From positions 1,054,001-1,118,000 of the forward strand of contig NZ_JAINZO010000002.1 of the NCBI RefSeq assembly GCF_020179605.1: 64,000 nucleotides of DNA, given 5' to 3'. Source of the stretch: Geomonas agri. GTDB lineage: Bacteria; Desulfobacterota; Desulfuromonadia; Geobacterales; Geobacteraceae. The position numbers and the translations under genes were made by a program. The notes beneath the pieces were generated by a model that saw nothing but the letters and a program-made list of their open reading frames with translations, was not told where the DNA came from and made no database searches. Below, one piece after another: positions 1 to 64,000 of this stretch (positions within the stretch are counted from its first letter, which is position 1; every line of letters starts with the position of its first letter).

Positions 1-22
1 TCCTGAGGTTGCCCTTCTGCAT
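1..22 (-). CDS. possible 5' end of a gene running off the left edge
   Basis: An ATG lies on the minus strand six bases after an AGGAG ribosome-binding site, and the frame stays open for seven codons (MQKGNLR) to the window edge. It would follow the 2,260-residue surface protein gene by about 65 bases, so it could be a fifth gene of that operon. Too little is present to name it. The octamer tcctgagg occurs twice here (1-8 and 31-38). Confidence 0.3.
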
Positions 23-89
23 CTGCTTCTCCTGAGGCCGTCGCTGAAACCTTACCCGCAGGCCTTCGGCTCATTGTGTCATTACTGCG

Positions 90-3000
90 CTATTCGCCGC
101 GGTTCAGGGCGGCCAATCCTTCCTTGACGGAGTTCTGATCGAATTTGAAACGGAACTGGACGAACGGCCCCTGCGCAGTGTAGTTGGCCGCCGAGAAGTC
201 GCGGTCGCGGAAGCCGAGCAGGTTGTAGCCCAGACTGAGCCAGGCATTTTGCATCACGTTGCAGCCGATCGAGGCCCCGAGGCTGTAGTTCACCTGGTGC
301 GCCTGCCAGCTGTGCAGGAGCGATCCGCGCAGCCCGATGTCCCAGGTATCGCTCAGGTCGTGACGCCCCTCCGCGCCGATCAAATCGGTCACGCCGCTGA
401 AATCCTGGTCGTCAAGCTGCTCCAGCACGTATTTGACGCCGTACTGCAGGGAGAGCTGGTTGCGCTTGTCCGGGCGGAAGTTGGCGTTCAGGTTATTGAC
501 GATTCTTCTCCCCTGGGTGGAAGTGTCATTCCCCTTTTCATCCTTCAGTACCAGGTCGAGCCGGTCCAGGACGATCCATTTCGTGACCGGCGGACGGTAG
601 GCGAGCCCTAGCCTCAGGTCGGCATCCGTGCTACGGGCGCCGTCGGTCGAGCGGGTGTGCAGCACCTGCAGTTTGCCGGTCCAGCCCCAGTACAGTCCCT
701 GCTCGTTGGTGAGCCCGGTGATCAGGCCCCACTTGTCCTGGGTTTCGCCGTCGCGGTACTCCACCCGGTTGGACCACAGGAGCTTCTTCTCCTGGTAGGT
801 GGTGCCGAGTGAAACTGCGCTGTAGTCCTCGCCTTCCGAGGCGCTCGGAACTTTGGTGTCGAACTGGTAACCGGTGCTTTTGCGGATGGTCTGGCTGCGG
901 TCGAAGCCGCCGTCGACGGACCAGAAGCTGTTTACCTGCCATTTCTGGGCGAGGCCGACGTTGGCGAAGGTCCTCTCGTCGTTCTCTTTCCGGTCGTTGG
1001 CCATGGAGGTCGAGAAGGTGCCGCCGCTCCAAGGGGTGGCCTTCATGCCGATCCTGGTGGTGTTGCTGTCTGCATCATCGGCCTGGGTAAACTCCTGCTG
1101 GGCGAAGAGGAGCAACGACGGGATCACCTGGAAGTCGGCCCCGAGTATGGTCCTCGTGGGATAGTCCGCGTTCTGGTTCTTGCTGAACAGCGCCTGTTCG
1201 TGGTCGGCCCGCAGCGTCAGGCGCTGGTCCAATGTCTTCCAACTGCCGCCTACCGTGCCCAGGATGGACGTGGCATCTCTGCCATCGGCGAGACTGTCGT
1301 TGGCGTAGCGCAGCCCTGCCTTGCCGGTGAACGTCTTGTCGGTGTAGCCCACTTGGGCTTCGGCGAAGTCCCGCACGTTGTTGTCGATCAGGTTGTACTG
1401 ACGGTAAACCTGGCTCCCCAGCGACACCTGGTCGTTGACGCGGTAGGTCCCTTCGGCGCCGAACTTGCGCGTACCTGCCTCGCTCCCTTTCTGCTGCCCG
1501 AGACCGAAGTTTTCACCCTGTTCGCGGAAGTACGCTTTTCCTTCCAGCTTCTGGTCCAGGTGGGTGATCTCGGCCAGGTACGCGTTGCCGGAAGCCTTGT
1601 CGCCAGGCATGTTGCGTTGCGTCGTGGCGATCTCCGCCCGTGCCTTGGTCCCGGGGGCGAGGGTTGCTGTGGCGTCGGCGCCGTACAGGTTGCTGTCGCC
1701 GCTCACGTGGCCCTCGTGGATGTAGCTGCCGCCCATCTTCAGCTTTCCGTCCAGCAGCTTGACGCCGGCCCGGCCGCCATAGGTCAGCGCCTCGCCGCCG
1801 GCGTCGGTGACCTCGTAATCCACAACGATGTAGATCGGGTTGAGCTGGTCGTCCTTGCTGAACACCGGGCTCTTGAAGAAGATGGTGCCCGCCTCGTAGT
1901 CGATGCTGTAGTCGATGAAGCGGCTCAAAGCGCGACTGTCCAATACCCTCTCGCTATGGAAGCGGTCGCGCGACTCGATGGTGATGTTCTCTGAGTTGGC
2001 AACCAGCCCCCTGCGGCTCAGGCGGTAGAGCCCCGAGGTGCCGTCGCCGCGCAGTTCGTCCTTCACGAAGGACTGCCCGGTTTCGCTACCGAAGGCCGTG
2101 GCCTCGTAATCCTTAGAGCGGAATTCGGTCTTGACGCCGTTGAGCCTGCGGCTGTAACGGGACAGCTCGGTGACCGAAAGGCCGGTATCGAAATCGCCCA
2201 GCATGGCGCTGAACTGGTCCCGCTCCACCTTGAGGAAGATTTTTCTCTGGCTGGAGGCATCGTAGGCCTGGGCCGTGGCGTCGCCGTAGAGGGTGTAGAA
2301 GGCGTTAGGGTCGATGTTCTGGAACAGCGAGTTACCGGAAACGCCGGTGCTCTTCTTGGCGCTGTCGTAGGACATGGTGAGCAGCCATTCCCCCTTGACG
2401 CTCCCCTTGGCGTAGAAGGCCAGGCGTTCGTCATCGTAGATATGCTCCTGCGTCCCGGCGTCCTTCAGGTTCTGCATGTGGCCGGTGACGGTGTTGTAGC
2501 CGACGGTCCCTTCCGCGAGGCCAACGAGGATCCAGTCGCGCATCTTCGGTTTGACGTAGGTCTCAACGTCCAGGGTCGCCTTGTTGTAGGCGATCTGGGC
2601 CCGGTAGACACCGCTCGCGGTGACCGGCTGGAACTTCATCCACCCCTGGGCGTCAACGGCGATGAGACCGCTGCCGGCGCTGACCGCGAGGGTGCCTGGT
2701 TCGAGGTAGGGGCGCAGTTCGCCGCCCTTGAGCGCCAGCTCCGCGTTGGCCGGCACCGGTTTGCCGTCCTGGTCCAAGAGCTCTATGCGCACGAGCACCG
2801 GCGTGCGGCCGTCGGCGACGTTGCCCTCGGCGCTCACCAGTCTGATGGCGGCAATCTCACCGGTCCTGGTCAACTTGGCGTTTTGCTGGTAGCGGGCCAC
2901 GCCGAAGCCATCCATCCCCTTCAACTGGAGCAGATGTTCCCCCTTGCTGCCGAAGTCGATGCCGATGAAGGTGTACAGGCTCTTTTCGCTCTCCTTGTCC

Positions 3001-6000
3001 TTCATCTTGAAGCCGATCTTTTCAGACGGGATCACCTGGCCGTCAAGGACGAGCACCGGCGTAAGCGCCGAATTCAGCACGACCTGAACCGCGTTGACCT
3101 GCGAGGCCAGCACGGTGCCGTCCGCCGGGGAGAGGATGCCTTCCTTTTCCTTGACGTGGAGGTCGGCGTTGGGATCGGCAACCTGGGTCTTGCCCTTGGC
3201 GGTCTTCTCCTCGAAGTCGCTGCTGCTGACGGCGTCCCCGGCCGGCTTTGCCTGGACTTGGGAGGAAGCCGGCAGCGGCGTCACGTCGGGCCGCTCGATC
3301 TCGTCCATGCTGTCAGATAGTTCGGCCGTTGCGCTGAAGGTCTTGAGGGGAACACCTTTGCTATCGCAGAGCTGCACCGTGACGTTGCAGTTCGAGTCTT
3401 CCTCCTTGACCTCAGGGTCCAGCAGAGATTGCAGGCGCAGGTCGAGCTTGCCGTCCTTAGGGAGCTTCTCGAAGCGGTAGACGAGGTCTGCGTCGGTTAC
3501 CACGGGATCGGCCGTGTCGGTGCCGCCGAGGCGGGAAGTGCCGTTCATGTAGAGCAGGCTCTTTGGTAGTGCCAGCTTCACGGTGACGTATCTCCCCTCG
3601 CCCTCAGGGAGATGGGAGGGGGTAAGGGCCTGTCCGCTGACCAACTTTATGCGATGGTGCACCACGCCATCGTTGAGCGCAGAGTACAGCTCCACGCGCT
3701 CCTGCGCGGGTTTTGCGGCCTGCGCGCCGGCTGGGGCGGGCGCCACTGGAACCGTCGCCGCCGGGGCCGTTACTGCTGCCGGAGCCGTCACAGTCGTCGG
3801 AGTCGTCGGAGTCGTCGGAGTCGTCGGAGTCGTCGGAGTCGTCGGAGTCGTCGGAGTCGGTGCCGCTGTTACTGCCGGAGCGACGGGCACGCTGACCTGC
3901 TGCTTCTTGACGCCGCTTCTGTCCTTGATCATGGCCACTCGCGTGGACTGCACGTTCCGGGACAGTGACACCTTGACTTCCACGCGACGGTTCAGGGCGC
4001 GGCCGGCGTCGCTCCTGTTGCTGGCCATCGGCTCCCGCTCTCCACGGCCGTTCAGGTACAGGGCCTCGGGGGGCAGGTGCAGGGCCGCAGTCAGGAAGCG
4101 TCCGACGTTTTTGGCGCGGGCGAAGGAAAGGGCGTTGTTGTCCTGGTAGACGTTCCGGCTGCGCGGCGCGATGCGAACATTGTCGGTATGTCCCGTCACC
4201 TCGATGCGCTCCAGGTTGAACCGGCTCAGCAATTGTGCCAGCGCGGCCAGGTCTTTCTTGTCTTGGTCGCCCAACTCGGCGCCGAAGGTAGGGAAATGCG
4301 GCCGCAGCACCATTGGCGGCAGCGACACCCTGCTCTGCTCAGTCACCAGTGACAGGATGTTGTCCACCTCGGGAGCAACAACTCCTTTTGCGGCGGAGGT
4401 GTCGAAGCTGAGGCTGGCCTTCGTTTGCAGCGCTCCCCCTTGGGTCGCGCCGTCCAGGCCTGTCTTGAAGCGCAGCTCTCGCACCCAGGCAGGGCCTGCG
4501 GCTCCGAGGCGGTAGCTGAGCCGGTCACCGCTGATCTCGGGGTCGGCGTACGGCGCATTGTCAACGTTGCTGCTCCCTTTGCGGTAGTTCACCCCTTTGG
4601 GCAGGGTCACGGTCAGGAGGAGGTTATCAAGCGGGATCCCTGCCGTCTGCATCGGGATTCGGTACTCGATGACGTCACCGTTTTGGCTGCTGATCATCTC
4701 GAGGCTCACCTCGCCCTGGTAGCGCGGGTCCGTCGCCTGCGGCGCAGCCGGTGCAGCCCCAGCCGAAGCTGCGGCTGCACCTGGCTGGTGAACGGAGGCG
4801 TCCGCGCCTGCGGCGCCGGCCGCAGGGGCCGCCTCGGCCGAGCCGGTCGAGCCGGATGTAGTGGACGCAGTGACCGAAACCGGATTTGCGGAGGTGCCTG
4901 CCGGTGTGGATGCGTCGGGTACCGTCTCACGTGGGCCGGTCGCCTGCTCGCCTACCCTGCCCAGGTAGAAGTCGGTACGCCACATGGTCCCCCCCTGCAG
5001 CTCCGCAAACTGCGAGTAGGCGCGACCGGCAAAGCGGCTGTTCTTCTCGCACTGCTGCACCTGGTAGCCGTCCGGGACCGAGTCGATGTCAAGCTGGACC
5101 ACGTGCGTTCCTGATGCGACTCCCTCGAAATGGAACATGCCGCGCTTGTCGCTCACGACGAAGGTGCCGTCCTCGAGGTAGATGCCGATCCCCTCCATTC
5201 CCTTCTTGTTGTCCTCGGGATTCTCGCCGCACGCCCCCACGAAGACGCGTCCCATGATGATGTTGCGGCTCTGCAGGAACGGCTCCTGCACCGTCACCGC
5301 CGCGGTGGCCGGTACTGAGCTGACCGGGGGGGTGGTGCTGGCCGCGGCCGTATTGACGGCGGTGCCGGGCTTGGCCCCCGCTCCGACCACGACCACGTAA
5401 CGGATCAGGGTCGAGCTTTTGGGCGCCAGGGTGCCGGCGTTGAAGGTGAGGGTAGTGCCGTCGGCCGATATGGCCGGGTCTGCAACGGGCGCACCGTTCA
5501 GCCGCGCCGAACCCTTCTGATAGCGGAACCCGGCCGGGAGCTGGTCCGTCACCACGATGTTGAAGACGGTGCCCACCGCATCGGAGTTCTGCAGGGTGAC
5601 GTCGTAGCTCAGGTAGTCACCTGCGGAAACCACGCTCTTGGACGCGCTCTTTCTCAGCCAGAGAGTGCCGATCTTCGGGTCGATCGGAATGTCGACGCGG
5701 ATGGCGGGGCCGGCCGATACCACGAACACCTCGCCGCGCGACCCGGGCTCCAGGATGTTGAAGGGGGCGCCGGGCAGGGACTGCAGCCGCGCCGTGGTCA
5801 CGGTGGAGGGCGCGGTGTAGGTGTCGGGCGACGTTATTTTCAACCGGTAGTTACCCGGGGTGACATACGGGAAGCGGTATCCCCCCGGGCTGAATGCGTA
5901 GATCCTCCCCTCGCTGTCCTTGGCCACGCCGCCGGTTACCACCTTGCTCGGATAGGTGTTGGCGGGCAGGCCGTTATCGCCCAGCACCGTGGCGCCCAAC

Positions 6001-6872
6001 CCGGTGTCGGCGTCGATCAGCTCGACCGTCACGCCGTCGACCGGTTTTCCGGTGACCGAGTCGAAAACGATACCGAAGGGGTCGACGACGGCGGCCGCGG
6101 CGCTGCTGTCGCTGCCATCAACCTTGTCGACGTACCGTACCTTGATCTCCGAAGATTCGGAGACGCTCAGTACGCCGTTTTTAGCGGCGCTGGGTTCAGA
6201 GGTCGTCTGGATGTATCCCACGAAAACACCGGTGTCAGGGCCAGTCTCCGTGAGCTGAAGCACCTCGGTGTCACCGGTGCTGGGGTCGGTGATGGTCACC
6301 TGCACCGTTTCGGCCGCCTCGCGGTCCAGGTTCTGGTCCGGATCGGTGACCCGCACGAACAGCGGCTCGCCGGCGTGGTAGGTGTTGGAAGAGGTAAGCT
6401 GCACCGGCTTGGACAGGTCGATGGTGCCCTGGCTGCCGGTGGCAACGGGGGCCGACAGCGGCTCCAGCGTGCCGTTGCCATCATAGAAGGAGGTGGCGGG
6501 GACGGTCACGCTGCTGGCGCCGGCGACGGCGGGAGCATATTTCAGGAACTCTGCCGTCGATGTGGTGCGGACCACCACGGTGACGGTGACCTGGCTGGTC
6601 AGGGTTGGCAGTTCCCGGCAGCTGAACGTGGCCCGGTTCAGGATCAGGTCCCCGTTTGCCGCAGCCATTGCTGTCTGCCCGGACAGCAGCAGACTGAGGG
6701 TAAGGAAAAGGGAGGTGAACAGGGATACGACGCGGCAGTGCACCGGACGCAACTCCGCGGCAGCCCGCGGCACAGGCGTGCCGCGGCCCCGCCGGTCGCC
6801 GCGGGCGCCGGCAAGCTCCCCGGCCCGGAGGCCGGAGAGGCTGCTTAGGATGTTGTAGATCCGGTTCTTCAT
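90..6872 (-). CDS. giant secreted DUF11/OmpA-domain protein with predicted C-terminal outer-membrane beta-barrel
   Basis: About 2,260 residues. The N-terminus has a basic, Arg-rich stretch, then a hydrophobic segment ending in an AMA-type signal peptidase site near residue 73. After that come beta-rich modules: a DUF11-type repeat at about 405-530, a carboxypeptidase-regulatory/SdrD-like module at about 540-640, a second DUF11-like module at about 720-830, an OmpA-type peptidoglycan-binding domain at about 860-970 (EVTGHTDN; NRRVEV), a Thr-Pro repeat linker at about 1005-1028, and another DUF11-like module. From about residue 1445 the pattern is alternating aromatic/polar strands, as in a porin-like barrel. 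It is the last complete gene of a four-gene operon. The start is uncertain: GTG at 6875 and ATG at 6872 are adjacent, both poorly spaced from GGGAG, and a later start nearer the hydrophobic segment is possible. The domain calls are read by eye; the barrel is an inference. Likely role: anchoring a surface structure to outer membrane and peptidoglycan. Confidence 0.85.
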   Translation of the reverse strand: MKNRIYNILSSLSGLRAGELAGARGDRRGRGTPVPRAAAELRPVHCRVVSLFTSLFLTLSLLLSGQTAMAAANGDLILNRATFSCRELPTLTSQVTVTVVVRTTSTAEFLKYAPAVAGASSVTVPATSFYDGNGTLEPLSAPVATGSQGTIDLSKPVQLTSSNTYHAGEPLFVRVTDPDQNLDREAAETVQVTITDPSTGDTEVLQLTETGPDTGVFVGYIQTTSEPSAAKNGVLSVSESSEIKVRYVDKVDGSDSSAAAAVVDPFGIVFDSVTGKPVDGVTVELIDADTGLGATVLGDNGLPANTYPSKVVTGGVAKDSEGRIYAFSPGGYRFPYVTPGNYRLKITSPDTYTAPSTVTTARLQSLPGAPFNILEPGSRGEVFVVSAGPAIRVDIPIDPKIGTLWLRKSASKSVVSAGDYLSYDVTLQNSDAVGTVFNIVVTDQLPAGFRYQKGSARLNGAPVADPAISADGTTLTFNAGTLAPKSSTLIRYVVVVGAGAKPGTAVNTAAASTTPPVSSVPATAAVTVQEPFLQSRNIIMGRVFVGACGENPEDNKKGMEGIGIYLEDGTFVVSDKRGMFHFEGVASGTHVVQLDIDSVPDGYQVQQCEKNSRFAGRAYSQFAELQGGTMWRTDFYLGRVGEQATGPRETVPDASTPAGTSANPVSVTASTTSGSTGSAEAAPAAGAAGADASVHQPGAAAASAGAAPAAPQATDPRYQGEVSLEMISSQNGDVIEYRIPMQTAGIPLDNLLLTVTLPKGVNYRKGSSNVDNAPYADPEISGDRLSYRLGAAGPAWVRELRFKTGLDGATQGGALQTKASLSFDTSAAKGVVAPEVDNILSLVTEQSRVSLPPMVLRPHFPTFGAELGDQDKKDLAALAQLLSRFNLERIEVTGHTDNVRIAPRSRNVYQDNNALSFARAKNVGRFLTAALHLPPEALYLNGRGEREPMASNRSDAGRALNRRVEVKVSLSRNVQSTRVAMIKDRSGVKKQQVSVPVAPAVTAAPTPTTPTTPTTPTTPTTPTTPTTVTAPAAVTAPAATVPVAPAPAGAQAAKPAQERVELYSALNDGVVHHRIKLVSGQALTPSHLPEGEGRYVTVKLALPKSLLYMNGTSRLGGTDTADPVVTDADLVYRFEKLPKDGKLDLRLQSLLDPEVKEEDSNCNVTVQLCDSKGVPLKTFSATAELSDSMDEIERPDVTPLPASSQVQAKPAGDAVSSSDFEEKTAKGKTQVADPNADLHVKEKEGILSPADGTVLASQVNAVQVVLNSALTPVLVLDGQVIPSEKIGFKMKDKESEKSLYTFIGIDFGSKGEHLLQLKGMDGFGVARYQQNAKLTRTGEIAAIRLVSAEGNVADGRTPVLVRIELLDQDGKPVPANAELALKGGELRPYLEPGTLAVSAGSGLIAVDAQGWMKFQPVTASGVYRAQIAYNKATLDVETYVKPKMRDWILVGLAEGTVGYNTVTGHMQNLKDAGTQEHIYDDERLAFYAKGSVKGEWLLTMSYDSAKKSTGVSGNSLFQNIDPNAFYTLYGDATAQAYDASSQRKIFLKVERDQFSAMLGDFDTGLSVTELSRYSRRLNGVKTEFRSKDYEATAFGSETGQSFVKDELRGDGTSGLYRLSRRGLVANSENITIESRDRFHSERVLDSRALSRFIDYSIDYEAGTIFFKSPVFSKDDQLNPIYIVVDYEVTDAGGEALTYGGRAGVKLLDGKLKMGGSYIHEGHVSGDSNLYGADATATLAPGTKARAEIATTQRNMPGDKASGNAYLAEITHLDQKLEGKAYFREQGENFGLGQQKGSEAGTRKFGAEGTYRVNDQVSLGSQVYRQYNLIDNNVRDFAEAQVGYTDKTFTGKAGLRYANDSLADGRDATSILGTVGGSWKTLDQRLTLRADHEQALFSKNQNADYPTRTILGADFQVIPSLLLFAQQEFTQADDADSNTTRIGMKATPWSGGTFSTSMANDRKENDERTFANVGLAQKWQVNSFWSVDGGFDRSQTIRKSTGYQFDTKVPSASEGEDYSAVSLGTTYQEKKLLWSNRVEYRDGETQDKWGLITGLTNEQGLYWGWTGKLQVLHTRSTDGARSTDADLRLGLAYRPPVTKWIVLDRLDLVLKDEKGNDTSTQGRRIVNNLNANFRPDKRNQLSLQYGVKYVLEQLDDQDFSGVTDLIGAEGRHDLSDTWDIGLRGSLLHSWQAHQVNYSLGASIGCNVMQNAWLSLGYNLLGFRDRDFSAANYTAQGPFVQFRFKFDQNSVKEGLAALNRGE
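3793..3861. repeat. 9-bp tandem repeat inside the giant surface-protein gene
   Basis: About seven and a half perfect copies of the 9-mer agtcgtcgg. On the coding (minus) strand they encode an uninterrupted Thr-Thr-Pro/Thr-Pro-Thr linker between the OmpA-like domain and the following beta module. The unit is a multiple of three, so slippage would change linker length without breaking the frame. Confidence 0.9.
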
Positions 6873-6891
6873 CACGCTGCCGTGTTTCTCC

Positions 6892-8154
6892 CTACTTGAT
6901 CTTCACCTGGTAGGCGATGGTTACACCCTTGCCGATCGGGATGGTGCCGGGGGTGGTGGCGTTGGCGTTGACACCGACGTTGACCACGAGGTTCGGAGAG
7001 TTCCCCGCCACGTAGCTTGCCTGGTTGGCGCCGACAGCCCCGGCCGCGATGGTCGAGGTGACGCCGTTGGTGTCGATGTAGAAGACCGGCCTGGAGCCGG
7101 TGTAGGCAGGGATCGGATCGGTGACGTAGCTGGTCGGCACGTAGTCCGAAACCGCGCACGCGGTGAGGTCGAAGGCGCTGGCGCCACTGTTCGATGCCTC
7201 GACGACGTACTCGATGGTGTCGCCCGGCTTGCCGGTCACCCCTCCCGTGTAATAGGGGAGGGAGCCCGCGCCGGTGTTGCCCTCGACGGAGGTGTTGTAG
7301 TGGGCTGTCCCGGTTCCCGCCACCGGGACGGTCACGTTCCTGGAGTACTTCTGGAAGGTGATAGTGGGCGGGGTGGACGTCCACTTGTTGGCCGGTGCGG
7401 TGGTGGCGGTGCCGGCCGGGAAGTTCGGCGCGGTAACGTCGACCTTGACCGTGGTGGTGAGATCCATGCCGAGGGTGGTGATGGTGCCCGGCTTGGCGGT
7501 CAGGTTCACCTGCTGGCGCTCGCCGACCTGGACACCGGCGCCGAGAATGTCGCCGGCCTGGATCGCCTCGGAGTTGGCCCAGTAAATGGTGAAGGTGTTG
7601 GTGCTCGCGCTGTACTGGGTCGAGGTGACCTTGGGGGTGTAGGTGTGGCTGTTCACCGTGAAGACGATGATGTCGTTCACCGCGATGCCGTTCACCTCCG
7701 AGTCGGCGCTAACACCGCCGCCGATGGGCGCCGGTACCACGATCGAGGTGGTGCTGCCGGTGCCGGCGGTGATGGTGGCGCCAAGCACGACGCTGGTGCC
7801 GCCGGTCACGCTGGCGCCGGTGCTGTTGCTGGCAGCGGTCACCGACGGGGTCACCGTGTAGGTGGCCGGGCCGTTGGCGGATGAGGTTATGGTGACGGTA
7901 TCGGCGATGCCGGGGGTATCCGGTCCCTGGTAAGCGGCGTCGCCCCTGGTGATGGTCACGTTGGGGAGCGCCGGCACCAAGTCAACCTTGACCGTGACCG
8001 AGCTTTCGGCGGTGAGGCCGCCGTTGTAGGAAAGCACGGCGCGGTTCACGATGGCGGTATTGGCGGCCGTGCTGGCAAAGGAAACCTGGGCGCACAACAC
8101 CGCCGGAGCCGCCAGCGCAAGCGCTAGCAGCGATTTTGTTGCAGTTCTCAACAC
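6892..8154 (-). CDS. secreted DUF11-like surface protein (420 aa)
   Basis: The start is GTG at 8154, five bases after a perfect AGGAGG. A signal peptide (hydrophobic segment at about 7-27) is followed by a Thr/Val/Gly-rich, Cys-poor, beta-strand-rich body. The region just after the signal (AIVNRAVLSY, then SVTVKV) resembles the equivalent region of the genes on either side. The C-terminal third looks like a DUF11 module (GDTIEYVVEASNSG, ending in IAYQVKIK). DUF11 modules are common in bacterial surface proteins and have no known catalytic role. It sits third in the riboswitch-controlled operon, with 58 bases to the upstream gene and 19 to the giant gene. A structural or adhesive subunit is an inference. 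Confidence 0.85.
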   Translation of the reverse strand: MLRTATKSLLALALAAPAVLCAQVSFASTAANTAIVNRAVLSYNGGLTAESSVTVKVDLVPALPNVTITRGDAAYQGPDTPGIADTVTITSSANGPATYTVTPSVTAASNSTGASVTGGTSVVLGATITAGTGSTTSIVVPAPIGGGVSADSEVNGIAVNDIIVFTVNSHTYTPKVTSTQYSASTNTFTIYWANSEAIQAGDILGAGVQVGERQQVNLTAKPGTITTLGMDLTTTVKVDVTAPNFPAGTATTAPANKWTSTPPTITFQKYSRNVTVPVAGTGTAHYNTSVEGNTGAGSLPYYTGGVTGKPGDTIEYVVEASNSGASAFDLTACAVSDYVPTSYVTDPIPAYTGSRPVFYIDTNGVTSTIAAGAVGANQASYVAGNSPNLVVNVGVNANATTPGTIPIGKGVTIAYQVKIK

Positions 8155-8212
8155 ATCTACCTCCTAGGTCGGCTCTCCGGCACCGCTTCGACGCCGGAGA
8201 GCCGATGCGGGT

Positions 8213-9676
8213 TTAGTCCACCTTCACGCGGTACTTAATGGTGTAGGTGCGGTTCCAGGTCAGCGGTGCCACGCAGAGGGCCTGAGTGTTCTTCGTGCTG
8301 TCGCTGCACGAAGGCACTGTGCCGCCTGCCGAGGCGTTGGAGCCTTGACCGAGGTAGAAGTTGAGCGGAAGCCCAGCGGTGACGCCGGCCGCCTTGCCAA
8401 AGCCGACGCTCGGTGCCGGTGTTGACGGCTGGGTTTCACCGGTACCGTCGGTGGTCAGGTTGACGGTGTTGACACCGTCGGAGATCTGGGCGAAGTAGCC
8501 GGTAGTCACAGTGTCGTCGCCAACGCCGTAGCCGTCCTTGTAGACCACGAGCTTGGTGTAGGAGGGGATGCTGTCGAGCACCGCTGCGGCGGTAGCCTGC
8601 CCGCCGTTGTTGGTGACCATGACCTGGTACTCGAGCACCTTGCCCGGGTCGCTGGTGGCGGTGGCACTGAAGCTGCCATTGTCGGTGAAGTTCCTCACCT
8701 GCTTCAGGATTTCCAGTTTGGTGGCGAGGAAGTTGCCTGCGGTGCAGCTTGCGCCGGCGCTGCCGACGTACTGGGCGTTGTTACCGGAGCTGTCGGTTAC
8801 GGTGAGCTTGTAGTCGACGGTGGCGTCGCTGTCCTTGACGCTGGAGATGGCGCTGACGTCAATTTTTACGATGGCCATTTCGCCGACCACGGTACCGACG
8901 GCGGGAGCGGCGGTGTTGAAGGCGGGAGCAGCGCCGCCGTCACCGATGCCGTTCACGTTGGTGTATGCCTCGACCTGGATCTGGTCGCGCAGCTCGTCGG
9001 TCTTGTTGCCGGTCGTGGTGCTGGCGACGGGACCGTTCACGGAGTATCCCGCGGCATGGCCGAGGGTTACTGCCTTCACCAGGTAAGCAGTCTTGGTCGT
9101 GCCGTAGTCGACGACCACGATGTCGCCGGCGACGAAGCCCCCGTCCGCCGCGGCTTTCAGCGAGCCGCCCGGGAAGAGCAGGGTGTCGGTGCCCGAGGTG
9201 CCGACAACGATGGCGCTGTTCAACATGAGGTCGCTTGCCGCTGAGGTGGCGGATGCCTGGACGGTGCCGTCAGCTTTCAGGACGGTGTAGGTTGCGCTGC
9301 TGGTGCTTGCGTTGTGCGGGGCGTTGGAGATGGACACCTTGTAGGTGTCCTGGCCGTTGGCAGTCGCAGTCAGGGCATAGAGAGCGCTGAAGGTGCCACC
9401 GGAGGCATAGCTGCCGAGGGCCGCGCAGGCGAACGCAGGGGTGTAGTTAGCGCTGCTGGGCGGGGTGGAGACGTTCAGGCCCGCCTTGACCAGGTTTACG
9501 GTGACCGTGGTGGAGAAGGCCGCGCTAAACGAGGTGGTGTTGCTGGCGTCTTTGTAGTCCACTGTAACAACGTTGAGGATGGTGGTGCCGGCGGTGGTGC
9601 TGGCGCTGGCTGTTGCCGGCACGCCGGCGGCCGCCATGGCAGCGACGGCCAGGGCGGCGAAGAGGTTGCGCTTCAT
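8213..9676 (-). CDS. secreted DUF11-like surface protein (487 aa)
   Basis: ATG at 9676 follows AAGGAG by a few bases; the upstream in-frame extension lacks such a site. A signal peptide (residues 1 to about 26, ending ATASAS) leads into a Ser/Thr/Ala-rich beta body. The motif GTTILNVVTVDY just after the signal parallels the other operon members. A DUF11-like module fills the last third (KVLEYQVMVTNNG, TYTIKYRVKVD at the end). There are four Cys residues in the mature part. It is the second gene of the operon. Its C-terminal ending (YRVKVD) resembles those of the 420-aa (YQVKIK) and 165-aa (FKVKVK) products, which supports a shared terminal domain. Function unknown; probably a surface structural component. 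Confidence 0.85.
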   Translation of the reverse strand: MKRNLFAALAVAAMAAAGVPATASASTTAGTTILNVVTVDYKDASNTTSFSAAFSTTVTVNLVKAGLNVSTPPSSANYTPAFACAALGSYASGGTFSALYALTATANGQDTYKVSISNAPHNASTSSATYTVLKADGTVQASATSAASDLMLNSAIVVGTSGTDTLLFPGGSLKAAADGGFVAGDIVVVDYGTTKTAYLVKAVTLGHAAGYSVNGPVASTTTGNKTDELRDQIQVEAYTNVNGIGDGGAAPAFNTAAPAVGTVVGEMAIVKIDVSAISSVKDSDATVDYKLTVTDSSGNNAQYVGSAGASCTAGNFLATKLEILKQVRNFTDNGSFSATATSDPGKVLEYQVMVTNNGGQATAAAVLDSIPSYTKLVVYKDGYGVGDDTVTTGYFAQISDGVNTVNLTTDGTGETQPSTPAPSVGFGKAAGVTAGLPLNFYLGQGSNASAGGTVPSCSDSTKNTQALCVAPLTWNRTYTIKYRVKVD

Positions 9677-9853
9677 AGGATCTCCTTTTTTGTGATGCAT
9701 CAATTCAAATAAAAAATAGCAATGGTGTTTCCGGTCCTGCCTGTACTGCTTCTACATGTGCTGCTGATACTGTCGGTAAGGTTCCTTCTTAATTTTGGGT
9801 CATAAGCGCTCCTTGTTTTTTCATCTTGTAAGTTGTCTTCGTGTATGTACTGG

Positions 9854-10351
9854 CTATTTCACCTTTACCTTGAAGCTGACCGAGCCTTTGCCGCCGGCCG
9901 GCACCTGCGGGATGGTCCAGCGTATATCGGTGTATTCCTCGGGAGCCGCCACCTTCTTCTCCATCTTTCCGGTGCTCCCTTTCAGTTCGTAGGTCAGCAG
10001 GGTCGGCTTCTTGAAGCTCTTCCCTTTGTCGATGGAGAAGGTCAAGTCGGCGGTGTCACTGGCGCTGCCGGGGATATAGGCGGTGCCGGCGGGTATCGGA
10101 TCGCTGATGACGACGTCTTTGGCGGCTTCGGTCCCGGAGTTCATGTAGTTCAAGGTGTAGATGATCTCGTCGCCAGGCTGCACACCTTTGGCGGCGATCC
10201 GCTTCTTCACCTGCTTTCCTTTGGCGGTGACATTCACCTCTTTCTCAGCCTTGATCGAAATGGAGACCTTGGGCTGTGCCCAGGCGGCAAGCGGCATGGC
10301 TGCCACGGCGAGGGCAATGGTTGCTGCAATTAAACTCTTGTTTCTCTTCAT
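9854..10351 (-). CDS. small secreted single-DUF11 protein (165 aa)
   Basis: First gene of the operon. ATG at 10351 follows AAGGAG. A cleavable signal peptide (ending AAWAQ, about residue 26) precedes one DUF11 domain covering nearly all of the mature protein (GDEIIYTLNYMNSG; DVVISDPIPAGTAYI). A single module without Cys suggests a soluble periplasmic or surface subunit. The next gene is 177 bases downstream, a longer gap than elsewhere in the operon. Expression is expected to depend on the riboswitch and terminator found 115-300 bases upstream. Family knowledge gives no biochemical activity. Confidence 0.85.
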   Translation of the reverse strand: MKRNKSLIAATIALAVAAMPLAAWAQPKVSISIKAEKEVNVTAKGKQVKKRIAAKGVQPGDEIIYTLNYMNSGTEAAKDVVISDPIPAGTAYIPGSASDTADLTFSIDKGKSFKKPTLLTYELKGSTGKMEKKVAAPEEYTDIRWTIPQVPAGGKGSVSFKVKVK

Positions 10352-10433
10352 CTTTTTCTCCTTGTTGCGCTGCTGGTGCGCGGTTGGTTACAAGACTAAA
10401 ACTGTTGTGTTGACACTATAAGACCAGCTGATA

Positions 10434-10447
10434 CGCCTACTTAGGCG
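10434..10447. other. short palindrome in the leader between terminator and first operon gene
   Basis: CGCCTA-ct-TAGGCG is a perfect 6-bp inverted repeat between the riboswitch terminator and the first gene of the DUF11 operon. It could be a protein-binding site or a minor RNA hairpin; nothing else supports either reading. Confidence 0.3.
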
Positions 10448-10464
10448 GTTTAGATGTATGGATA

Positions 10465-10500
10465 CAAAAATGCCCGTCTGCATGTACAAGGAGACGGGCA
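10465..10500 (-). terminator. intrinsic terminator after the riboswitch aptamer
   Basis: On the minus strand a perfect 9-bp stem (TGCCCGTCT / AGACGGGCA, 12-base loop) is followed directly by five T residues. It lies about 55 bases downstream of the GEMM-I aptamer and 115 bases before the first operon gene, so it probably serves as the expression platform for transcriptional control. Confidence 0.85.
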
Positions 10501-10555
10501 TTATCTTGCCGCAGCGAGGACGCATTGGTCCTCCCCCGGCCCTGACTCCAGATGC

Positions 10556-10650
10556 TCTTCGGTAACCCGGCTGTCCCCTTGTTGGAGGGACCCGTGGCTT
10601 TGCGTCGCCGGATTGCTCCGGGTTTGCCGTTATCGGAGTAGGTATGGACG
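10556..10650 (-). promoter_or_regulatory. GEMM-I class cyclic dinucleotide riboswitch aptamer
   Basis: The minus strand carries the hallmark GEMM-I core: ACGGCAAACC, a 5-bp stem CCGGA/TCCGG closed by a GCAA tetraloop, then GACGCAAAGCC, a second stem-loop (GGGTCC...GGAC), and the conserved 3' GGGTTACCG. These match the conserved segments of the Vibrio Vc2 c-di-GMP-I riboswitch. By hand alignment the residue equivalent to Vc2 G20 is G. That favours c-di-GMP over the cGAMP-selective variants known in Geobacter, in which I recall this position being A; the alignment is by eye. A terminator follows. It should control the four-gene surface-protein operon. Confidence 0.9.
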
Positions 10651-10713
10651 GTTCAGGGTCAGTGCATCATAGGGCTCCTGTTTGGGGCTGTTAGTTAATG
10701 ATTCCGAGATCTT

Positions 10714-10737
10714 GACAGCAGCGCTTACACTGCTGCC
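10714..10737. other. inverted repeat upstream of the riboswitch
   Basis: GACAGCAG and CTGCTGCC form a 7-of-8 inverted repeat with an 8-base spacer, about 65 bases upstream of the aptamer, where a promoter or operator of the DUF11 operon should lie. I could not assign a convincing -35/-10 pair. The rest of 10,738-10,960 holds an A/T-rich tract (about 10,777-10,803) but no gene I can support. Confidence 0.35.
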
Positions 10738-10961
10738 AGCTTATGTCCTACAAAACGGCGCAACAATACCAAATTGCGTGAAAAATATAAAGTTTTTTTT
10801 CCAATGAGAACGCGGCCGCGTGCAACGACCCAAAGCATCCTTACCTTGACGGGACCATAAACGCGGAGGGGCTCCTGGCAAGGCTTAAGGCGGGAACGGC
10901 GGCGGACAGAAGAAGGGCGGGGCTGCTAATGAAGAGAGGGCGAGCGGGGGAGAGGGTGCGG

Positions 10962-10990
10962 ACAGCCGGCGATCGTTCAGCGCCGGCTGT
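10962..10990 (-). terminator. hairpin just after the monohaem lipoprotein gene
   Basis: A perfect 10-bp stem (ACAGCCGGCG / CGCCGGCTGT) with a 9-base loop starts 15 bases beyond the stop codon of the minus-strand lipoprotein gene. No T run follows, so it may be a 3' stabilising hairpin or a Rho-assisted end rather than a classical terminator. Confidence 0.45.
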
Positions 10991-11005
10991 CCAGGGTAAT
11001 GCGGT

Positions 11006-11830
11006 TCAGTGGGTGTTGCAGAGCACCTGGAGCGCAGAGATTTCGGCGGCGCTGACAGTGATGCCCTGGTGGCCCGGTTGCCCCGCTGAGTACTTCGCCG
11101 GAACCTCACCCCCCTTCAGGGCGAGGTCAGGAGCTCCGGCGGCAGTGGTGTCGAAGCTGCCCAGGGAGTGGCAGGAGGCACACTGTGTCTGGTAGACGGG
11201 TTGTGCCGCCAGGGCCAGCGATCCCGGTGCGGGGAGAACGGCGCCGTAACTACCGACCACGAAATCGAAGCCGGCTGAGACGGTGTACGTAGGTTTGGCG
11301 GGGTCATTGTCGTCTTCAACGATGGCGCTGTAGGAACCGCTGATGCGGTCGCCGGAACTGCCGCCGTAGCGCGTGAAGCTGATGGTTCCACCGACGATGC
11401 GCAACAAGGACGACGGGTGCCCGTTCAGGAAGTACAGGCTGCCCGGGAAGGGGGTGCCGCTGGCATTGCCGAGGGAATAGGTGGCCTGGGTCGAGATGGA
11501 GGCTCCCGGCGCGAGGTCGATCCTCGCAATGGTCTTGTAGTCAGGATCGTTGAGGCTCGTGGCGATGGCAGCCCGGAAGACGATACCGAGATTGGAAACG
11601 CTCGAGGATAGGTAGGTTGCCTTTTCCAAACCGTATTGGTCGCTGGTCACCGTGTAGGAATTGCTGGCCACGGGGGCATTGCTGGCGTTGATGCCGGTCG
11701 GGTTGGTCCCGCCGCCACCCCCACCGCACGCCGCGAGTAGGAGGAGTGCCAAGCCAAGTGCCGCCGTAGCTATCAGGGGGGGGCGGGAGCCATTTCCCTT
11801 GTTGTTCTTTATTGGTGTCGTGCTGTTCAT
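11006..11830 (-). CDS. lipoprotein with a single c-type haem motif (274 aa)
   Basis: ATG at 11830 follows a G-rich ribosome-binding site. The N-terminus is basic, then hydrophobic, ending in a lipobox (LLAAC, Cys about residue 35) and a Gly run typical of Geobacter lipoproteins. The middle (about 50-205) is Ser/Thr/Gly-rich and beta-like with no family I recognise. Near residue 215 the motif CASCH marks one covalently bound c-type haem, and the last 60 residues resemble a small monohaem domain (a Met about 20-40 residues on as sixth ligand is not obvious). A membrane-anchored electron carrier or redox sensor is plausible. It is transcribed toward the riboswitch operon but separated from it by about 350 bases. 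Confidence 0.8.
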   Translation of the reverse strand: MNSTTPIKNNKGNGSRPPLIATAALGLALLLLAACGGGGGGTNPTGINASNAPVASNSYTVTSDQYGLEKATYLSSSVSNLGIVFRAAIATSLNDPDYKTIARIDLAPGASISTQATYSLGNASGTPFPGSLYFLNGHPSSLLRIVGGTISFTRYGGSSGDRISGSYSAIVEDDNDPAKPTYTVSAGFDFVVGSYGAVLPAPGSLALAAQPVYQTQCASCHSLGSFDTTAAGAPDLALKGGEVPAKYSAGQPGHQGITVSAAEISALQVLCNTH

Positions 11831-12189
11831 GGAAGCCCCCTTTTTTTCTTGGTTACAACCTCTGTTTCATGGAAGGTGCCAGAAAAAGTTAATGTGAAAA
11901 TTAACCGTATGTAGTTCACTTATCGGCACAAATTCATCTCTACTGCAGGAATTTCGCAGGGGATTTTCAAGAATTTGCTGTTCAGGGTTTGCACACTTTT
12001 AACCTTTGCTGTGCTTAACCTGAACTGGCGGCCGCCACGATCAATACGGCTCCTCTTTCATGAGTGGTCGTGACGTACAGTGAGGGGGCTAACGTCCTGG
12101 TCAGGGGAAGTCAGGAGGGGAAGAAAAACGTTGTCATCGCCTGGTGGAAGTGTTAAAAACTTTCACTTCAGGTTATTTGCGGAGTGTGC
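11831..12189. other. divergent intergenic region
   Basis: Separates the minus-strand lipoprotein gene from the plus-strand menaquinone genes, so it should hold both promoters. A weak plus-strand candidate is TTGCAC at 11,989 with TGCTTA 17 bases later. I see no ORF with a ribosome-binding site and no strong hairpin. Confidence 0.5.
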
Positions 12190-13536
12190 ATGGCCATCAG
12201 GGACTTACGAGACTTTCTCGCCGTGCTGGACGCCGCAGGTGAGCTGCATCGGGTGGATGCCGAGGTTGATTCCGAACTGGAAATCGCCTGCATCACCGAC
12301 CGGCACAGCAAGCTCCCCGGTGGTGGCAAGGCCCTTCTCTTCCAACACGTCAAGGGAAGTTCCTACCCTGTGGCAACCAACCTCTTCGGCTCCCCTTCCC
12401 GCATGGCGCTTGCGCTACAGGTTGAACACCTTTCCCTGCTGACGGGCAAGATGGAACAGCTGCTCGCTGCGCCTGCGAGTGCGCCGCCGCCGACCTTGGT
12501 GCGCCAGGCAGCCTGCCAGGAGGTGATCGAGCGGCTTCCGGACCTGGGACGATACCCTTTCCTGAAGAGCTGGCCGGGTGACGGCGGGCGCTTCATCACG
12601 CTCCCCTTGGTGTTCACCCGTGATCCGGAGACCGGTCTCGGCAACTGCGGCATGTACCGGGTCCGGATCTTCGACGACGGCTGTGTAGGGATTCGCTGGA
12701 AGCCCGGCAGCGGCGGTTTCAAGCATCACGAGAAATACCTGGCGGCAGACCTGCCGATGCCGGTGGCGATCGCCGTCGGCGCTGCACCTACGTTGACGCT
12801 GGCAGCCATGCTCCCCTTGCCGGAGTCGGTGGACGAGGTTGCCTTCGCCGGTTACCTGCACGGTGCGCCGATCGCCATGGCATCCGCGCTTGAATCGGAG
12901 CTGCTGGTTCCGGCCGATGCGGAACTGGTTATCGAAGGGGTGATCGAGCCTGGTGCCACGCGCAGCGAGGGGGCTTTCGGTAACCACACCGGGAGCTACG
13001 AAGCGGGTGAAGAGGTGCCGCTTTTGCGGGTCACCTGCTTCACCCGCAGGAAAGATCCCATCTGCCAGGCGACCGTGGTTGGACCTCCGCCCATGGAAGA
13101 CTGCTACATGGCCAAGGCGGCCGAGCGGCTGCTGCTGCCACTGCTGCGCCGGCAATGCCCGGAGATCGTCGACCTGGTCATGCCGCTGGAGGGGATCTTT
13201 CACGGGTGCGCTATCATTTCCATCGCGAAGCAGACGCCGGGGCAGGGGCGGCGGGTGTTGGAGTGCTTGCGTAGCGGCGGATGGCTGAAACGGGGCAAGC
13301 TGCTGGTGGTCGTGGATAGCACCGGGGAAGAACTGACTCTGGCGCAGGGGGGGTGGCAGGCGCTGAACGCGGTCCGTTTCCCCGCCGACTTGGTTGTGAC
13401 GCCGGATGGCTGCCTCGGGGTCGATGCCACAGGGAAACTCCCGGAAGAAGGTGGGGAGCGGAAGCAATTTTTACAACCGGATACATCGGTTAGTGCCCAG
13501 GTTAAGCGGAGATGGCGGGAGTACGGCTTTCTCTGA
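12190..13536 (+). CDS. ubiD: UbiD-family decarboxylase, probable menaquinone (futalosine route) decarboxylase
   Basis: 448 residues from ATG 12,190, five bases after GGAG; the GTG at 12,184 overlaps that site and is less likely. UbiD enzymes use prenylated FMN to decarboxylate aromatic acids. The family core EGVIEPGATRSEGAFGNHTG is visible at about 247-266, along with the N-terminal LRDFLAVLDAAGELHRVD signature. It heads a run with an UbiA-like prenyltransferase, a UbiX-like flavin prenyltransferase and two futalosine-pathway radical SAM enzymes. The likely substrate is therefore prenylated 1,4-dihydroxy-6-naphthoate, not 4-hydroxybenzoate; this is inferred from neighbours (the role also called MqnL). 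The downstream gene starts 20 bases after its stop. Confidence 0.92.
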   Translation: MAIRDLRDFLAVLDAAGELHRVDAEVDSELEIACITDRHSKLPGGGKALLFQHVKGSSYPVATNLFGSPSRMALALQVEHLSLLTGKMEQLLAAPASAPPPTLVRQAACQEVIERLPDLGRYPFLKSWPGDGGRFITLPLVFTRDPETGLGNCGMYRVRIFDDGCVGIRWKPGSGGFKHHEKYLAADLPMPVAIAVGAAPTLTLAAMLPLPESVDEVAFAGYLHGAPIAMASALESELLVPADAELVIEGVIEPGATRSEGAFGNHTGSYEAGEEVPLLRVTCFTRRKDPICQATVVGPPPMEDCYMAKAAERLLLPLLRRQCPEIVDLVMPLEGIFHGCAIISIAKQTPGQGRRVLECLRSGGWLKRGKLLVVVDSTGEELTLAQGGWQALNAVRFPADLVVTPDGCLGVDATGKLPEEGGERKQFLQPDTSVSAQVKRRWREYGFL

Positions 13537-13556
13537 GCAAGGATAGAAAGGAACTC

Positions 13557-14450
13557 ATGAGCAGTCACGCTGGAGTCGAAATGTCAATGTACGCCAGGAT
13601 CAAGGTATTCCTGGAGATGATAAAGTTCAGCCACACGATTTTTGCGCTTCCCTTCGCCTTCACCGGCGCGTTGTTGGCAGCCAAGGGGCTCCCCACGCTG
13701 GCGCAGGCCGGGTGGATCGTGCTCGCCATGGTGGGGGCGCGTACAGCGGCCATGGGGCTGAACCGCGTCATCGACGCCGACATCGACGGACGTAATCCGC
13801 GCACCGCGGGGCGCGCGATCCCGGCTGGGCTGCTCGGGCGCGGTTCGGTGATCGTTTTCATCGTGCTGTCCGTGCTGCTCATGCTCTTTGCCGCGCAGAT
13901 GCTGAACCCGTTGTGCCTCTACCTGTCCCCGGTGGCGCTCGGCTTCATCCTCCTTTATTCCTACTGTAAGCGCTTTACCGCGCTGGCGCACGTGGTGCTC
14001 GGGATTTGTCTCGCCGGGGCTCCGCTGGGGGCGTGGATCGCCATCCGTGGCACCGCCGACCTTCCCGCTTTCCTGCTGGCCTTTGCAGTGTTGTTCTGGG
14101 TGGCCGGCTTCGACATCCTCTACGCCCTGCAGGACATGGAGTTTGATCGGCAGAGCGGGCTGCACTCGATACCCGCCAGGCTTGGCCTGAATGGTTCACT
14201 CTGGACCTCGCGTATCTTTCACCTCGTTTCCTGCCTGTTCCTGCTGGCCCTCTATCTTTACCTGGGGCTTGGCACCTTCTTCCTGGCCGGCTTGGTTGCC
14301 ACCTGCGCAATGCTGCTTTACGAGCACCACTTGCTGCGTGGCGGCAATCTCGATGCCCTTGATGCCGCCTTCTTCAACATGAACGGTTACATCAGCGTGA
14401 CCCTCTTCTTCGCCACGCTGCTGGATACCCTGACAGCGGGGGCGATGTGA
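13557..14450 (+). CDS. mqnP: UbiA-like polyprenyltransferase (MqnP), menaquinone biosynthesis
   Basis: About 297 residues, highly hydrophobic with eight or nine predicted membrane helices. Both Asp-rich prenyl-diphosphate motifs of the UbiA family are present: NRVIDADID (about residue 67) and YALQDMEFDRQSG (about residue 189). In the futalosine pathway MqnP attaches the isoprenoid tail to 1,4-dihydroxy-6-naphthoate. Three starts are possible: ATG 13,512 overlaps ubiD and lacks a site; ATG 13,557 follows AAAGGAAC; ATG 13,581 follows GGAG. I chose 13,557, but 13,581 is nearly as good. Its TGA overlaps the next gene's GTG start by four bases, indicating translational coupling. Confidence 0.9.
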   Translation: MSSHAGVEMSMYARIKVFLEMIKFSHTIFALPFAFTGALLAAKGLPTLAQAGWIVLAMVGARTAAMGLNRVIDADIDGRNPRTAGRAIPAGLLGRGSVIVFIVLSVLLMLFAAQMLNPLCLYLSPVALGFILLYSYCKRFTALAHVVLGICLAGAPLGAWIAIRGTADLPAFLLAFAVLFWVAGFDILYALQDMEFDRQSGLHSIPARLGLNGSLWTSRIFHLVSCLFLLALYLYLGLGTFFLAGLVATCAMLLYEHHLLRGGNLDALDAAFFNMNGYISVTLFFATLLDTLTAGAM

Positions 14451-15049
14451 AGCAGCGCCATTTCGTCGTCGCCATAACCGGGGCCTCCGGCAGCATCTAC
14501 GGTCTGCGGGTGATTGAGGAACTGCTGCGCTCGGGAGCGCGGGTCAGCGTGCTGATCAGCGATGCCGGTTTTGCGGTGCTTCGTGAAGAGTGCGGCCTGG
14601 AGTGGGGTGGCGCGGCGCAGGTGGTGCAGGAGCAGTTGCAACAGAAGGTAGGTAGCGGTGACCTTCGTTATTACGCCTGTGACGATCTTTTCGCTCCCAT
14701 CGCCAGCGGGTCGTCGGCACCCGATGCCATGCTGGTGGTGCCCTGTTCCATGGGGACCCTGTCCCGCATCAGTTGCGGCAATGCCGGCAACCTCCTGGAG
14801 CGGGCCGCGGACGTGATGCTCAAGGAGGCGCGCACCTTGGTGCTGGTGCCGCGCGAGACACCGCTCAACGCCATCCACCTGGAGCACATGCTGAAGCTGT
14901 CCCGGCTGGGAGTGCGGATGGTGCCGGCCATGCCCGGTTTCTACCACCAGCCGCAGAGCATGGAGGACCTGGTGGACTTCGTGGTCGGTAAGGTGCTGGA
15001 CAGTGTGCAGGTGGAGCACTCCCTGTTCCGCCGCTGGGGCGGCGAGTAA
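14447..15049 (+). CDS. ubiX: UbiX-family flavin prenyltransferase
   Basis: 200 residues, starting at a GTG that overlaps the mqnP stop (GTGA). UbiX enzymes make prenylated FMN, the cofactor required by UbiD. The N-terminal FMN-binding AITGASGSIYG motif, the central DAMLVVPCSMGTLSRI and the C-terminal RRMVPAMPGFYHQP-like segment (MVPAMPGFYHQPQSMEDLVD) are all seen. Length is normal for the family. Placement directly with ubiD and mqnP suggests it supplies the cofactor for menaquinone decarboxylation. Confidence 0.93.
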   Translation: MKQRHFVVAITGASGSIYGLRVIEELLRSGARVSVLISDAGFAVLREECGLEWGGAAQVVQEQLQQKVGSGDLRYYACDDLFAPIASGSSAPDAMLVVPCSMGTLSRISCGNAGNLLERAADVMLKEARTLVLVPRETPLNAIHLEHMLKLSRLGVRMVPAMPGFYHQPQSMEDLVDFVVGKVLDSVQVEHSLFRRWGGE

Positions 15050-15070
15050 AACCCGCCGGTCCATCGACAG

Positions 15071-15113
15071 TCAGACCATTCCGACCGGTCCGACCAGTCC
15101 GACTGGTCAGACG
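15071..15113. repeat. degenerate 9-bp tandem array between ubiX and mqnE
   Basis: Successive 9-mers such as tccgaccgg, tccgaccag and tccgactgg form a short array. It includes a perfect 8-bp inverted repeat GACCAGTC-c-GACTGGTC at 15,092-15,108. It could fold in the operon mRNA between the two genes or act as a recombination-prone spacer. Confidence 0.75.
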
Positions 15114-15139
15114 TCCGACAAGAAAGGAAAGAAGCAGTA

Positions 15140-16216
15140 ATGACTTTTGCAACAATAGCGGAGAAAGTTCACAGCGGTGCCCGCATCGACGAAGCCGAGG
15201 CGCTCCTGCTGTTTCGGCACCCGAACCTCCTCGAGTTGGGCGAACTGGCCCAAGCGGTGAACGAGCGGCGCAACGGCCGCAAGGTCTTCTTCAACGTCAA
15301 CCGCCATATCAACCACACCAACATCTGCGTCAACCGCTGCCGCTTCTGCGCCTTTTTCCGCAGGGCCGGCGAGGACGGCGCTTACCTGATGTCGCTGGAC
15401 GAGGTGCGTGCCCGCGCCGAGGAGGCGCTGCAGCAGGGCGCCACGGAGATCCACGTGGTCGGCGGCCTGCACCCCGATCTCCCCTTCGAGTTCTACCTGG
15501 AATTGCTGGGCACCATCAAGTTGGTTTCTCCGGAGCTGCACGTTAAGGCCTTTACCGCTGTTGAGATCGCCTACCTGGCCGATCTCGCCAAGCTCTCCAT
15601 CCCGGAGACCCTGGAGAAGCTCAAGGAAGCAGGGCTTGGCTCGCTACCGGGCGGAGGTGCCGAAATCTTCGCGCCGGAGATCCGCAACCAGCTCTGCCCC
15701 GAGAAGATCAGCGGCGCGCAGTGGCTCGCCATCATGGAGCAGGTGCACGGCGCCGGGTTGAAGTCCAACGCCACCATGCTCTACGGCCACCTGGAGAGCG
15801 TCGAGGACCGGGTCGACCACATGCGCCAGTTACGCGAGTTGCAGGACAGGACCGGCGGCTTCCAGGTCTTCATCCCGCTCGCCTTCCAGCCCGAGCATTC
15901 CCAGTTGAAGATCGGCGGCAGCGGAACAAGCGGCGTCGACGACCTGCGCACCCTGGCCGTCGGCCGCATCTACCTGGACAACTTCGCCAACGTGAAGGCG
16001 TACTGGGTAATGTTGGGCGAGAAGATCGCCCAGGTCTCGCTCTGTTTCGGTGTCAACGACCTCGACGGTACCGTCGTGGAGGAGCGTATCGGTCACGAGG
16101 CCGGCGCCGACACGCCGCAGGCCATGAGCCGTGACGGCATCGTCGCCATGATCCGCAAAGCAGGTCGCATCCCGGTCGAGCGTGACACCCTCTACCGCGA
16201 GCTCCGCGCATATTAA
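15140..16216 (+). CDS. mqnE: aminofutalosine synthase MqnE (radical SAM)
   Basis: 358 residues from ATG 15,140, with a purine-rich site upstream. MqnE joins the carboxyvinyloxybenzoate product of MqnA to the 5'-deoxyadenosyl radical, giving aminofutalosine. The radical SAM cluster CVNRCRFC lies at about 61-68 within HTNICVNRCRFCAFF, followed by the family segment VVGGLHPDLPFEFY and GSLPGGGAEIFAPEIR. The HTNxC form and AFF ending separate it from MqnC. It lies between ubiX and mqnC; mqnA, mqnB and mqnD are not in the window. Confidence 0.94.
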   Translation: MTFATIAEKVHSGARIDEAEALLLFRHPNLLELGELAQAVNERRNGRKVFFNVNRHINHTNICVNRCRFCAFFRRAGEDGAYLMSLDEVRARAEEALQQGATEIHVVGGLHPDLPFEFYLELLGTIKLVSPELHVKAFTAVEIAYLADLAKLSIPETLEKLKEAGLGSLPGGGAEIFAPEIRNQLCPEKISGAQWLAIMEQVHGAGLKSNATMLYGHLESVEDRVDHMRQLRELQDRTGGFQVFIPLAFQPEHSQLKIGGSGTSGVDDLRTLAVGRIYLDNFANVKAYWVMLGEKIAQVSLCFGVNDLDGTVVEERIGHEAGADTPQAMSRDGIVAMIRKAGRIPVERDTLYRELRAY

Positions 16217-16284
16217 ATTCTGCCCGTTTACCGGGTCCACACCCCGTTGCTCTTTAGCCAAAGAAAGCTGCAGGTTCGACCACC

Positions 16285-17349
16285 ATGCTCAACACCATCA
16301 CCGATAAAGTCGCCGCCGGCGCAGACATAACCTTCGAAGAGGCCCTCTGGTGCCTCAACGAGGGGGACCTCCTCGCCATAGGGCGCATCGCCGACTCCAT
16401 TCGCCGCAGCATGCACCCCGACAACTGCGTCAGCTTCGTGGTGGATCGCAACGTCAACTACACCAACGTCTGCGAGTCCCAGTGCAAGTTCTGCGCGTTC
16501 TACCGCAACCCCGGGGCCGAGGACGCCTACCTCCTGGACTCCGAGACCATCATGGCCAAGATCCAGGAGCTGGTGGACCAGGGAGGGACGCAGCTCCTGA
16601 TGCAGGGAGGGCTGCACCCCTCGCTCGATATCACCTACTTCGAGACCTTGTTCCGCGAGATCAAGCGACGCTTCCCCGGCGTCCAGAACCATTCCCTGTC
16701 TCCGGCCGAGATCACCCATACCGCCAAGCTCTCGGGCCTCTCCATTCCGGAGACCTTGAAACGACTCAAGGAGGCGGGGCTAGATTCGGTCCCGGGCGGC
16801 GGGGCGGAGATCCTGGTGGATAGTGTGCGCGCCGAGATCTCCCCGAAGAAGATCGGCTGGCAAGGATGGGCGGAGGTCATGCGCGAGGCGGCGAAGCTCG
16901 GCATGCCCACCACCGCGACCATGATGTTCGGCAGCAAGGAGCGTGTCGAGGATGTGGTCGAGCACCTGTTCCGTGTGCGCGAGCTGCAGGCGCAGGGAGG
17001 CAGTTTCACCGCCTTCATCCCCTGGACCTACCAGCCCGGCAACACCGAACTTGGCGGCGAGACCGCCAGCGGAGTGGAATACCTCAAGGTCCTGGCCCTG
17101 TCCCGCATCGTACTCAGGAACATCCCCAACATCCAGGCGAGTTGGGTGACCCAAGGGGCGAAGATGGCCCAGGTCGCACTCTTCTTCGGCGCCAACGATG
17201 TCGGCGGCACGATGCTGGAAGAAAACGTGGTGGCCGCGGCGGGGTGCCGCTTCCGCATGTCGCAGCAGCAGATGATCGACCTCATTAAGGGTGCCGGCTT
17301 CACTCCGGTCCGCCGTACTACTCTCTACAGGGAACTGGAGCGGTATTAG
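16285..17349 (+). CDS. mqnC: cyclic dehypoxanthinyl futalosine synthase MqnC (radical SAM)
   Basis: 354 residues. MqnC cyclises dehypoxanthine futalosine in the futalosine route to menaquinone. The radical SAM cluster is CESQCKFC within NYTNVCESQCKFCAFYRN (about 59-76), and the typical MQGGLHPSLDITYFE and SVPGGGAEILVDSVR segments follow. It is clearly paralogous to the MqnE 69 bases upstream. The ribosome-binding site before ATG 16,285 is weak, so the start is the least certain part, but the length fits the family. Confidence 0.94.
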   Translation: MLNTITDKVAAGADITFEEALWCLNEGDLLAIGRIADSIRRSMHPDNCVSFVVDRNVNYTNVCESQCKFCAFYRNPGAEDAYLLDSETIMAKIQELVDQGGTQLLMQGGLHPSLDITYFETLFREIKRRFPGVQNHSLSPAEITHTAKLSGLSIPETLKRLKEAGLDSVPGGGAEILVDSVRAEISPKKIGWQGWAEVMREAAKLGMPTTATMMFGSKERVEDVVEHLFRVRELQAQGGSFTAFIPWTYQPGNTELGGETASGVEYLKVLALSRIVLRNIPNIQASWVTQGAKMAQVALFFGANDVGGTMLEENVVAAAGCRFRMSQQQMIDLIKGAGFTPVRRTTLYRELERY

Positions 17350-17422
17350 AGCCTCGGGCTTTGACTTTCTCATTGAATTGCGGTTATAGTCACAGATCCA
17401 ATCTGCCAGCAAAGGAGTTGCC

Positions 17423-18475
17423 ATGATTGCCTTACGGCAAAACATCGCACAGATGGCTGGCTACGTCCCGGGCTTCCAGCCTCTCGACGTAGCCTCTTAC
17501 ATCAAGCTGAACACCAACGAGAATCCGTACCCGCCTTCCCCGCAGGTGATCGACGCCATCGCCAAGGAAGTCGGCGAGGGACTGCGCCGCTATCCCGACG
17601 CCGCCAGCCGCCTGGCGCGCGAGGAGGCCGGCAAGCTATATGGCTTCGACCCCTCCTGGATCATCATGGCCAACGGCTCGGACGAGGTGCTCAACAATCT
17701 GATCCGCGCCTTTGCCGGCGAGGGCGAGGAGATCGCCTATATCCATCCCTCGTACTCCTACTACGGCACGCTGGCCGAAGTGCAGGGGGCCAAGGTGCGC
17801 ACCTTCGGCCTCACCGAGGCCTTCGAGCCGGAGGGGATTCCGGAGCGCTACGACGGCAAGCTCTTCTTTCTCACCAACCCGAACGCCCCGCTGGGGTTCA
17901 CCTACAGCCAGAACTACATCGCTGACCTGGCCGGCCGCATTACCGGCATGCTGGTGGTGGACGAAGCCTACGTGGACTTCGCGGAAGAGAATTCGCTGGA
18001 ACTGGTGCGTTCCCTCGACAACGTCGTGGTCACCCGCACCTTCTCCAAAAGCTACTCCCTGGCTGGTATGAGGCTCGGCCTCGCCATCGCGCGCCCGGAA
18101 GTGATCGCTGCCCTGAACAAGATCCGCGACCACTACAACCTGGATCGCCTGGCGCAGGCAGCCGCCACCGCCGCACTCCATGACCAGGCCTATTTCCTCG
18201 ACTGCGTCGCCAAGATCAAGGAAACCCGCGCCTGGTTCACCGACGAGCTGCAGAAGATCGGCTACCATGTCATCCCTTCCAGTGGCAACTACGTCTTTGC
18301 CAGCCCGCCGGACCGTGACGGCACCCGGATCTACCAGGGGCTGTACGACCGCAAGATCCTGGTGCGCCACTTCACCGACCCCAAGCTGAGTCACGGCCTG
18401 CGCATCACTATCGGCACCAAAGAGGAGATGGAGCGCACGATCCAGGCGCTGATCGAGATCGGCCCAGGACGGTAA
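17423..18475 (+). CDS. hisC: histidinol-phosphate aminotransferase HisC
   Basis: 350 residues, start ATG 17,423 after AAAGGAG. A PLP-dependent class I/II aminotransferase converting imidazole acetol phosphate to histidinol phosphate in histidine synthesis. Visible features: [13 protein letters not shown] near the N-terminus, [25 protein letters not shown], and the PLP-lysine motif [16 protein letters not shown] at about 193-208. Length is typical. It is 73 bases after mqnC on the same strand and may be co-transcribed, but no other his gene is nearby. Related tyrosine/phenylalanine aminotransferase activity cannot be excluded by sequence alone. Confidence 0.9.
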
Positions 18476-18629
18476 ACGACAATTTTTCCCGGAATAGCGC
18501 ATCCTGGACTTGTACAGGAAGTGAAAAAGTTGTAATCTTTCCGGCTGGCACAGTCGCCGTGACCAGAGCCGGTCGCCAAAGGCCAAAAATCTCGCAAGCA
18601 TATATAGATGCAGAAACGGACGGAACCAT

Positions 18630-19763
18630 TTGCAGAACAAGAACAAAGCAACAAATCCCGCAGCGGCACACCTCGTCACTGACCAAAAGACCCTGGATGA
18701 ACTCGTAGAGCGGCTCTCGAAGGAGTCGGTGCTTGCCTTCGACCTGGAGGCCGACTCGCTGCACCACTACACCGAGAAAGTCTGCCTGATCCAGGTTTCC
18801 TCCCTGTCGGAGACCCGCCTGATCGATCCGCTGGCCCCGATCGACGTCCGTGCCTTGGCGCCGATCTTCGCCAATCCGGCCATCAAGAAGATCTTTCACG
18901 GCGCGGACTACGACATGCGTTCGCTGTACCGCGACTTCGGCATCGAGGTGGTCAACCTTTTCGACACCATGATCGCCAGTCAGTTTTTGGGCGAGAGCGA
19001 GTTCGGCCTCGCCGCTCTTTTGAAGAAGCGTTTCGGCGTGGAACTGGACAAGCGCTACCAGAAGGCAGATTGGAGCAAGCGTCCCTTCTCTCAGGAGATG
19101 CTGGAATACGCAATGAAGGACACTTCCCTGCTGATCGACCTGTACCGTCAGCTTGAGGCGGAGCTGGTGGCCAAAGGGCGTCTGGCCTGGGTTGAGGAGG
19201 AGTCCGAGCTGGTGGCGGGGGTGAGATCGCCGTCGCGTGAAGGCGAGCTGATGTGTCTGCGCTTCAAGGGAGCCAACAAGATGAAGCCGCGCGAGTTGGC
19301 TGTCCTCGAGGAACTGTTGAAGTTCCGCGACGAGAAGGCCCGTATCGCCGATGTCCCCCCCTTCCGGATCCTCAGTAACGACCTGTTGCGTGAGCTCGCC
19401 GAGAAACAGCCGAGGAGCAACTTCGAGCTGGTGGGCATCCACACCATGTCGTCGAAGCTGATTGAGCGGCTCGGACGCGGGCTGCTGCAGGCGATCGCCA
19501 ACGGTCTGGCCCTGCCGCAGGACAAGCTGCCGCAGGCGCAGCAAAACCGCCGTCCGGTGCTGGACCGGCTCCAGGACGAGAAGGTGAAACGGCTCAAGGT
19601 CTGGCGCGAGGCAAAGTCGGCCCAGCTCGGTCTTGGCGTGGGGCTGGTCGCCAACAACACGCTCCTGGAGGCGCTCGCCGAGCCGGGTTCCTCGCAGGAC
19701 GCGCTCTTGAAGCGCTGGCAGCGCGAGGCGTTCGGCGACGAGTTGGCTTCGCTGATCTCCTGA
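18630..19763 (+). CDS. rnd: ribonuclease D
   Basis: About 377 residues, apparently from a TTG at 18,630 five bases after GGAA; no better in-frame start is visible. RNase D is a 3'-5' exoribonuclease acting in tRNA 3' processing. DEDD-type residues are seen in AFDLEADSLHHY (about 31-42), FHGADYDMRSLY and MKDTSLLIDLYR. The C-terminal half holds an HRDC domain (ELAVLEELLKFRDEKA) at about 210-290. A strong terminator follows 24 bases after the stop, so the gene ends its transcript. The TTG start may keep translation low. Confidence 0.9.
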   Translation: MQNKNKATNPAAAHLVTDQKTLDELVERLSKESVLAFDLEADSLHHYTEKVCLIQVSSLSETRLIDPLAPIDVRALAPIFANPAIKKIFHGADYDMRSLYRDFGIEVVNLFDTMIASQFLGESEFGLAALLKKRFGVELDKRYQKADWSKRPFSQEMLEYAMKDTSLLIDLYRQLEAELVAKGRLAWVEEESELVAGVRSPSREGELMCLRFKGANKMKPRELAVLEELLKFRDEKARIADVPPFRILSNDLLRELAEKQPRSNFELVGIHTMSSKLIERLGRGLLQAIANGLALPQDKLPQAQQNRRPVLDRLQDEKVKRLKVWREAKSAQLGLGVGLVANNTLLEALAEPGSSQDALLKRWQREAFGDELASLIS

Positions 19764-19786
19764 TAGAGGCACATAGCGGTACGATA

Positions 19787-19818
19787 GGCGGGTTCCTTAT
19801 GAGGAGCCCGCCTTTTTT
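19787..19818 (+). terminator. intrinsic terminator after rnd
   Basis: A 10-bp stem (GGCGGGTTCC / GGAGCCCGCC, one G-U pair) with a 6-base loop is followed by six T residues. Confidence 0.9.
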
Positions 19819-19924
19819 CGTCCTATGAGCTTCGAGCCGGCGGCATTTCCATTAGAATGCCTTGTGCAGGACGCCCCCTGTTGTATAACATGATGCTGTG
19901 GTCGAGACGGATCGGAGGCACGCC

Positions 19925-20626
19925 ATGATCCTGTACATAGGCACCAGCGGTTATTCCTACACCGAGTGGAAAGGGAGCTTCTACCCCGCCGGCCTGCCGT
20001 CCCGGGATATGCTGCGCTACTACGGCGGGCAGTTTAACAGCGTGGAAATCAATAACACCTTCCACCGCATGCCCAGCGATTCCATGCTGGCGGGGTGGCG
20101 TGACCAAGTCCCGGAGACCTTCAGGTTCGTGCTCAAGGCGCCGCAGCGTATCACCCACATCAACCGGCTGCGTGACGTCAGCGACCAAGTCTCCTACCTC
20201 TTCGATGTGGCCGGGGTCCTTGGGCGGCGCCTGGGCGCCGTGCTGTTCCAGCTTCCCCCCAGCCTCAAGAAGGATCTCCCCCTGCTGCATGACTTGTTGG
20301 CGTTGATCCCGCCTGGGCGCCGCGTAGCGCTGCAGTTTCGCCATCGCTCCTGGCTTGATGACGAGGTGTTCGCGCTCTTGCATCGCAATGATGCCGCGCT
20401 CTGCATTGCCGACATCGAGGGAGAGCTGGAGATTCCGGCCGTGGCGACCGCCACCTGGGGGTACCTCAGGTTGAGGCGACCCGATTACCAGGTGGAGGAA
20501 CTGAGGAAGTGGGCGGAGCTGGTGCGCGGCAGGGGGTGGAGCGAAGCCTTCGTCTTCTTCAAGCACGAGGATGAGGCGAAAGGGCCACTCTTCGCGCGCA
20601 GGTTTGTCGAGCTTGTTTCGAATTAA
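19925..20626 (+). CDS. DUF72 family protein (YecE-like)
   Basis: 233 residues from ATG 19,925, which sits six bases after GGAGG; an upstream GTG in frame lacks a site. The N-terminus ILYIGTSGYSYTEWKGSFYP is the hallmark of DUF72, a TIM-barrel family of unproven function. Other family features are FNSVEINNTFHRMP and FRFVLKAPQRITH. No catalytic assignment is justified. It is a single gene between the rnd terminator and a G/C-rich repeat. Confidence 0.88.
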   Translation: MILYIGTSGYSYTEWKGSFYPAGLPSRDMLRYYGGQFNSVEINNTFHRMPSDSMLAGWRDQVPETFRFVLKAPQRITHINRLRDVSDQVSYLFDVAGVLGRRLGAVLFQLPPSLKKDLPLLHDLLALIPPGRRVALQFRHRSWLDDEVFALLHRNDAALCIADIEGELEIPAVATATWGYLRLRRPDYQVEELRKWAELVRGRGWSEAFVFFKHEDEAKGPLFARRFVELVSN

Positions 20627-20644
20627 TTCGATGGCCTGGGCCTG

Positions 20645-20684
20645 AGGCTCTCCCCTTTGCGAAAGGGGGGGCGGGGGGGCTTTA
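20645..20684. repeat. interspersed palindromic repeat (CTCCCCTTTGCGAAAGG type)
   Basis: CTCTCCCCTTTGCGAAAGGGG is an imperfect hairpin followed by a G-rich run. The same core, with TTTGCGAA or TTTCGCAAA in the loop, recurs at 51,900 and 51,960, so it belongs to a dispersed REP-like family. Confidence 0.7.
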
Positions 20685-20719
20685 GGTTTTTCAGCTAGGG
20701 AATTTATAAAGGAGGCACC

Positions 20720-21046
20720 ATGAGCATCTGGAGCGTAGCCAAGATCGCGGCAACCAGGATCCCCTGGGGCAGGTTGGTGGAGAACATCCCGATGGTGATG
20801 GACATGGCCAACCGCGCCAAGGGAAAACTCATGGGAGCGGGGTCCCCCAGCAGTATGGAGGCCAGGCTGCACCAGTTGGAAGAGGAGAACCGCAAACTGG
20901 AGCGGGCGCTTCTGGAGACCTCGGGGCACCTGCAGCTCACCATCAAGACACTCAAGGTAGTACTGACGCGGGAGAAGCTGCTTATGGGGGTGGCGGGAGT
21001 GTCGCTGCTGGTCTCGATAGTGGCACTGGTGATCGCGCTCAGGTAG
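20720..21046 (+). CDS. small coiled-coil protein with C-terminal membrane anchor (108 aa)
   Basis: ATG 20,720 follows AAAGGAGG. The N-terminal 45 residues are mixed. A Glu/Lys/Leu-rich coiled coil (EARLHQLEEENRKLERALLE) covers about 47-80, and one hydrophobic helix at about 88-107 (LLMGVAGVSLLVSIVALVIAL) ends the protein. The topology suggests a tail-anchored cytoplasmic membrane protein. I do not recognise a family. It converges on rsmE, whose terminator begins one base after this gene's stop. Confidence 0.75.
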   Translation: MSIWSVAKIAATRIPWGRLVENIPMVMDMANRAKGKLMGAGSPSSMEARLHQLEEENRKLERALLETSGHLQLTIKTLKVVLTREKLLMGVAGVSLLVSIVALVIALR

Positions 21047-21047
21047 G

Positions 21048-21077
21048 AAAAAGGGGTGCGGCTTTCGCCGTCACCCC
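21048..21077 (-). terminator. intrinsic terminator of rsmE overlapping its stop codon
   Basis: On the minus strand GGGGTGACGGC-GAAA-GCCGCACCCC followed by five T residues forms a strong hairpin. The TGA stop of rsmE (21,071-21,073) lies inside the 5' arm. Confidence 0.85.
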
Positions 21078-21811
21078 AGGTCTCCCCAATGGAACTGCAG
21101 TATCGAGACCAGGGCCAATCCCGCTGTCTCTGTGCGCAGAATCCGCTTCCCCAGTGTCACCGGCGTAAAGCCGCAGGCTAAGGCGGCTGCCACCTCTTCC
21201 GGGCTCAACCCACCCTCCGGCCCGACCACCACGGCCACGCTTTCCGGAGCCTTGTAACGTTCCATGCACTGCCGCAAGGTTGTCTTCTCTTCCCCTTCCC
21301 ACAAAAGCAGCTTCACCGTCTGCGGCGCGTCGCGGAGCACCTCCTTTAAACTACCTCCGATGGCCACCTGCGGTGCGGAGTTGCGCCCGCACTGGCGTGC
21401 AGCCTCCTGCACGATCTTCTCGAAACGGGCCTGCTTGACAGCCGTCTTCTCGCCGCGCAGCTTGACCACTGAGCGCGCCCCGTCAAAGGTAACCACTTCC
21501 GCAATACCAAGCTCCGTGCACTTTTGCAGGATCAGGTCGAGCTTGTCCCCCTTGGGGAGCCCCTGGTACAGGGTAATGCGCAGACCCGTTTCGGGGGCGG
21601 GAGCGGCGGAGGTAACGGCGATGCGGACGGTGAGGCTCTTGGCCCCGACTTCCTCGATGACGCCGCTGTGGCGCCTGCCGTCATTGTCGACAAGCTCCAC
21701 CTCCGTCCCCTGTTTCAGTCGCAGCACGCGCGCCATGTGCCGGTACAGTTCGCCGGTGACGGTGGCTTCCCCGTCGCTGACGGGGTTGTCGCCCAGGAAG
21801 AAGCTGCGCAT
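21071..21811 (-). CDS. rsmE: 16S rRNA (uracil-1498-N3)-methyltransferase RsmE
   Basis: 246 residues from ATG 21,811, two bases after the prmA stop; an upstream in-frame extension would run into prmA. RsmE is a SPOUT-fold enzyme methylating U1498 of 16S rRNA. An N-terminal PUA-like region (MRSFFLGDN...HMARVLRLKQG) precedes the knot: VAVVVGPEGGLSPEEV at about 185-200 and LGKRILRTETAGLALVSIL near the C-terminus. The pairing with prmA, another translation-related methyltransferase, is common in bacteria and implies co-transcription. Confidence 0.93.
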   Translation of the reverse strand: MRSFFLGDNPVSDGEATVTGELYRHMARVLRLKQGTEVELVDNDGRRHSGVIEEVGAKSLTVRIAVTSAAPAPETGLRITLYQGLPKGDKLDLILQKCTELGIAEVVTFDGARSVVKLRGEKTAVKQARFEKIVQEAARQCGRNSAPQVAIGGSLKEVLRDAPQTVKLLLWEGEEKTTLRQCMERYKAPESVAVVVGPEGGLSPEEVAAALACGFTPVTLGKRILRTETAGLALVSILQFHWGDLG

Positions 21812-21813
21812 GG

Positions 21814-22734
21814 TTAGAGCGGTTTCCTCAGGGTGAGGCAGGACCACTCCAGCTCACGCGGGTTTTCCACCAACTCCAGTGCGGGGAACCCGGCGCGAAC
21901 AAACTCCTCCTTCTCGGTGAGGATGCCGGAGAGGATCAGCCAGCCGCCGGGTGCTACGCGCGAGGTGAGCTGGTCGGAGAGGCGCACCAGTTCTTCTGCG
22001 AGGATGTTGGCCACGACGACGGCATAGCCGCCGGGAAGCTGGGACAGGTCGGTGGTGGAGGCTTTGACCACGCTGTCGACGCCGTTCAGTTCCAGGTTCT
22101 CCTGCGTCACCCGGACCGCCTCGGGGTCGATGTCGACCGCGGTAATCTCGGTCGCGCCGAGAAGCGCAGCGGCGATGCTGAGCACGCCGGAGCCGGTGCC
22201 GACGTCGAGGACAGGGTTGGGAAGCTTCCTGCCGTCAGTGGCAACAGCAATCCGCTCCAGGGATTCCAGGCACATCTTGGTGGTGGGGTGGGCGCCGGTG
22301 CCGAAGGCCATGCCGGGGTCGATCTGGATCACCAGGTCCCCCTCGACCGGCTGGTACTCTTCCCAGGTCGGCTTGATGACCAGTCGCTTGCCGATACGGA
22401 CCGGCTTGAAGTGAACCTTCCAGTTGTTGGCCCAGTCTTCGTTCTTGATGATGGTGACCACGGGCGGGGTATAGACGAAGCCGGGGAAGTCCGGGCCGTG
22501 CTGGGCCAGGAACTGCTCGACCTTGATGCGCATATCCTCGAGGGAATCGTCCAGGGGAAGGTACCCCTTCACCGTCTTGATGCTGGTGTCTTCGAGGGTA
22601 TCCAGGGAAAAGGTGTCCAGGTGCAGGTTGTCAACGCCGACGCCGTTGCCGGTCAGTTCCACTAAGAAGTCTGCTAATGTGTCGACCATCTCGGCCGGGA
22701 CGTCACAGGCGATTTCCGCCCAGTCTGTAATCAT
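21814..22734 (-). CDS. prmA: ribosomal protein L11 methyltransferase PrmA
   Basis: 306 residues. PrmA trimethylates ribosomal protein L11. The N-terminal substrate-recognition domain is followed by DPGMAFGTGAHPTT at about 138-151, SAM motif I LDVGTGSGVLSIAA at about 175-188, and VVANILAEEL, the family form of the catalytic NILA motif. The start ATG at 22,734 follows AAAGGAG. It is first of a two-gene operon with rsmE. Confidence 0.94.
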   Translation of the reverse strand: MITDWAEIACDVPAEMVDTLADFLVELTGNGVGVDNLHLDTFSLDTLEDTSIKTVKGYLPLDDSLEDMRIKVEQFLAQHGPDFPGFVYTPPVVTIIKNEDWANNWKVHFKPVRIGKRLVIKPTWEEYQPVEGDLVIQIDPGMAFGTGAHPTTKMCLESLERIAVATDGRKLPNPVLDVGTGSGVLSIAAALLGATEITAVDIDPEAVRVTQENLELNGVDSVVKASTTDLSQLPGGYAVVVANILAEELVRLSDQLTSRVAPGGWLILSGILTEKEEFVRAGFPALELVENPRELEWSCLTLRKPL

Positions 22735-22814
22735 AATGAGTTTGTGTCTCCTTTGGGGGGTGCGAATTGCCGGATTAAACTACCAGAGAAATAAAGGGAA
22801 TGGCAATGAAAACC

Positions 22815-22844
22815 TTGACATCCAAAAAAAGTGGGGCGTAATTA
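22815..22844 (+). promoter_or_regulatory. possible sigma-70 promoter for the kinase-pyrophosphorylase gene
   Basis: TTGACA at 22,815-22,820 and TAATTA at 22,839-22,844 are separated by 18 bases in an A/T-rich stretch. That leaves a leader of roughly 150 bases before the ATG at 23,005, in which I see no clear structure. Confidence 0.5.
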
Positions 22845-23004
22845 TAATTAAAATTTTTCCCGCCTCTGCCGATAAGAATTTACAGAAGCTTTTCCCATTA
22901 AATTTTAGTTTTGCCTAAAATGAAAAAACATGGTATATATCTAATGAGTTTGATGGGAATGACGATAAGGCCTTGGTAGGGCGGCAGTTTTCGGGTGACA
23001 ACGG

Positions 23005-23817
23005 ATGTACCACGTTTACTTACTTTCTGATGCGACGGGCGAGACCGTCGAGCGGGTGGCACGGGCCGCGCTGACCCAGTTCAAGGACGTGGATGTTCGC
23101 CTGCGCCGGGTCGGCCAGATCAGGAACCGCGAAGACATCATCAGGGCCTTAGACGAGGTCGATCGCTTCCCCGGCATCATCTTTTACACGCTGGTGAACA
23201 CGGAGCTGGCGCAGTTCGTCAGGAACGAGTGCGAGGCGAGGCAGTTGGACGCGGTGGACCTGATTACCCCGCTGCTGTTCAAGCTGGCCGAGTTCCTGGA
23301 AATGAGGCCGCAGAAACTCCCCGGCCTCCAGTACGAGATGAACTCCGAGTATTACCGCCGCATGGAGGCGGTTGATTTTACGGTAAAGCAGGACGACGGC
23401 CAGGAGCCGCGCAACCTGCACAAGGCGGACATCGTACTGATCGGTGTGTCCCGCTCGTCGAAGACTCCGCTCTCCATGTACCTCGCGCACAAGGGGTACA
23501 AGGTGGCGAACGTGCCCATCATCCAGGGAATCGATCCTCCCCCAGAGTTGGAGGAGGTGGAACCGGAGCGGGTGGTAGGCCTCATTATCGACACGCAGCG
23601 ACTTGTCGATATCCGCAGCGCGCGGCTCAGAAACCTCCGGCAGAGCCCGCGCGGCAGCTACGCCGACTACAGGCAGGTCGAAGAGGAACTCGCCTACTGT
23701 CGGCGCTTTTACCGAGCCCACCCCGCCTGGCTGGTTATCGACGTAACCAACAAATCGGTTGAGGAGTCTGCCGCCGAGATTCTGAGCAGGCTTCATGGTG
23801 ATATCAGGCACGATTAG
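23005..23817 (+). CDS. bifunctional kinase-pyrophosphorylase (PPDK/PEP synthase regulatory protein, DUF299)
   Basis: 270 residues, normal for the family. These proteins switch pyruvate phosphate dikinase or PEP synthase off and on, by ADP-dependent phosphorylation and phosphate-dependent pyrophosphorolysis of a Thr. Seen here: the N-terminal [20 protein letters not shown], the P-loop-like [17 protein letters not shown] at about 147-163, and the [10 protein letters not shown] segment. Which dikinase it serves cannot be told, since neither target gene is in the window. An orphan response regulator follows after 33 bases and may be co-transcribed. Confidence 0.92.
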
Positions 23818-23850
23818 AGGTCGACTTAATTTAAAAGAGAGGGAATCAAC

Positions 23851-24525
23851 ATGAGAATCTTGGTGGTTGAAGATGAGAAAAAGGTTGCCAGCTTCATTAA
23901 GCGCGGGCTCGAGGAGGAGCAGTATGAAGTCCATACGGCCGCAGACGGTGAAGAGGGACTGAAGCTTGCGCTGGAGAAGCCGTTCGATCTGATCGTGCTC
24001 GACTGGATGCTTCCGAAAAAAGACGGCCTTTCCGTGCTCAAGGAACTCAGGGAGCGTAAGAATGTCACCCCGATCCTGATGCTGACCGCGAAGGACTCCG
24101 TAGAAGATATCGTGGCTGGCCTGGACTCCGGTTCGGACGATTACCTGACCAAGCCGTTCGCCTTCGCCGAGCTGCTGGCCCGCGTCCGTGCGCTGATGAG
24201 AAGGAGCGAGCTCGACCGCGGCGCCGAGATCCGCTTTGCCGACCTCCGTCTCGACCCGGTTACTCACAAGGTATGGCGCAAGGACAAGGAGATCGATCTT
24301 ACCGCCAAGGAGTACGGTCTGCTCGAGTACTTCATGCGCAACCCGCACCAGGTGCTCACCAGGACCATGATCGCTGAGCACGTCTGGGATTACACCTTCG
24401 ACAGCTTCACCAACATCATCGACGTCTACGTGAACTACCTCCGTAAGAAGATCGATCGCGAAGCTGACAAGAAACTGATCCACACCGTCAGGGGCGTGGG
24501 CTACATCCTCAAAGAAGAAGAGTAG
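23851..24525 (+). CDS. OmpR-family response regulator (orphan)
   Basis: 224 residues. The receiver domain at about 1-115 has the acidic pair in VVEDEKK, the phospho-Asp in IVLDWMLPKKDG (about 51) and the Lys in LTKPFAF. A winged-helix DNA-binding domain at about 127-222 ends in HTVRGVGYIL. It is close to the CusR/MprA-like part of the family. No histidine kinase is adjacent; the upstream neighbour is the kinase-pyrophosphorylase and a terminator follows, so its partner kinase must lie elsewhere. Confidence 0.93.
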   Translation: MRILVVEDEKKVASFIKRGLEEEQYEVHTAADGEEGLKLALEKPFDLIVLDWMLPKKDGLSVLKELRERKNVTPILMLTAKDSVEDIVAGLDSGSDDYLTKPFAFAELLARVRALMRRSELDRGAEIRFADLRLDPVTHKVWRKDKEIDLTAKEYGLLEYFMRNPHQVLTRTMIAEHVWDYTFDSFTNIIDVYVNYLRKKIDREADKKLIHTVRGVGYILKEEE

Positions 24526-24549
24526 TCTGCACATCCCCTTGTCTGGCGA

Positions 24550-24596
24550 ACGGGCCTCTCCCGGCTGTAACAGCCGGGGTGAGGTCCGTTTTTTTG
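24550..24596 (+). terminator. intrinsic terminator after the response regulator
   Basis: A long stem (CGGGCCTCTCCCGGCTG / CAGCCGGGGTGAGGTCCG, with G-U pairs) with a 3-base loop is followed by seven T residues. Confidence 0.92.
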
Positions 24597-24612
24597 TTTA
24601 CGGCAGCCAGGC

Positions 24613-24641
24613 TTGACAAAGCACCGGGGCAGTATTAGTTT
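24613..24641 (+). promoter_or_regulatory. candidate promoter of the DegP gene
   Basis: A consensus -35 TTGACA (24,613-24,618) is paired with TAGTTT 17 bases later. The -10 is weak, which could suit an activated or stress-linked promoter. Confidence 0.4.
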
Positions 24642-24670
24642 TACCGTTACTCAAATCCCAGGAGGTAGCC

Positions 24671-26047
24671 ATGCAGGCAGCGATCGTCGCAAGATTTCTG
24701 GTGTTTAGCTTATTTCTCTCCTCCGTATTCTCCACCGTCGCGGGCGCCGCGACGCTCACCCCCGACTTCGCGAAGCTCGCCAAAAAGCTCAAGCCCGCGG
24801 TAGTCAACATCAGCACATCCAAAACCATAGCCATGAAGAAGAGGCAGCACCCGGGCGGCGACCCCTTCCAGGAGTACTTCGAGAAGTTCTTCGAGGCGCC
24901 GCACCAGCAACCCCGCAAGCAGCAGAGCATGGGGTCGGGCTTCATCATCAGCGATGACGGCTACATCATTACCAACAACCACGTCATCAAGGACGCAGAC
25001 GACATCAAGGTTAAGCTCTCCGACGGCCGCGAGTTCAAGGGGGAGATCAAGGGGCGCGACGATAAACTCGACCTCGCCCTGGTCAAGATCGAGGCGAAGG
25101 ACCACTTGCCAGTGGCACCCCTCGGCGACAGTGACAAGATGGAGGTCGGTGACTGGGTCATGGCCATCGGTAACCCCTTCGGCCTGAGCCAGACCGTCAC
25201 CGCCGGCATCATCAGTGCCGAGGGGCGGGTGATCGGCAGTGGTCCGTATGATGACTTCATCCAGACTGATGCCTCCATTAACCCGGGTAACTCCGGCGGT
25301 CCGCTCTTCAACACCGATGGCGAGGTGATCGGCATCAACACCGCCATCGTGGCAGGTGGTCAGGGGATCGGGTTTGCCATCCCGATCAATATGGCCAAGG
25401 AGATCCTGCCGCAGCTCAAAGAAAGCGGCAAGGTCACCCGGGGCTGGCTGGGCGTTTCTGTGCAGATGGTGACCCAGGATCTGGCCAAATCGTTCGGGAT
25501 GGAGACCGAGCAGGGCGCGCTGGTGGCCGAGGTGATGAAGGACAGCCCGGCTGAAAAGGCAGGCGTCAAGGGTGGCGACATCATCCTCGAGTACGACGGG
25601 CACACCATCAAGGACATGGCCGAGTTGCCGCGCCGCGTAGCGGCGACCCCGGTAGGGAAGAAGGTGAAGCTCGTGGTGCTGCGCGACGGTAAGCAGGTGC
25701 CGCTCCAGGTGACTGTCGAGAAACTGAAGGAAGGCGCAGAGGACGAGGTCGCCGCTGTCACCGGAGACCGCCTCGGGCTGAAAGTTACCGACCTGACCCC
25801 CGAGCGCGCCCAGCACATGAGGCTGCAGGGAGAGAAAGGTGTCGTGGTCACTGACGTGCAGGCCGACAGTCTTGCCGAGAAGGCGGGCATCGTCGGTGGC
25901 GACCTGATCCGGGAGATCAACGGGGTGCGCATCGCCAGCGTCAAGGAGTACAGCAAGGCGATCGCGGGAGTGAAGAAGGGCGGTTACTTGAAGATGCTGC
26001 TCAGAAGGGGCGAGGCCTCGCTGTTCGTGGCGCTCAGGATCGACTAG
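24671..26047 (+). CDS. degP: periplasmic serine protease of the DegP/HtrA family
   Basis: 458 residues from ATG 24,671 after AGGAGG. A signal peptide (about 1-25) exports it. The trypsin-like domain carries the triad His in ITNNHVIKD (about 106), Asp in DKLDLALVKIE (about 137) and Ser in NPGNSGGPLF (about 211). Two PDZ domains follow at about 258-345 and 368-455 (RGWLGVSVQ; EKGVVVTDVQADSLAEKAGI). This two-PDZ layout is typical of DegP-type chaperone-proteases that handle misfolded envelope proteins. It is monocistronic, between two terminators. Confidence 0.93.
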   Translation: MQAAIVARFLVFSLFLSSVFSTVAGAATLTPDFAKLAKKLKPAVVNISTSKTIAMKKRQHPGGDPFQEYFEKFFEAPHQQPRKQQSMGSGFIISDDGYIITNNHVIKDADDIKVKLSDGREFKGEIKGRDDKLDLALVKIEAKDHLPVAPLGDSDKMEVGDWVMAIGNPFGLSQTVTAGIISAEGRVIGSGPYDDFIQTDASINPGNSGGPLFNTDGEVIGINTAIVAGGQGIGFAIPINMAKEILPQLKESGKVTRGWLGVSVQMVTQDLAKSFGMETEQGALVAEVMKDSPAEKAGVKGGDIILEYDGHTIKDMAELPRRVAATPVGKKVKLVVLRDGKQVPLQVTVEKLKEGAEDEVAAVTGDRLGLKVTDLTPERAQHMRLQGEKGVVVTDVQADSLAEKAGIVGGDLIREINGVRIASVKEYSKAIAGVKKGGYLKMLLRRGEASLFVALRID

Positions 26048-26073
26048 GCGCAGCTGCATAAACTGAATGAGAA

Positions 26074-26105
26074 AGGGGGACCCGGGCTACGGGTCTCCCT
26101 TTTTA
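26074..26105 (+). terminator. intrinsic terminator after degP
   Basis: An 11-bp stem (AGGGGGACCCG / CGGGTCTCCCT, with one G-U pair) with a short loop is followed by T residues. Confidence 0.88.
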
Positions 26106-26121
26106 CGTCTAGTGCCGGCGA

Positions 26122-26163
26122 TTCTGCCCTCACCCCTGCCCCTCTCCCGGAGGGCGAGGGGAG
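26122..26163. repeat. interspersed CCCTCACCCC/CCTCTCCC repeat copy
   Basis: The sequence tgccctcacccctgcccctctcccggagggcgagggg (split by position) matches the intergenic repeat at 36,918-36,953 and, in part, 44,714-44,750. It lies between the convergent degP and RNase Z-like genes. Confidence 0.7.
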
Positions 26164-26178
26164 CCTTCCACGCGGGCC

Positions 26179-27183
26179 TCATGCCCCGGCGAACGCCTCG
26201 GCTACCTCGCGGCGTAGCTCTTCCTCGGCGCCCAGGTGCCTCGGGGAAAAGTGAAACGGAATCACGCGCGCGGCACCGGCCTCACGCGCCAGTTGGCCGG
26301 CCTGACGCGCGGTCAGGTGGGCGCGCTCCCTGGCACGATCGGCATCCACGTCCAGGAACACTGCCTCGATAAATAAGTAGTCGGCGCCGCGGGCAAGCTC
26401 CACGATGCGGCTGCGGTTGTCGGGGGTAAATGCGGTGTCGGTGACGTAAGCGATTTTCTCACCCGGCACCACCTGCAGCACCTTCTCTTTCAACTCGGCG
26501 AGAGTGAGTCGTCGTCCTTCGGCCTGGCCAGGCAGCGCCACCGTAACCACCAGGTCGTCCGGCGCGCCGCGCAGTACGGCGCGCTTCACTTCTGACAGCC
26601 ACGGTCCCACCGGGAGTCCCAATTCCGCGAGGTGATTCTTCATGAAGTTCACGTGCAGCTTTTCCTCGAATGCGTAGGCGAGGCAGGGGATGCTGTGCTC
26701 CAGGAAGGTTGCCCGTAGCCGCAGGTTCTCCTCCTCCAGGACCACGCCGTCCGTGAATGTCAGCCGCTCCTCGTCCTCCCGGGCGAAAACCCGGCGTGAG
26801 CTGAAGCGGGCACGCACCCCGCTGCCATCCGGGTGTAGTTCCGTGACGGTGATGACGAACTCGGTGGGGTAGCTCTGGATCAGGTTCCAGCTGTAGGAGG
26901 CGAGGCGGTGCTCGACCTGGCTCAGGATGCCGGGAGGGCCGAACAGGCGCAGTGCCATGTCGCGCCCCAGCATGATGCGCAACATGAGGTCAAAGCCGAT
27001 GAAGTGGTCGATGTGGGTGTGGGAGATGCAAACGTCGCTCAGGCGCAGGATCTTGCGCGGACCGAGGCGGTGGATCTCCCCCAGGTCGAAGAGGATCGCC
27101 CTCCGGGCAAACTGGAAGTCGACGTAGACGCCGGGGTCTCCGAAGGGAGGGTTGACCAGGGTGGGGAGGAAGTGGGGAGTCAT
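26179..27183 (-). CDS. RNase Z-like metallo-beta-lactamase-fold protein
   Basis: 334 residues from ATG 27,183. The metal-binding motif HTHIDHF is at about 55-61, further metal ligands may be the Asp in VTDTAF and the His in PFHFSPRH (about 313-320). The latter ending is seen in RNase Z/ElaC-like proteins, which cut the 3' trailer of tRNA precursors. The N-terminus is shorter and the middle differs from classical RNase Z, so it may be a related hydrolase. The gene is single and lies just downstream of the small-RNA locus on the same strand. Confidence 0.8.
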   Translation of the reverse strand: MTPHFLPTLVNPPFGDPGVYVDFQFARRAILFDLGEIHRLGPRKILRLSDVCISHTHIDHFIGFDLMLRIMLGRDMALRLFGPPGILSQVEHRLASYSWNLIQSYPTEFVITVTELHPDGSGVRARFSSRRVFAREDEERLTFTDGVVLEEENLRLRATFLEHSIPCLAYAFEEKLHVNFMKNHLAELGLPVGPWLSEVKRAVLRGAPDDLVVTVALPGQAEGRRLTLAELKEKVLQVVPGEKIAYVTDTAFTPDNRSRIVELARGADYLFIEAVFLDVDADRARERAHLTARQAGQLAREAGAARVIPFHFSPRHLGAEEELRREVAEAFAGA

Positions 27184-27260
27184 GCGTGCCTCCGGAGCCG
27201 TGGAGCAGGGAGTGGCGAGCCATTATTGCTATATATCCATAGCCACAGCAGCGCAAGACG

Positions 27261-27288
27261 AAAAAAAGGGGACCGTCGCCGGATCCCC
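27261..27288 (-). terminator. intrinsic terminator of the 6S-like RNA
   Basis: On the minus strand GGGGA-t-CCG-GCGA-CGG-TCCCC is followed by seven T residues. It stops the small-RNA transcript before the RNase Z-like gene. Confidence 0.85.
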
Positions 27289-27494
27289 TAATTTCTTAAT
27301 GCAGCTCTCTCCGCCCTGTCGTTTGGTTGTGGGGGCCTCACAGCGAGTTCCCATTCAGGTGGGCTCCTGTAGATCGCTTTAGGCAATTCCCGCGCAATGG
27401 GGCAGCACACCACGATCGAAACAGGCTCCCGTACAATAAATTATTCCGCAGGGGCGTTAATAACCTCACGGGCACGGCAGAGAGAGCGTGTAGT
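27268..27494 (-). ncRNA. ssrS: probable 6S RNA (SsrS-like)
   Basis: The transcript is bounded by a near-consensus promoter and an intrinsic terminator, contains no plausible gene, and folds as a long rod. The closing stem pairs GCTCTCTCTGCC (27,487-27,476) with GGGCGGAGAGAGC near 27,304-27,316. Inside, GGGAGCCTGT pairs with ACAGGAGCCC around a 2x2 loop, and GATCG with CGATC above it. A/T-rich unpaired stretches lie between, as in the promoter-mimicking bubble of 6S RNA. The span between the closing strands, about 185 nt, equals the usual mature 6S length. 6S RNA binds sigma-70 RNA polymerase holoenzyme. The name rests on shape, size and context, not on a profile search. No fau/ygfA neighbour is present. 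Confidence 0.6.
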
Positions 27495-27500
27495 GGCTGT

Positions 27501-27529
27501 ATTGTAGATCTGTGCTTATGAGAAATCAA
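27501..27529 (-). promoter_or_regulatory. sigma-70 promoter of the 6S-like RNA
   Basis: On the minus strand TTGATT (27,529-27,524) and TACAAT (27,506-27,501) are exactly 17 bases apart. The start of transcription is expected near 27,494, seven bases before the closing stem of the RNA. Confidence 0.75.
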
Positions 27530-27576
27530 CCTTGTTTTCTTTAATGACAATGTCGCTCATTCAGTCCCTAAAACTG

Positions 27577-27604
27577 TTGCAATTTTGACCGGTTGACGTA
27601 CAAT
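27577..27604 (+). promoter_or_regulatory. sigma-70 promoter for the DUF507 genes
   Basis: TTGCAA (27,577-27,582) and TACAAT (27,599-27,604) with a 16-base spacer sit 38 bases before the first DUF507 start codon. It diverges from the small-RNA promoter. Confidence 0.65.
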
Positions 27605-27641
27605 GCGCCGAACTGAAACCCTTTAATAAACGGGAGGTAAG

Positions 27642-27923
27642 ATGCGTCTTAAGGATGAACAGATCGCGCGCCTGGCGGAAAAGGTGCTGGGGGACCTGGA
27701 GCGTGCTCAGCTGGTGCAGCAGAAACAGGGACGCGGCGCCGTGCTGACGGGAATCAAGGCCGCCATCGCCAAGGATGTCAAGCAGGAGGAAGACTTGGAG
27801 CGCGACGCCGAGGCGCTGCTGGAGCAGACGCTCAAGGCCGTCGGAGGTCAGGGGATCGACCGGCACAAGATGCTCAAGATGATCAAGGACAAACTGGCAA
27901 AAGAAAGAAAGATTGTTCTGTGA
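27642..27923 (+). CDS. DUF507 family protein, copy 1 (93 aa)
   Basis: ATG 27,642 follows GGGAGG. The N-terminal MRLKDEQIARLAEKVLGDLE is the DUF507 signature; the rest is a charged helical domain ending in HKMLKMIKDKLAKERK. The family has no known function. A second DUF507 gene follows 50 bases downstream and groES comes next. The two are related over their whole length (compare DEQIARLAEKVLGDL with EDRISHIAHKIYDKL), so this is an old tandem duplication. Confidence 0.85.
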   Translation: MRLKDEQIARLAEKVLGDLERAQLVQQKQGRGAVLTGIKAAIAKDVKQEEDLERDAEALLEQTLKAVGGQGIDRHKMLKMIKDKLAKERKIVL

Positions 27924-27973
27924 CTGACCGCCTCGCCGGGCCACCAGACCGGTACGTCATCTAAGGAGAGACC

Positions 27974-28246
27974 ATGCACATCTCGGAAGACCGCATTTCC
28001 CATATAGCCCACAAGATCTACGACAAGCTCTACAACGACGACCTCGCCGATTTCCCGGATGAGCGCCGTGCCCTTGACTCCATCAAGGACTCCATCGAGG
28101 GGTTCTTCTCCATCATGGAGCAGGTGGACCAGGCCGTGCGCGCCAAGCTCGCCTCCTACAGCCAGGCCAAGGTTCCCGGCAGCCGCGAATGGGAGATCCT
28201 GTACCAGAAGTTTCACGCGGAGGAGCTGGCAAAAAGGAAGTGGTAA
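27974..28246 (+). CDS. DUF507 family protein, copy 2 (90 aa)
   Basis: ATG 27,974 after AAGGAGAG. It begins MHISEDRISHIAHKIYDKLY, the DUF507 signature, and contains DALDSIKDSIEGF-like helices (here ALDSIKDSIEGFFSIMEQVD). It ends in EELAKRKW, where copy 1 ends in KLAKERKIVL. Function unknown. It lies 40 bases before the groES promoter and probably belongs to the transcript starting upstream of copy 1. Confidence 0.85.
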   Translation: MHISEDRISHIAHKIYDKLYNDDLADFPDERRALDSIKDSIEGFFSIMEQVDQAVRAKLASYSQAKVPGSREWEILYQKFHAEELAKRKW

Positions 28247-28286
28247 CAGGGGGATAGCAGTCAGGAAATTATTTTGCAGACCGCCC

Positions 28287-28315
28287 TTGATTTTTGGGGG
28301 CATGCTGTTTATATT
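28287..28315 (+). promoter_or_regulatory. sigma-70 promoter of groES-groEL
   Basis: TTGATT (28,287-28,292) and TATATT (28,310-28,315) are 17 bases apart. The predicted start, near 28,322, falls just before the CIRCE element, the classical arrangement for HrcA repression. Confidence 0.8.
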
Positions 28316-28325
28316 TAGCAGGCAT

Positions 28326-28352
28326 TTAGCACTCAGCAGTTTTGAGTGCTAA
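28326..28352. promoter_or_regulatory. CIRCE element (HrcA operator)
   Basis: A perfect 9-bp inverted repeat TTAGCACTC-N9-GAGTGCTAA, identical to the CIRCE consensus. It overlaps the transcription start region of groES-groEL and predicts heat-inducible derepression by loss of HrcA binding. hrcA itself is not in the window. Confidence 0.97.
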
Positions 28353-28406
28353 TATTTTTTTCAATAATCAAGAGATCGATGCATCTCAAGGAAAGGAGAG
28401 GAAAGC

Positions 28407-28697
28407 ATGAATCTTAGACCGCTGCAGGACCGTATCATCGTGAAGAGGGTTGAGGAAGCTACCATGACCGCCGGCGGACTGTACATCCCGGAAACCGCCA
28501 AGGAAAAGCCGCAGCAGGGCGAAGTAGTAGCAGTTGGCAACGGGAAGAGGGGCGAGGACGGCAAGGTATACCCGATCGATCTGAAGGTGGGCGACAAGGT
28601 GCTGTTCGGCAAATACGCAGGTAGCGAAGTGAAGCTCGAAGGTGAGGACTACCTGATCATGCGCGAGGATGACATCCTCGGCGTTCTCGAGAAGTAA
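28407..28697 (+). CDS. groES: co-chaperonin GroES
   Basis: 96 residues, ATG 28,407 after [27 protein letters not shown] is the standard N-terminus, followed by the mobile loop containing [18 protein letters not shown] and the C-terminal [16 protein letters not shown]. It forms the seven-subunit lid of GroEL. First gene of the CIRCE-controlled operon, 36 bases before groEL. Confidence 0.98.
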
Positions 28698-30386
<1,689 letters not shown>

Positions 30387-30414
30387 GCCCGGTAGTCCAA
30401 AGCAGCAACCAAAA

Positions 30415-30444
30415 GGGAGTCGGCCGAGCCGGCTCCCTTTTTTT
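30415..30444 (+). terminator. intrinsic terminator after groEL
   Basis: A 10-bp stem (GGGAGTCGGC / GCCGGCTCCC, one G-U pair) with a 3-base loop is followed by seven T residues. Confidence 0.92.
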
Positions 30445-30623
30445 ATGCTGCTGTTTTTATTAAGCGGTGCAGCGCCGGTTCTCCCAATTGGCGCTCTCTT
30501 TACTTAATATAAACGAAAGCGTATGCTTACGCCGGTATGGAAGATGCTGAGGGCTCATGAAGCAAGAGGAAAGGGCTAGGGCGTCGGGATAATCGGAACT
30601 ACTTGCGCAGGCGAGGGAACGTG

Positions 30624-32309
30624 ATGCAACAGGGTGTTGAGCAGCAAGAGGTCGGTAAGGAAGAGCTTGCTTCGGTGACGCAGATCATTCTGGCTATGAT
30701 CAAGACGTCGAAGGCGCTCAGGATCTACCTGCCCAACAACCCCGTGCTGATCGGATTCATTGCGGACCTCGGCACCAGGATGACCCTTCACCTGGCCCGT
30801 TACGGTGAGCTCACCCTGGACGTGGAGCCGTTCACGCTACGTTACCAAGGAGCGCAGGTTTATGAAAACAAGGACCCCAAGGAGAGCATGGCGAGCCGAC
30901 TCCATGCCGACGGCATCAGGACCATGTTCTTCGACCAGGGAGTGGAGCCTGCGGAAATAGTGGCTTTCCTCGGGGTGGTCGGCTTCGAGCGACCCAGCAG
31001 CGACGACGACGTGGTGACGCAGCTTTGGGAGCGCAACCTCCAGCATATCGGCTACCTTACCGAGGACGACTTCAGCGATCCTTACCTGTTGCGAGAGGCT
31101 GGGGATGCCGACCAGCAGCAGGAAGCGCTTGACCGTATCCGGGAGGCGCTGGTGCACCAGCCTCCCCCGGCACCGCGGATGATCCCCAAGCACCTCCTCA
31201 TGCTCACGGCCGAAGAAGAGGCCTGGTTGCGCAAGGCTGTCGACGTCGAGGGGCGCTGCAACGGTCTCGACGACGTGATCGGCATCCTGGCCGGTATCGT
31301 CAGCGAGGTTCAGGAACTGGAGCTTTTCGCTGACTTCACCGCCATCCTCGGCAATCTCACCGTCAACCTCGTGCTCGCTGGCGACATCTCTCACGCCCTC
31401 AAATTGGCGCGGTTTCTGGACCGCCTGCAAAAACTGCCGACAACTGAGCCGGAGCAGCGGCAGCTGTTGGCGGCGGCGCTGGCCGCGGTGCTTTCCGATG
31501 CCACCGTCGAGGTGCTCAGGGTGGCGCTGGACAGCGCCGAGGCGAGTATCGACTACGTCCAGTTGAAGGAACTGCTGTTGATCCTGGGTATACCTTCCCT
31601 GCGGGCGATCTGCGAACTCCTGGGGCGGGTGGAAAAACTCAAGGTGCGCAAATTGATCGTGGAGGTACTGGTGGAACTGGGGCAGGAGAAGCCGGCCGTA
31701 TTCGAGCCTTTTCTCTCCGACCCGCGCTGGTACCTGGTGCGCAACGTGGTGCTGATCCTTTCCCTGATCGGGACCCCGGCAGCGCTGAAAATGATCCTGG
31801 GGCTGATCACGCACCGGGAGCCGCGCATCCGGCGCGAAGTGCTGGGCTTTTTGGAGCGTACCAGCGACGCCAAAGCGAAGACCTACCTCCTCAAGTACCT
31901 GCGCGACGAGTCGAGCCCCCTGCGTATCAAGGCCCTGCAGGTCTTGACCCGGGAGCGGCTTCCCTTTGCGCTGAAGCCCATTATGGCGTTGGCCGGCGCC
32001 GACGATTTCCAGGAGCGCCCGCCGGAAGAGAAGAAGGAGATTTTCCTGGCGCTGGGAGAGTTGGGCCGGGAGAGTGTGCTTCCCATGCTGCGCGAGCAGC
32101 TCCTGAAGCGCTACTGGTTCCAGAAGGGAAATGAGAAGGAATCGGTACAGTTGGCGGTCCTGGCACTGGGACGGATACGCAACAAGGCTGCCCTGGAGCT
32201 TTTAGAAGAGGCGCGCGGACAGAAAAAGGGAGGCGAGGTCCGGTCCATGCTGGATCAGGCCATTGCCTCTCATACCGGCAGGGAAAGAAACCGTGGTGGG
32301 ACGAGGTGA
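30624..32309 (+). CDS. HEAT-repeat protein with an uncharacterised N-terminal module (561 aa)
   Basis: ATG 30,624 lies six bases after GAGGG; an in-frame TTG at 30,603 is possible but less likely. No signal peptide. Residues about 15-130 form a helix-rich then strand-rich module (QIILAMIKTSKALRIYLPNN; LTLDVEPFTLRY; RTMFFDQGVEPAEIVAFL). The C-terminal half, about 300-540, consists of HEAT/Armadillo-like repeats (MILGLITHREPRIRREVLGF; AKTYLLKYLRDESSPLRIKA), a protein-binding scaffold. No catalytic motif is visible. The downstream HD-GYP gene starts eight bases after the stop and seems to carry a similar N-terminal module, so the two probably act in one signalling unit. Confidence 0.8.
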   Translation: MQQGVEQQEVGKEELASVTQIILAMIKTSKALRIYLPNNPVLIGFIADLGTRMTLHLARYGELTLDVEPFTLRYQGAQVYENKDPKESMASRLHADGIRTMFFDQGVEPAEIVAFLGVVGFERPSSDDDVVTQLWERNLQHIGYLTEDDFSDPYLLREAGDADQQQEALDRIREALVHQPPPAPRMIPKHLLMLTAEEEAWLRKAVDVEGRCNGLDDVIGILAGIVSEVQELELFADFTAILGNLTVNLVLAGDISHALKLARFLDRLQKLPTTEPEQRQLLAAALAAVLSDATVEVLRVALDSAEASIDYVQLKELLLILGIPSLRAICELLGRVEKLKVRKLIVEVLVELGQEKPAVFEPFLSDPRWYLVRNVVLILSLIGTPAALKMILGLITHREPRIRREVLGFLERTSDAKAKTYLLKYLRDESSPLRIKALQVLTRERLPFALKPIMALAGADDFQERPPEEKKEIFLALGELGRESVLPMLREQLLKRYWFQKGNEKESVQLAVLALGRIRNKAALELLEEARGQKKGGEVRSMLDQAIASHTGRERNRGGTR

Positions 32310-32317
32310 GGTCGGGC

Positions 32318-33757
32318 ATGGTACTTGAGGTGGATCGGGAACCTGCGGGAGAAGAGCTGGCAAGGCTGGGCAAGACCCTGGTCTCGCATTTCTTCGTCCT
32401 GCTCAAGAGTTCCGTCAATTACGGTGCCGGCCATGCGGCCATCGCGCACCGGGTGGGCAACCTCCTTGAGGTGTTGCGGGCGATCACCGGGCAACATGAG
32501 GATGCCACGCTGATCCTTAAGGCAGGGCACCTCTACCTGGGAGAGTTCCGGCTCAGGCCGGACATCGCCAGTTTCGAGGGGCCGCGCTACATCATCGAAC
32601 TGATGCGGCGCCATCACCTGGGGAGCATCTCCTTCGGGCCGGGCATCACTGGCACCGATCTGCAGCGTTTCGTGTACCTGCTTCAGGAGCCGCAGGAGGA
32701 CGAGGCGGATCGTTTCCAAAGGTTAGTGGAAGCGGTGCAGCAGCGGTGCATCGCCAACCTGGAGCTCGACCTGCTGCGCGAGGACGAGGTGCTCAACATA
32801 ACACCGCAGTTTAGGCGGCTCAGGTCGGCGGGAGACAAGGTGCGGCCACTGTACCGCAAGCTCCTCACCACCATGGACGAGGTGGCAGCCGAGGTGGCTT
32901 CGGGGCGCAGGCTGCGCCTGCGCGAATCCAAGCGCGTGGTGCAGCAGATCGTAGATCTGCTCTACAGCCACGAGGCAGACCTGCTGGGGCTCAGCACCAT
33001 GCGCTCCCATGACAGCTCCTCGCAGCATCACGCCGCGAATGTATGCATCCTATCATTAGTGGTGGGGAAGCGGCTCGGGATGAACAAGTTCCACCTCTGC
33101 GAGCTGGGGCTCGCTGCTCTCTTCCACGACATAGGGAACTGCGACGTGCCGGCGGAGATCTTGGACAAGGTGGGAGAACTGTCGGCCGAGGAGCGGGAGT
33201 TGATGGAAAAGCACCCGCTGTACGGGGTGCGCAGGGTGATGAAGCTGAAGGGGTTGGACGACCTTACTGCGCGTATCATCACCGGTATTTTCGAGCATCA
33301 CCTGATGGCGGACTTCTCGGGCTACCCGCGCCTGGGTTACCGGAAACTGGGACTTTTGGGGCGGATCATCAGCATCGCTGACAGCTATGACGGGCTGACC
33401 TCGTCGCGGGTCAGCGGCCGCACCGCCTATCCGCCCCACAAGGCGCTCAGAGTCATGCTGTCGCAAAGCGGCAAGTCTTATGACCAGGCGCTCCTGAAGG
33501 TTTTCGTCAGTTGCGTAGGCATCCATCCGGTGGGTTCGTTGCTGCTTCTGGATGACAAGGACATCGCGGTGGTGGTGGGAAACAGCGAGGACCCGGCCCA
33601 GTGGGACAATCCCCTGGTGCGCATCATCGCCGACCGTGAGGGGCGCGAAACGGAGGGGGGAGAGGTGATTCCCCTTGGCTCACCCGGCTCCCCCCAGACC
33701 ATTACCGCTATTTTGGATCCCTACCTCTACGACCTCGACGTGAGCAGGTACTTCTAG
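32318..33757 (+). CDS. HD-GYP domain protein with an uncharacterised N-terminal module (479 aa)
   Basis: ATG 32,318 follows GAGG by six bases. The N-terminal half, about 10-130, resembles that of the upstream HEAT protein (SHFFVLLKSSVNY; LRLPDIASFEG-type strands; LGSISFGPGITGTDLQRFVY). The HD-GYP domain at about 215-400 holds SSQHHAANVCIL, the metal-binding HDIGNCDVP, the His pair in FEHHLMADFSGYP and IISIADSYDG. HD-GYP enzymes hydrolyse c-di-GMP (or cGAMP). The usual HDIGK and HHERxDGxGYP motifs are altered here, but the metal ligands appear kept. Activity is therefore uncertain. The stop overlaps the stop of a convergent lipoprotein gene. Confidence 0.85.
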   Translation: MVLEVDREPAGEELARLGKTLVSHFFVLLKSSVNYGAGHAAIAHRVGNLLEVLRAITGQHEDATLILKAGHLYLGEFRLRPDIASFEGPRYIIELMRRHHLGSISFGPGITGTDLQRFVYLLQEPQEDEADRFQRLVEAVQQRCIANLELDLLREDEVLNITPQFRRLRSAGDKVRPLYRKLLTTMDEVAAEVASGRRLRLRESKRVVQQIVDLLYSHEADLLGLSTMRSHDSSSQHHAANVCILSLVVGKRLGMNKFHLCELGLAALFHDIGNCDVPAEILDKVGELSAEERELMEKHPLYGVRRVMKLKGLDDLTARIITGIFEHHLMADFSGYPRLGYRKLGLLGRIISIADSYDGLTSSRVSGRTAYPPHKALRVMLSQSGKSYDQALLKVFVSCVGIHPVGSLLLLDDKDIAVVVGNSEDPAQWDNPLVRIIADREGRETEGGEVIPLGSPGSPQTITAILDPYLYDLDVSRYF

Positions 33758-34389
33758 AAGTGAACCACGGTCAGTAGCGGTTCGTTGGCCACGGTTGCCT
33801 CGTCGATCTCGACAAGACCGGGAACCGTGGTGAGCAAATCGTTGTCCTGCATAATCCTCACCTGGAAGTCCGGCAGTCTCTGGAACTGCGCCTCGGCCAT
33901 CAGCGAAGTCACGTCGATGTTCACCTCACGGTTGACGTCAGCCGATGAGATTGGCGGCAATACGAACGTGGTTTTCAGCGGGAGCAGGATGCTTTGGTCA
34001 AAGTCCGTTCCAATCAGTGGGGGGGTGAACGACACCAGTTCGATGCGAAGCGGTATGGTCGCCGTTGGCGGGGAGACGGTGACGCTGCGGATGACGATAC
34101 TGAGGGTTGCGGAACTGATGACATGGTTCACAGGAATCCTATCCAACGGGAAGCTCAGGAAAGCGCGATAGACGTCGTCATTTACCGGATCCACCCCCGC
34201 CAGCACGCCCGGTAGCGCATCCCTGGTCACCAGGGATATGGTTCGCACCCCTGCCACATCGACAATATCACCATCCACTGCCGGATCGCTGGGAATCGTG
34301 GTTTGAACGAGGGGACGGTCATTGCCGCCGCATCCCGCCAGCGCCACTAGCACCGCCGCCAGTACCAGCCACAAAAATCTCTTCTTCAT
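33754..34389 (-). CDS. lipoprotein with a DNRLRE-like beta domain (211 aa)
   Basis: ATG 34,389 lies five bases after AGGAGG, so the longer upstream frame is rejected. MKKRFLWLVLAAVLVALAGC is a textbook lipoprotein signal with Cys at about residue 20. The mature part is strand-rich; segments such as YRAFLSFPLDRIPVNHVIS and SSATLSIVIRS recall DNRLRE/CBM96-type jelly-roll domains, which often occur in surface proteins. That family call is tentative. No catalytic motif is visible. It is convergent with the HD-GYP gene, overlapping it by four bases. Confidence 0.78.
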   Translation of the reverse strand: MKKRFLWLVLAAVLVALAGCGGNDRPLVQTTIPSDPAVDGDIVDVAGVRTISLVTRDALPGVLAGVDPVNDDVYRAFLSFPLDRIPVNHVISSATLSIVIRSVTVSPPTATIPLRIELVSFTPPLIGTDFDQSILLPLKTTFVLPPISSADVNREVNIDVTSLMAEAQFQRLPDFQVRIMQDNDLLTTVPGLVEIDEATVANEPLLTVVHF

Positions 34390-34762
34390 GTAGGCCTCCT
34401 TTTCCTTCTCCCAATGAAAACTGCCTTGAGCGGGACCAGCAAATGGTACCAGACGACAGGCAAATTTAAAGCAAATGTCAGAGCGGGCATCGTCATCGAT
34501 TGCGTCGATTGCCACCGCAATCCTGTTTCCCTTGGTTGCAGAAATAAAAGCTGTGGGTACAATTCATTTGCTAATTTTCTAATGTATTCGCCACAGTAAC
34601 GAGCTTAACGGCTGCCCGGCAGGGCATCACCATGCCGGCACCGCCCGCGGGCCCTTTCCCGTAAAGACTTTGCAAAAGTAAAGGGAGGGGGGGTATAATT
34701 TTTTTGGATGTCAAAATCAATTAAAACGAACACCGCAGCTTAATAACACGCGGAGGGAAACC
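34390..34762. other. divergent intergenic region between lipoprotein gene and prkA
   Basis: Holds the promoters for both neighbours. It contains a G/C-rich hairpin-prone stretch (34,612-34,660, with CCGGCAGGGCATC and ATGCCGGC arms) and the prkA promoter. A 61-codon frame at 34,414-34,599 has no ribosome-binding site and no credible composition. Confidence 0.55.
34670..34699 (+). promoter_or_regulatory. promoter of the prkA cluster
   Basis: A perfect -10 TATAAT (34,694-34,699) is preceded by TTGCAA at 34,670-34,675, an 18-base spacer rich in G. The start codon lies 63 bases downstream. Confidence 0.65.
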
Positions 34763-36814
34763 ATGACTGCCAAGAACGAAACGCTCCGTCAGCACCTGGC
34801 CGCCGTCAAGGCGGGAGAGAGGGTTTTTGAGAACGCCTTCCAGGGGATCATTCGGATGATCCTGGAGCCGGGTTTCGAGAAGGTCGTCGTCAACGGCAAA
34901 ACGACCTATGACTTCAACATCTTCCGGACCGGACGCAAGCACACCATCGGCATGTACGATGAGATCAACAGCTTCGTCTCCTTCGTGAAGGACGCGGCCG
35001 AGGGTGGCTCCAGTAAGGAGATGGCCTTCGTCTTGGTCGGTGAACCGGGCAACGGCAAGACCTTCTTCGTGGAGTTCCTCTGCGGCAAGTACCGCAATTT
35101 CCTGCAGGGGCGCAACCGCAAGTACAGCTTCCGGTTCCTCAATATGGAGCAGTTGGGCAACTACGGGCGGATCCGCGAGATCGACTCGGAGACCTACGAG
35201 GACCCGATGATCCTCGCCATGAACCTTTTCGACGATCCGGAGGAAAGCCGCCGCTTCATCGGGGAGCAGGGGTTCTCCGATGCGGAGATCGAGACCCTGT
35301 ACCGCAACTACCGCCCGCTAGGTGCGAGCACCGGTTATATCCTCAACGAAATCCGGCAGTATCATGACAACGACGTTGAAAAGGTCCTGGAGAGCATCGC
35401 TATTCTGCCTGTGCCAATGAGCGAGAGCCTCGGGACACTCACCGGCAAATACCCCGCCAAGGACAAGATCACCTCGTCGGCAGTGGACCTCCTCGGCGAG
35501 GAGTCGATCCAGCGGCTGTTGCACCTGTCGGATACCAACAACCCGTACCGCTTCGACCTGCGCCGCGGCGCGCTGGCCCGCGTGGCCGGCGGCGGCATCC
35601 ACTTCTCCGACGAGATCTTTAAGAACAAGAAGGACCTGGTGCAGGTGTACCTGGGCGTGATCCAAAACCGCGCCATCGAGATCGACGGGTACAAGTGGCC
35701 GATCGACTCCATGATCATCGCCACCAGCAACAACTCCGAGTTCAACCGCTTCCTGGCCGAAAAGGAGGAGGCGCCGATCGTCGACCGCTGCAGGATCTGC
35801 TACGTCTCGCACAACACCAACTACCGGATGCAGGAGGGGCTGACCGCCTACGCCATCGGCGGCGAATCGAAGACCACCCTGACCAAGGAAGTGCTGCACC
35901 AGGATCCGAACCTGAACTACGCTGCCTCGGTAGGCGTGGTGCTCACCAGGCTGCCGAGGTCCGAAAAGCTGACTCCGATCGAGACCATGAAGCTTGCCGC
36001 AGGCGAGGTGGCGGGCGAGAAGAGCATCAAGGCGCTGGCCGAAGTCATCGATACTCTCGGGCAGGAGCCGGACATCACAAAGCGCTTCGGGCAGCGCGGC
36101 CTCGGGCACAGGAGCCTCGGCCGCAGCATCCAGATCCTCAAGGAAAGCTCCGAGACCAACGAGGGGCGCTGCATGGTGGCCTACGACGTCTTCCGCAGCC
36201 TGGAGCGGGTCGTGCTTGACTACGTGGTGGAGCCCAACGAGCGCGCCAAATACCTCGAGGACCTGAAGACCGGCAAGAAGCTTTACCGCGAGCGGATCAT
36301 GACCGAGATGTTCAACGCCTACATGGACGAGCCTTTCGCCATCAAGAAGGACGTGCAGAACTACGTGAACATGATCATCGGCATCGACGCCGAGAACCTC
36401 GGCCCCGACCGGATGTGGAAGTACAAAGATCCGCAGACTGGCGAGCTGAAGGCGCTCAAGATCGACGAGCGCTATGTGAAGAGCGTAGAGGAGCGCATCG
36501 GCCTGAAGACCGAGGAGCAGCGCGCCTCCTTCCGGACCTCGATCCGGAAGATCTATGGCCAGAAGATCTCTGTCGACCCGAGCTACGACTTCATGGATAA
36601 CCTGGAGTTGGTCAAAGCGGTCACCGACGTTCGGCTGAAATCCGACATCGCCGGTGCCGGGAGCCTGATCGGCGCCCTCGCCAACCGTACCAACGAGGAA
36701 AACCAGAAGCTCTACGACCGGATGATCGTGACCATGTTGGGGAAACTCGGCTACTGCCGCACCTGCGCCCAGAAGACCATCGAGTACTTCTGCACGCAGG
36801 AGGATGAGAGCTGA
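34763..36814 (+). CDS. prkA: PrkA-family serine protein kinase / AAA+ protein
   Basis: 683 residues. Start ATG 34,763 after GGAGGG. The N-terminal AAA-type domain has Walker A VLVGEPGNGKTFFVE at about 89-103 and the typical MYDEINSFVSFVKDAAEG. The C-terminal PrkA kinase-like domain covers roughly 400-660 (RMWKYKDPQTGELKALKIDE). E. coli YeaG and Bacillus PrkA are relatives linked to starvation and sporulation-type stress; some are described as proteases rather than kinases. It heads a four-gene block with YeaH-, SpoVR- and second PrkA-like genes. Confidence 0.93.
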   Translation: MTAKNETLRQHLAAVKAGERVFENAFQGIIRMILEPGFEKVVVNGKTTYDFNIFRTGRKHTIGMYDEINSFVSFVKDAAEGGSSKEMAFVLVGEPGNGKTFFVEFLCGKYRNFLQGRNRKYSFRFLNMEQLGNYGRIREIDSETYEDPMILAMNLFDDPEESRRFIGEQGFSDAEIETLYRNYRPLGASTGYILNEIRQYHDNDVEKVLESIAILPVPMSESLGTLTGKYPAKDKITSSAVDLLGEESIQRLLHLSDTNNPYRFDLRRGALARVAGGGIHFSDEIFKNKKDLVQVYLGVIQNRAIEIDGYKWPIDSMIIATSNNSEFNRFLAEKEEAPIVDRCRICYVSHNTNYRMQEGLTAYAIGGESKTTLTKEVLHQDPNLNYAASVGVVLTRLPRSEKLTPIETMKLAAGEVAGEKSIKALAEVIDTLGQEPDITKRFGQRGLGHRSLGRSIQILKESSETNEGRCMVAYDVFRSLERVVLDYVVEPNERAKYLEDLKTGKKLYRERIMTEMFNAYMDEPFAIKKDVQNYVNMIIGIDAENLGPDRMWKYKDPQTGELKALKIDERYVKSVEERIGLKTEEQRASFRTSIRKIYGQKISVDPSYDFMDNLELVKAVTDVRLKSDIAGAGSLIGALANRTNEENQKLYDRMIVTMLGKLGYCRTCAQKTIEYFCTQEDES

Positions 36815-36841
36815 CAGAGGCAAGGCCGCCACTTTTTCGAT

Positions 36842-36955
36842 TACCCTCTCCCGCCGGGAGAGGGTGGCCGAAGGCCGGGTGAGGGCGTTGCCACAGCGAG
36901 ATGTTGCTGGATACGAAGCCCTCACCCCCGCCCCTCTCCCAAAGGGCGAGGGGAT
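36842..36955. repeat. inverted pair of interspersed repeats between prkA and the yeaH-like gene
   Basis: A copy at 36,842-36,884 (hairpin CCCTCTCCCGCCGGGAGAGGG, then GGTGAGGGC) and an oppositely oriented copy at 36,918-36,953 (GCCCTCACCCCCG, then CCCTCTCCCAAAGGGCGAGG) face each other. Together they can fold into a large structure inside the operon, which could lower expression of the downstream genes relative to prkA. Confidence 0.75.
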
Positions 36956-37008
36956 AAAGCCAACGTAGGGGCGAATCATTCGCCCGCCTTAATAAGGCCG
37001 ACGATGCC

Positions 37009-38370
37009 ATGACAAACCCGGAAAGATATCTCGAAGAACTAAAAGCCAAGGGGTTGGCCCCCGAGCGCGAGGCGCGCTTCCGCGAGGAATTGGCCGGCAG
37101 GTGGCAGATTTCCACCGCCGACCGCCGCGGCCCCTTCCCGGACTTCTCCCGCAGCCTGTACGCCTGGCATGATCTTGCGGTGTTGCAGGACCAGGAGCGG
37201 GTCCCGAACCCGTACCAGCTGCACATGAAGGCGCTGGACGAGCTCCTGGAGCGGGACCGGCAGCGCGAGAAGGACGGTTTCCCCCGTAAGATCCGGGTGG
37301 GGAGACTGATCAAGCCGGGCAAAGGGGGCAAGGGGAAGATCGTGGTGGTTCCCTCCACGGAAGAGGAGAAGCTCATTCATGATCCGACCATCCGTCCTCC
37401 GGGTGAGGGAGGCTCGACCGGCGGTAGCGGCAAGGGCGAGGAAGGCGAGGTCATCGGCGAGCAGAAGGTGCGTGAGACCGGCGAGGAACCGGGGCAGGGG
37501 CCGGGACAGGGCGAGGGCGAAGCCCACGAAATGGGCGCTTCCGCCTACGAACTCGGGCGGGTCCTCACCGAGCAGTTCCAGCTTCCGAACCTCAAGGAAA
37601 AAGGGAAGAAGCGCTCCTTCACCCGCTACATCTACGACCTCACCGACAGGAACCGCGGCTCCGGCCAGGTGCTGGACAAGAAGGCGACGCTCCGGAAGAT
37701 CGTGGAAACCAACATCTCGCTGGGCAATCTTCCCGATCCGGCCGACATGGACCCGACCCGGTTCCTGATCTCGCCGCGGGACAAGGTCTACCGCATTTTC
37801 TCGCAGGAGAAGGATTACGAGCCGCAGGCGATGGTGTTCTTCCTGCGCGACTACTCCGGTTCCATGGCGGGCAAGGTGACCGAACTGGTGGCGACCCAGC
37901 ACGTCATGATCTACAGCTGGCTCCTGTACCAGTACGCCGGGCAGGTGGAATCTCGCTTCATCCTGCACGACACCGAGGCGAAGGAAGTGCCGGATTTCGA
38001 CACCTACTACAACTCCCGGGTTGCCGGCGGGACCGAGGTGGCCAGCGCCTACAAGCTGGTGAACGAGATCGTCGAGAAGGAGAACCTCGCGGCGGACTAC
38101 AACATTTACGTCTTCCACGGCACCGACGGCGATGACTGGGATACCGGCGGTGACAAGTCCATTCCGGAACTGGTGAAGATTCTCAGCTACGTGAGCCGCA
38201 TGGGGGTCACCATCGCGGAACACGCGGGGACCCAGTGGACCGAGGTGGCGCGTTACCTGGAGAACTCGGGGCTGTTGCGGGACAAGCCTGACCTGCTGCG
38301 CATGGACATCATGCACGAGGATGCCGAGGAGGCCCGGGTAATCGAGGGGATCAAGAGGCTGATTTCGTAA
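37009..38370 (+). CDS. YeaH/YhbH family protein (DUF444, VWA-like)
   Basis: 453 residues from ATG 37,009; the ribosome-binding site is weak. The middle is a low-complexity Gly/Glu-rich linker (about 125-180). The C-terminal part has a von Willebrand A-like domain with the metal-site-like FLRDYSGSMAGK (about 281-292), then VAGGTEVASAYKLV and VFHGTDGDDWDTGG. YeaH in E. coli is co-expressed with YeaG (PrkA) in stationary phase, matching the layout here. Biochemical role unknown. Confidence 0.9.
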   Translation: MTNPERYLEELKAKGLAPEREARFREELAGRWQISTADRRGPFPDFSRSLYAWHDLAVLQDQERVPNPYQLHMKALDELLERDRQREKDGFPRKIRVGRLIKPGKGGKGKIVVVPSTEEEKLIHDPTIRPPGEGGSTGGSGKGEEGEVIGEQKVRETGEEPGQGPGQGEGEAHEMGASAYELGRVLTEQFQLPNLKEKGKKRSFTRYIYDLTDRNRGSGQVLDKKATLRKIVETNISLGNLPDPADMDPTRFLISPRDKVYRIFSQEKDYEPQAMVFFLRDYSGSMAGKVTELVATQHVMIYSWLLYQYAGQVESRFILHDTEAKEVPDFDTYYNSRVAGGTEVASAYKLVNEIVEKENLAADYNIYVFHGTDGDDWDTGGDKSIPELVKILSYVSRMGVTIAEHAGTQWTEVARYLENSGLLRDKPDLLRMDIMHEDAEEARVIEGIKRLIS

Positions 38371-38379
38371 GAGGCCGTT

Positions 38380-40005
38380 ATGGAACTGATCAACCAACAT
38401 ACCAAGGCGATCATGGAAGGATGCAAGGAGCGGGCGCGCGCCGCCGGACTCACCTTCACCGACGAGAGCCTGGAATATATCGTCACCAACCGCGACCTGA
38501 TCGAACTGTCGCCGAAGGTCATGATCCCGACCCTGTACGATTACTGGGTGCATGACGTCGAGGTGCTGCGCGGCAAAGGGGAGTACGAGCTCTATCCGCA
38601 CAACCCCTACGAGACGGTCATCAACACCCGGCCGCCCATCTCGTTCTACAACGACAACAACCCCGACTGGCTCAACGTGATGATCTTCTACCACGTGCTG
38701 GGCCACATCGATTTCTTCCAGAACAACCTCTACTTCCGCCACACCTGGGAATACGACTTCACCGGGCAGGCGCTCTCGGACAAGCGCGTCATCGCCAAGC
38801 TCCGCGCGGAGAAGGGGCGCTGGGTGGACTACATCCTCGAGTTCGCCCGCTCCATCGACAATCTGGTCGCCTACCACGATGAGCTCTCCCCCCTGTTTAT
38901 GGCGCCGGAGACTGCCACATCAAGCCGGCTGGACTACTACTTCGACGTCTTCCTGCAGGTCGAGAAGAAGCTTCCGGTCGGGGAATACCTTAAGGAAGTG
39001 GCACGCTACAACGGGGCCATCGCCCAGAACAGGGAAGAAGGTGAGCGGATCTTCTTCGCCGAGGTGACCGCGAAGTACCCGGAGATGGAAGCGCATTTCA
39101 CCAAAAGCCAGAACGTGAAACGGGTGGAGCGGCGCGACCTGATGAAGTTCCTGGTCGAGAATTCGGAATTCCTGGCACGCGACGAAAACCAGTGGATGCG
39201 CTCGGTGCTCGAGGTGGTGCGCAAGACTTCCATCTTCTTCCAGCCCCAGATTCGCACCAAGATCATGAACGAGGGGTGGGCCAGCTACTGGCACGAGAAG
39301 CTCTTCCTGGTGGACGACCGCATCAAGGGCCACGAGGTCGATTTCGCCCGCGTCCATGCCGGCGTTACCTCCATGCCGCGCGTCGGCATGAACCCCTATG
39401 CATTGGGCATGCGGCTCATGTACCAGCTCAAGGAGAACGGCGACAAAGGCAAGACGGGCTACGAATTCAACCGCCTCTCGGACCGGGAGCAGAGAAAGCA
39501 TTTCGACGCAGCTGCCGGCAAAGGCGACGAGTACCTGTTCAAAATCAGGAGCAACTACTGCGATTACCTGTTCATCAAGGACTTCATTGACCAGGACTTC
39601 ACCAATCGCTACGACCTCTTCGTCACCGGAAAGCGCCTCGACCCGCAGCGCATGGTCTGGCAGTACTACGTCAAGAGCCGGGACGCCAACGACTACCGCG
39701 ACATGGTGCTCGCCTCTTTGTACCATCCGCCACACATCGAGATCGCGCCGGAGCGGGGCGAAGAGGGGATGCTCTACCTGGTACACCACTTCGAGGGGAA
39801 ACAGCTGGTTTCGGAGTACATCGCCAACACCCTGGTGGGCATCGAATACCTCTGGGGGGCGCCGGTGCAACTGGAGACCAGCGAGGCGGTGATCGAGCAG
39901 CAGCGCGGCAGCTCCGGGCGCGAAGGCGTGGAAGAGCCGGAGATCACGTGGCAGCGCGTGGTCTACACCATGAAAGAAAAGGTCCTCAGCCGGCAGATAC
40001 TGTGA
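38380..40005 (+). CDS. SpoVR family protein (YcgB-like)
   Basis: 541 residues from ATG 38,380, nine bases after the yeaH-like stop. Family segments are clear: WVHDVEVLRGKGEYELYPHN, MNEGWASYWHEKLFLVDDR and FLARDENQWMRSVLEVVR. SpoVR was found through Bacillus spore cortex defects, but homologues are widespread in non-sporulating proteobacteria, where they work with the PrkA/YeaH pair; the mechanism is not known. The order prkA-yeaH-spoVR on one strand with short gaps argues for a single functional unit. Confidence 0.93.
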   Translation: MELINQHTKAIMEGCKERARAAGLTFTDESLEYIVTNRDLIELSPKVMIPTLYDYWVHDVEVLRGKGEYELYPHNPYETVINTRPPISFYNDNNPDWLNVMIFYHVLGHIDFFQNNLYFRHTWEYDFTGQALSDKRVIAKLRAEKGRWVDYILEFARSIDNLVAYHDELSPLFMAPETATSSRLDYYFDVFLQVEKKLPVGEYLKEVARYNGAIAQNREEGERIFFAEVTAKYPEMEAHFTKSQNVKRVERRDLMKFLVENSEFLARDENQWMRSVLEVVRKTSIFFQPQIRTKIMNEGWASYWHEKLFLVDDRIKGHEVDFARVHAGVTSMPRVGMNPYALGMRLMYQLKENGDKGKTGYEFNRLSDREQRKHFDAAAGKGDEYLFKIRSNYCDYLFIKDFIDQDFTNRYDLFVTGKRLDPQRMVWQYYVKSRDANDYRDMVLASLYHPPHIEIAPERGEEGMLYLVHHFEGKQLVSEYIANTLVGIEYLWGAPVQLETSEAVIEQQRGSSGREGVEEPEITWQRVVYTMKEKVLSRQIL

Positions 40006-40019
40006 CAGGCGGATAAGCT

Positions 40020-42308
40020 ATGCCAGATCTAGAGACAGTCATAAAGCAGTTGAGCCGCACCATCGTTGAGCACAAGAACGCCACGCACATGTCGTTCGAG
40101 GAGTTCATGCAGCTCGTCACGGAGAAGCCGGAACGGATGATGCGCAACATCTTCCAGCTCTTCCACGACATGGTGAGTAGCTACGTCAACGCCGGAGCCG
40201 ACGAGTACCTCGAGGATCCGGAGTCGATCAATTTCGTCCCGTACGATACCACCAAGCTCTTCGTGCAGAACTCGGACCGTCCGTTCTTCGCCGACCGCCT
40301 GTTTGCCAACCGCTTCATGAGCCACGTCGCCGACATGAAGAGCGGGGCCCGCCAGAACAAGATCTACATCTTCGAGGGCCCCCCCGGCTCCGGCAAGAGT
40401 ACCTTCCTGAACAACGTGCTGATGAAATTCGAGGAATACGCCAGCACCGACGAGGGGAAGACCTACGAGGTGGTCTGGCACCTGGACCGCCGCGTCCTGG
40501 GGAGCTTCAAGGAGCACCAGGTCAGCGCTTTTGTGGAGAAGCTTTCCCACCTCCTCGACGAGTACGAACTGGAAACCCACGACCACCTCGACACCCGGGC
40601 CCTGTTGCGCGGTGGCGACGTGGTCGAGGTCCCCTGTCCGTCCCATGACAGTCCGCTGCTCATGATCGACAAGGCCCAGCGGCGCGCCTTCTTCGACGAC
40701 GTGTTCCAGAACGATTCCTTCAAGTGGAAGCTCTTTACCGAGAAGGAGTACGACTGGGTCTTCCGGGACTCCCCCTGCACCATTTGCACGTCCATCTTCC
40801 AGGCGCTCGCGGCGCGACTCGACGACCCTGCCGACATTTTCCGGATGATCAAGGTGCGCCCCTATCGTTTCAACCGCAGGCTGGGCGAGGGGATCACAGT
40901 CTTCAACCCGGGCGACAAGTCGATGAAGATGAACATCCTCACCAACGACATGCTGCAGCGGAAGATCGACCTGCTGTTGGGCGACAGCAACGAGGTAAAG
41001 TACCTCTTCTCCAACTTTGCCAAGACCAATAACGGCATCTATGCCCTGATGGACGTGAAGTCCCACAACGCTGAGCGGCTCCTGGAGTTGCACAACATCA
41101 TCAGCGAAGGGATTCACAAAGTCGAGGACATCGAAGAGAACGTGCGCAGCCTGTTCATTGCCCTGATGAACCCTGAGGACGAGCGGAGCATCGAAGGGGT
41201 GCAGTCCTTCTCGGACCGCATCGAGTTCATCAACATCCCCTACGTCATGGATCTCAACACCGAGGTGGAGATCTACCGCAACATCTTCGGCAAACACATC
41301 GAATCCAGCTTCCTGCCGCGGGTGCTGCACAACTTCGCCCGGGTCATCATCTCGACCAGGATGAACGTGAAGTCGGACGCGCTCTTGGAGTGGATCGGCG
41401 ATCCCGAGAAGTACCGGCTCTACTGCGACGAGAACCTGCAGATTCTCAAGATGGAGATCTACACAGGGCACATCCCGGAGTGGCTCTCAGAAGAGGACCG
41501 GAAGCGGCTCAACGCGAAACGGAGAAAGAAAATCATCGCCGAAAGCGAGCACGAAGGGGACCACGGCTTCTCTGGGCGCGAGTCCATCAAGATCTTCTCG
41601 GACTTCTACTCCGCCTACGCCAGGAAGGACAAGATGATCACTATGAACAACCTGTCCACGTTCTTCACGCGCTGGCACAAGGAGTTGAAGGAGTCGATCC
41701 CGGACGGATTCATGGAGTCGCTGGTGCACAACTATGATTACCTGGTGCTCCAGGAGGTGAAGGAGGCGCTCTACTACTACAACGAGGCGCAGATCGAGCG
41801 TGACATCCTGCACTACATGTTCGCGGTCAACTTCGAGCCGGGTGCGGTCGAGGTGTGCCGGTTCACGGGAGAGAAGCTGGAAATAACCGAGGAGTTCCTG
41901 GCGGGGATCGAGCGGCGTCTCTTGGGGGCCAAGGTGGAGGACGATGCGCGTCTCGCCTTCCGGCAGGAGACCCAGCGCGAGTACACCGGCCGGACCTTGA
42001 CGCAGGAAATCATGGTTGAAGGGAAGCGGGCGCAGGACACGGCGCTGTACCAGTCGCTGCACGACCGCTACGTGTTCAACCTGAAGGAGAAGGTGCTGGA
42101 ACCGTTCCTCGAGAACGCCAACTTCCGCCGCGCCATCAAGGACTTCGATACCGAGGCCTTCAAGACCTACGACAAGCGCATCAGGGACGACGTCACCTTC
42201 CTGATCAACAACCTGAGCTCAGAGAAGTTCAAGTACACAAAGCAGTGCGCCAAGGAGATCTGCGTCTACGTCATCGACAACGACCTCGCCCGCAAATTCC
42301 ACGTTTGA
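40020..42308 (+). CDS. second, diverged PrkA-like AAA+ serine protein kinase (762 aa)
   Basis: ATG 40,020, 14 bases after the spoVR-like stop. Walker A IFEGPPGSGKSTFLNN lies at about 118-133. The first part (FQLFHDMVSSYVNAGADEYL) and later NTEVEIYRNIFGKHIE resemble PrkA proteins, but length and N-terminus differ from the 683-residue PrkA at the head of the block. A CxxC pair (SPCTICTS, about 256-263) is unique to this copy. It may be a paralogue that forms a mixed complex with PrkA or acts on a different target. It is the last gene before a bidirectional terminator. Confidence 0.85.
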   Translation: MPDLETVIKQLSRTIVEHKNATHMSFEEFMQLVTEKPERMMRNIFQLFHDMVSSYVNAGADEYLEDPESINFVPYDTTKLFVQNSDRPFFADRLFANRFMSHVADMKSGARQNKIYIFEGPPGSGKSTFLNNVLMKFEEYASTDEGKTYEVVWHLDRRVLGSFKEHQVSAFVEKLSHLLDEYELETHDHLDTRALLRGGDVVEVPCPSHDSPLLMIDKAQRRAFFDDVFQNDSFKWKLFTEKEYDWVFRDSPCTICTSIFQALAARLDDPADIFRMIKVRPYRFNRRLGEGITVFNPGDKSMKMNILTNDMLQRKIDLLLGDSNEVKYLFSNFAKTNNGIYALMDVKSHNAERLLELHNIISEGIHKVEDIEENVRSLFIALMNPEDERSIEGVQSFSDRIEFINIPYVMDLNTEVEIYRNIFGKHIESSFLPRVLHNFARVIISTRMNVKSDALLEWIGDPEKYRLYCDENLQILKMEIYTGHIPEWLSEEDRKRLNAKRRKKIIAESEHEGDHGFSGRESIKIFSDFYSAYARKDKMITMNNLSTFFTRWHKELKESIPDGFMESLVHNYDYLVLQEVKEALYYYNEAQIERDILHYMFAVNFEPGAVEVCRFTGEKLEITEEFLAGIERRLLGAKVEDDARLAFRQETQREYTGRTLTQEIMVEGKRAQDTALYQSLHDRYVFNLKEKVLEPFLENANFRRAIKDFDTEAFKTYDKRIRDDVTFLINNLSSEKFKYTKQCAKEICVYVIDNDLARKFHV

Positions 42309-42317
42309 TTCAAACAG

Positions 42318-42378
42318 ATAAGGGGATAAAGGGATAGCCAATCGGACAGGCATTTATCCCTTTTATCCCCTTTATTTC
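42318..42378. terminator. bidirectional terminator between the prkA block and the chemotaxis gene
   Basis: AAGGGGATAAAGGGATA pairs with TTTATCCCTTTTATCCCCTT across a 16-base loop. A/T tracts flank both sides, so it can serve the convergent genes on either strand. Confidence 0.8.
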
Positions 42379-42398
42379 TGTTAAACGACTTTTGGTTT

Positions 42399-43583
42399 TT
42401 ACGCCGCCACCTTGAAACGACTCACCATGTCCTGCAGCGCCCGCGCCGAGTTGGCGAGACCCTCTGCGGCGAGGGCCGACTCCTGCGCTCCCCCCGCCGT
42501 TTCCTGCACCACGTCGATAATCTGCCGCATGCTTTCGGAGATGCTGGAGGTAGTGGCGGACTGCTCTTCCGCCGCGATGGCGACTTGGGACACGTACTCC
42601 AAAAGCGGAGTGATCTGCTCCTTGATGGTCCCGATGGCATGGCTTGAGTGCTGCACGTCATCGGTGCCGCTCCTGACACTGGTGGCGCTGCGTTCCATCT
42701 GGGAAATGACGTTCTTCACGTCCCCCTGCAGCGAGCTGATGATCGACTGCACCTCGCGGGTGGACGAGGTGGTCCGCTCCGCCAGTCGCCTCACTTCATC
42801 GGCGACGACCGCGAAGCCGCGCCCCTGTTCGCCGGCCCGTGCCGCCTCGATGGCGGCGTTGAGCGCCAGCAGATTGGTCTGATCCGCGATGTCCTCAATG
42901 GCGACAACGATGTCACCTATCTTGTCCGAGTTGGCGCCGAGGGCCTTGACCGCGTCGACCGTCCCCGCAACCATCTGCTCGATCTCACCCATCACCGACG
43001 TCATGCGGGTGATGGTCTCTTCCCCCCTGCTGGTTGCCGTGCTGGTACTCCCGGCCCGGTCGGCCATCTTCTGGCAACTGAGCGCGATGTCACTGCTGAC
43101 CCCCGCCATCTCGCCCACGGCGTTGGAGACTGAAGACGACTGCTGTGAAGCATGCTCGGTACCCTGGGCCATCCTGAGGGAGGTGTTACTGAGCTGGCTG
43201 GAGGCATTGGCGAGTTCGTCGGCGGTCTGCTGGATCCCCTGGATCATCCCACGCATGGACGCCTGCAGTTTCTGCAGGGCTCTGAGCATCTGGCTGATCT
43301 CGTTGCGGCGGTTCACGACGATTTCTTCACTCAGGTCCCCCTGCGCCATGATCTCGAGGTAGCGCATGGTGCGCGCCAACGGGGTCCTGATGGACCAGAT
43401 GTTGATCGCGCCGAAGACTCCGCCAAGACCGATGAAGAGGGCGAGCGAGCCGTACTTGATCAAGGATGAATCGGCTTGGGCGGCAACTGCGGTGGCGATC
43501 AGGCAGAGGCTGTAGCAGACGCACAGCAGGCTGAGCCTGACTTTGATGGTGAGGTTGAGGTAAACGTTCAAGATTTCCTTCAT
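42399..43583 (-). CDS. methyl-accepting chemotaxis protein without a periplasmic domain (394 aa)
   Basis: ATG 43,583 after GGAGAAGG. Two closely spaced membrane helices (about 15-36 and 45-66) leave only a very short external loop, so no classical ligand-binding domain exists. A HAMP domain at about 68-120 ([18 protein letters not shown]) is followed by the signalling domain with the conserved hairpin tip [20 protein letters not shown] at about 240-259. It may sense membrane state, redox or a partner protein. No che genes are adjacent. Confidence 0.92.
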
Positions 43584-43850
43584 TTCCTTCTCCTTGCCGA
43601 TACTGCCGGGTCGTGCTGCCGCTGGCGAAATGTGTCATTGGTGCAGGTCACTTATCGGGAGATGCTGTCTGTACTTGAGACACGCTGTAAACAAAAAAAG
43701 CTAAGTTAATAAAAAATAATTTAATACTGGGTGCTGTTATGACGGCAGCGACCTTTATACTCCTTCCGTCAGAAAGAAAATGATGGCTGCCTTTGTAGAT
43801 CGTGATATGGTGTCTCGCGGTTTCTGTAAGTCTGCCAGGAGGTGCCACGG

Positions 43851-44726
43851 ATGAGAGAAGCCCTTTGCCAGATGATTGAGCGGCTCGTGCGGGAGGAGCC
43901 CGGTAACCGGTTCCCAGGAGAGGGGGGACCGTACTTCACTGAGCCGTTGATTGGCTTCGCGGCTGCCGATGATCCTTTGTTCACCCAGTACCAGACGGTG
44001 ATTGGTCCTTTTCATCTTACGCCGACCGAGCTCGCGCAGCACGAAACTCCACCTTGGCAGCCCGCCACGGTGATCTGCTGGGCCCTTCCCATCTCCGAGG
44101 AGACCCGCCGCAGTAACCGCACCGAAACCATCTATCCCTCCCGCGCCTGGGCGCTGACCAGGCAGCACGGGGAGGCGTTCAATAGCGCGTTGCGCCGCCA
44201 GGTGGTGCAGTTCCTGGTAGATGCCGGTTACCAGGCCTTCGCACCGCAGTTGCACCCAGCCTGGCGGGAGTACCCGGACTCTCCGGTGGGGATCGCCTCC
44301 TCCTGGTCCGAGCGCCATGCCGCCTATGCCGCCGGGCTGGGGACGTTCAGCCTCAACGATGCTCTGATCACGCCGCGCGGTATCGCCCATCGCCTGGGGA
44401 GCGTTGTCACCGATCTTGCCATCGAACCCAGTGCGCGACCATGGCGCGATCACCGGTCCAACTGCCTGTGGTACCGGGAGGGGAGCTGCGGCGCATGCAT
44501 CGGGCGCTGCCCCGTCGGTGCACTCTCAAAAGAGGGACACGACAAGGCGATCTGCCGCGGCTACGTTTATGGAGCGGTCCCCGAGGCTGTCGGGGCCGAG
44601 TATGGCGTCACCAGCACCGGCTGTGGCCTGTGCCAGACCAAGGTGCCCTGCGAGGGAAGGATCCCGGCCGGCAAGGTCTCGCCATTGGCCGTGAAGCCGC
44701 CAGAGGGGGAATCGCCCTCACCCTGA
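43851..44726 (+). CDS. QueG-like double 4Fe-4S ferredoxin protein (291 aa)
   Basis: ATG 43,851 follows AGGAGG by eight bases; the GTG at 43,842 lies within that site. The C-terminal half has ferredoxin-type clusters CGACIGRCPVGAL at about 221-233 and the second set in STGCGLCQTKVPCEG, plus the upstream GLGTFSLNDALITPRG segment common to epoxyqueuosine reductase relatives. The HEAT-like tail of true QueG is missing and the protein is shorter, so it is better called a QueG-like reductase of unknown substrate. A terminator follows. Confidence 0.78.
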   Translation: MREALCQMIERLVREEPGNRFPGEGGPYFTEPLIGFAAADDPLFTQYQTVIGPFHLTPTELAQHETPPWQPATVICWALPISEETRRSNRTETIYPSRAWALTRQHGEAFNSALRRQVVQFLVDAGYQAFAPQLHPAWREYPDSPVGIASSWSERHAAYAAGLGTFSLNDALITPRGIAHRLGSVVTDLAIEPSARPWRDHRSNCLWYREGSCGACIGRCPVGALSKEGHDKAICRGYVYGAVPEAVGAEYGVTSTGCGLCQTKVPCEGRIPAGKVSPLAVKPPEGESPSP

Positions 44727-44752
44727 CCCTCTCCCGGGGGGAGAGGGGATGC
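44714..44752. repeat. interspersed CCCTCACCCTGACCCTCTCCC repeat copy
   Basis: Begins inside the last codons of the QueG-like gene (its C-terminal Glu-Ser-Pro-Ser-Pro) and continues into CTCCCGGGGGGAGAGGGG. The 3' end of that gene may therefore be encoded by the repeat. Confidence 0.6.
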
Positions 44753-44782
44753 GGAAGTGCGTGGTGCTATTACAGGAAAAGG

Positions 44783-44819
44783 AAAGGGGCACCCCCCGGT
44801 GAGGGAGGTGCCCCTTTTT
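44783..44819. terminator. bidirectional terminator between QueG-like gene and sucD
   Basis: AAAGGGGCACC and GGTGCCCCTTTTT form an 11-bp stem around a 13-base loop. The T run favours the plus strand; the reverse reads GGTGCCCCTTTCC. Confidence 0.85.
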
Positions 44820-44843
44820 ACGTTTCAAGTCAGACCGTCGTGG

Positions 44844-45737
44844 TCACTTCTTTTTGCCGTTTCCCTTTGCGGCGATTGCTGTCTGCATGGCTTCCCCCAT
44901 CTTGGTGGGACTGGAAGCAACGGTCACGCCGCACTCGGTGAGGGTGCGGATCTTGTCTTCCGCCTTGCCCTTGCCCCCGGTGATGATAGCGCCGGCATGC
45001 CCCATCCTCTTGCCCGGAGGTGCGGTGACCCCGGCGATGAACGCAGCCACCGGCTTTTTCATGTGCTCCTCGATCCAGTGCGCGGCGTCCTCCTCGGCTG
45101 AGCCGCCGATTTCGCCGATCATGAACACCCCTTCCGTGCCCGGGTCCTCGTTGAAAAGCTTCAGCACGTCGATGAAGTTCATGCCGATGATCGGGTCCCC
45201 CCCGATACCGACGCAGGTCGACTGACCGAGCCCCACGTCGGTGAGTTGTTTGACCGCCTCGTAGGTGAGTGTGCCGGAGCGCGAAACGACGCCGATCTTG
45301 CCAGGTTTGTGGATGTGGCCCGGCATGATGCCGATCTTGCACTCGCCCGGTGTGATCACGCCGGGGCAGTTGGGGCCCACCAGCCGCATCTTGCTCTGCT
45401 TGAGTACCGCCTTTACCGGGACCATGTCGCGCACCGGAATACCCTCGGTGATGCAGACGGCCAGCTCGAGGCCGGCCGCAGCTGACTCGAGAATGGCGTC
45501 GGCCGCTCCCGGCGGCGGCACGAAGATCATGGAGACGTTGGCGTTGGTGTATTTCACCGCCTCGGCGACGGTATTGAAGACGGGAATTCCCTCGATGTGG
45601 ATGCCGCCTTTGCCTGGGGTGACGCCGGCGACGATGTTACTGCCGTACTCCCGGCACTGCTGGGTGTGAAACAGGCCGCTGCGGCCGGTGATCCCTTGGA
45701 CCACTATTCTCGACGAGTTGTTTATCAGTATGGACAT
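44844..45737 (-). CDS. sucD: succinyl-CoA ligase (ADP-forming), alpha subunit SucD
   Basis: 297 residues. SucD binds CoA and carries the phospho-His of the TCA-cycle enzyme that interconverts succinyl-CoA and succinate with ATP or GTP formation. The CoA-binding [21 protein letters not shown] is near the N-terminus, [20 protein letters not shown] follows at about 121-140, and the active-site His lies in [14 protein letters not shown]-adjacent [11 protein letters not shown] (about 254-264). It follows sucC by 30 bases. Confidence 0.97.
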
Positions 45738-45767
45738 AGGCTTATCTCCCGAAAATGATCTCGACGT

Positions 45768-46925
45768 TTACCCCAGCATTCCAACAATCTTGGAAGCTGC
45801 GTCTCCGAGGTTGTCGCTGCACTGGACGTTCAGGCCGCTCTCGGTGAGGAGGCGCTTGCCCTCCTCGACCTGGCTGCCATCCATGCGCACCACGATGGGG
45901 AGGATGCAGTTCACCTCGCTGGCCGCCTCGATGATGCCGTGCGCGATGACGTCGCAGCGCATGATGCCGCCGAAGATGTTGACGAAGATCCCTTTCACAT
46001 CCGCGTCCTGCAGGATGATCTTGAATGCTTCGGCCACTTTCTCGCGGGTGGCGCCGCCCCCGACGTCGAGGAAGTTGGCCGGTTCGCCGCCGTACTCCTT
46101 GAGCACGTCGAGGGTCGCCATGGCGAGGCCAGCGCCGTTGACCAAGCAGCCGATCGAGCCGGAAAGTTTGATGTAAGCCAAGTCGTATTTGCCGGCATTG
46201 ATCTCCAGCGGGTCGAGCTGGGAGTAGTCCATCATGTCAGGGTACTCGCGGTGCCTGAAGATGGCGTTGTCGTCGAAGGTGATCTTGGCGTCCATGGCCA
46301 TGAGCCAGCCAGCCCTTGTTACCACGAGGGGATTGATCTCAACCAGCGCGCAATCCTTCTCAAGGCAGACCTTGTACAGGTTCAGGATAAGGTTAACGCA
46401 GTCCTCGCAGACGCTCCCGGACAGCCCGAGTTGCAGGGCGATTTGCCGCGCCTGGTACGATCTGAGCCCGAGGAACGGGTCGATGGTCAGAGTGTGAATC
46501 TTCTCCGGCGTCTTCGATGCGACTTCTTCGATCTCCATGCCACCTTCGGCGGAGGCGATCAGGACGTAGCGGGAAGCGCTTCTGTCCAGGGTGATGGAGA
46601 GGTAGAACTCGCGGGCGATCTCGACCGCCTCCTCCACCAGGATGCGTCGCACCCGGAGCCCTTCCGGGCCGGTTTGAGGCGTCACCAGGGTTTTGCCGAA
46701 CAGTTCCTTGGCATACTCCTGGGCCTGTTCCGGATGGTGCACGAGCTTGACGCCGCCCGCCTTGCCGCGTCCGCCGGCATAGATCTGCGCCTTGACCACG
46801 CAGCGGCCTCCCATCTCCTTGGCTGCCCGCTCAACCTGGTCGGCAGTAAGCGCAACACGACCACGGGGGACGGGGATGCCGAACGAATTCAGTATCTCCT
46901 TGGCCTGATACTCATGAATGTTCAT
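45768..46925 (-). CDS. sucC: succinyl-CoA ligase (ADP-forming), beta subunit SucC
   Basis: 385 residues. ATG 46,925 after AGGAG. The N-terminus [20 protein letters not shown] and the ATP-grasp segment [20 protein letters not shown] are standard. Metal- and nucleotide-binding residues are in [12 protein letters not shown], and the C-terminal [19 protein letters not shown] binds the alpha subunit. First gene of the sucCD operon. Confidence 0.97.
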
Positions 46926-47092
46926 CCTGTTCTCCTATGGTGCCGCTTTGGATTTAACCTGGTGCAGCCTGCTCTAAGAAGGTAAGCGATCGGAATCGTT
47001 GGGGTATGGCGGAGCGACCGGTGACGCGTCCCGTACTCTTATCGGTACAACGTTGCTGGAAATTCAAATTAAAAATAAATACTATCAACAAT

Positions 47093-47124
47093 TAAAAAAA
47101 AGAGAAGCCCATGGGGACTTCTCT
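47093..47124 (-). terminator. intrinsic terminator after the small secreted protein genes
   Basis: On the minus strand AGAGAAG and CTTCTCT form a 7-bp stem around a palindromic loop, followed by eight T residues. Confidence 0.85.
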
Positions 47125-47154
47125 TGTCATCTTTACGTTGGCTATGTGTGTACG

Positions 47155-47484
47155 CTACCTGGCCTGGACTCTGCGGCGTATCTCGATCTTTTCCTCGCCT
47201 TTGCTGCACTGCAGTTCGACGTCTGAGAACGGGGTGAAGTTGCCGCCGGGATTCTTGCGGGCGGCGCGGGCTTGTCGCTCCAGCGCGATCTTCCGGCACT
47301 GCTCCAGCACCGCCTGGATATCTCCTCCGGTCACGCCGGAGACCTCGAAGCGGTGCTTGTGCGCCACGATCCCTTCTCCTTGGGTACTGATGATGTTGCC
47401 CCGGCAGATGAGCTCTTCGGCGCAGGTCGTACCGGCCACAGTCAGCAGAAGAAGGGATGCCAGCAAGAGCAATGCTGCTTTCAT
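47155..47484 (-). CDS. small secreted protein of unknown function (109 aa)
   Basis: ATG 47,484 lies five bases after GGAGG, which fixes the start well inside a longer frame. MKAALLLLASLLLLTVAGTTCAEE is a signal peptide with cleavage near residue 22. The mature protein is small and basic with three Cys (LICRGN, EQCRK, LQCSK), which could form one disulfide or bind metal. I do not recognise a family. It is 23 bases downstream of the DUF4124 gene and ends before a terminator, so both form a two-gene operon. Confidence 0.8.
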   Translation of the reverse strand: MKAALLLLASLLLLTVAGTTCAEELICRGNIISTQGEGIVAHKHRFEVSGVTGGDIQAVLEQCRKIALERQARAARKNPGGNFTPFSDVELQCSKGEEKIEIRRRVQAR

Positions 47485-47507
47485 AACCGCCTCCGTTTTT
47501 CGGCGAG

Positions 47508-47990
47508 CTATTCCTCGGCCGTGTGGGTGCGCCTGCCCAGCGCTCTGAGCTCCCTGCGCGAGAGCCGCCCCGCAGGGCGTGTGGAATTTGGGGCGGCGGC
47601 CGCGCGTTCTACCACCGGCGTGGCCGGGGATACTGCGGCTGCAGCAGGCGCGCTCGCGGCTGGAGGTGCTGCCGCTTGTGCCCGCTGCGGCAACTCCGGC
47701 GCTGCTCCAGGCTGTCCCGGCGGGGCCTGCACCACGAGCGGCTGAGCGGCTGAGGCGGTGCCCGCGCTTCGAGGTGCCGCGGCAGGTGCTGCGGGCTGTG
47801 CGGTCGCCAACCCTCCCAGTTTGCCGGTGGCCACGTCGAGGACCCGCGCCTTTTTCAGGTAGCGCGCCGGGATCTCGTGCAGGCTGTTGGTGTAGAACCT
47901 GGTCCCGGTGGTGTCTTTCCAGGTGTAGATCTCGGCCCAGGCGGCCGTTGCAGTTACAAAAATCACCAGAACTACCAGAAGACTCTTCAT
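47508..47990 (-). CDS. DUF4124 domain secreted protein (160 aa)
   Basis: ATG 47,990 after GGAGG. A signal peptide (1 to about 19, ending AWA) is followed by the DUF4124 motif EIYTWKDTTGTRFYTNSL, a short beta domain found near the N-terminus of many periplasmic proteins. The rest, from about residue 60, is Ala/Pro-rich and probably disordered. Function unknown; it is the first gene of a pair with the 109-residue secreted protein. Confidence 0.85.
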   Translation of the reverse strand: MKSLLVVLVIFVTATAAWAEIYTWKDTTGTRFYTNSLHEIPARYLKKARVLDVATGKLGGLATAQPAAPAAAPRSAGTASAAQPLVVQAPPGQPGAAPELPQRAQAAAPPAASAPAAAAVSPATPVVERAAAAPNSTRPAGRLSRRELRALGRRTHTAEE

Positions 47991-48188
47991 TTTTCCTCCA
48001 AAGCAATGCAGGCAACGTCACCTATTATTCAGGATAACCCCCCCAGCTTCAAGCCAAAAAGGTGAAGATACTTTTCGGCAGGTCTGCCGGTTTCTTAACT
48101 AGCTGCCCGTCATGCAATATTCTGCTGCCTATGCTATCCTAGGGGCTGTGTATGAGGAAATGTTTCAGTACCTACAGGAGATCGAGCC

Positions 48189-48704
48189 ATGAAGTATGGA
48201 AGGTTTATTCTGGCCATTTTGTTCTTTCTAGCGACGGCAGTAGGTATCGAAGCTGACGCCGCTTCCCGTATCAAGGTCTATTCAGCTGAAAAGGGGAACT
48301 ACATCATGTCTGACGAGGTAGTGAAGACAAACGCGGAATGGAAGAAGATACTCACGCCGGAACAGTATCACATCCTTCGGGAAAAAGGGACCGAGCGGGC
48401 TTTCACGGGTAAATACGCCACAACCCATGACCACGGCATCTACCGTTGTGCCGGTTGCGGACTGGACCTGTTCAAGTCCGAAGACAAGTTCGAGTCCGGA
48501 ACCGGGTGGCCGAGCTTCACCCAACCGATAGCCAAGGATAACGTCAAGACCGAAACGGATCGCAGCTTCTTCAGTACACGGACCGAGGTCCTTTGCCGGC
48601 GTTGCGGCGGTCACCTGGGCCATGTGTTCAACGACGGCCCCAAACCGACCGGGCTGCGCTACTGCATGAATTCCGCGGCACTGCAGTTCGTGGCGACGAA
48701 GTAG
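48189..48704 (+). CDS. msrB: exported peptide-methionine (R)-S-oxide reductase MsrB
   Basis: 171 residues, ATG 48,189 after AGGAG. A signal peptide at about 1-25 (ending ADAA) sends it to the envelope. MsrB reduces the R form of methionine sulfoxide. Zinc-binding CxxC pairs are in [11 protein letters not shown] and [12 protein letters not shown]; the catalytic Cys is in [12 protein letters not shown] near the C-terminus. It is followed by an exported MsrA, so the pair can repair both sulfoxide isomers in the periplasm. Confidence 0.94.
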
Positions 48705-48737
48705 GGGGGGACGACGAAGGTAACAAACCCGATATTT

Positions 48738-48824
48738 AACGCAAAGCCGCAAAGGCGCAAAGAACAGCAACTCACAAAACTGGAAAGGTCTTGAGCTTCT
48801 CTTGGCTCCGCAGCTTTGCGTAAA
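48738..48824. repeat. interspersed ACGCAAAGCCGCAAAGG repeat with inverted end
   Basis: Starts with TTTAACGCAAAGCCGCAAAG-type sequence and ends with an inverted GCAGCTTTGCGTAAAT, so the ends can pair. It fills the msrB-msrA gap. Similar elements are known as dispersed repeats in many genomes, and it resembles neither an IS nor a riboswitch. Confidence 0.7.
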
Positions 48825-48847
48825 TAACAGGGGGGTAGGGAGGCACA

Positions 48848-49453
48848 ATGAAAACACGGGCAATAGTAACGGCCGCCTTGCTGCTCATCCTCGCGGTGGC
48901 AGGTTCCTCGCCGGCCGCGCAGTTGCAGAAGGCAACCTTTGCCGGGGGCTGCTTCTGGTGCATGGAACATCCCTTCGATGAGCTGCCGGGGGTGGTGTCG
49001 GTGACGTCGGGCTATACCGGCGGCCACACCAAGAACCCGACCTACGAGGAGGTTTCCGCGGGCGGCACCGGCCACGCGGAATCGGTGCAGATACTCTACG
49101 ACCCCACCAAGATCGGTTACGACAAGCTGCTCAACCGTTATTGGCACAACATCGACCCCACTGTGAAGGACCGCCAGTTCTGCGACGTCGGACACCAATA
49201 CCGGAGCGCGATTTTCTATCATAACGAAGAGCAGCGCCGGCTGGCCCTGCAGTCCAAGCAGGCTCTCGAGAAGAACAAACAGCTGAAGTCGCCTATCCAG
49301 ACCGAGATCGTTGCCGCCACCGAATTCTATCCGGCGGAAGAGTATCACCAGCACTATTACAAGAAGAACCCGCTGCGGTATTCTTACTACCGCTTGAGCT
49401 GCGGACGGGACCACAGGCTGAAGGAACTCTGGGGCGACAAAGCCGGAAAGTGA
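48848..49453 (+). CDS. msrA: exported peptide-methionine (S)-S-oxide reductase MsrA
   Basis: 201 residues, ATG 48,848 after GGGAGG. A signal peptide at about 1-24 precedes the catalytic motif ATFAGGCFWCMEHPF at about 29-43 and the family segments SGYTGGHTKNPTYEEVSAG and QYRSAIFYHN. It reduces the S isomer of methionine sulfoxide. It is paired with msrB, 144 bases upstream across a repeat. Two resolving-type Cys may lie in the C-terminal part (one in RLSCGRDH). Confidence 0.94.
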   Translation: MKTRAIVTAALLLILAVAGSSPAAQLQKATFAGGCFWCMEHPFDELPGVVSVTSGYTGGHTKNPTYEEVSAGGTGHAESVQILYDPTKIGYDKLLNRYWHNIDPTVKDRQFCDVGHQYRSAIFYHNEEQRRLALQSKQALEKNKQLKSPIQTEIVAATEFYPAEEYHQHYYKKNPLRYSYYRLSCGRDHRLKELWGDKAGK

Positions 49454-49536
49454 GAGCGGCGCCTCTACGAAAGGTTTTGAGGTAGAAGGCAGAGCATAAC
49501 GTAGAACATGGAACTCGCGGAGTGCCGGGGGATGCC

Positions 49537-51270
49537 ATGAAGAACCGAGAGATAGCCAGGATGTTCGATGAGATCGCCGACATCATGGAGATCCGGCAGG
49601 ACAACGTCTTCAAGATCAGGGCCTACCGCCGGGCGGCGCTCAATCTGGAAGGGGTGAACCGGGACCTGGCCCAGATGTCTCACAAGGAACTCCTGGAGAT
49701 CCCAGGTGTGGGAACGGACCTGGCCGCGCGCATCGAGGAGTACCTGCAGACCGGCACCACGGCCTACTACGAGCAGCTGAAAAAGGAGGTGCCCGCCGGC
49801 GTCTTCACCATGCTGGCCGTGCCTGACCTCGGGCCGAAGACGGCGAAGGCGATCTACGAGGCGCTGCAGATCACGAGCCTCGAAGAGCTGGAACAAGCTG
49901 CTCGGGAACACCGCCTGGTCGGCATCAAGGGGATCAAGGAGAAGACCGAGGAGAACATCCTGAAAGGGATCCAGGCCGTCAAGCGGGGGCGGGAGCGGCA
50001 GCCGCTGGGGCGTATGCTGCCGGCGGCGGAAGAACTGGTGGCGGCCCTCAAGCAGAAGGCGTCCCTGGAGCGCGTCGAGGTGGCGGGAAGCATCAGGCGC
50101 CGCCGCGATAGCATCAAGGACATCGACATTGTGGCTACCTCCCCCGACCCGGCCAGTGTCATGGAGGCGTTCCTGAACCTGCCCCAGGTGCATGACGTCA
50201 TTATGCGCGGCCCGACCAGGGCCAGTGTCACCATTCGGGAAGGGGTGCAGGTGGACCTGCGCGTGGTGGAGCCTGCTTCTTACGGCGCCGCGCTCGCCTA
50301 TTTGACCGGCAGCCAGGCTCACAACGTCCAGCTTCGGGAGATGGCGCAGAAGCGGGGGCTGAAGATCAACGAGTACGGCATCTTCCGTGAAGAGGACAAC
50401 GTGCGTTTGGGAGGCGGCAACGAGGAGGACGTGTACCGGCTGCTCGACCTTCCCTTCGTGCCGCCGGTCCTGCGCGAAGACCGCGGGGAGATCGAGGCGG
50501 CGCAGGCGGGGAAACTACCGCAGCTGGTGACCGGGGAGGAGATCCTGGGTGACCTGCACGTCCATTCCCGCTGGAGCGACGGCGCCCACGGCATCGCCGA
50601 GCTGGCGGAGGTGGCGCGCCTGCGGGGGCTTTTGTACATCGCGATCACCGATCATTCCCAGGGACTCGGGGTGGCGCGTGGCCTGACCGTTGAGCGCCTC
50701 AAAGAGCAGCAGGCAGAGGTCCGCGAGTTGAACCGTGAGCTGAAGGGGTTCCGGGTGCTGCATGGCACCGAGATGGACATCCACGGGGACGGCACGCTGG
50801 ATTTCCCCGACGAGGTCCTCAAGGAGCTCGACGTGGTGGTGGCGTCGATCCACTCCGGTTTTAACAACTCCAAAGAGGTGATGACCGCACGCATCGTGGC
50901 GGCCATGAGAAATCCGTACGTGCACATCATCGCCCATCCCACCGGGCGCATCATTGGCGAGCGGGAAGGGTATCAGCTGGACATGGAAGAGGTGCTCCAG
51001 GTGGCCAGGGAAACGGGCACGGCGCTTGAGATAAACTCGTACCCGCTGCGGCTGGACCTGGAAGACCGCTACGTGCGCCGGGCCAAGGAGCTGGGCGTCA
51101 AGATTGCCATCAACACCGACTCCCACGTCAAGAGCCAGTTCGAAACCCTTCATTGGGGGATCTCCGTGGCCCAGCGCGGTTGGCTGGAACGGGAGGACGT
51201 GTTGAACACGCTGACGGCGGATGAGCTTTTGAAGGTGCTGAAACGGAAGAAACACGGACACCGGGAATAG
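49537..51270 (+). CDS. polX: family X DNA polymerase / 3'-5' exonuclease PolX
   Basis: 577 residues from ATG 49,537. The N-terminal helix-hairpin-helix region covers about 1-140, with DNA-binding loops EIPGVGTDLAARIEEYL and VPDLGPKTAKAIYEALQ. The nucleotidyltransferase core contains SIRRRRDSIKDIDIVATS (about 186-203, acidic metal ligands) and VQVDLRVVEPASYGAAL. A C-terminal PHP domain from about 335 (LGDLHVHSRWSDGAHGI; AITDHSQGL; IIAHPTGRI; INTDSHVKSQF) supplies exonuclease or AP-endonuclease activity. It acts in base excision and short gap repair. The neighbours are unrelated. Confidence 0.94.
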   Translation: MKNREIARMFDEIADIMEIRQDNVFKIRAYRRAALNLEGVNRDLAQMSHKELLEIPGVGTDLAARIEEYLQTGTTAYYEQLKKEVPAGVFTMLAVPDLGPKTAKAIYEALQITSLEELEQAAREHRLVGIKGIKEKTEENILKGIQAVKRGRERQPLGRMLPAAEELVAALKQKASLERVEVAGSIRRRRDSIKDIDIVATSPDPASVMEAFLNLPQVHDVIMRGPTRASVTIREGVQVDLRVVEPASYGAALAYLTGSQAHNVQLREMAQKRGLKINEYGIFREEDNVRLGGGNEEDVYRLLDLPFVPPVLREDRGEIEAAQAGKLPQLVTGEEILGDLHVHSRWSDGAHGIAELAEVARLRGLLYIAITDHSQGLGVARGLTVERLKEQQAEVRELNRELKGFRVLHGTEMDIHGDGTLDFPDEVLKELDVVVASIHSGFNNSKEVMTARIVAAMRNPYVHIIAHPTGRIIGEREGYQLDMEEVLQVARETGTALEINSYPLRLDLEDRYVRRAKELGVKIAINTDSHVKSQFETLHWGISVAQRGWLEREDVLNTLTADELLKVLKRKKHGHRE

Positions 51271-51336
51271 ATATTGGTGAACACCTCCCCCTCCGGGGGG
51301 AGGAGTGCTCTCGAACACACGACGAAAGGAAATGAC

Positions 51337-51801
51337 ATGCCCAACTACTGGCTCTTCAAGAGTGAACCATCCAGCTTCTCACTCGACGATCTCAAGAGCC
51401 GTCCCGACGCCACCGAGCATTGGGACGGCGTGCGCAACTTCCAGGCGCGCAACTTCCTGCGCGACCAGGTCCAGGTTGGCGACCAGGTGCTCTTCTACCA
51501 CAGCAATGTCGCCGAACCGGGCGTGGTTGGCATCGCCGAGGTGGTGCGAGCCGGCTACCCCGACTTCACCGCCTTCGATCCCACCAGCAAGTACTTCGAC
51601 CCCAAGAGCACACCCGACAAGCCGACCTGGTACATGGTCGACGTGCGTTTCGTGCGCGAGCTGCCGCGGCCGGTGACCCTCTCCGAATTGAAGACCATCC
51701 CGGAACTGGGCGAGATGGCCCTGCTGAATCGCAGCCGTCTGTCGATCCAGCCGGTGCGCAAGGAAGAGTGGGACCGCATCATCAGGCTCGCCGGCCTATG
51801 A
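51337..51801 (+). CDS. EVE domain protein (154 aa)
   Basis: ATG 51,337 lies six bases after AAAGGA; the longer upstream frame is rejected. The whole protein is one EVE/PUA-like domain: NYWLFKSEPSSFSLDDL, WDGVRNFQARNFLRD, VLFYHSNVAEPGVVGIAEVV and the C-terminal SRLSIQPVRKEEWDRII. EVE domains bind modified bases in DNA or RNA. Exact ligand unknown. It follows polX by 66 bases and may share its transcript. Confidence 0.92.
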   Translation: MPNYWLFKSEPSSFSLDDLKSRPDATEHWDGVRNFQARNFLRDQVQVGDQVLFYHSNVAEPGVVGIAEVVRAGYPDFTAFDPTSKYFDPKSTPDKPTWYMVDVRFVRELPRPVTLSELKTIPELGEMALLNRSRLSIQPVRKEEWDRIIRLAGL

Positions 51802-51878
51802 CATCGATAAAGCAGCGCTCGAAAAAGCCGGGCTGGCCCCGGCGACGCTGATCCACATACCTGCTGTTCACGAAGCTC

Positions 51879-51934
51879 AGCACGAGACCCCGCGTCCTCC
51901 CTTTTGCGAAGGGGAGGACGCGGGGTCTCGTGCT
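51879..51934. repeat. 23-bp perfect inverted repeat (REP-like hairpin)
   Basis: Arms AGCACGAGACCCCGCGTCCT.. (51,879-51,901) and its exact complement (51,912-51,934) flank a 10-base loop TTTTGCGAAG. There is no T run, so it is not a simple intrinsic terminator, though it lies between convergent genes. Confidence 0.9.
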
Positions 51935-51959
51935 ATTAGGGTGGCAGTAAAGATCCTGT

Positions 51960-51981
51960 CCCCCCTTTCGCAAAAGGGGGG
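51960..51981. repeat. second CCCCCCTTT / AAAGGGGGG hairpin
   Basis: A small palindrome with TTTCGCAAAA in the centre, 25 bases from the larger inverted repeat and similar in core to the element at 20,645. Both fill the gap between the EVE gene and pepN (51,802-52,057). Confidence 0.75.
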
Positions 51982-52057
51982 AACTCTCTGTCACGGTTTC
52001 TACTGGCAACCTACTCATGTTGCCGAAATTCTCTTCCACCCGTCGCTGGATCAATCA

Positions 52058-54700
52058 CTACAGGCTCTTGGCCGCCAGTTCGTAAACGTCCCGTGCCAGG
52101 CCCGGCTCGGCCAGGATGCGCTCCAGCTGTTTCTTCATGAGCTCTTGGCGGTGCGCGTCGTAGCGCCGCCAGCGGCTGAAGGGTGTGAGCATGCGCGCGG
52201 CTATCTGCGGGTTGATCCCGTTCAAAAGCAGGATCTGATCGGCGAGGAAACGGTACCCCCTGCCGCCGGCATCGTGGAAGCGGACCTGGTTCCCCTGGCT
52301 GAAGGCACCCACCAGCGAGCGGACCCGGTTCGGGTTGCGCATATCGAAGTCCGGGTGCGCCAAAAGTGCCAGCACCCGATCCATGGTGTCGGGTAGACGC
52401 GACAGCGCCTGGTGGGTGAACCACTTGTCGATGACGCCGCGGTCGCCACGCCAGCACTCGTAAAAGGACGCAAGTGCTTCTTCGCGTTCCGAGCAGGCGC
52501 AGCTGGCCAGCGGGGCGAGCGCGCCCAAGCTGTCGGTCATGTTGTCCGCGCTTTTGTACTGGGCCATGCAGGCGTCGATCGCTTCCTGCGTCCCCGCCGC
52601 CATCAGGTAGGCAAGGCAGAGGTTTTTGAGACGGCGGCAGCCGTCAAGCCCGTCGTCGGGACGGTAGGGAGCCTTGGGGGCACAGGCTGCCCGCGCGGCA
52701 AAGAGCTCCGCAGCCAGCCTCCGGCCTACCGTGGCCCGCACCAGCTCGCGCGCCTGGTGGATAGCATCGGGGTCGATGACCGACATCTGCTCGGCGAGGT
52801 AGCTCTCGGCGGGGAGGGTGAGCGTCTCGGCCAGGAAGGCCCGGTCCTGGCGCTCATCGGCAAGAAGCCTTCTAAAGGAGCCGATGAAGCTCTCTGGTAC
52901 CTGCGCCTCCCGGCCGGCCTGGATGTCGGCGATGAGCCCTATGATCAGCTTCACCGCCTGGACCTGTCCCGCTTCCCAGCGCACGAACGGATCGCTGTCG
53001 CGCGTCATCAGGAGGTTCAGGTCCTCGTCACGGTATGGGTACTGGAGCTTGACCGGCGCGCAGAAGTTGCGCAAAAGCGACGGCACCGGACGTCCCTTGA
53101 GCCCCACGAAGGTGAAACTTTCCGTCTCCTTCCTAAGCTCGAGGACCCGGGAAGTCCCGCCGGCCGCCGTCTCCCCCATAAGCTGGAGCGGTAACTCGTT
53201 GCCGTCCCCGTCCAAAAGCCCCATGGCGAACGGGATATGGAAGGGCTTCTTCTCCGGCTGGCCCGGCGTGGCCGGGCAGCTCTGGGTGACGGTCAGGGTG
53301 TAGCTACCGTTTTCGGGATGGTAGTCGTCGCTAACGGTCAAGACGGGGGTGCCGGCCTGGTCGTACCAGAGCATGAACTGGGACAGGTCGCGCTTGCCGG
53401 CATCCGCCATCGCCTGCACGAACTCGTCCACCCGCACCGCCTGCCCGTCGTGGCGCTCGAAGTAGAGATCCATCCCGGCCCGGAATGCCTCGCGCCCCAG
53501 GAGGGTCTGCAGCATCCGGATCACCTCGCCCCCCTTGTGGTACACGGTCATGCTGTAGAAGTTGTTGATCTCCACGTACGACTCGGGGCGCACCGGGTGG
53601 GCCAGCGGGCTGGCATCCTCGGCGAACTGGGCGCTACGCAGGCTCTTCACATCCGCGATCCTCTTCACCGGACGCGACTGCATGTCGGCGGAGAACTCCT
53701 GGTCGCGGAAGATGGTGAGCCCTTCCTTCAGGGAAAGCTGGAACCAGTCGCGGCAGGTGATCCTGTTGCCGGTCCAGTTGTGGAAGTATTCGTGGCCGAT
53801 CACCTCCTCGATCGCCTCGTAGTCGTCGTCGGTGGCGCTTGCCGGGCTCGCCAGCACGTAGCGCGAGTTGAAGACGTTCAGCCCCTTGTTTTCCATCGCC
53901 CCCATGTTGAAGTCGTCCACGGCCACAACCATGTAGGTGTCCAGGTCGTACTCGCGGCCGAACTGCTCTTCGTCCCAGCGCATGGCGTGCATCAGGGACC
54001 TGAGGGCGTGCTCGCACTTGTCCTTGTTGCGCTCCTCGACGTAGATCTCCAGTTGCACCTGTCGGCCGCTCATGGTGGTGAAGCGGTCGGCGATGTGGAC
54101 CAGGTCTCCGGCAACGACGGCGAAGAGGTAGCTGGGCTTCTTGAAGGGGTCGTGCCAGACGGCGAAGTGACGCCCGTCGGGGAGATCGCCCTTCTCGACC
54201 AGGTTGCCGTTGGCCAAGAGCACCGGGCAGGTCGCCTTGTCCGCGCGCAGGGTAACCGTGTAGACCGCCATGACGTCGGGACGGTCGGTGAAGTAGGTGA
54301 TGCGCCGGAACCCCTCGGCTTCGCATTGGGTGCAGAGCATGGGGCCCGAGGCGTAGAGGCCGGAGAGGGCGCTGTTCTCCTTGGGATTGATCCTGGTTTC
54401 CACCTCGAGGACGAAGCGCTCGGGAGGCTCGGGGAGCACCAGGCAGTGCTCCTCGACCCGATAGGCCCCTTGTTCCAGGACGACCCCGTCCAGCTTGAGC
54501 GACACCAGGGTCAGTTCTTCTCCGTCCAGGACCAGCGGTCTTACTCCGCTGCTGCGGTCGTGGTTGCTGTGGATGGCGAGACGGGATAGCACCCGGGTAT
54601 CTTCCGGGGAAAGGTCGAAGCAAAGCTCCACTGTATCGACCAGGTAATCGGGAACCTTGTAGTCCTTTTGGTGGATGGTCTGGTGCTGGCACTGTGACAT
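52058..54700 (-). CDS. pepN: aminopeptidase N (PepN, M1 family)
   Basis: 880 residues from ATG 54,700, preceded by AAGGGGAAC; a longer frame to 54,775 lacks a site. It removes N-terminal residues from peptides in the cytoplasm. The exopeptidase motif GAMENKGLNVF (about 263-273) and zinc site HEYFHNWTGNR (about 300-310), with the downstream Glu in KEGLTIFRDQEF, are intact. The C-terminal DUF3458-type region is of the E. coli PepN kind. No signal peptide. Monocistronic, flanked by a repeat region. Confidence 0.95.
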   Translation of the reverse strand: MSQCQHQTIHQKDYKVPDYLVDTVELCFDLSPEDTRVLSRLAIHSNHDRSSGVRPLVLDGEELTLVSLKLDGVVLEQGAYRVEEHCLVLPEPPERFVLEVETRINPKENSALSGLYASGPMLCTQCEAEGFRRITYFTDRPDVMAVYTVTLRADKATCPVLLANGNLVEKGDLPDGRHFAVWHDPFKKPSYLFAVVAGDLVHIADRFTTMSGRQVQLEIYVEERNKDKCEHALRSLMHAMRWDEEQFGREYDLDTYMVVAVDDFNMGAMENKGLNVFNSRYVLASPASATDDDYEAIEEVIGHEYFHNWTGNRITCRDWFQLSLKEGLTIFRDQEFSADMQSRPVKRIADVKSLRSAQFAEDASPLAHPVRPESYVEINNFYSMTVYHKGGEVIRMLQTLLGREAFRAGMDLYFERHDGQAVRVDEFVQAMADAGKRDLSQFMLWYDQAGTPVLTVSDDYHPENGSYTLTVTQSCPATPGQPEKKPFHIPFAMGLLDGDGNELPLQLMGETAAGGTSRVLELRKETESFTFVGLKGRPVPSLLRNFCAPVKLQYPYRDEDLNLLMTRDSDPFVRWEAGQVQAVKLIIGLIADIQAGREAQVPESFIGSFRRLLADERQDRAFLAETLTLPAESYLAEQMSVIDPDAIHQARELVRATVGRRLAAELFAARAACAPKAPYRPDDGLDGCRRLKNLCLAYLMAAGTQEAIDACMAQYKSADNMTDSLGALAPLASCACSEREEALASFYECWRGDRGVIDKWFTHQALSRLPDTMDRVLALLAHPDFDMRNPNRVRSLVGAFSQGNQVRFHDAGGRGYRFLADQILLLNGINPQIAARMLTPFSRWRRYDAHRQELMKKQLERILAEPGLARDVYELAAKSL

Positions 54701-54926
54701 GGTGTTCCCCTTCTCTGAGTTTATGATAGCTGCGGCCAAAGGTCTCATTGTATCGGGAGCTACAGGTGTTTTCAATGCCTACCGTGAGTAGAGAGATAGA
54801 TTTGATGAATGATGCCGCATGCTTGGGCAGGCGCCCGCAACAACGCGTTTCCGGGGATGTCGCTGCCGGAGTGGCAAGCACCCCCAATTTGTTGACTTTA
54901 CTGGAGAATAAGGCTATACAGTCGGC

Positions 54927-55844
54927 ATGAAACGTCTGCTCTTCTCGCTACTTTTCCTGGTTTTCGCTTCTCTTGCCGCTCCGGTACTTCCCGCCAGTGC
55001 CACGGAGATCTACGCGCAGCAGACCGGCAAGAGCTGCGACGCCTGCCATGTCGATCCGGCGGGGGGCGGGGAACTGACCGCGGCCGGAAAGCAGTTCGCC
55101 GCCGCGCGCGCCGTGAAAAGCGAGGCCCCGCAGGTCTCCGCGGCCGGCAAGGTGGTGCGCTTCCTGGCGGGCTACCTGCACATGCTGATCGCCATTTTGT
55201 GGTTCGGCACCATTCTTTACGTGCACCTGGTCCTCAAGCCCGCCTATGCAGCGGGGGGACTCCCCCGCGGCGAGGTCAAGGTGGGTGTGCTATCAATGGG
55301 CGTCATGGGGATCACCGGCGCCATCCTGACCCACTTCCGGGTGACTTCCCTCGATATGCTGCTGCACACCCGTTTCGGGGTGCTGTTGCTGGTCAAGATA
55401 TCCCTCTACCTGGTGATGGTTTTCTCCGCCGCCTACGTGGTGCTGGTTATCGGACCCAAGCTGAAGGGGAAGCGGCGCGAGCCGGTTGCGCTTCCTGCAG
55501 GCAAAGAGCTGACGCTGGACGAGCTCGCTTCCTTCGACGGCAACGAGGGGCGTCCCGCCTACTTCGCCTACGAAGGTAAGCTTTACGACGCGAGCGCCAG
55601 CCGCCTCTGGAAACAGGGGGTGCACATGGGGCGGCACCATGCCGGTGAGGACCTGAGCGAGGCACTCAAGCTGGCACCGCACGGATCCGAGAAGGTTCTG
55701 CTCATGCCCGAGGTGGGGAGCCTGGCCGACGTGACCCAGCGCAAGGCCCCGTTGCACGAGCGGGTGTTCTTCTTCATGGCGTACATGAACTTGACCATAG
55801 TATTTTTGATCGTGCTGATCCTGTCGCTCTGGCGCTGGGCCTGA
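54927..55844 (+). CDS. membrane fusion of a CxxCH haem motif, CopD-like helices and a cytochrome-b5-like domain (305 aa)
   Basis: A signal-like hydrophobic N-terminus (about 1-26) is followed by CDACH at 37-41, a potential c-type haem site on the periplasmic side. Helices at about 75-100, 115-137 and 150-176 resemble CopD-type membrane domains. A soluble segment at about 190-262 (LTLDELASFDGNEG; YFAYEGKLYDASASRLWKQG; GRHHAGEDL) looks like a cytochrome b5-like haem/steroid-binding domain. A last helix at about 281-303 ends the protein. The order suggests electron passage across the membrane or haem/metal handling. Start ATG 54,927 has only a weak ribosome-binding site. Confidence 0.75.
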   Translation: MKRLLFSLLFLVFASLAAPVLPASATEIYAQQTGKSCDACHVDPAGGGELTAAGKQFAAARAVKSEAPQVSAAGKVVRFLAGYLHMLIAILWFGTILYVHLVLKPAYAAGGLPRGEVKVGVLSMGVMGITGAILTHFRVTSLDMLLHTRFGVLLLVKISLYLVMVFSAAYVVLVIGPKLKGKRREPVALPAGKELTLDELASFDGNEGRPAYFAYEGKLYDASASRLWKQGVHMGRHHAGEDLSEALKLAPHGSEKVLLMPEVGSLADVTQRKAPLHERVFFFMAYMNLTIVFLIVLILSLWRWA

Positions 55845-55879
55845 CCATACGCCCCGGGGCTCCCGGACAAGGACTGACC

Positions 55880-57106
55880 GTGAAGTATTTCCGCACCATT
55901 TTTCATGCCGATGCCAAGCAGGATCCCGACTCCCTTCTGCGCTTGTTCGTCTCAGTCGCCCTGGTCTCCATCATCGTGATCACCTCGCTCGCCGGCTACG
56001 CCTTTTACCAGGTGCTGCAAAAGAACCTGGTTGACAGCGCGGAAGACGACGCGGTTAAGGTCAGCACCGCCCTTTCCGATGACGAAAGGGCACGCTTCAC
56101 CATGGTCAAGAGCGACGGCAGCGTCGTTGTCGAAGTGTCTCCGCAAAACTTCTTCATCCTCGACCGGGATCTCCGGACGTTCCTCGCCCCCTTTGACATC
56201 GTTAAGATCAAGATTTACTCGTCCGATTACCGCATCGTGTACAGCACCGAGGCCAAGCTCATCGGCGAGGTGGACCGAGGCAACAAGCGGCTTGCCCGCG
56301 CCCTGGCCGGCGCATTCGATTCCAAACTCGAGCGCAAGGAAGAGGTGAAGGACCTTGCCGACGAACTGAAGTTCAACGTGGACGTAGTGGAGACCTACAT
56401 CCCCATCCGGGCCCGCGGCAAGGTCATCGGGAGCTTCGAGGTCTATATCGACGTCACCAAGTACCACCAGCAGACGACGAAAGCGGCACTCCTGTCCTTG
56501 GGGGCGTTGTGCGGCATCCTGATGGGGGTCTTCGCCATCTCCTTCGTGCTGATCAGGCGCGGCACCAACGAGCTGAAGGAGGCCCAGGAGATTCTCAGGA
56601 AGCAGACGCTGATCGACGGGCTTACCGGGACCTTCAACAAGATGCAGATTGAGCTGATCGGACGCAGGGAGTTCGCCCGCGCCCAGCGTCGCAGGGAGAA
56701 GGGATTTGCGGACGCGGAGGTCGGTTTCATCATGATCGACATCGACCGGTTCAAGCAGGTCAACGACCGCTATGGCCATCTCGCCGGCGATCACCTGCTG
56801 CAGCAGTTCGCCGAAAGGGTGACCGCCTCGTTACGCAGCTACGACTCCGTCGGGCGCTTTGGAGGAGAGGAGTTCCTGGTGGTACTGCCCGGTTCCGGCC
56901 GCGAGCAGGCGCTCGACGTGGCGCACAAGATCTGGTCGCTGATCCGCGAGGAGCCCTTCCTGGTCGACGGCCACACCCTGCAGCTTACCGCCAGCGCCGG
57001 CGTGGCCAACGTGCAGCACAGCGACGACGACCTGCTCCAGGTGTTGAAGCGCGCCGACCTGAACCTCTACCAGGCCAAGAGCGGCGGGCGCGATCGGGTG
57101 ATCTAG
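55880..57106 (+). CDS. diguanylate cyclase (GGDEF), membrane-bound (408 aa)
   Basis: GTG 55,880 lies six bases after AAGGA. A first membrane helix at about 24-46, an external sensor region at about 47-195 and a second helix at about 200-222 precede the GGDEF domain at about 240-405. The signature is GGEEF, with the inhibitory I-site RSYD five residues before it. GHLAGDHLL keeps the canonical Asp rather than the Ser of cGAMP-making Hypr enzymes, so c-di-GMP is the expected product. It follows the b5-like gene by 35 bases and may be co-transcribed. It could supply the ligand for the riboswitch at 10,600, but no direct link is shown. Confidence 0.9.
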   Translation: MKYFRTIFHADAKQDPDSLLRLFVSVALVSIIVITSLAGYAFYQVLQKNLVDSAEDDAVKVSTALSDDERARFTMVKSDGSVVVEVSPQNFFILDRDLRTFLAPFDIVKIKIYSSDYRIVYSTEAKLIGEVDRGNKRLARALAGAFDSKLERKEEVKDLADELKFNVDVVETYIPIRARGKVIGSFEVYIDVTKYHQQTTKAALLSLGALCGILMGVFAISFVLIRRGTNELKEAQEILRKQTLIDGLTGTFNKMQIELIGRREFARAQRRREKGFADAEVGFIMIDIDRFKQVNDRYGHLAGDHLLQQFAERVTASLRSYDSVGRFGGEEFLVVLPGSGREQALDVAHKIWSLIREEPFLVDGHTLQLTASAGVANVQHSDDDLLQVLKRADLNLYQAKSGGRDRVI

Positions 57107-57288
57107 CCTCGCCCTTGCCGCTTGCTCCGGCCTATGCATCTCCTCGTCCCCATCTCTCCGCCCCTGTTGCCCCCAGTCTCTTCCACGACGTTATTCTTCA
57201 AGTTTTTCCTCCCGGCACCGAAACGGTACATACCCGTTTCGCTATCCCCACGCTCGAAGTTCCCGGGGAAAGTGCGCAAGGAGGAATG

Positions 57289-58116
57289 ATGAAGAACGCG
57301 GTCCGTTTCTTTGCTTTTGCCTTTCTTTTGCTGTTTTCGCCCTGGTCCGCATCCGCCCAGGGAGCGTTCGTGATCGGAATCGCTCCCCATACCAGCGCCC
57401 GGGTCATTCTCGAAATGTACCAGCCGCTGAGACTCTACCTGAGCAGGAGCCTGAACATGCCGGTAGAGGTCGTCACGGCGCCGGACTTCGACGAGTTTGC
57501 CAGGCGCGCCCTGGCACAGAAGTACGACCTCGCCGTTACCACCGGGCACCAGGCGCGGCTGCTCCAGAACGACGCCAAATACCTGCCGCAACTCACCTAC
57601 CAAGCCGATTTCAAGGCGGTCGCCATAGTACCCCGAAACAGCCGCGTCATCAGGGCGGCCGACCTGAAGGGGCAGAAGGTGCTCGGCCTGAGCGCGGCCT
57701 CGCTGGTAACCCTGTGGGGGGAGCACTGGCTGGCCCAAAACCACGTCGACATCCCCGTCAAATACGTCAGCGCCTCAGACAGTGTGGCGCAACTTCTCGT
57801 GGCAGGTGAGGCGGCCGCCGGATTCACCTCCCTGGCCAATTTCCAGAAACTGCGGCCGGAACTGCAAGGCCAGTTGCGCATCCTCGCCGAAAGCGCCCCT
57901 CTTGCCGGCAGGGTATACCTGCTGAACCAGCGCTGGGCGACCCGTGAAAAGGCCATCAATGCAGCGTTGTGGAGCTTCGCGGAGACGGCGGAGGGGAAAC
58001 GGTATTTCGAAAGCAACAAGCTCGGTGGATATCGAAGGCTCCACAACGGGGAGCTGGAAGGTATGGACCGATATGCGGCCGAGGTCAAAAGGCTGCTGAA
58101 AAAAGCAGAAAAATGA
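57289..58116 (+). CDS. PhnD-like periplasmic substrate-binding protein (275 aa)
   Basis: AAGGAGG fixes the start at ATG 57,289 (ATG 57,286 is adjacent); the longer frame from 57,115 is rejected. A signal peptide (ending SASA, about residue 23) is followed by a phosphonate/phosphite-type binding fold: GIAPHTSARVILEMYQPLRL, YDLAVTTGHQARLL, and LKGQKVLGLSAASLVTLWGE. No transporter genes are adjacent. Its stop overlaps the ATG of a histidine kinase, so it probably presents a ligand to that sensor rather than to an ABC importer. Ligand unknown. Confidence 0.85.
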   Translation: MKNAVRFFAFAFLLLFSPWSASAQGAFVIGIAPHTSARVILEMYQPLRLYLSRSLNMPVEVVTAPDFDEFARRALAQKYDLAVTTGHQARLLQNDAKYLPQLTYQADFKAVAIVPRNSRVIRAADLKGQKVLGLSAASLVTLWGEHWLAQNHVDIPVKYVSASDSVAQLLVAGEAAAGFTSLANFQKLRPELQGQLRILAESAPLAGRVYLLNQRWATREKAINAALWSFAETAEGKRYFESNKLGGYRRLHNGELEGMDRYAAEVKRLLKKAEK

Positions 58117-59753
58117 GGGTGCTCGCTCCCTGGTCCACGGTGCGGGGGCGTCTTTTGATGCTCGCGATCGGCATCGAGGCGCTGATGCTGTGCGTGATGG
58201 TGTTCAACAGCTTGCGGCTGCTGCACGGCGCCATGACCAGGCAGGCCCGGTGGCAGGCGGAGCAGATCTCGCCGGTTCTGATCGCCGCCCTCACTGCGCC
58301 GCTCGCGCAGCAGGATTTCGCCACCGTCCAGGCGGTCATCGACGAGAGCCGACGGGCCGGCGGGGTGAAATACATCGCCATCCTGGACAGCGCCGGGACC
58401 AGGGTCGCCTCCAGCGGCTGGGGGAGCAACCAGGCGCTTCCCCAGCCCAGCACGAGCTTCCAGCTGTTCCAGGGTGGCAGGGACCCGCGCTACGACGTGC
58501 GCGTCCCCATCGTACAGACGGGGCAGCCTCTGGGCACCCTCCAGTTCGGCCTGGACCTTTCGCAGATCGTCGCCGCGCGGCACCTGTTGCTGCTGCAGGG
58601 GGGCACCATCGCCACGCTGGAAGTGATCCTCTCCACGGTAATTCTGACCTTGCTGGGATACTGGCTTACCAGGCACCTGGCCTCGCTGACCAGGGCAAGC
58701 CTGGAGGTCGCTCAAGGGAACCTGACGCCGGCGCCGGTGCGGGAGGGGCATGATGACGTGGGACGGCTGGGGGCTGCGTTCAACACGATGTCCCGGGCCA
58801 TCTCGGAGCGGGTGCGGGAACTGACCGCGGCCAAGGAGGCGCTGCAGCAACGCGCAGCCGAACTCGAAAACCTGAACCTGACCCTCGAGTCGCGGGTGCA
58901 GGAAGAGGTTGCGAAGAACCGGGAGAAGGACAATTACCTGACCCAGCAGGAGAAGATGGCCTCCATCGGGCAGCTCGCTGCCGGCGTCGCCCACGAAATC
59001 AACAACCCGATGGGCTTTATCACCAGCAATCTCTCCACCCTCGAAAAGTACCTGCGGCGCCTGCAGGAGTTCATTGCGGCGCAGGAAGAGGCGCTCAGGG
59101 AGGGAGGGGGTGAAGCGGCCTCAGAGTCCCTGGCGCAGACACGCAGGCAGCTGAAGATCGACCACATCCTCGCCGACGGCAAGCAACTGATCGCCGAATC
59201 CCTGGATGGGGGCGTGCGTGTGCAGCATATCGTTCAGAACCTGAAGAACTTTTCCCGTGTGGACCAGCTCCAATACTCGCTGGTCGACCTGAACGAATGC
59301 CTCGAGACCACCATCAGCATCGCCTGGAACGAGATCAAGTACGTCGCCACCCTGAGACGGGAGTTCGGGGTGCTCCCCCTCGTCAGCTGCTACCCGCAGC
59401 AGTTGAACCAGGTATTTCTCAACCTGCTGGTCAACGCCTCCCAGGCCATCGAACATGCCGGGGAGATCGTGGTGCGCACCTGGAGCGAAGCTGGGAACGT
59501 CTTCGTCTCCGTGAGCGATACCGGCCAGGGGATCGCACCGGAGGTCATCAACCGGATCTTCGAGCCGTTCTTCACCACCAAGGAGGTGGGGAAGGGGACC
59601 GGACTGGGGCTGTCGATCAGTTACGACATCATCCGGAAACACAACGGCGAGATCACCGTGGAAAGCACCCCCGGCCTGGGCACAACGTTCAAGATCATGC
59701 TGCCCGTGGGGCATCCCGAAGGTGGAGAACAGCAGGGCGCGGGCGCGGTGTAA
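58113..59753 (+). CDS. membrane sensor histidine kinase partnered with the PhnD-like protein (546 aa)
   Basis: ATG 58,113 overlaps the upstream TGA (ATGA). A membrane helix at about 11-33, an external region at about 34-165, a second helix at about 168-192, HAMP at about 195-245 and a coiled coil precede the phospho-acceptor His in AAGVAHEINNPMGFI (about 293). The ATPase domain has the N box LNQVFLNLLVNASQAI and G boxes DTGQGIAP and GKGTGLGLSIS. The kinase core is very like that of the kinase at 62,943. No response regulator is on its strand; the nearest (59,820) is convergent. Confidence 0.93.
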   Translation: MRVLAPWSTVRGRLLMLAIGIEALMLCVMVFNSLRLLHGAMTRQARWQAEQISPVLIAALTAPLAQQDFATVQAVIDESRRAGGVKYIAILDSAGTRVASSGWGSNQALPQPSTSFQLFQGGRDPRYDVRVPIVQTGQPLGTLQFGLDLSQIVAARHLLLLQGGTIATLEVILSTVILTLLGYWLTRHLASLTRASLEVAQGNLTPAPVREGHDDVGRLGAAFNTMSRAISERVRELTAAKEALQQRAAELENLNLTLESRVQEEVAKNREKDNYLTQQEKMASIGQLAAGVAHEINNPMGFITSNLSTLEKYLRRLQEFIAAQEEALREGGGEAASESLAQTRRQLKIDHILADGKQLIAESLDGGVRVQHIVQNLKNFSRVDQLQYSLVDLNECLETTISIAWNEIKYVATLRREFGVLPLVSCYPQQLNQVFLNLLVNASQAIEHAGEIVVRTWSEAGNVFVSVSDTGQGIAPEVINRIFEPFFTTKEVGKGTGLGLSISYDIIRKHNGEITVESTPGLGTTFKIMLPVGHPEGGEQQGAGAV

Positions 59754-59819
59754 CGGTGACGGTGCAGGGGGGGCGGAAGGGACGGAGCCGGTGGCGGGCA
59801 CCGGCCGACTCCGCGTGGT

Positions 59820-60392
59820 CTAACGCTGCTGGTTGCACTGGGCGATGATACCGTCGATCTCCTCCTGGGAAATCTCGTCGATCCTGATGGCGCCGTCGAC
59901 CTCCCGGCGCAATTGCGAGATACCGGGGTAGTTCTTCTCCAGGTACTTGAGCTCCTGCGACTGGTGTTTCACCGTCTTCAACAGTCGCCGGTTTTCCTCT
60001 TCCAGGTAGTATTTCTCCAGCGCGCTCTTCAGCGCCAACTTCAGTTCCGTGTCGTTCCATGGCTTGGTGAAGAAACGGTAGATCTCGCCGCTGTTCACCG
60101 CCCGCATGGTGGCCTCGATGCTGGCATGGCCGGTCAGCATGATGCGCACCGTCTCCGGGTACAGCTCCTTCACGATCCCCAGGAACTCCGCACCGTCCAT
60201 CCCCGGCATCTTCTCGTCCGAGATCACCACCTTGAAACGGCGCCGCGTCATCAGCTCGAGCGCCTCTTTCGCACCCGGGGCCCCCTGGATCAGGTAGGGC
60301 TCCTCGTCCAGCCCCCGCATCAGGGCCGAGATCACGTGCGGCTCGTCATCTACGATCAATATGCTGTGTTCGCCTTCTCCCGGCGTAGACAT
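59820..60392 (-). CDS. response regulator with helical C-terminal tail (190 aa)
   Basis: Receiver domain at about 10-125: acidic pair in LIVDDEPH, phospho-Asp in VVISDEKMPGMDG (about 60), Thr/Ser in MLTGHAS, Lys in RFFTKPWNDTEL. The KPWND form is typical of the RpfG-type receiver clade. No output domain follows, only a charged helical tail (EEENRRLLKTVKHQ and EISQEEIDGIIAQC). It may act by protein contact or as a phosphorelay intermediate. It is the last gene of the minus-strand signalling operon, 122 bases after the HD-GYP gene. Confidence 0.9.
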   Translation of the reverse strand: MSTPGEGEHSILIVDDEPHVISALMRGLDEEPYLIQGAPGAKEALELMTRRRFKVVISDEKMPGMDGAEFLGIVKELYPETVRIMLTGHASIEATMRAVNSGEIYRFFTKPWNDTELKLALKSALEKYYLEEENRRLLKTVKHQSQELKYLEKNYPGISQLRREVDGAIRIDEISQEEIDGIIAQCNQQR

Positions 60393-60514
60393 GATTCACC
60401 TCGCAGCGGGCCCGGCGTTGTCGCCGCGGCCCCGTATTTTTTATCTGCTCGCCCGGGGGAGCAGGGCCTCAGCAGACCAGCTTCGGCACCATGCGCCCCT
60501 TGTGCTGTACTCCA

Positions 60515-62095
60515 TCATTTGCGCCGCTCTTCGACCACCCATACCCCGCAGGAGGGCGGGTCGATCCGGTAGTAGCGCAGAACCGCGTCGATAGTGCCGC
60601 TGTTCAGCACCGTTCCTTCGGTCAGGAGCAACAGCCCCGTGCCGCTGTAGAGGTTGCGGGTGAGCTTCATCCCCTCCGCAAGCCGGTCGGGTGCAACTTC
60701 CTGTTCGGCTACCGGGACGCTGGCCGTAAACCGGGCCGCACTCCCCTCGCTCCCCCCGCTCCCCCCGGAGGGGGCCCAGCTGACGAAGATCCCTCCCGCG
60801 GGTGGGTCCACCTGGTAGGCCCGACCGACCGCCATGATGTGCCCGGCATCGAGCACCGTGCCGCGCTCCAGGACCAGGGCCCCCGACGCGGTGTGCAGAT
60901 CCCGGGTCACCGTCATCCCCTCCAGGAGCTGCTTGGGGCGCAGTTCCTTCTCGGCAACCTCGGCGCGGCGCGAGTAGGTGGGGAGGTACAGGTCTCGCAC
61001 GTGCCGCTCAACGACCGGGAAGATCTCGGGGTCGAGCCCGCGCCCCAGCTCCTTCTCCATGCGCGCCAAGAGCGCGGCGAGCGGGTCGTCCCCGCCCTGC
61101 TCGGTCAGCTCGCGGTCCACGAAGTCGGCCATGGCGATGATCCGTGCGCCGAGCGGGATCTCGTCCCCCGCCAGCGCATCGGGGAAGCCGCTGCCGTCGT
61201 AGCGCTCGTGGTGGTGCCGGATCAGGACCCCGGCTTCGCGCAGTTCCTCGACCGCGTCCAGAGTGGCCTGGCCGCGCACCGCGTGCTGCAGGAAGATGCC
61301 CAGCTCCTCCCGGTTCATGGCGGACATCCGCTTTTGCAGGATGTCCTGGCTGATGCCGATCACCCCGACGTCGTGCAGAAGCGCGGCCGTACGCACGGTC
61401 TCGATCTCGTGGTCGGGGAGTTTGAGATCGCGGGCGATCCTGACGCAGAGCTCGGTGACGTTCCTGGTGTGCTCCTGCAGCCGGCTGGAGTGGAGTTCGA
61501 TGAGGCGCGAGAAGGCGAGGATGGTCTCGCGGAAGGAGTGGGTCACGCGGCGGTTGCGCTCCTTGAGCTCCTCATTCTGGCGCCTGATGGTCGCCGTCTG
61601 GTCCAGAACCCGGCTCTTCAGGTTGTCGTTCCAGGCGGAGAGTTCCCTGTTCTGCTGCTCCACCAGCGCGGTGAGGCGTCTGTTCTCCTGGACCAGGTGG
61701 TACTGCTCGACCCCCTCGCGGATAGTGCGCACCAGTACCTCGTCGTCCCAGGGCTTCAAGAGGTAGCGCGACGCCCCCCCCTTGTTGATGGCGTCCACGG
61801 TGGCCGCCATGTCGGCGTAGCCGGTGAGCACCATGCGCACCGCATCGGGCGCCAGGGTCTTCGCCTGTTCCAGGAACTGGGCGCCAGTCATGCCGGGCAT
61901 GCGCTGGTCCGACAGGATGAGGGCCACGTCCGGGTGGGCGGTAAGCTGCTCCAGTCCTTCAGCCCCCGATACCGCACGCAGCACCTCCAGTTCCAGCTCC
62001 TGTTCCAGGAGGAGCCGCGCAATAGAGCGGGTGATATTCTCCTCGTCGTCGACCAGGAGCACTTTGTGGGGTTCGCTTTGCGACAGTTTGTCCAT
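60515..62095 (-). CDS. response regulator with HD-GYP domain and duplicated C-terminal module (526 aa)
   Basis: ATG 62,095 after AAAGGA. A receiver at about 10-130 (LLVDDEEN; LILSDQRMPGMTG; YLLKPWDDE) and a coiled coil at about 135-185 lead into the HD-GYP domain at about 188-385: HDVGVIGISQDIL, HHHERYDGSGFP and MADFVDRE. Metal ligands look intact, though HDIGK is HDVGV and GYP is GFP. It should degrade c-di-GMP when phosphorylated, as in RpfG. Two homologous segments at about 398-455 and 468-523 (LLEGMTVTRDL...GTVLDAGHIMAVG and LAEGMKLTRNL...GTVLNSGTIDAVL) follow; they resemble PilZ-unrelated repeats seen after some HD-GYP domains, function unknown. Confidence 0.9.
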   Translation of the reverse strand: MDKLSQSEPHKVLLVDDEENITRSIARLLLEQELELEVLRAVSGAEGLEQLTAHPDVALILSDQRMPGMTGAQFLEQAKTLAPDAVRMVLTGYADMAATVDAINKGGASRYLLKPWDDEVLVRTIREGVEQYHLVQENRRLTALVEQQNRELSAWNDNLKSRVLDQTATIRRQNEELKERNRRVTHSFRETILAFSRLIELHSSRLQEHTRNVTELCVRIARDLKLPDHEIETVRTAALLHDVGVIGISQDILQKRMSAMNREELGIFLQHAVRGQATLDAVEELREAGVLIRHHHERYDGSGFPDALAGDEIPLGARIIAMADFVDRELTEQGGDDPLAALLARMEKELGRGLDPEIFPVVERHVRDLYLPTYSRRAEVAEKELRPKQLLEGMTVTRDLHTASGALVLERGTVLDAGHIMAVGRAYQVDPPAGGIFVSWAPSGGSGGSEGSAARFTASVPVAEQEVAPDRLAEGMKLTRNLYSGTGLLLLTEGTVLNSGTIDAVLRYYRIDPPSCGVWVVEERRK

Positions 62096-62137
62096 GTCCT
62101 TCGTCCTTTATGGCAATCTCGTGGGGTCGGCGGTCCT

Positions 62138-62942
62138 TCAGGGCCCCGGCACAATGGTGATGAGGAGTTCTCCCTCTTCCTGGTTGAGCGGGACCGCCTC
62201 CAGTTTGAGCTGCGCCCCCCCGGCCTGCAGGGTCCCGCCCCCGGGGGGCAGCCGGCCGAACTCTGCGGCTAGTTGCGCCAACTGCGGCGGCAGGGCCTCG
62301 GCGAGCCGTTTCCCGACCAGCTCGTGGCACCCCACCTGGAGCAGGTGTGCTGCCTCCCGGTTCATCTGCAGCACGGTGCCGTCGCCGTCCAGGGTCAGCA
62401 CCCCCAGGGGGAGGTAGTCCAGGGCGACTGCAGCGTGCAAGAGCGAGCCGTACTCCTGCATGAAGCCGCAGCTGCACGCCCTCGCCCGTAGCCGCAGGTC
62501 GGCGTTCAGCTCGCGCAGTTCCTCGTTCTTGCGTCGCAACTCCTCGGCCAACTGCTCGTTGCGGCGCTGCATCTCGAAGTGTTCCAGCGCCTTCGCCACC
62601 GTCATCCTCAGCTCGTCGTCGTTCCAGGGCTTGGGGATGAACTTGTAGATCTTCCCCTCGTTGATGGCCGCCACCACCGCGGCGGTATCGGCGTAGCCGG
62701 AGAGGACGATCCTGATGGTCTCGGGGTGCCGCGTGCACACATCCTTGAGAAACTCCACGCCGTTCATCCCGGGCATGCGGAAGTCGGAGATGACCACCTG
62801 GACTTGGGGGGATTCCTCGAGCAGCAGCAGCCCCTCCTCGCCTGAGGCCGCGGTGAGGATTTCGTACTCTTCGTCCAGGAAGATCCGCTCCAGGGCGCGT
62901 AGCACGTTGCGTTCGTCGTCGACGCACAGTATCCGAGTCTGG

Positions 62943-62950
<8 letters not shown>
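62138..62950 (-). CDS. response regulator with C-terminal PAS-like domain (270 aa)
   Basis: ATG 62,950 overlaps the end of the upstream kinase gene by eight bases. Receiver at about 5-120: LCVDDERN, phospho-Asp in VVISDFRMPGMNG (about 54), and FIPKPWNDDEL. A coiled coil (RRNEQLAEELRRKNEELREL) follows, then a PAS-like domain at about 170-265 (ALDYLPLGVLTLDGDGTVLQ). No DNA-binding or enzymatic output is present. The PAS-like part may sense a small ligand or pair with other signalling proteins. Confidence 0.88.

Positions 62951-64000
<1,050 letters not shown>

Follow-up and report, generated by a model that had tools for sequence, protein, structure and literature searches.

A minus-strand operon of secreted proteins in the soil bacterium Geomonas agri stands behind a riboswitch. 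This arrangement raises two questions: which second messenger the riboswitch senses and in which direction it acts, and what the proteins under its control might do at the cell surface. We examined both within the window, that is, the whole 64,000-nt stretch of DNA analysed, and among relatives of the locus.

The riboswitch and the operon behind it

Covariance models placed a full-length GEMM-I aptamer at 10637-10557 (-), where an earlier note on this DNA had read one on the minus strand. The aptamer scored 69.9 bits with RF01051 (gathering score 35, E 2.1e-13), a check that the note had proposed, and 64.2 bits with RF03167 (gathering score 59, E 7.4e-13). It was the top score among the 20 RF01051 matches listed for its own genome, in a scan that scored 150 of 354 first-look candidates, and none of 14 control genomes gave a match. 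A further aptamer model, R1, built from riboswitches of this class, gave 92.1 bits, the window sequence itself being part of the R1 alignment. The window riboswitch is an ordinary member of the GEMM-I family, full length, above both gathering scores and followed by a terminator; it differs from known c-di-GMP-I riboswitches in its target, a cassette unnamed in the literature found.

The ligand-reading bases, at positions that we take to be 20, 47 and 92 by Vc2 numbering, are G20, A47 and C92 (GGCAAACC, GACGCAAAGCC, GGGTTACCG), the c-di-GMP signature. GEMM-Ib (cGAMP) riboswitches call for A at position 20, where the window and its syntenic Geomonas relatives carry G. Judged by these bases, the aptamer would belong to the c-di-GMP type and not to the cGAMP type, and c-di-GMP is its probable ligand in the strain; of the two ligands between which the earlier note had left the choice, only the first has its signature here. 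RF03167 (GGC) won the clan contest, yet the base read as 47 is A, and the aptamer was therefore taken as ordinary c-di-GMP type. A different ligand, as the GGC in the Rfam name might imply, was considered and set aside on account of this A in place of G.

Downstream lies the terminator that the note had also described, a hairpin AAUGCCCGUCU...AGACGGGCAUU of 10-11 pairs followed by U5 at about 10502-10466 (-), with a folding energy between -17 and -21 kcal/mol, according to where its ends are set. A simple terminator scan missed this hairpin, whose loop is seemingly longer than the 3-8 bases allowed by the scan. The 184-nt leader as a whole folds at z = -3.75. A scan for sigma-70-like promoters gave two sites versus 0.6 expected in shuffled sequence, which is not evidence of function. 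The features of the leader and of the operon are as follows.

10666-10694, minus strand: CTAACA-17-TATGAT, a weak match to sigma-70-like promoters at which the leader RNA may start (motif scan)
10557-10637, minus strand: GEMM-I aptamer, G20/A47/C92 (covariance models)
10635-10639, minus strand: putative 5' strand of the extended P1 helix, ACUCC (folding, leader comparison)
10539-10549, minus strand: putative switch strand GGAGUCAGGGC, partner of ACUCC (P1 extended) or of the terminator 5' arm (antiterminator) (folding, leader comparison)
10490-10499, minus strand: terminator 5' arm and apex GCCCGUCUCC, putative alternative partner of the switch strand (folding, leader comparison)
10466-10502, minus strand: intrinsic terminator hairpin and U-run (folding)
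9854-10351, minus strand: P4, 165 aa, one DUF11 domain, signal peptide by eye, signature gene of the cassette (ORF, Pfam, HMM)
8213-9676 (to 9703 from the first TTG), minus strand: P3, 487 aa (496 from the TTG), secreted by eye, DUF11-like final strand (ORF)
6892-8154, minus strand: P2, 420 aa, judged secreted by eye, modelled as an all-beta series of Ig-like sandwiches (ORF, structure model)
90-6875, minus strand: P1, about 2261 aa, DUF11, OmpA and predicted C-terminal giant barrel; translation possibly starts downstream of the first GTG (ORF, Pfam, model)
5331-5657, minus strand: DUF11 domain of P1, residues 407-515 (Pfam, E 1.6e-8)
3987-4280, minus strand: OmpA domain of P1, residues 866-963 (Pfam, E 4.9e-13)
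147-1838, minus strand: predicted outer-membrane barrel of P1, 32 long beta strands in succession, residues about 1680-2243 (structure model)
1-22, minus strand: start of P5, 868-aa DUF11-like secreted protein continuing outside the window, start codon at 22 (ORF)

The operon thus runs P4, P3, P2 and P1 inside the window and continues with P5, which leaves it. Of the DUF11 operon of four genes reported in the earlier note, all four are present, the fifth had escaped it, and the DUF11 label holds for P1 and P4; P2 and P3 gave no Pfam DUF11 match at E 0.1. Using PF01345 or TIGR01451, P1 and P4 were above the cut-off, P3 reached 20.2 bits versus 24 and P2 gave none, while in the P2 alignment 14 of 49 sequences matched Pfam DUF11 at E 0.01. 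The likelier start of P3 is the ATG at 9676, preceded by aaaggag, and the signal peptides of the operon proteins were judged by eye. PF00691 (OmpA) matched P1 with 49.7 bits versus a cut-off of 27.2, and this domain would be expected to bind peptidoglycan. Matches of SdrD_B and CarboxypepD_reg to P1 were weak and below cut-off.

The last 1000 residues of P1 gave no Pfam, listed NCBIfam (25 of 31 matches) or PDB-sequence match at E < 0.1. A structure model of the C-terminal part (alignment of 43 rows; mean pLDDT 77.8, pTM 0.64) consisted of 32 successive long strands at model residues 419-982. Foldseek placed outer-membrane barrel proteins in 46 of the best 50 among 884 matches (E up to 10), the other four being three ApoB100 chains and neurofascin. 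Among the matches listed, Deinococcus SlpA complex entries took the top three places, LptD, SprA and TonB-type barrels came next and PapC was also present, all with TM-scores of at most 0.32. The model supports the class of outer-membrane barrel for the C-terminal third without identifying a homologue, in line with the OmpA domain and probable barrel that the note had seen in the last of its four proteins. The model of P2 (49 rows, mean pLDDT 87.9) was all-beta, with weak Foldseek matches to pilins, adhesins and integrins. Structure prediction, also proposed beforehand, gave folds for the C-terminal part of P1 and for P2, and weak matches for both.

Distribution of the cassette, its riboswitch and its ligand base

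The genes form a cassette with the order P4 (small DUF11), P2/P3 (Ig-like), P1 (OmpA and predicted barrel) and P5 (large DUF11). All five occur in identical order in 8 genomes of the genus, own included, and the P1 barrels are 92-83% identical in five Geomonas records. A barrel search, from which the best 80 of 204 confirmed stretches were taken, gave 79 loci that belong, by record title, to Desulfuromonadales, Desulfobacterales, Nitrospirota and Gamma-, Beta- and Zetaproteobacteria. An HMM built from 15 Geobacterales P4 proteins found P4 in 57 of these loci, about ten positives coming from genomes used for the HMM. Among loci with at least 6.5 kb upstream of the barrel, P4 stood alongside it in 52 of 53 (the sole miss is L124), and the other 21 misses had less than 6.5 kb upstream. 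Many loci contain P2- or P3-like genes between P4 and P1, and the P2 and P3 HMMs failed on a large share of the P4-bearing loci. Members of the P2, P3, P4 and P5 families end in a [FY]xVx[IV]x strand, for which no count is given since one locus set was selected for this ending. In a sample of 117 genomes of the class, the barrel profile was present in 55 (paralogues included) and P4 in 33. The cassette genes reach other phyla, beyond the class in which riboswitch-led cassettes were found, and distant relatives of P1 lie on Deinococcus and Thermus plasmids.

The riboswitch accompanies the cassette across the class. GEMM-I stood at the cassette head in 22 of the 30 assessable P4-bearing genomes of the sample; in this comparison, which the earlier note had proposed, the majority of homologous operons in the class thus retain the aptamer. 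The other eight (G032, G037, G049, G075, G086, G093, G108, G118) have a cassette without a riboswitch; three genomes cut by contig ends (G035, G042, G080) were set aside. Five genomes outside the sample also have a riboswitch-led cassette (G004, G010, G018 twice, G020, G023), two more being cut off (G044, G065), which makes 29 riboswitch-led cassettes in 27 genomes. Some carry tandem riboswitches (G012, G104, G131). By our own rough estimate, given about 20 riboswitches per genome, the chance of such a position is well below one per cent per cassette.

Among the 79 barrel loci, 12 contained strong R1 aptamers, all Desulfuromonadia by record title; the aptamers of one locus (L101) lie beyond the cassette, its own aptamer being outside the locus. 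Geobacter sp. AOG1 gave one weak R1 match (19.9 bits) directly before P4. In this match the 5' part that reads the ligand is missing and half of a terminator follows, so that it resembles a riboswitch in decay. With R1, a model of this class, the available loci of other phyla (Nitrospirota, Gamma-, Beta- and Zetaproteobacteria) gave no aptamer, and many of them end before the cassette head; in the locus set selected for the terminal strand, 21 of the 48 loci without a hit have under 400 nt ahead of their first partner gene or contain no partner gene. GEMM-I occurs somewhere in the genome, at the cassette or elsewhere, in 10 of 20 cassette-bearing genomes of other groups.

The genome of the window has two other barrel paralogues. 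One (L077) belongs to a second, different DUF11/barrel cassette with two tandem G20 riboswitches, and the other (L076) and four relatives (L078-L081) showed no riboswitch in any of the five. A riboswitch was also observed 11-16 kb before such a barrel, on the same strand, in eight other genomes (G001, G003, G010, G012, G014, G068, G072, G131), five of which visibly have a pair of riboswitches there.

With respect to position 20, 16 of the 29 cassettes carry G (own, G001-G004, G008, G010, G012-G014, G016, G018 contig 33, G023, G072, G104, G131) and 13 carry A, as in cGAMP riboswitches (G018 contig 30, G020, G047, G066, G068, G081, G083, G099, G116, G117, G119, G124 twice). Homologous cassettes therefore carry either base. 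In the available part of PMC6456294, one base can switch the ligand preference, and the change from A20 to G turned a Geobacter cGAMP riboswitch into a c-di-GMP riboswitch. A reading in which the window riboswitch senses cGAMP, like many Geobacter GEMM-I RNAs, could draw on these 13 A20 cassettes and on the ease of such a change; the G20 of the window and of 15 other cassettes, together with the direction of that exchange, makes it very improbable. The argument from the base has a limit, base 20 being a selectivity factor rather than a hard filter according to the accessible portion of PMC9262584. A20 alone may give mixed specificity, so that cGAMP control of the A20 cassettes is a lead only. 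Compared with the GEMM-Ib riboswitches of Geobacter, that of the window has the same fold, comes from related bacteria and shares its genome with riboswitches of this look, but has G20 instead of A20 and a separate, predicted OFF-type terminator instead of one overlapping the aptamer.

Competing helices and the direction of the switch

Nine riboswitches of the own genome that a rough pattern assigns to A20, together with two more of similar appearance, have a terminator that starts 12-15 nt inside the aptamer end. In this overlapping design the ligand can block the terminator (ON). The four CTCCGA-type G20 riboswitches of the genome, namely that of the window, the two of the L077 cassette and one before a gene for a 1725-aa subtilase/InlB-repeat protein, have their terminator 39-55 nt beyond the aptamer end. 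Among five other G20-read riboswitches, three had overlapping terminators and for two none was found.

In the CTCCGA-type leaders and their relatives, a strand after the aptamer could pair either with the 5' edge of the aptamer or with the 5' arm of the terminator. Comparison of relatives supports these competing helices, as the partners covary: GGAGC/GCUCC in G004, GGAGUC/GACUCC in G008, AGAG/CUCU in G023, GCGGAG/CUCCGC before the subtilase gene and GGGGAGUAUGG/CCAUGCUUCCC in G131. Against dinucleotide shuffles, 12 G20 leaders gave Fisher p values of 1.1e-5 for the antiterminator (singly < 0.05 in 5 of 12) and 7e-7 for the extended P1, values overstated by kinship since the leaders share ancestry. 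Nine A20 leaders gave 0.37 and 0.29, respectively, at least three of them with a doubtful terminator call. This test took one leader per group, leaving aside eight leaders of seven syntenic Geomonas relatives, the second L077 riboswitch, the inner riboswitch of G104 and, on the A20 side, the second G124 cassette, G068, G083 and G116; wrong terminator arms are kept in its values for G131a and for the A20 controls G066, G020 and G047. An earlier run of eight leaders, with wrong arms in G016, G020 and G047, gave 0.012 (antiterminator) and 0.0004 (extended P1). Taken alone, the window leader had an antiterminator that did not beat shuffles (p 0.52, 0.42 and 0.33, the first from a run with wrong automatic arms in G004 and G016) and an extended P1 at 0.055.

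Folding energies were compared in ten leaders with hand-cut strands, which are biased towards pairing and were used for energies only. In a transcript ending before the 3' arm of the terminator, the antiterminator was the minimum-energy fold in 6 of 10 leaders, and in G004 it came within 1.0 kcal/mol of the minimum with the same helix. In the remaining three it lost, by 1.3 kcal/mol in G012a, by 2.6 kcal/mol in G018 contig 33 and by 6.5 kcal/mol in the window. The cut window transcript favours the lengthened P1 by these 6.5 kcal/mol without ligand. In full-length folds the terminator beat the antiterminator in all ten leaders, by 1.1-19.5 kcal/mol, and the switch would therefore have to be kinetic.

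The separate terminator and the alternative pairings in the G20 leaders lead us to predict an OFF switch. The GEMM-I riboswitch would sense c-di-GMP and control the operon by transcription termination. Without ligand, GGAGUCAGG would pair with the terminator's 5' arm, letting transcription continue; with c-di-GMP bound, GGAGUCAGG would be held in the lengthened P1 helix, the terminator would form and the operon would be turned down. The decision would be taken during transcription, as in Cd1 of Clostridioides difficile, which in the available text of PMC9262584 is a c-di-GMP OFF switch acting through an antiterminator. The target of Cd1 is flagellar genes, that of the window secreted DUF11 proteins and a predicted outer-membrane barrel.

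The opposite direction, in which c-di-GMP raises operon expression as for a biofilm matrix or an adhesin, would agree with what is described in the accessible part of PMC6456294, where G. sulfurreducens genes behind GEMM-Ib fell upon deletion of the cGAMP synthase and cGAMP is thought to stabilise an antiterminator. It also fits the window leader in that the aptamer with lengthened P1, the middle hairpin and the terminator co-fold even without ligand. We consider it rather improbable for three reasons: the window terminator stands clear of the aptamer, in contrast to the terminators of the A20 riboswitches in this genome; the switch strand is the sole partner found for the terminator arm; and Cd1 is a GEMM-I precedent for OFF control. 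Of the second-messenger-switched operon announced by the earlier note, the riboswitch with its terminator at the head is in place, and OFF control, not ON, is predicted.

The predicted surface assembly

With an OmpA domain, a predicted barrel, signal peptides and Ig-like partner proteins, the operon suggests an outer-membrane protein held to peptidoglycan, with partners at the surface. P1 would be a giant outer-membrane beta barrel fixed to peptidoglycan through its OmpA domain, and P2-P5 would be secreted Ig-like/DUF11 proteins that act with it at or near the surface. DUF11 proteins of methanogens, which share these domains with the cassette proteins, have been proposed to hold cell aggregates together (PMC10787695); they are archaeal, and neither such a barrel nor a riboswitch is mentioned in the available portion of that source.

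Two other roles for P1 were considered. It might serve mainly as an envelope tether and porin like Deinococcus SlpA, braced by the small proteins and forming no appendage or matrix. Deinococcus SlpA forms a large barrel in the outer membrane, is attached to the cell wall and has an SLH domain. The S-layer deinoxanthin-binding complex of SlpA heads the listed structural matches of the P1 barrel, the OmpA domain would provide a link to peptidoglycan, and the distant plasmid-borne relatives of P1 belong to Deinococcus and Thermus. These points make the role a real but lesser possibility, set against a TM-score of only about 0.2, the lack of an SLH domain among the Pfam matches of P1 (which has OmpA instead, along with DUF11 modules and partner genes) and the large, varied P5 and P2/P3, which suggest exposure. 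Alternatively P1 could be a usher- or SprA-like pore that exports or mounts P2-P5. The constant gene partnership, the four protein families with members sharing the terminal strand, and the very large barrel with SprA, LptD and PapC among its listed matches speak for such a pore. We regard it as unlikely, given that this ending is also the ordinary last strand of DUF11 domains, that the structure matches are weak and unspecific, and that no usher, chaperone or SprA homologue was found among the Pfam and listed NCBIfam matches of P1-P4 or among the PDB sequences searched with the P1 barrel.

Taken together, we hold it to be moderately probable that a c-di-GMP riboswitch exerts termination-based OFF control over an operon for a cell-surface assembly of the P1 barrel and its P2-P5 partners. 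The literature searched, which did not extend to the target tables of the founding GEMM-I papers, gave no description of the cassette, of its GEMM-I link or of the ligand-base exchange. Within that literature, the 'undescribed appendage or matrix' of the earlier note keeps its first word, its filament or matrix being conjecture. More speculatively, and with only a modest chance of being right, P4-P2/P3-P1-P5 may constitute a hitherto undescribed system of outer-membrane assembly, which combines Ig-like subunits and a small, dedicated DUF11 helper (P4) with a barrel that ranks among the largest formed by a single chain. In one class of bacteria, each cassette would then be coupled to one of the two messengers, c-di-GMP or cGAMP, by swaps of the ligand base in its riboswitch.

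These findings connect a widespread, unnamed set of surface genes with signalling by cyclic dinucleotides in a group of bacteria noted for extracellular electron transfer. The homologous operons with a c-di-GMP or a cGAMP base are natural sets for testing messenger choice and switch direction. High c-di-GMP usually raises surface adhesins; if the OFF prediction is true, the giant surface proteins of this cassette would be made at low c-di-GMP, against that rule.

Other GEMM-I riboswitches of the Geomonas agri genome

Besides the riboswitch of the operon, G. agri carries at C1:857609 (locus L017, 601-5899) a G20 riboswitch, with the c-di-GMP-type ligand-reading base, which has the same predicted OFF-type design as that in the window, its terminator being separate from the aptamer, and behind which lies the gene for a 1725-aa subtilase with InlB-type repeats. 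About 14 kb past the operon (L009, 1127-4338), an A20 GEMM-I riboswitch, with the cGAMP-like base and an overlapping terminator, precedes a 1033-aa protein in which several CXXCH haem motifs were seen by eye.

A tandem pair of G20 GEMM-I riboswitches is found at C2:157000-176900 (L077, 16586-16862, minus strand). The pair stands ahead of the gene for a 2876-aa protein that contains nine DUF11 stretches; a second OmpA/barrel protein is also encoded downstream, and riboswitches are similarly spaced from a barrel like this one in eight other genomes.

Related aptamers and clusters in other genomes

In Geobacter sp. AOG1, the 3′ part of an aptamer and half a terminator are left ahead of the gene for the small DUF11 protein P4 (L112, 4701-4777); this is likely a decayed riboswitch. 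A Geobacter MAG holds four GEMM-I aptamers within 1.2 kb (L101, 18318-19506), followed by a long open frame. A distant DUF11/barrel cluster (24.9% identity), with a separate gene for OmpA, is present on the Acinetobacter haemolyticus plasmid p4 (L161), which is typed as mobilizable.

Other features of the window and genes upstream of the cassette

Features of the window outside the operon include:

11006-11830, minus strand: protein with a CASCH haem motif, upstream of the operon
27304-27486, minus strand: 6S RNA (75.7 bits)

At several Geomonas loci, genes similar in size and ending to the CASCH protein occupy the same place. In six genomes (L162, L163, L164, L166, L167 and L168), a 528-aa gene whose product ends in KxDLCE at its C-terminus lies upstream of the riboswitch or cassette, a recurrent genomic address.
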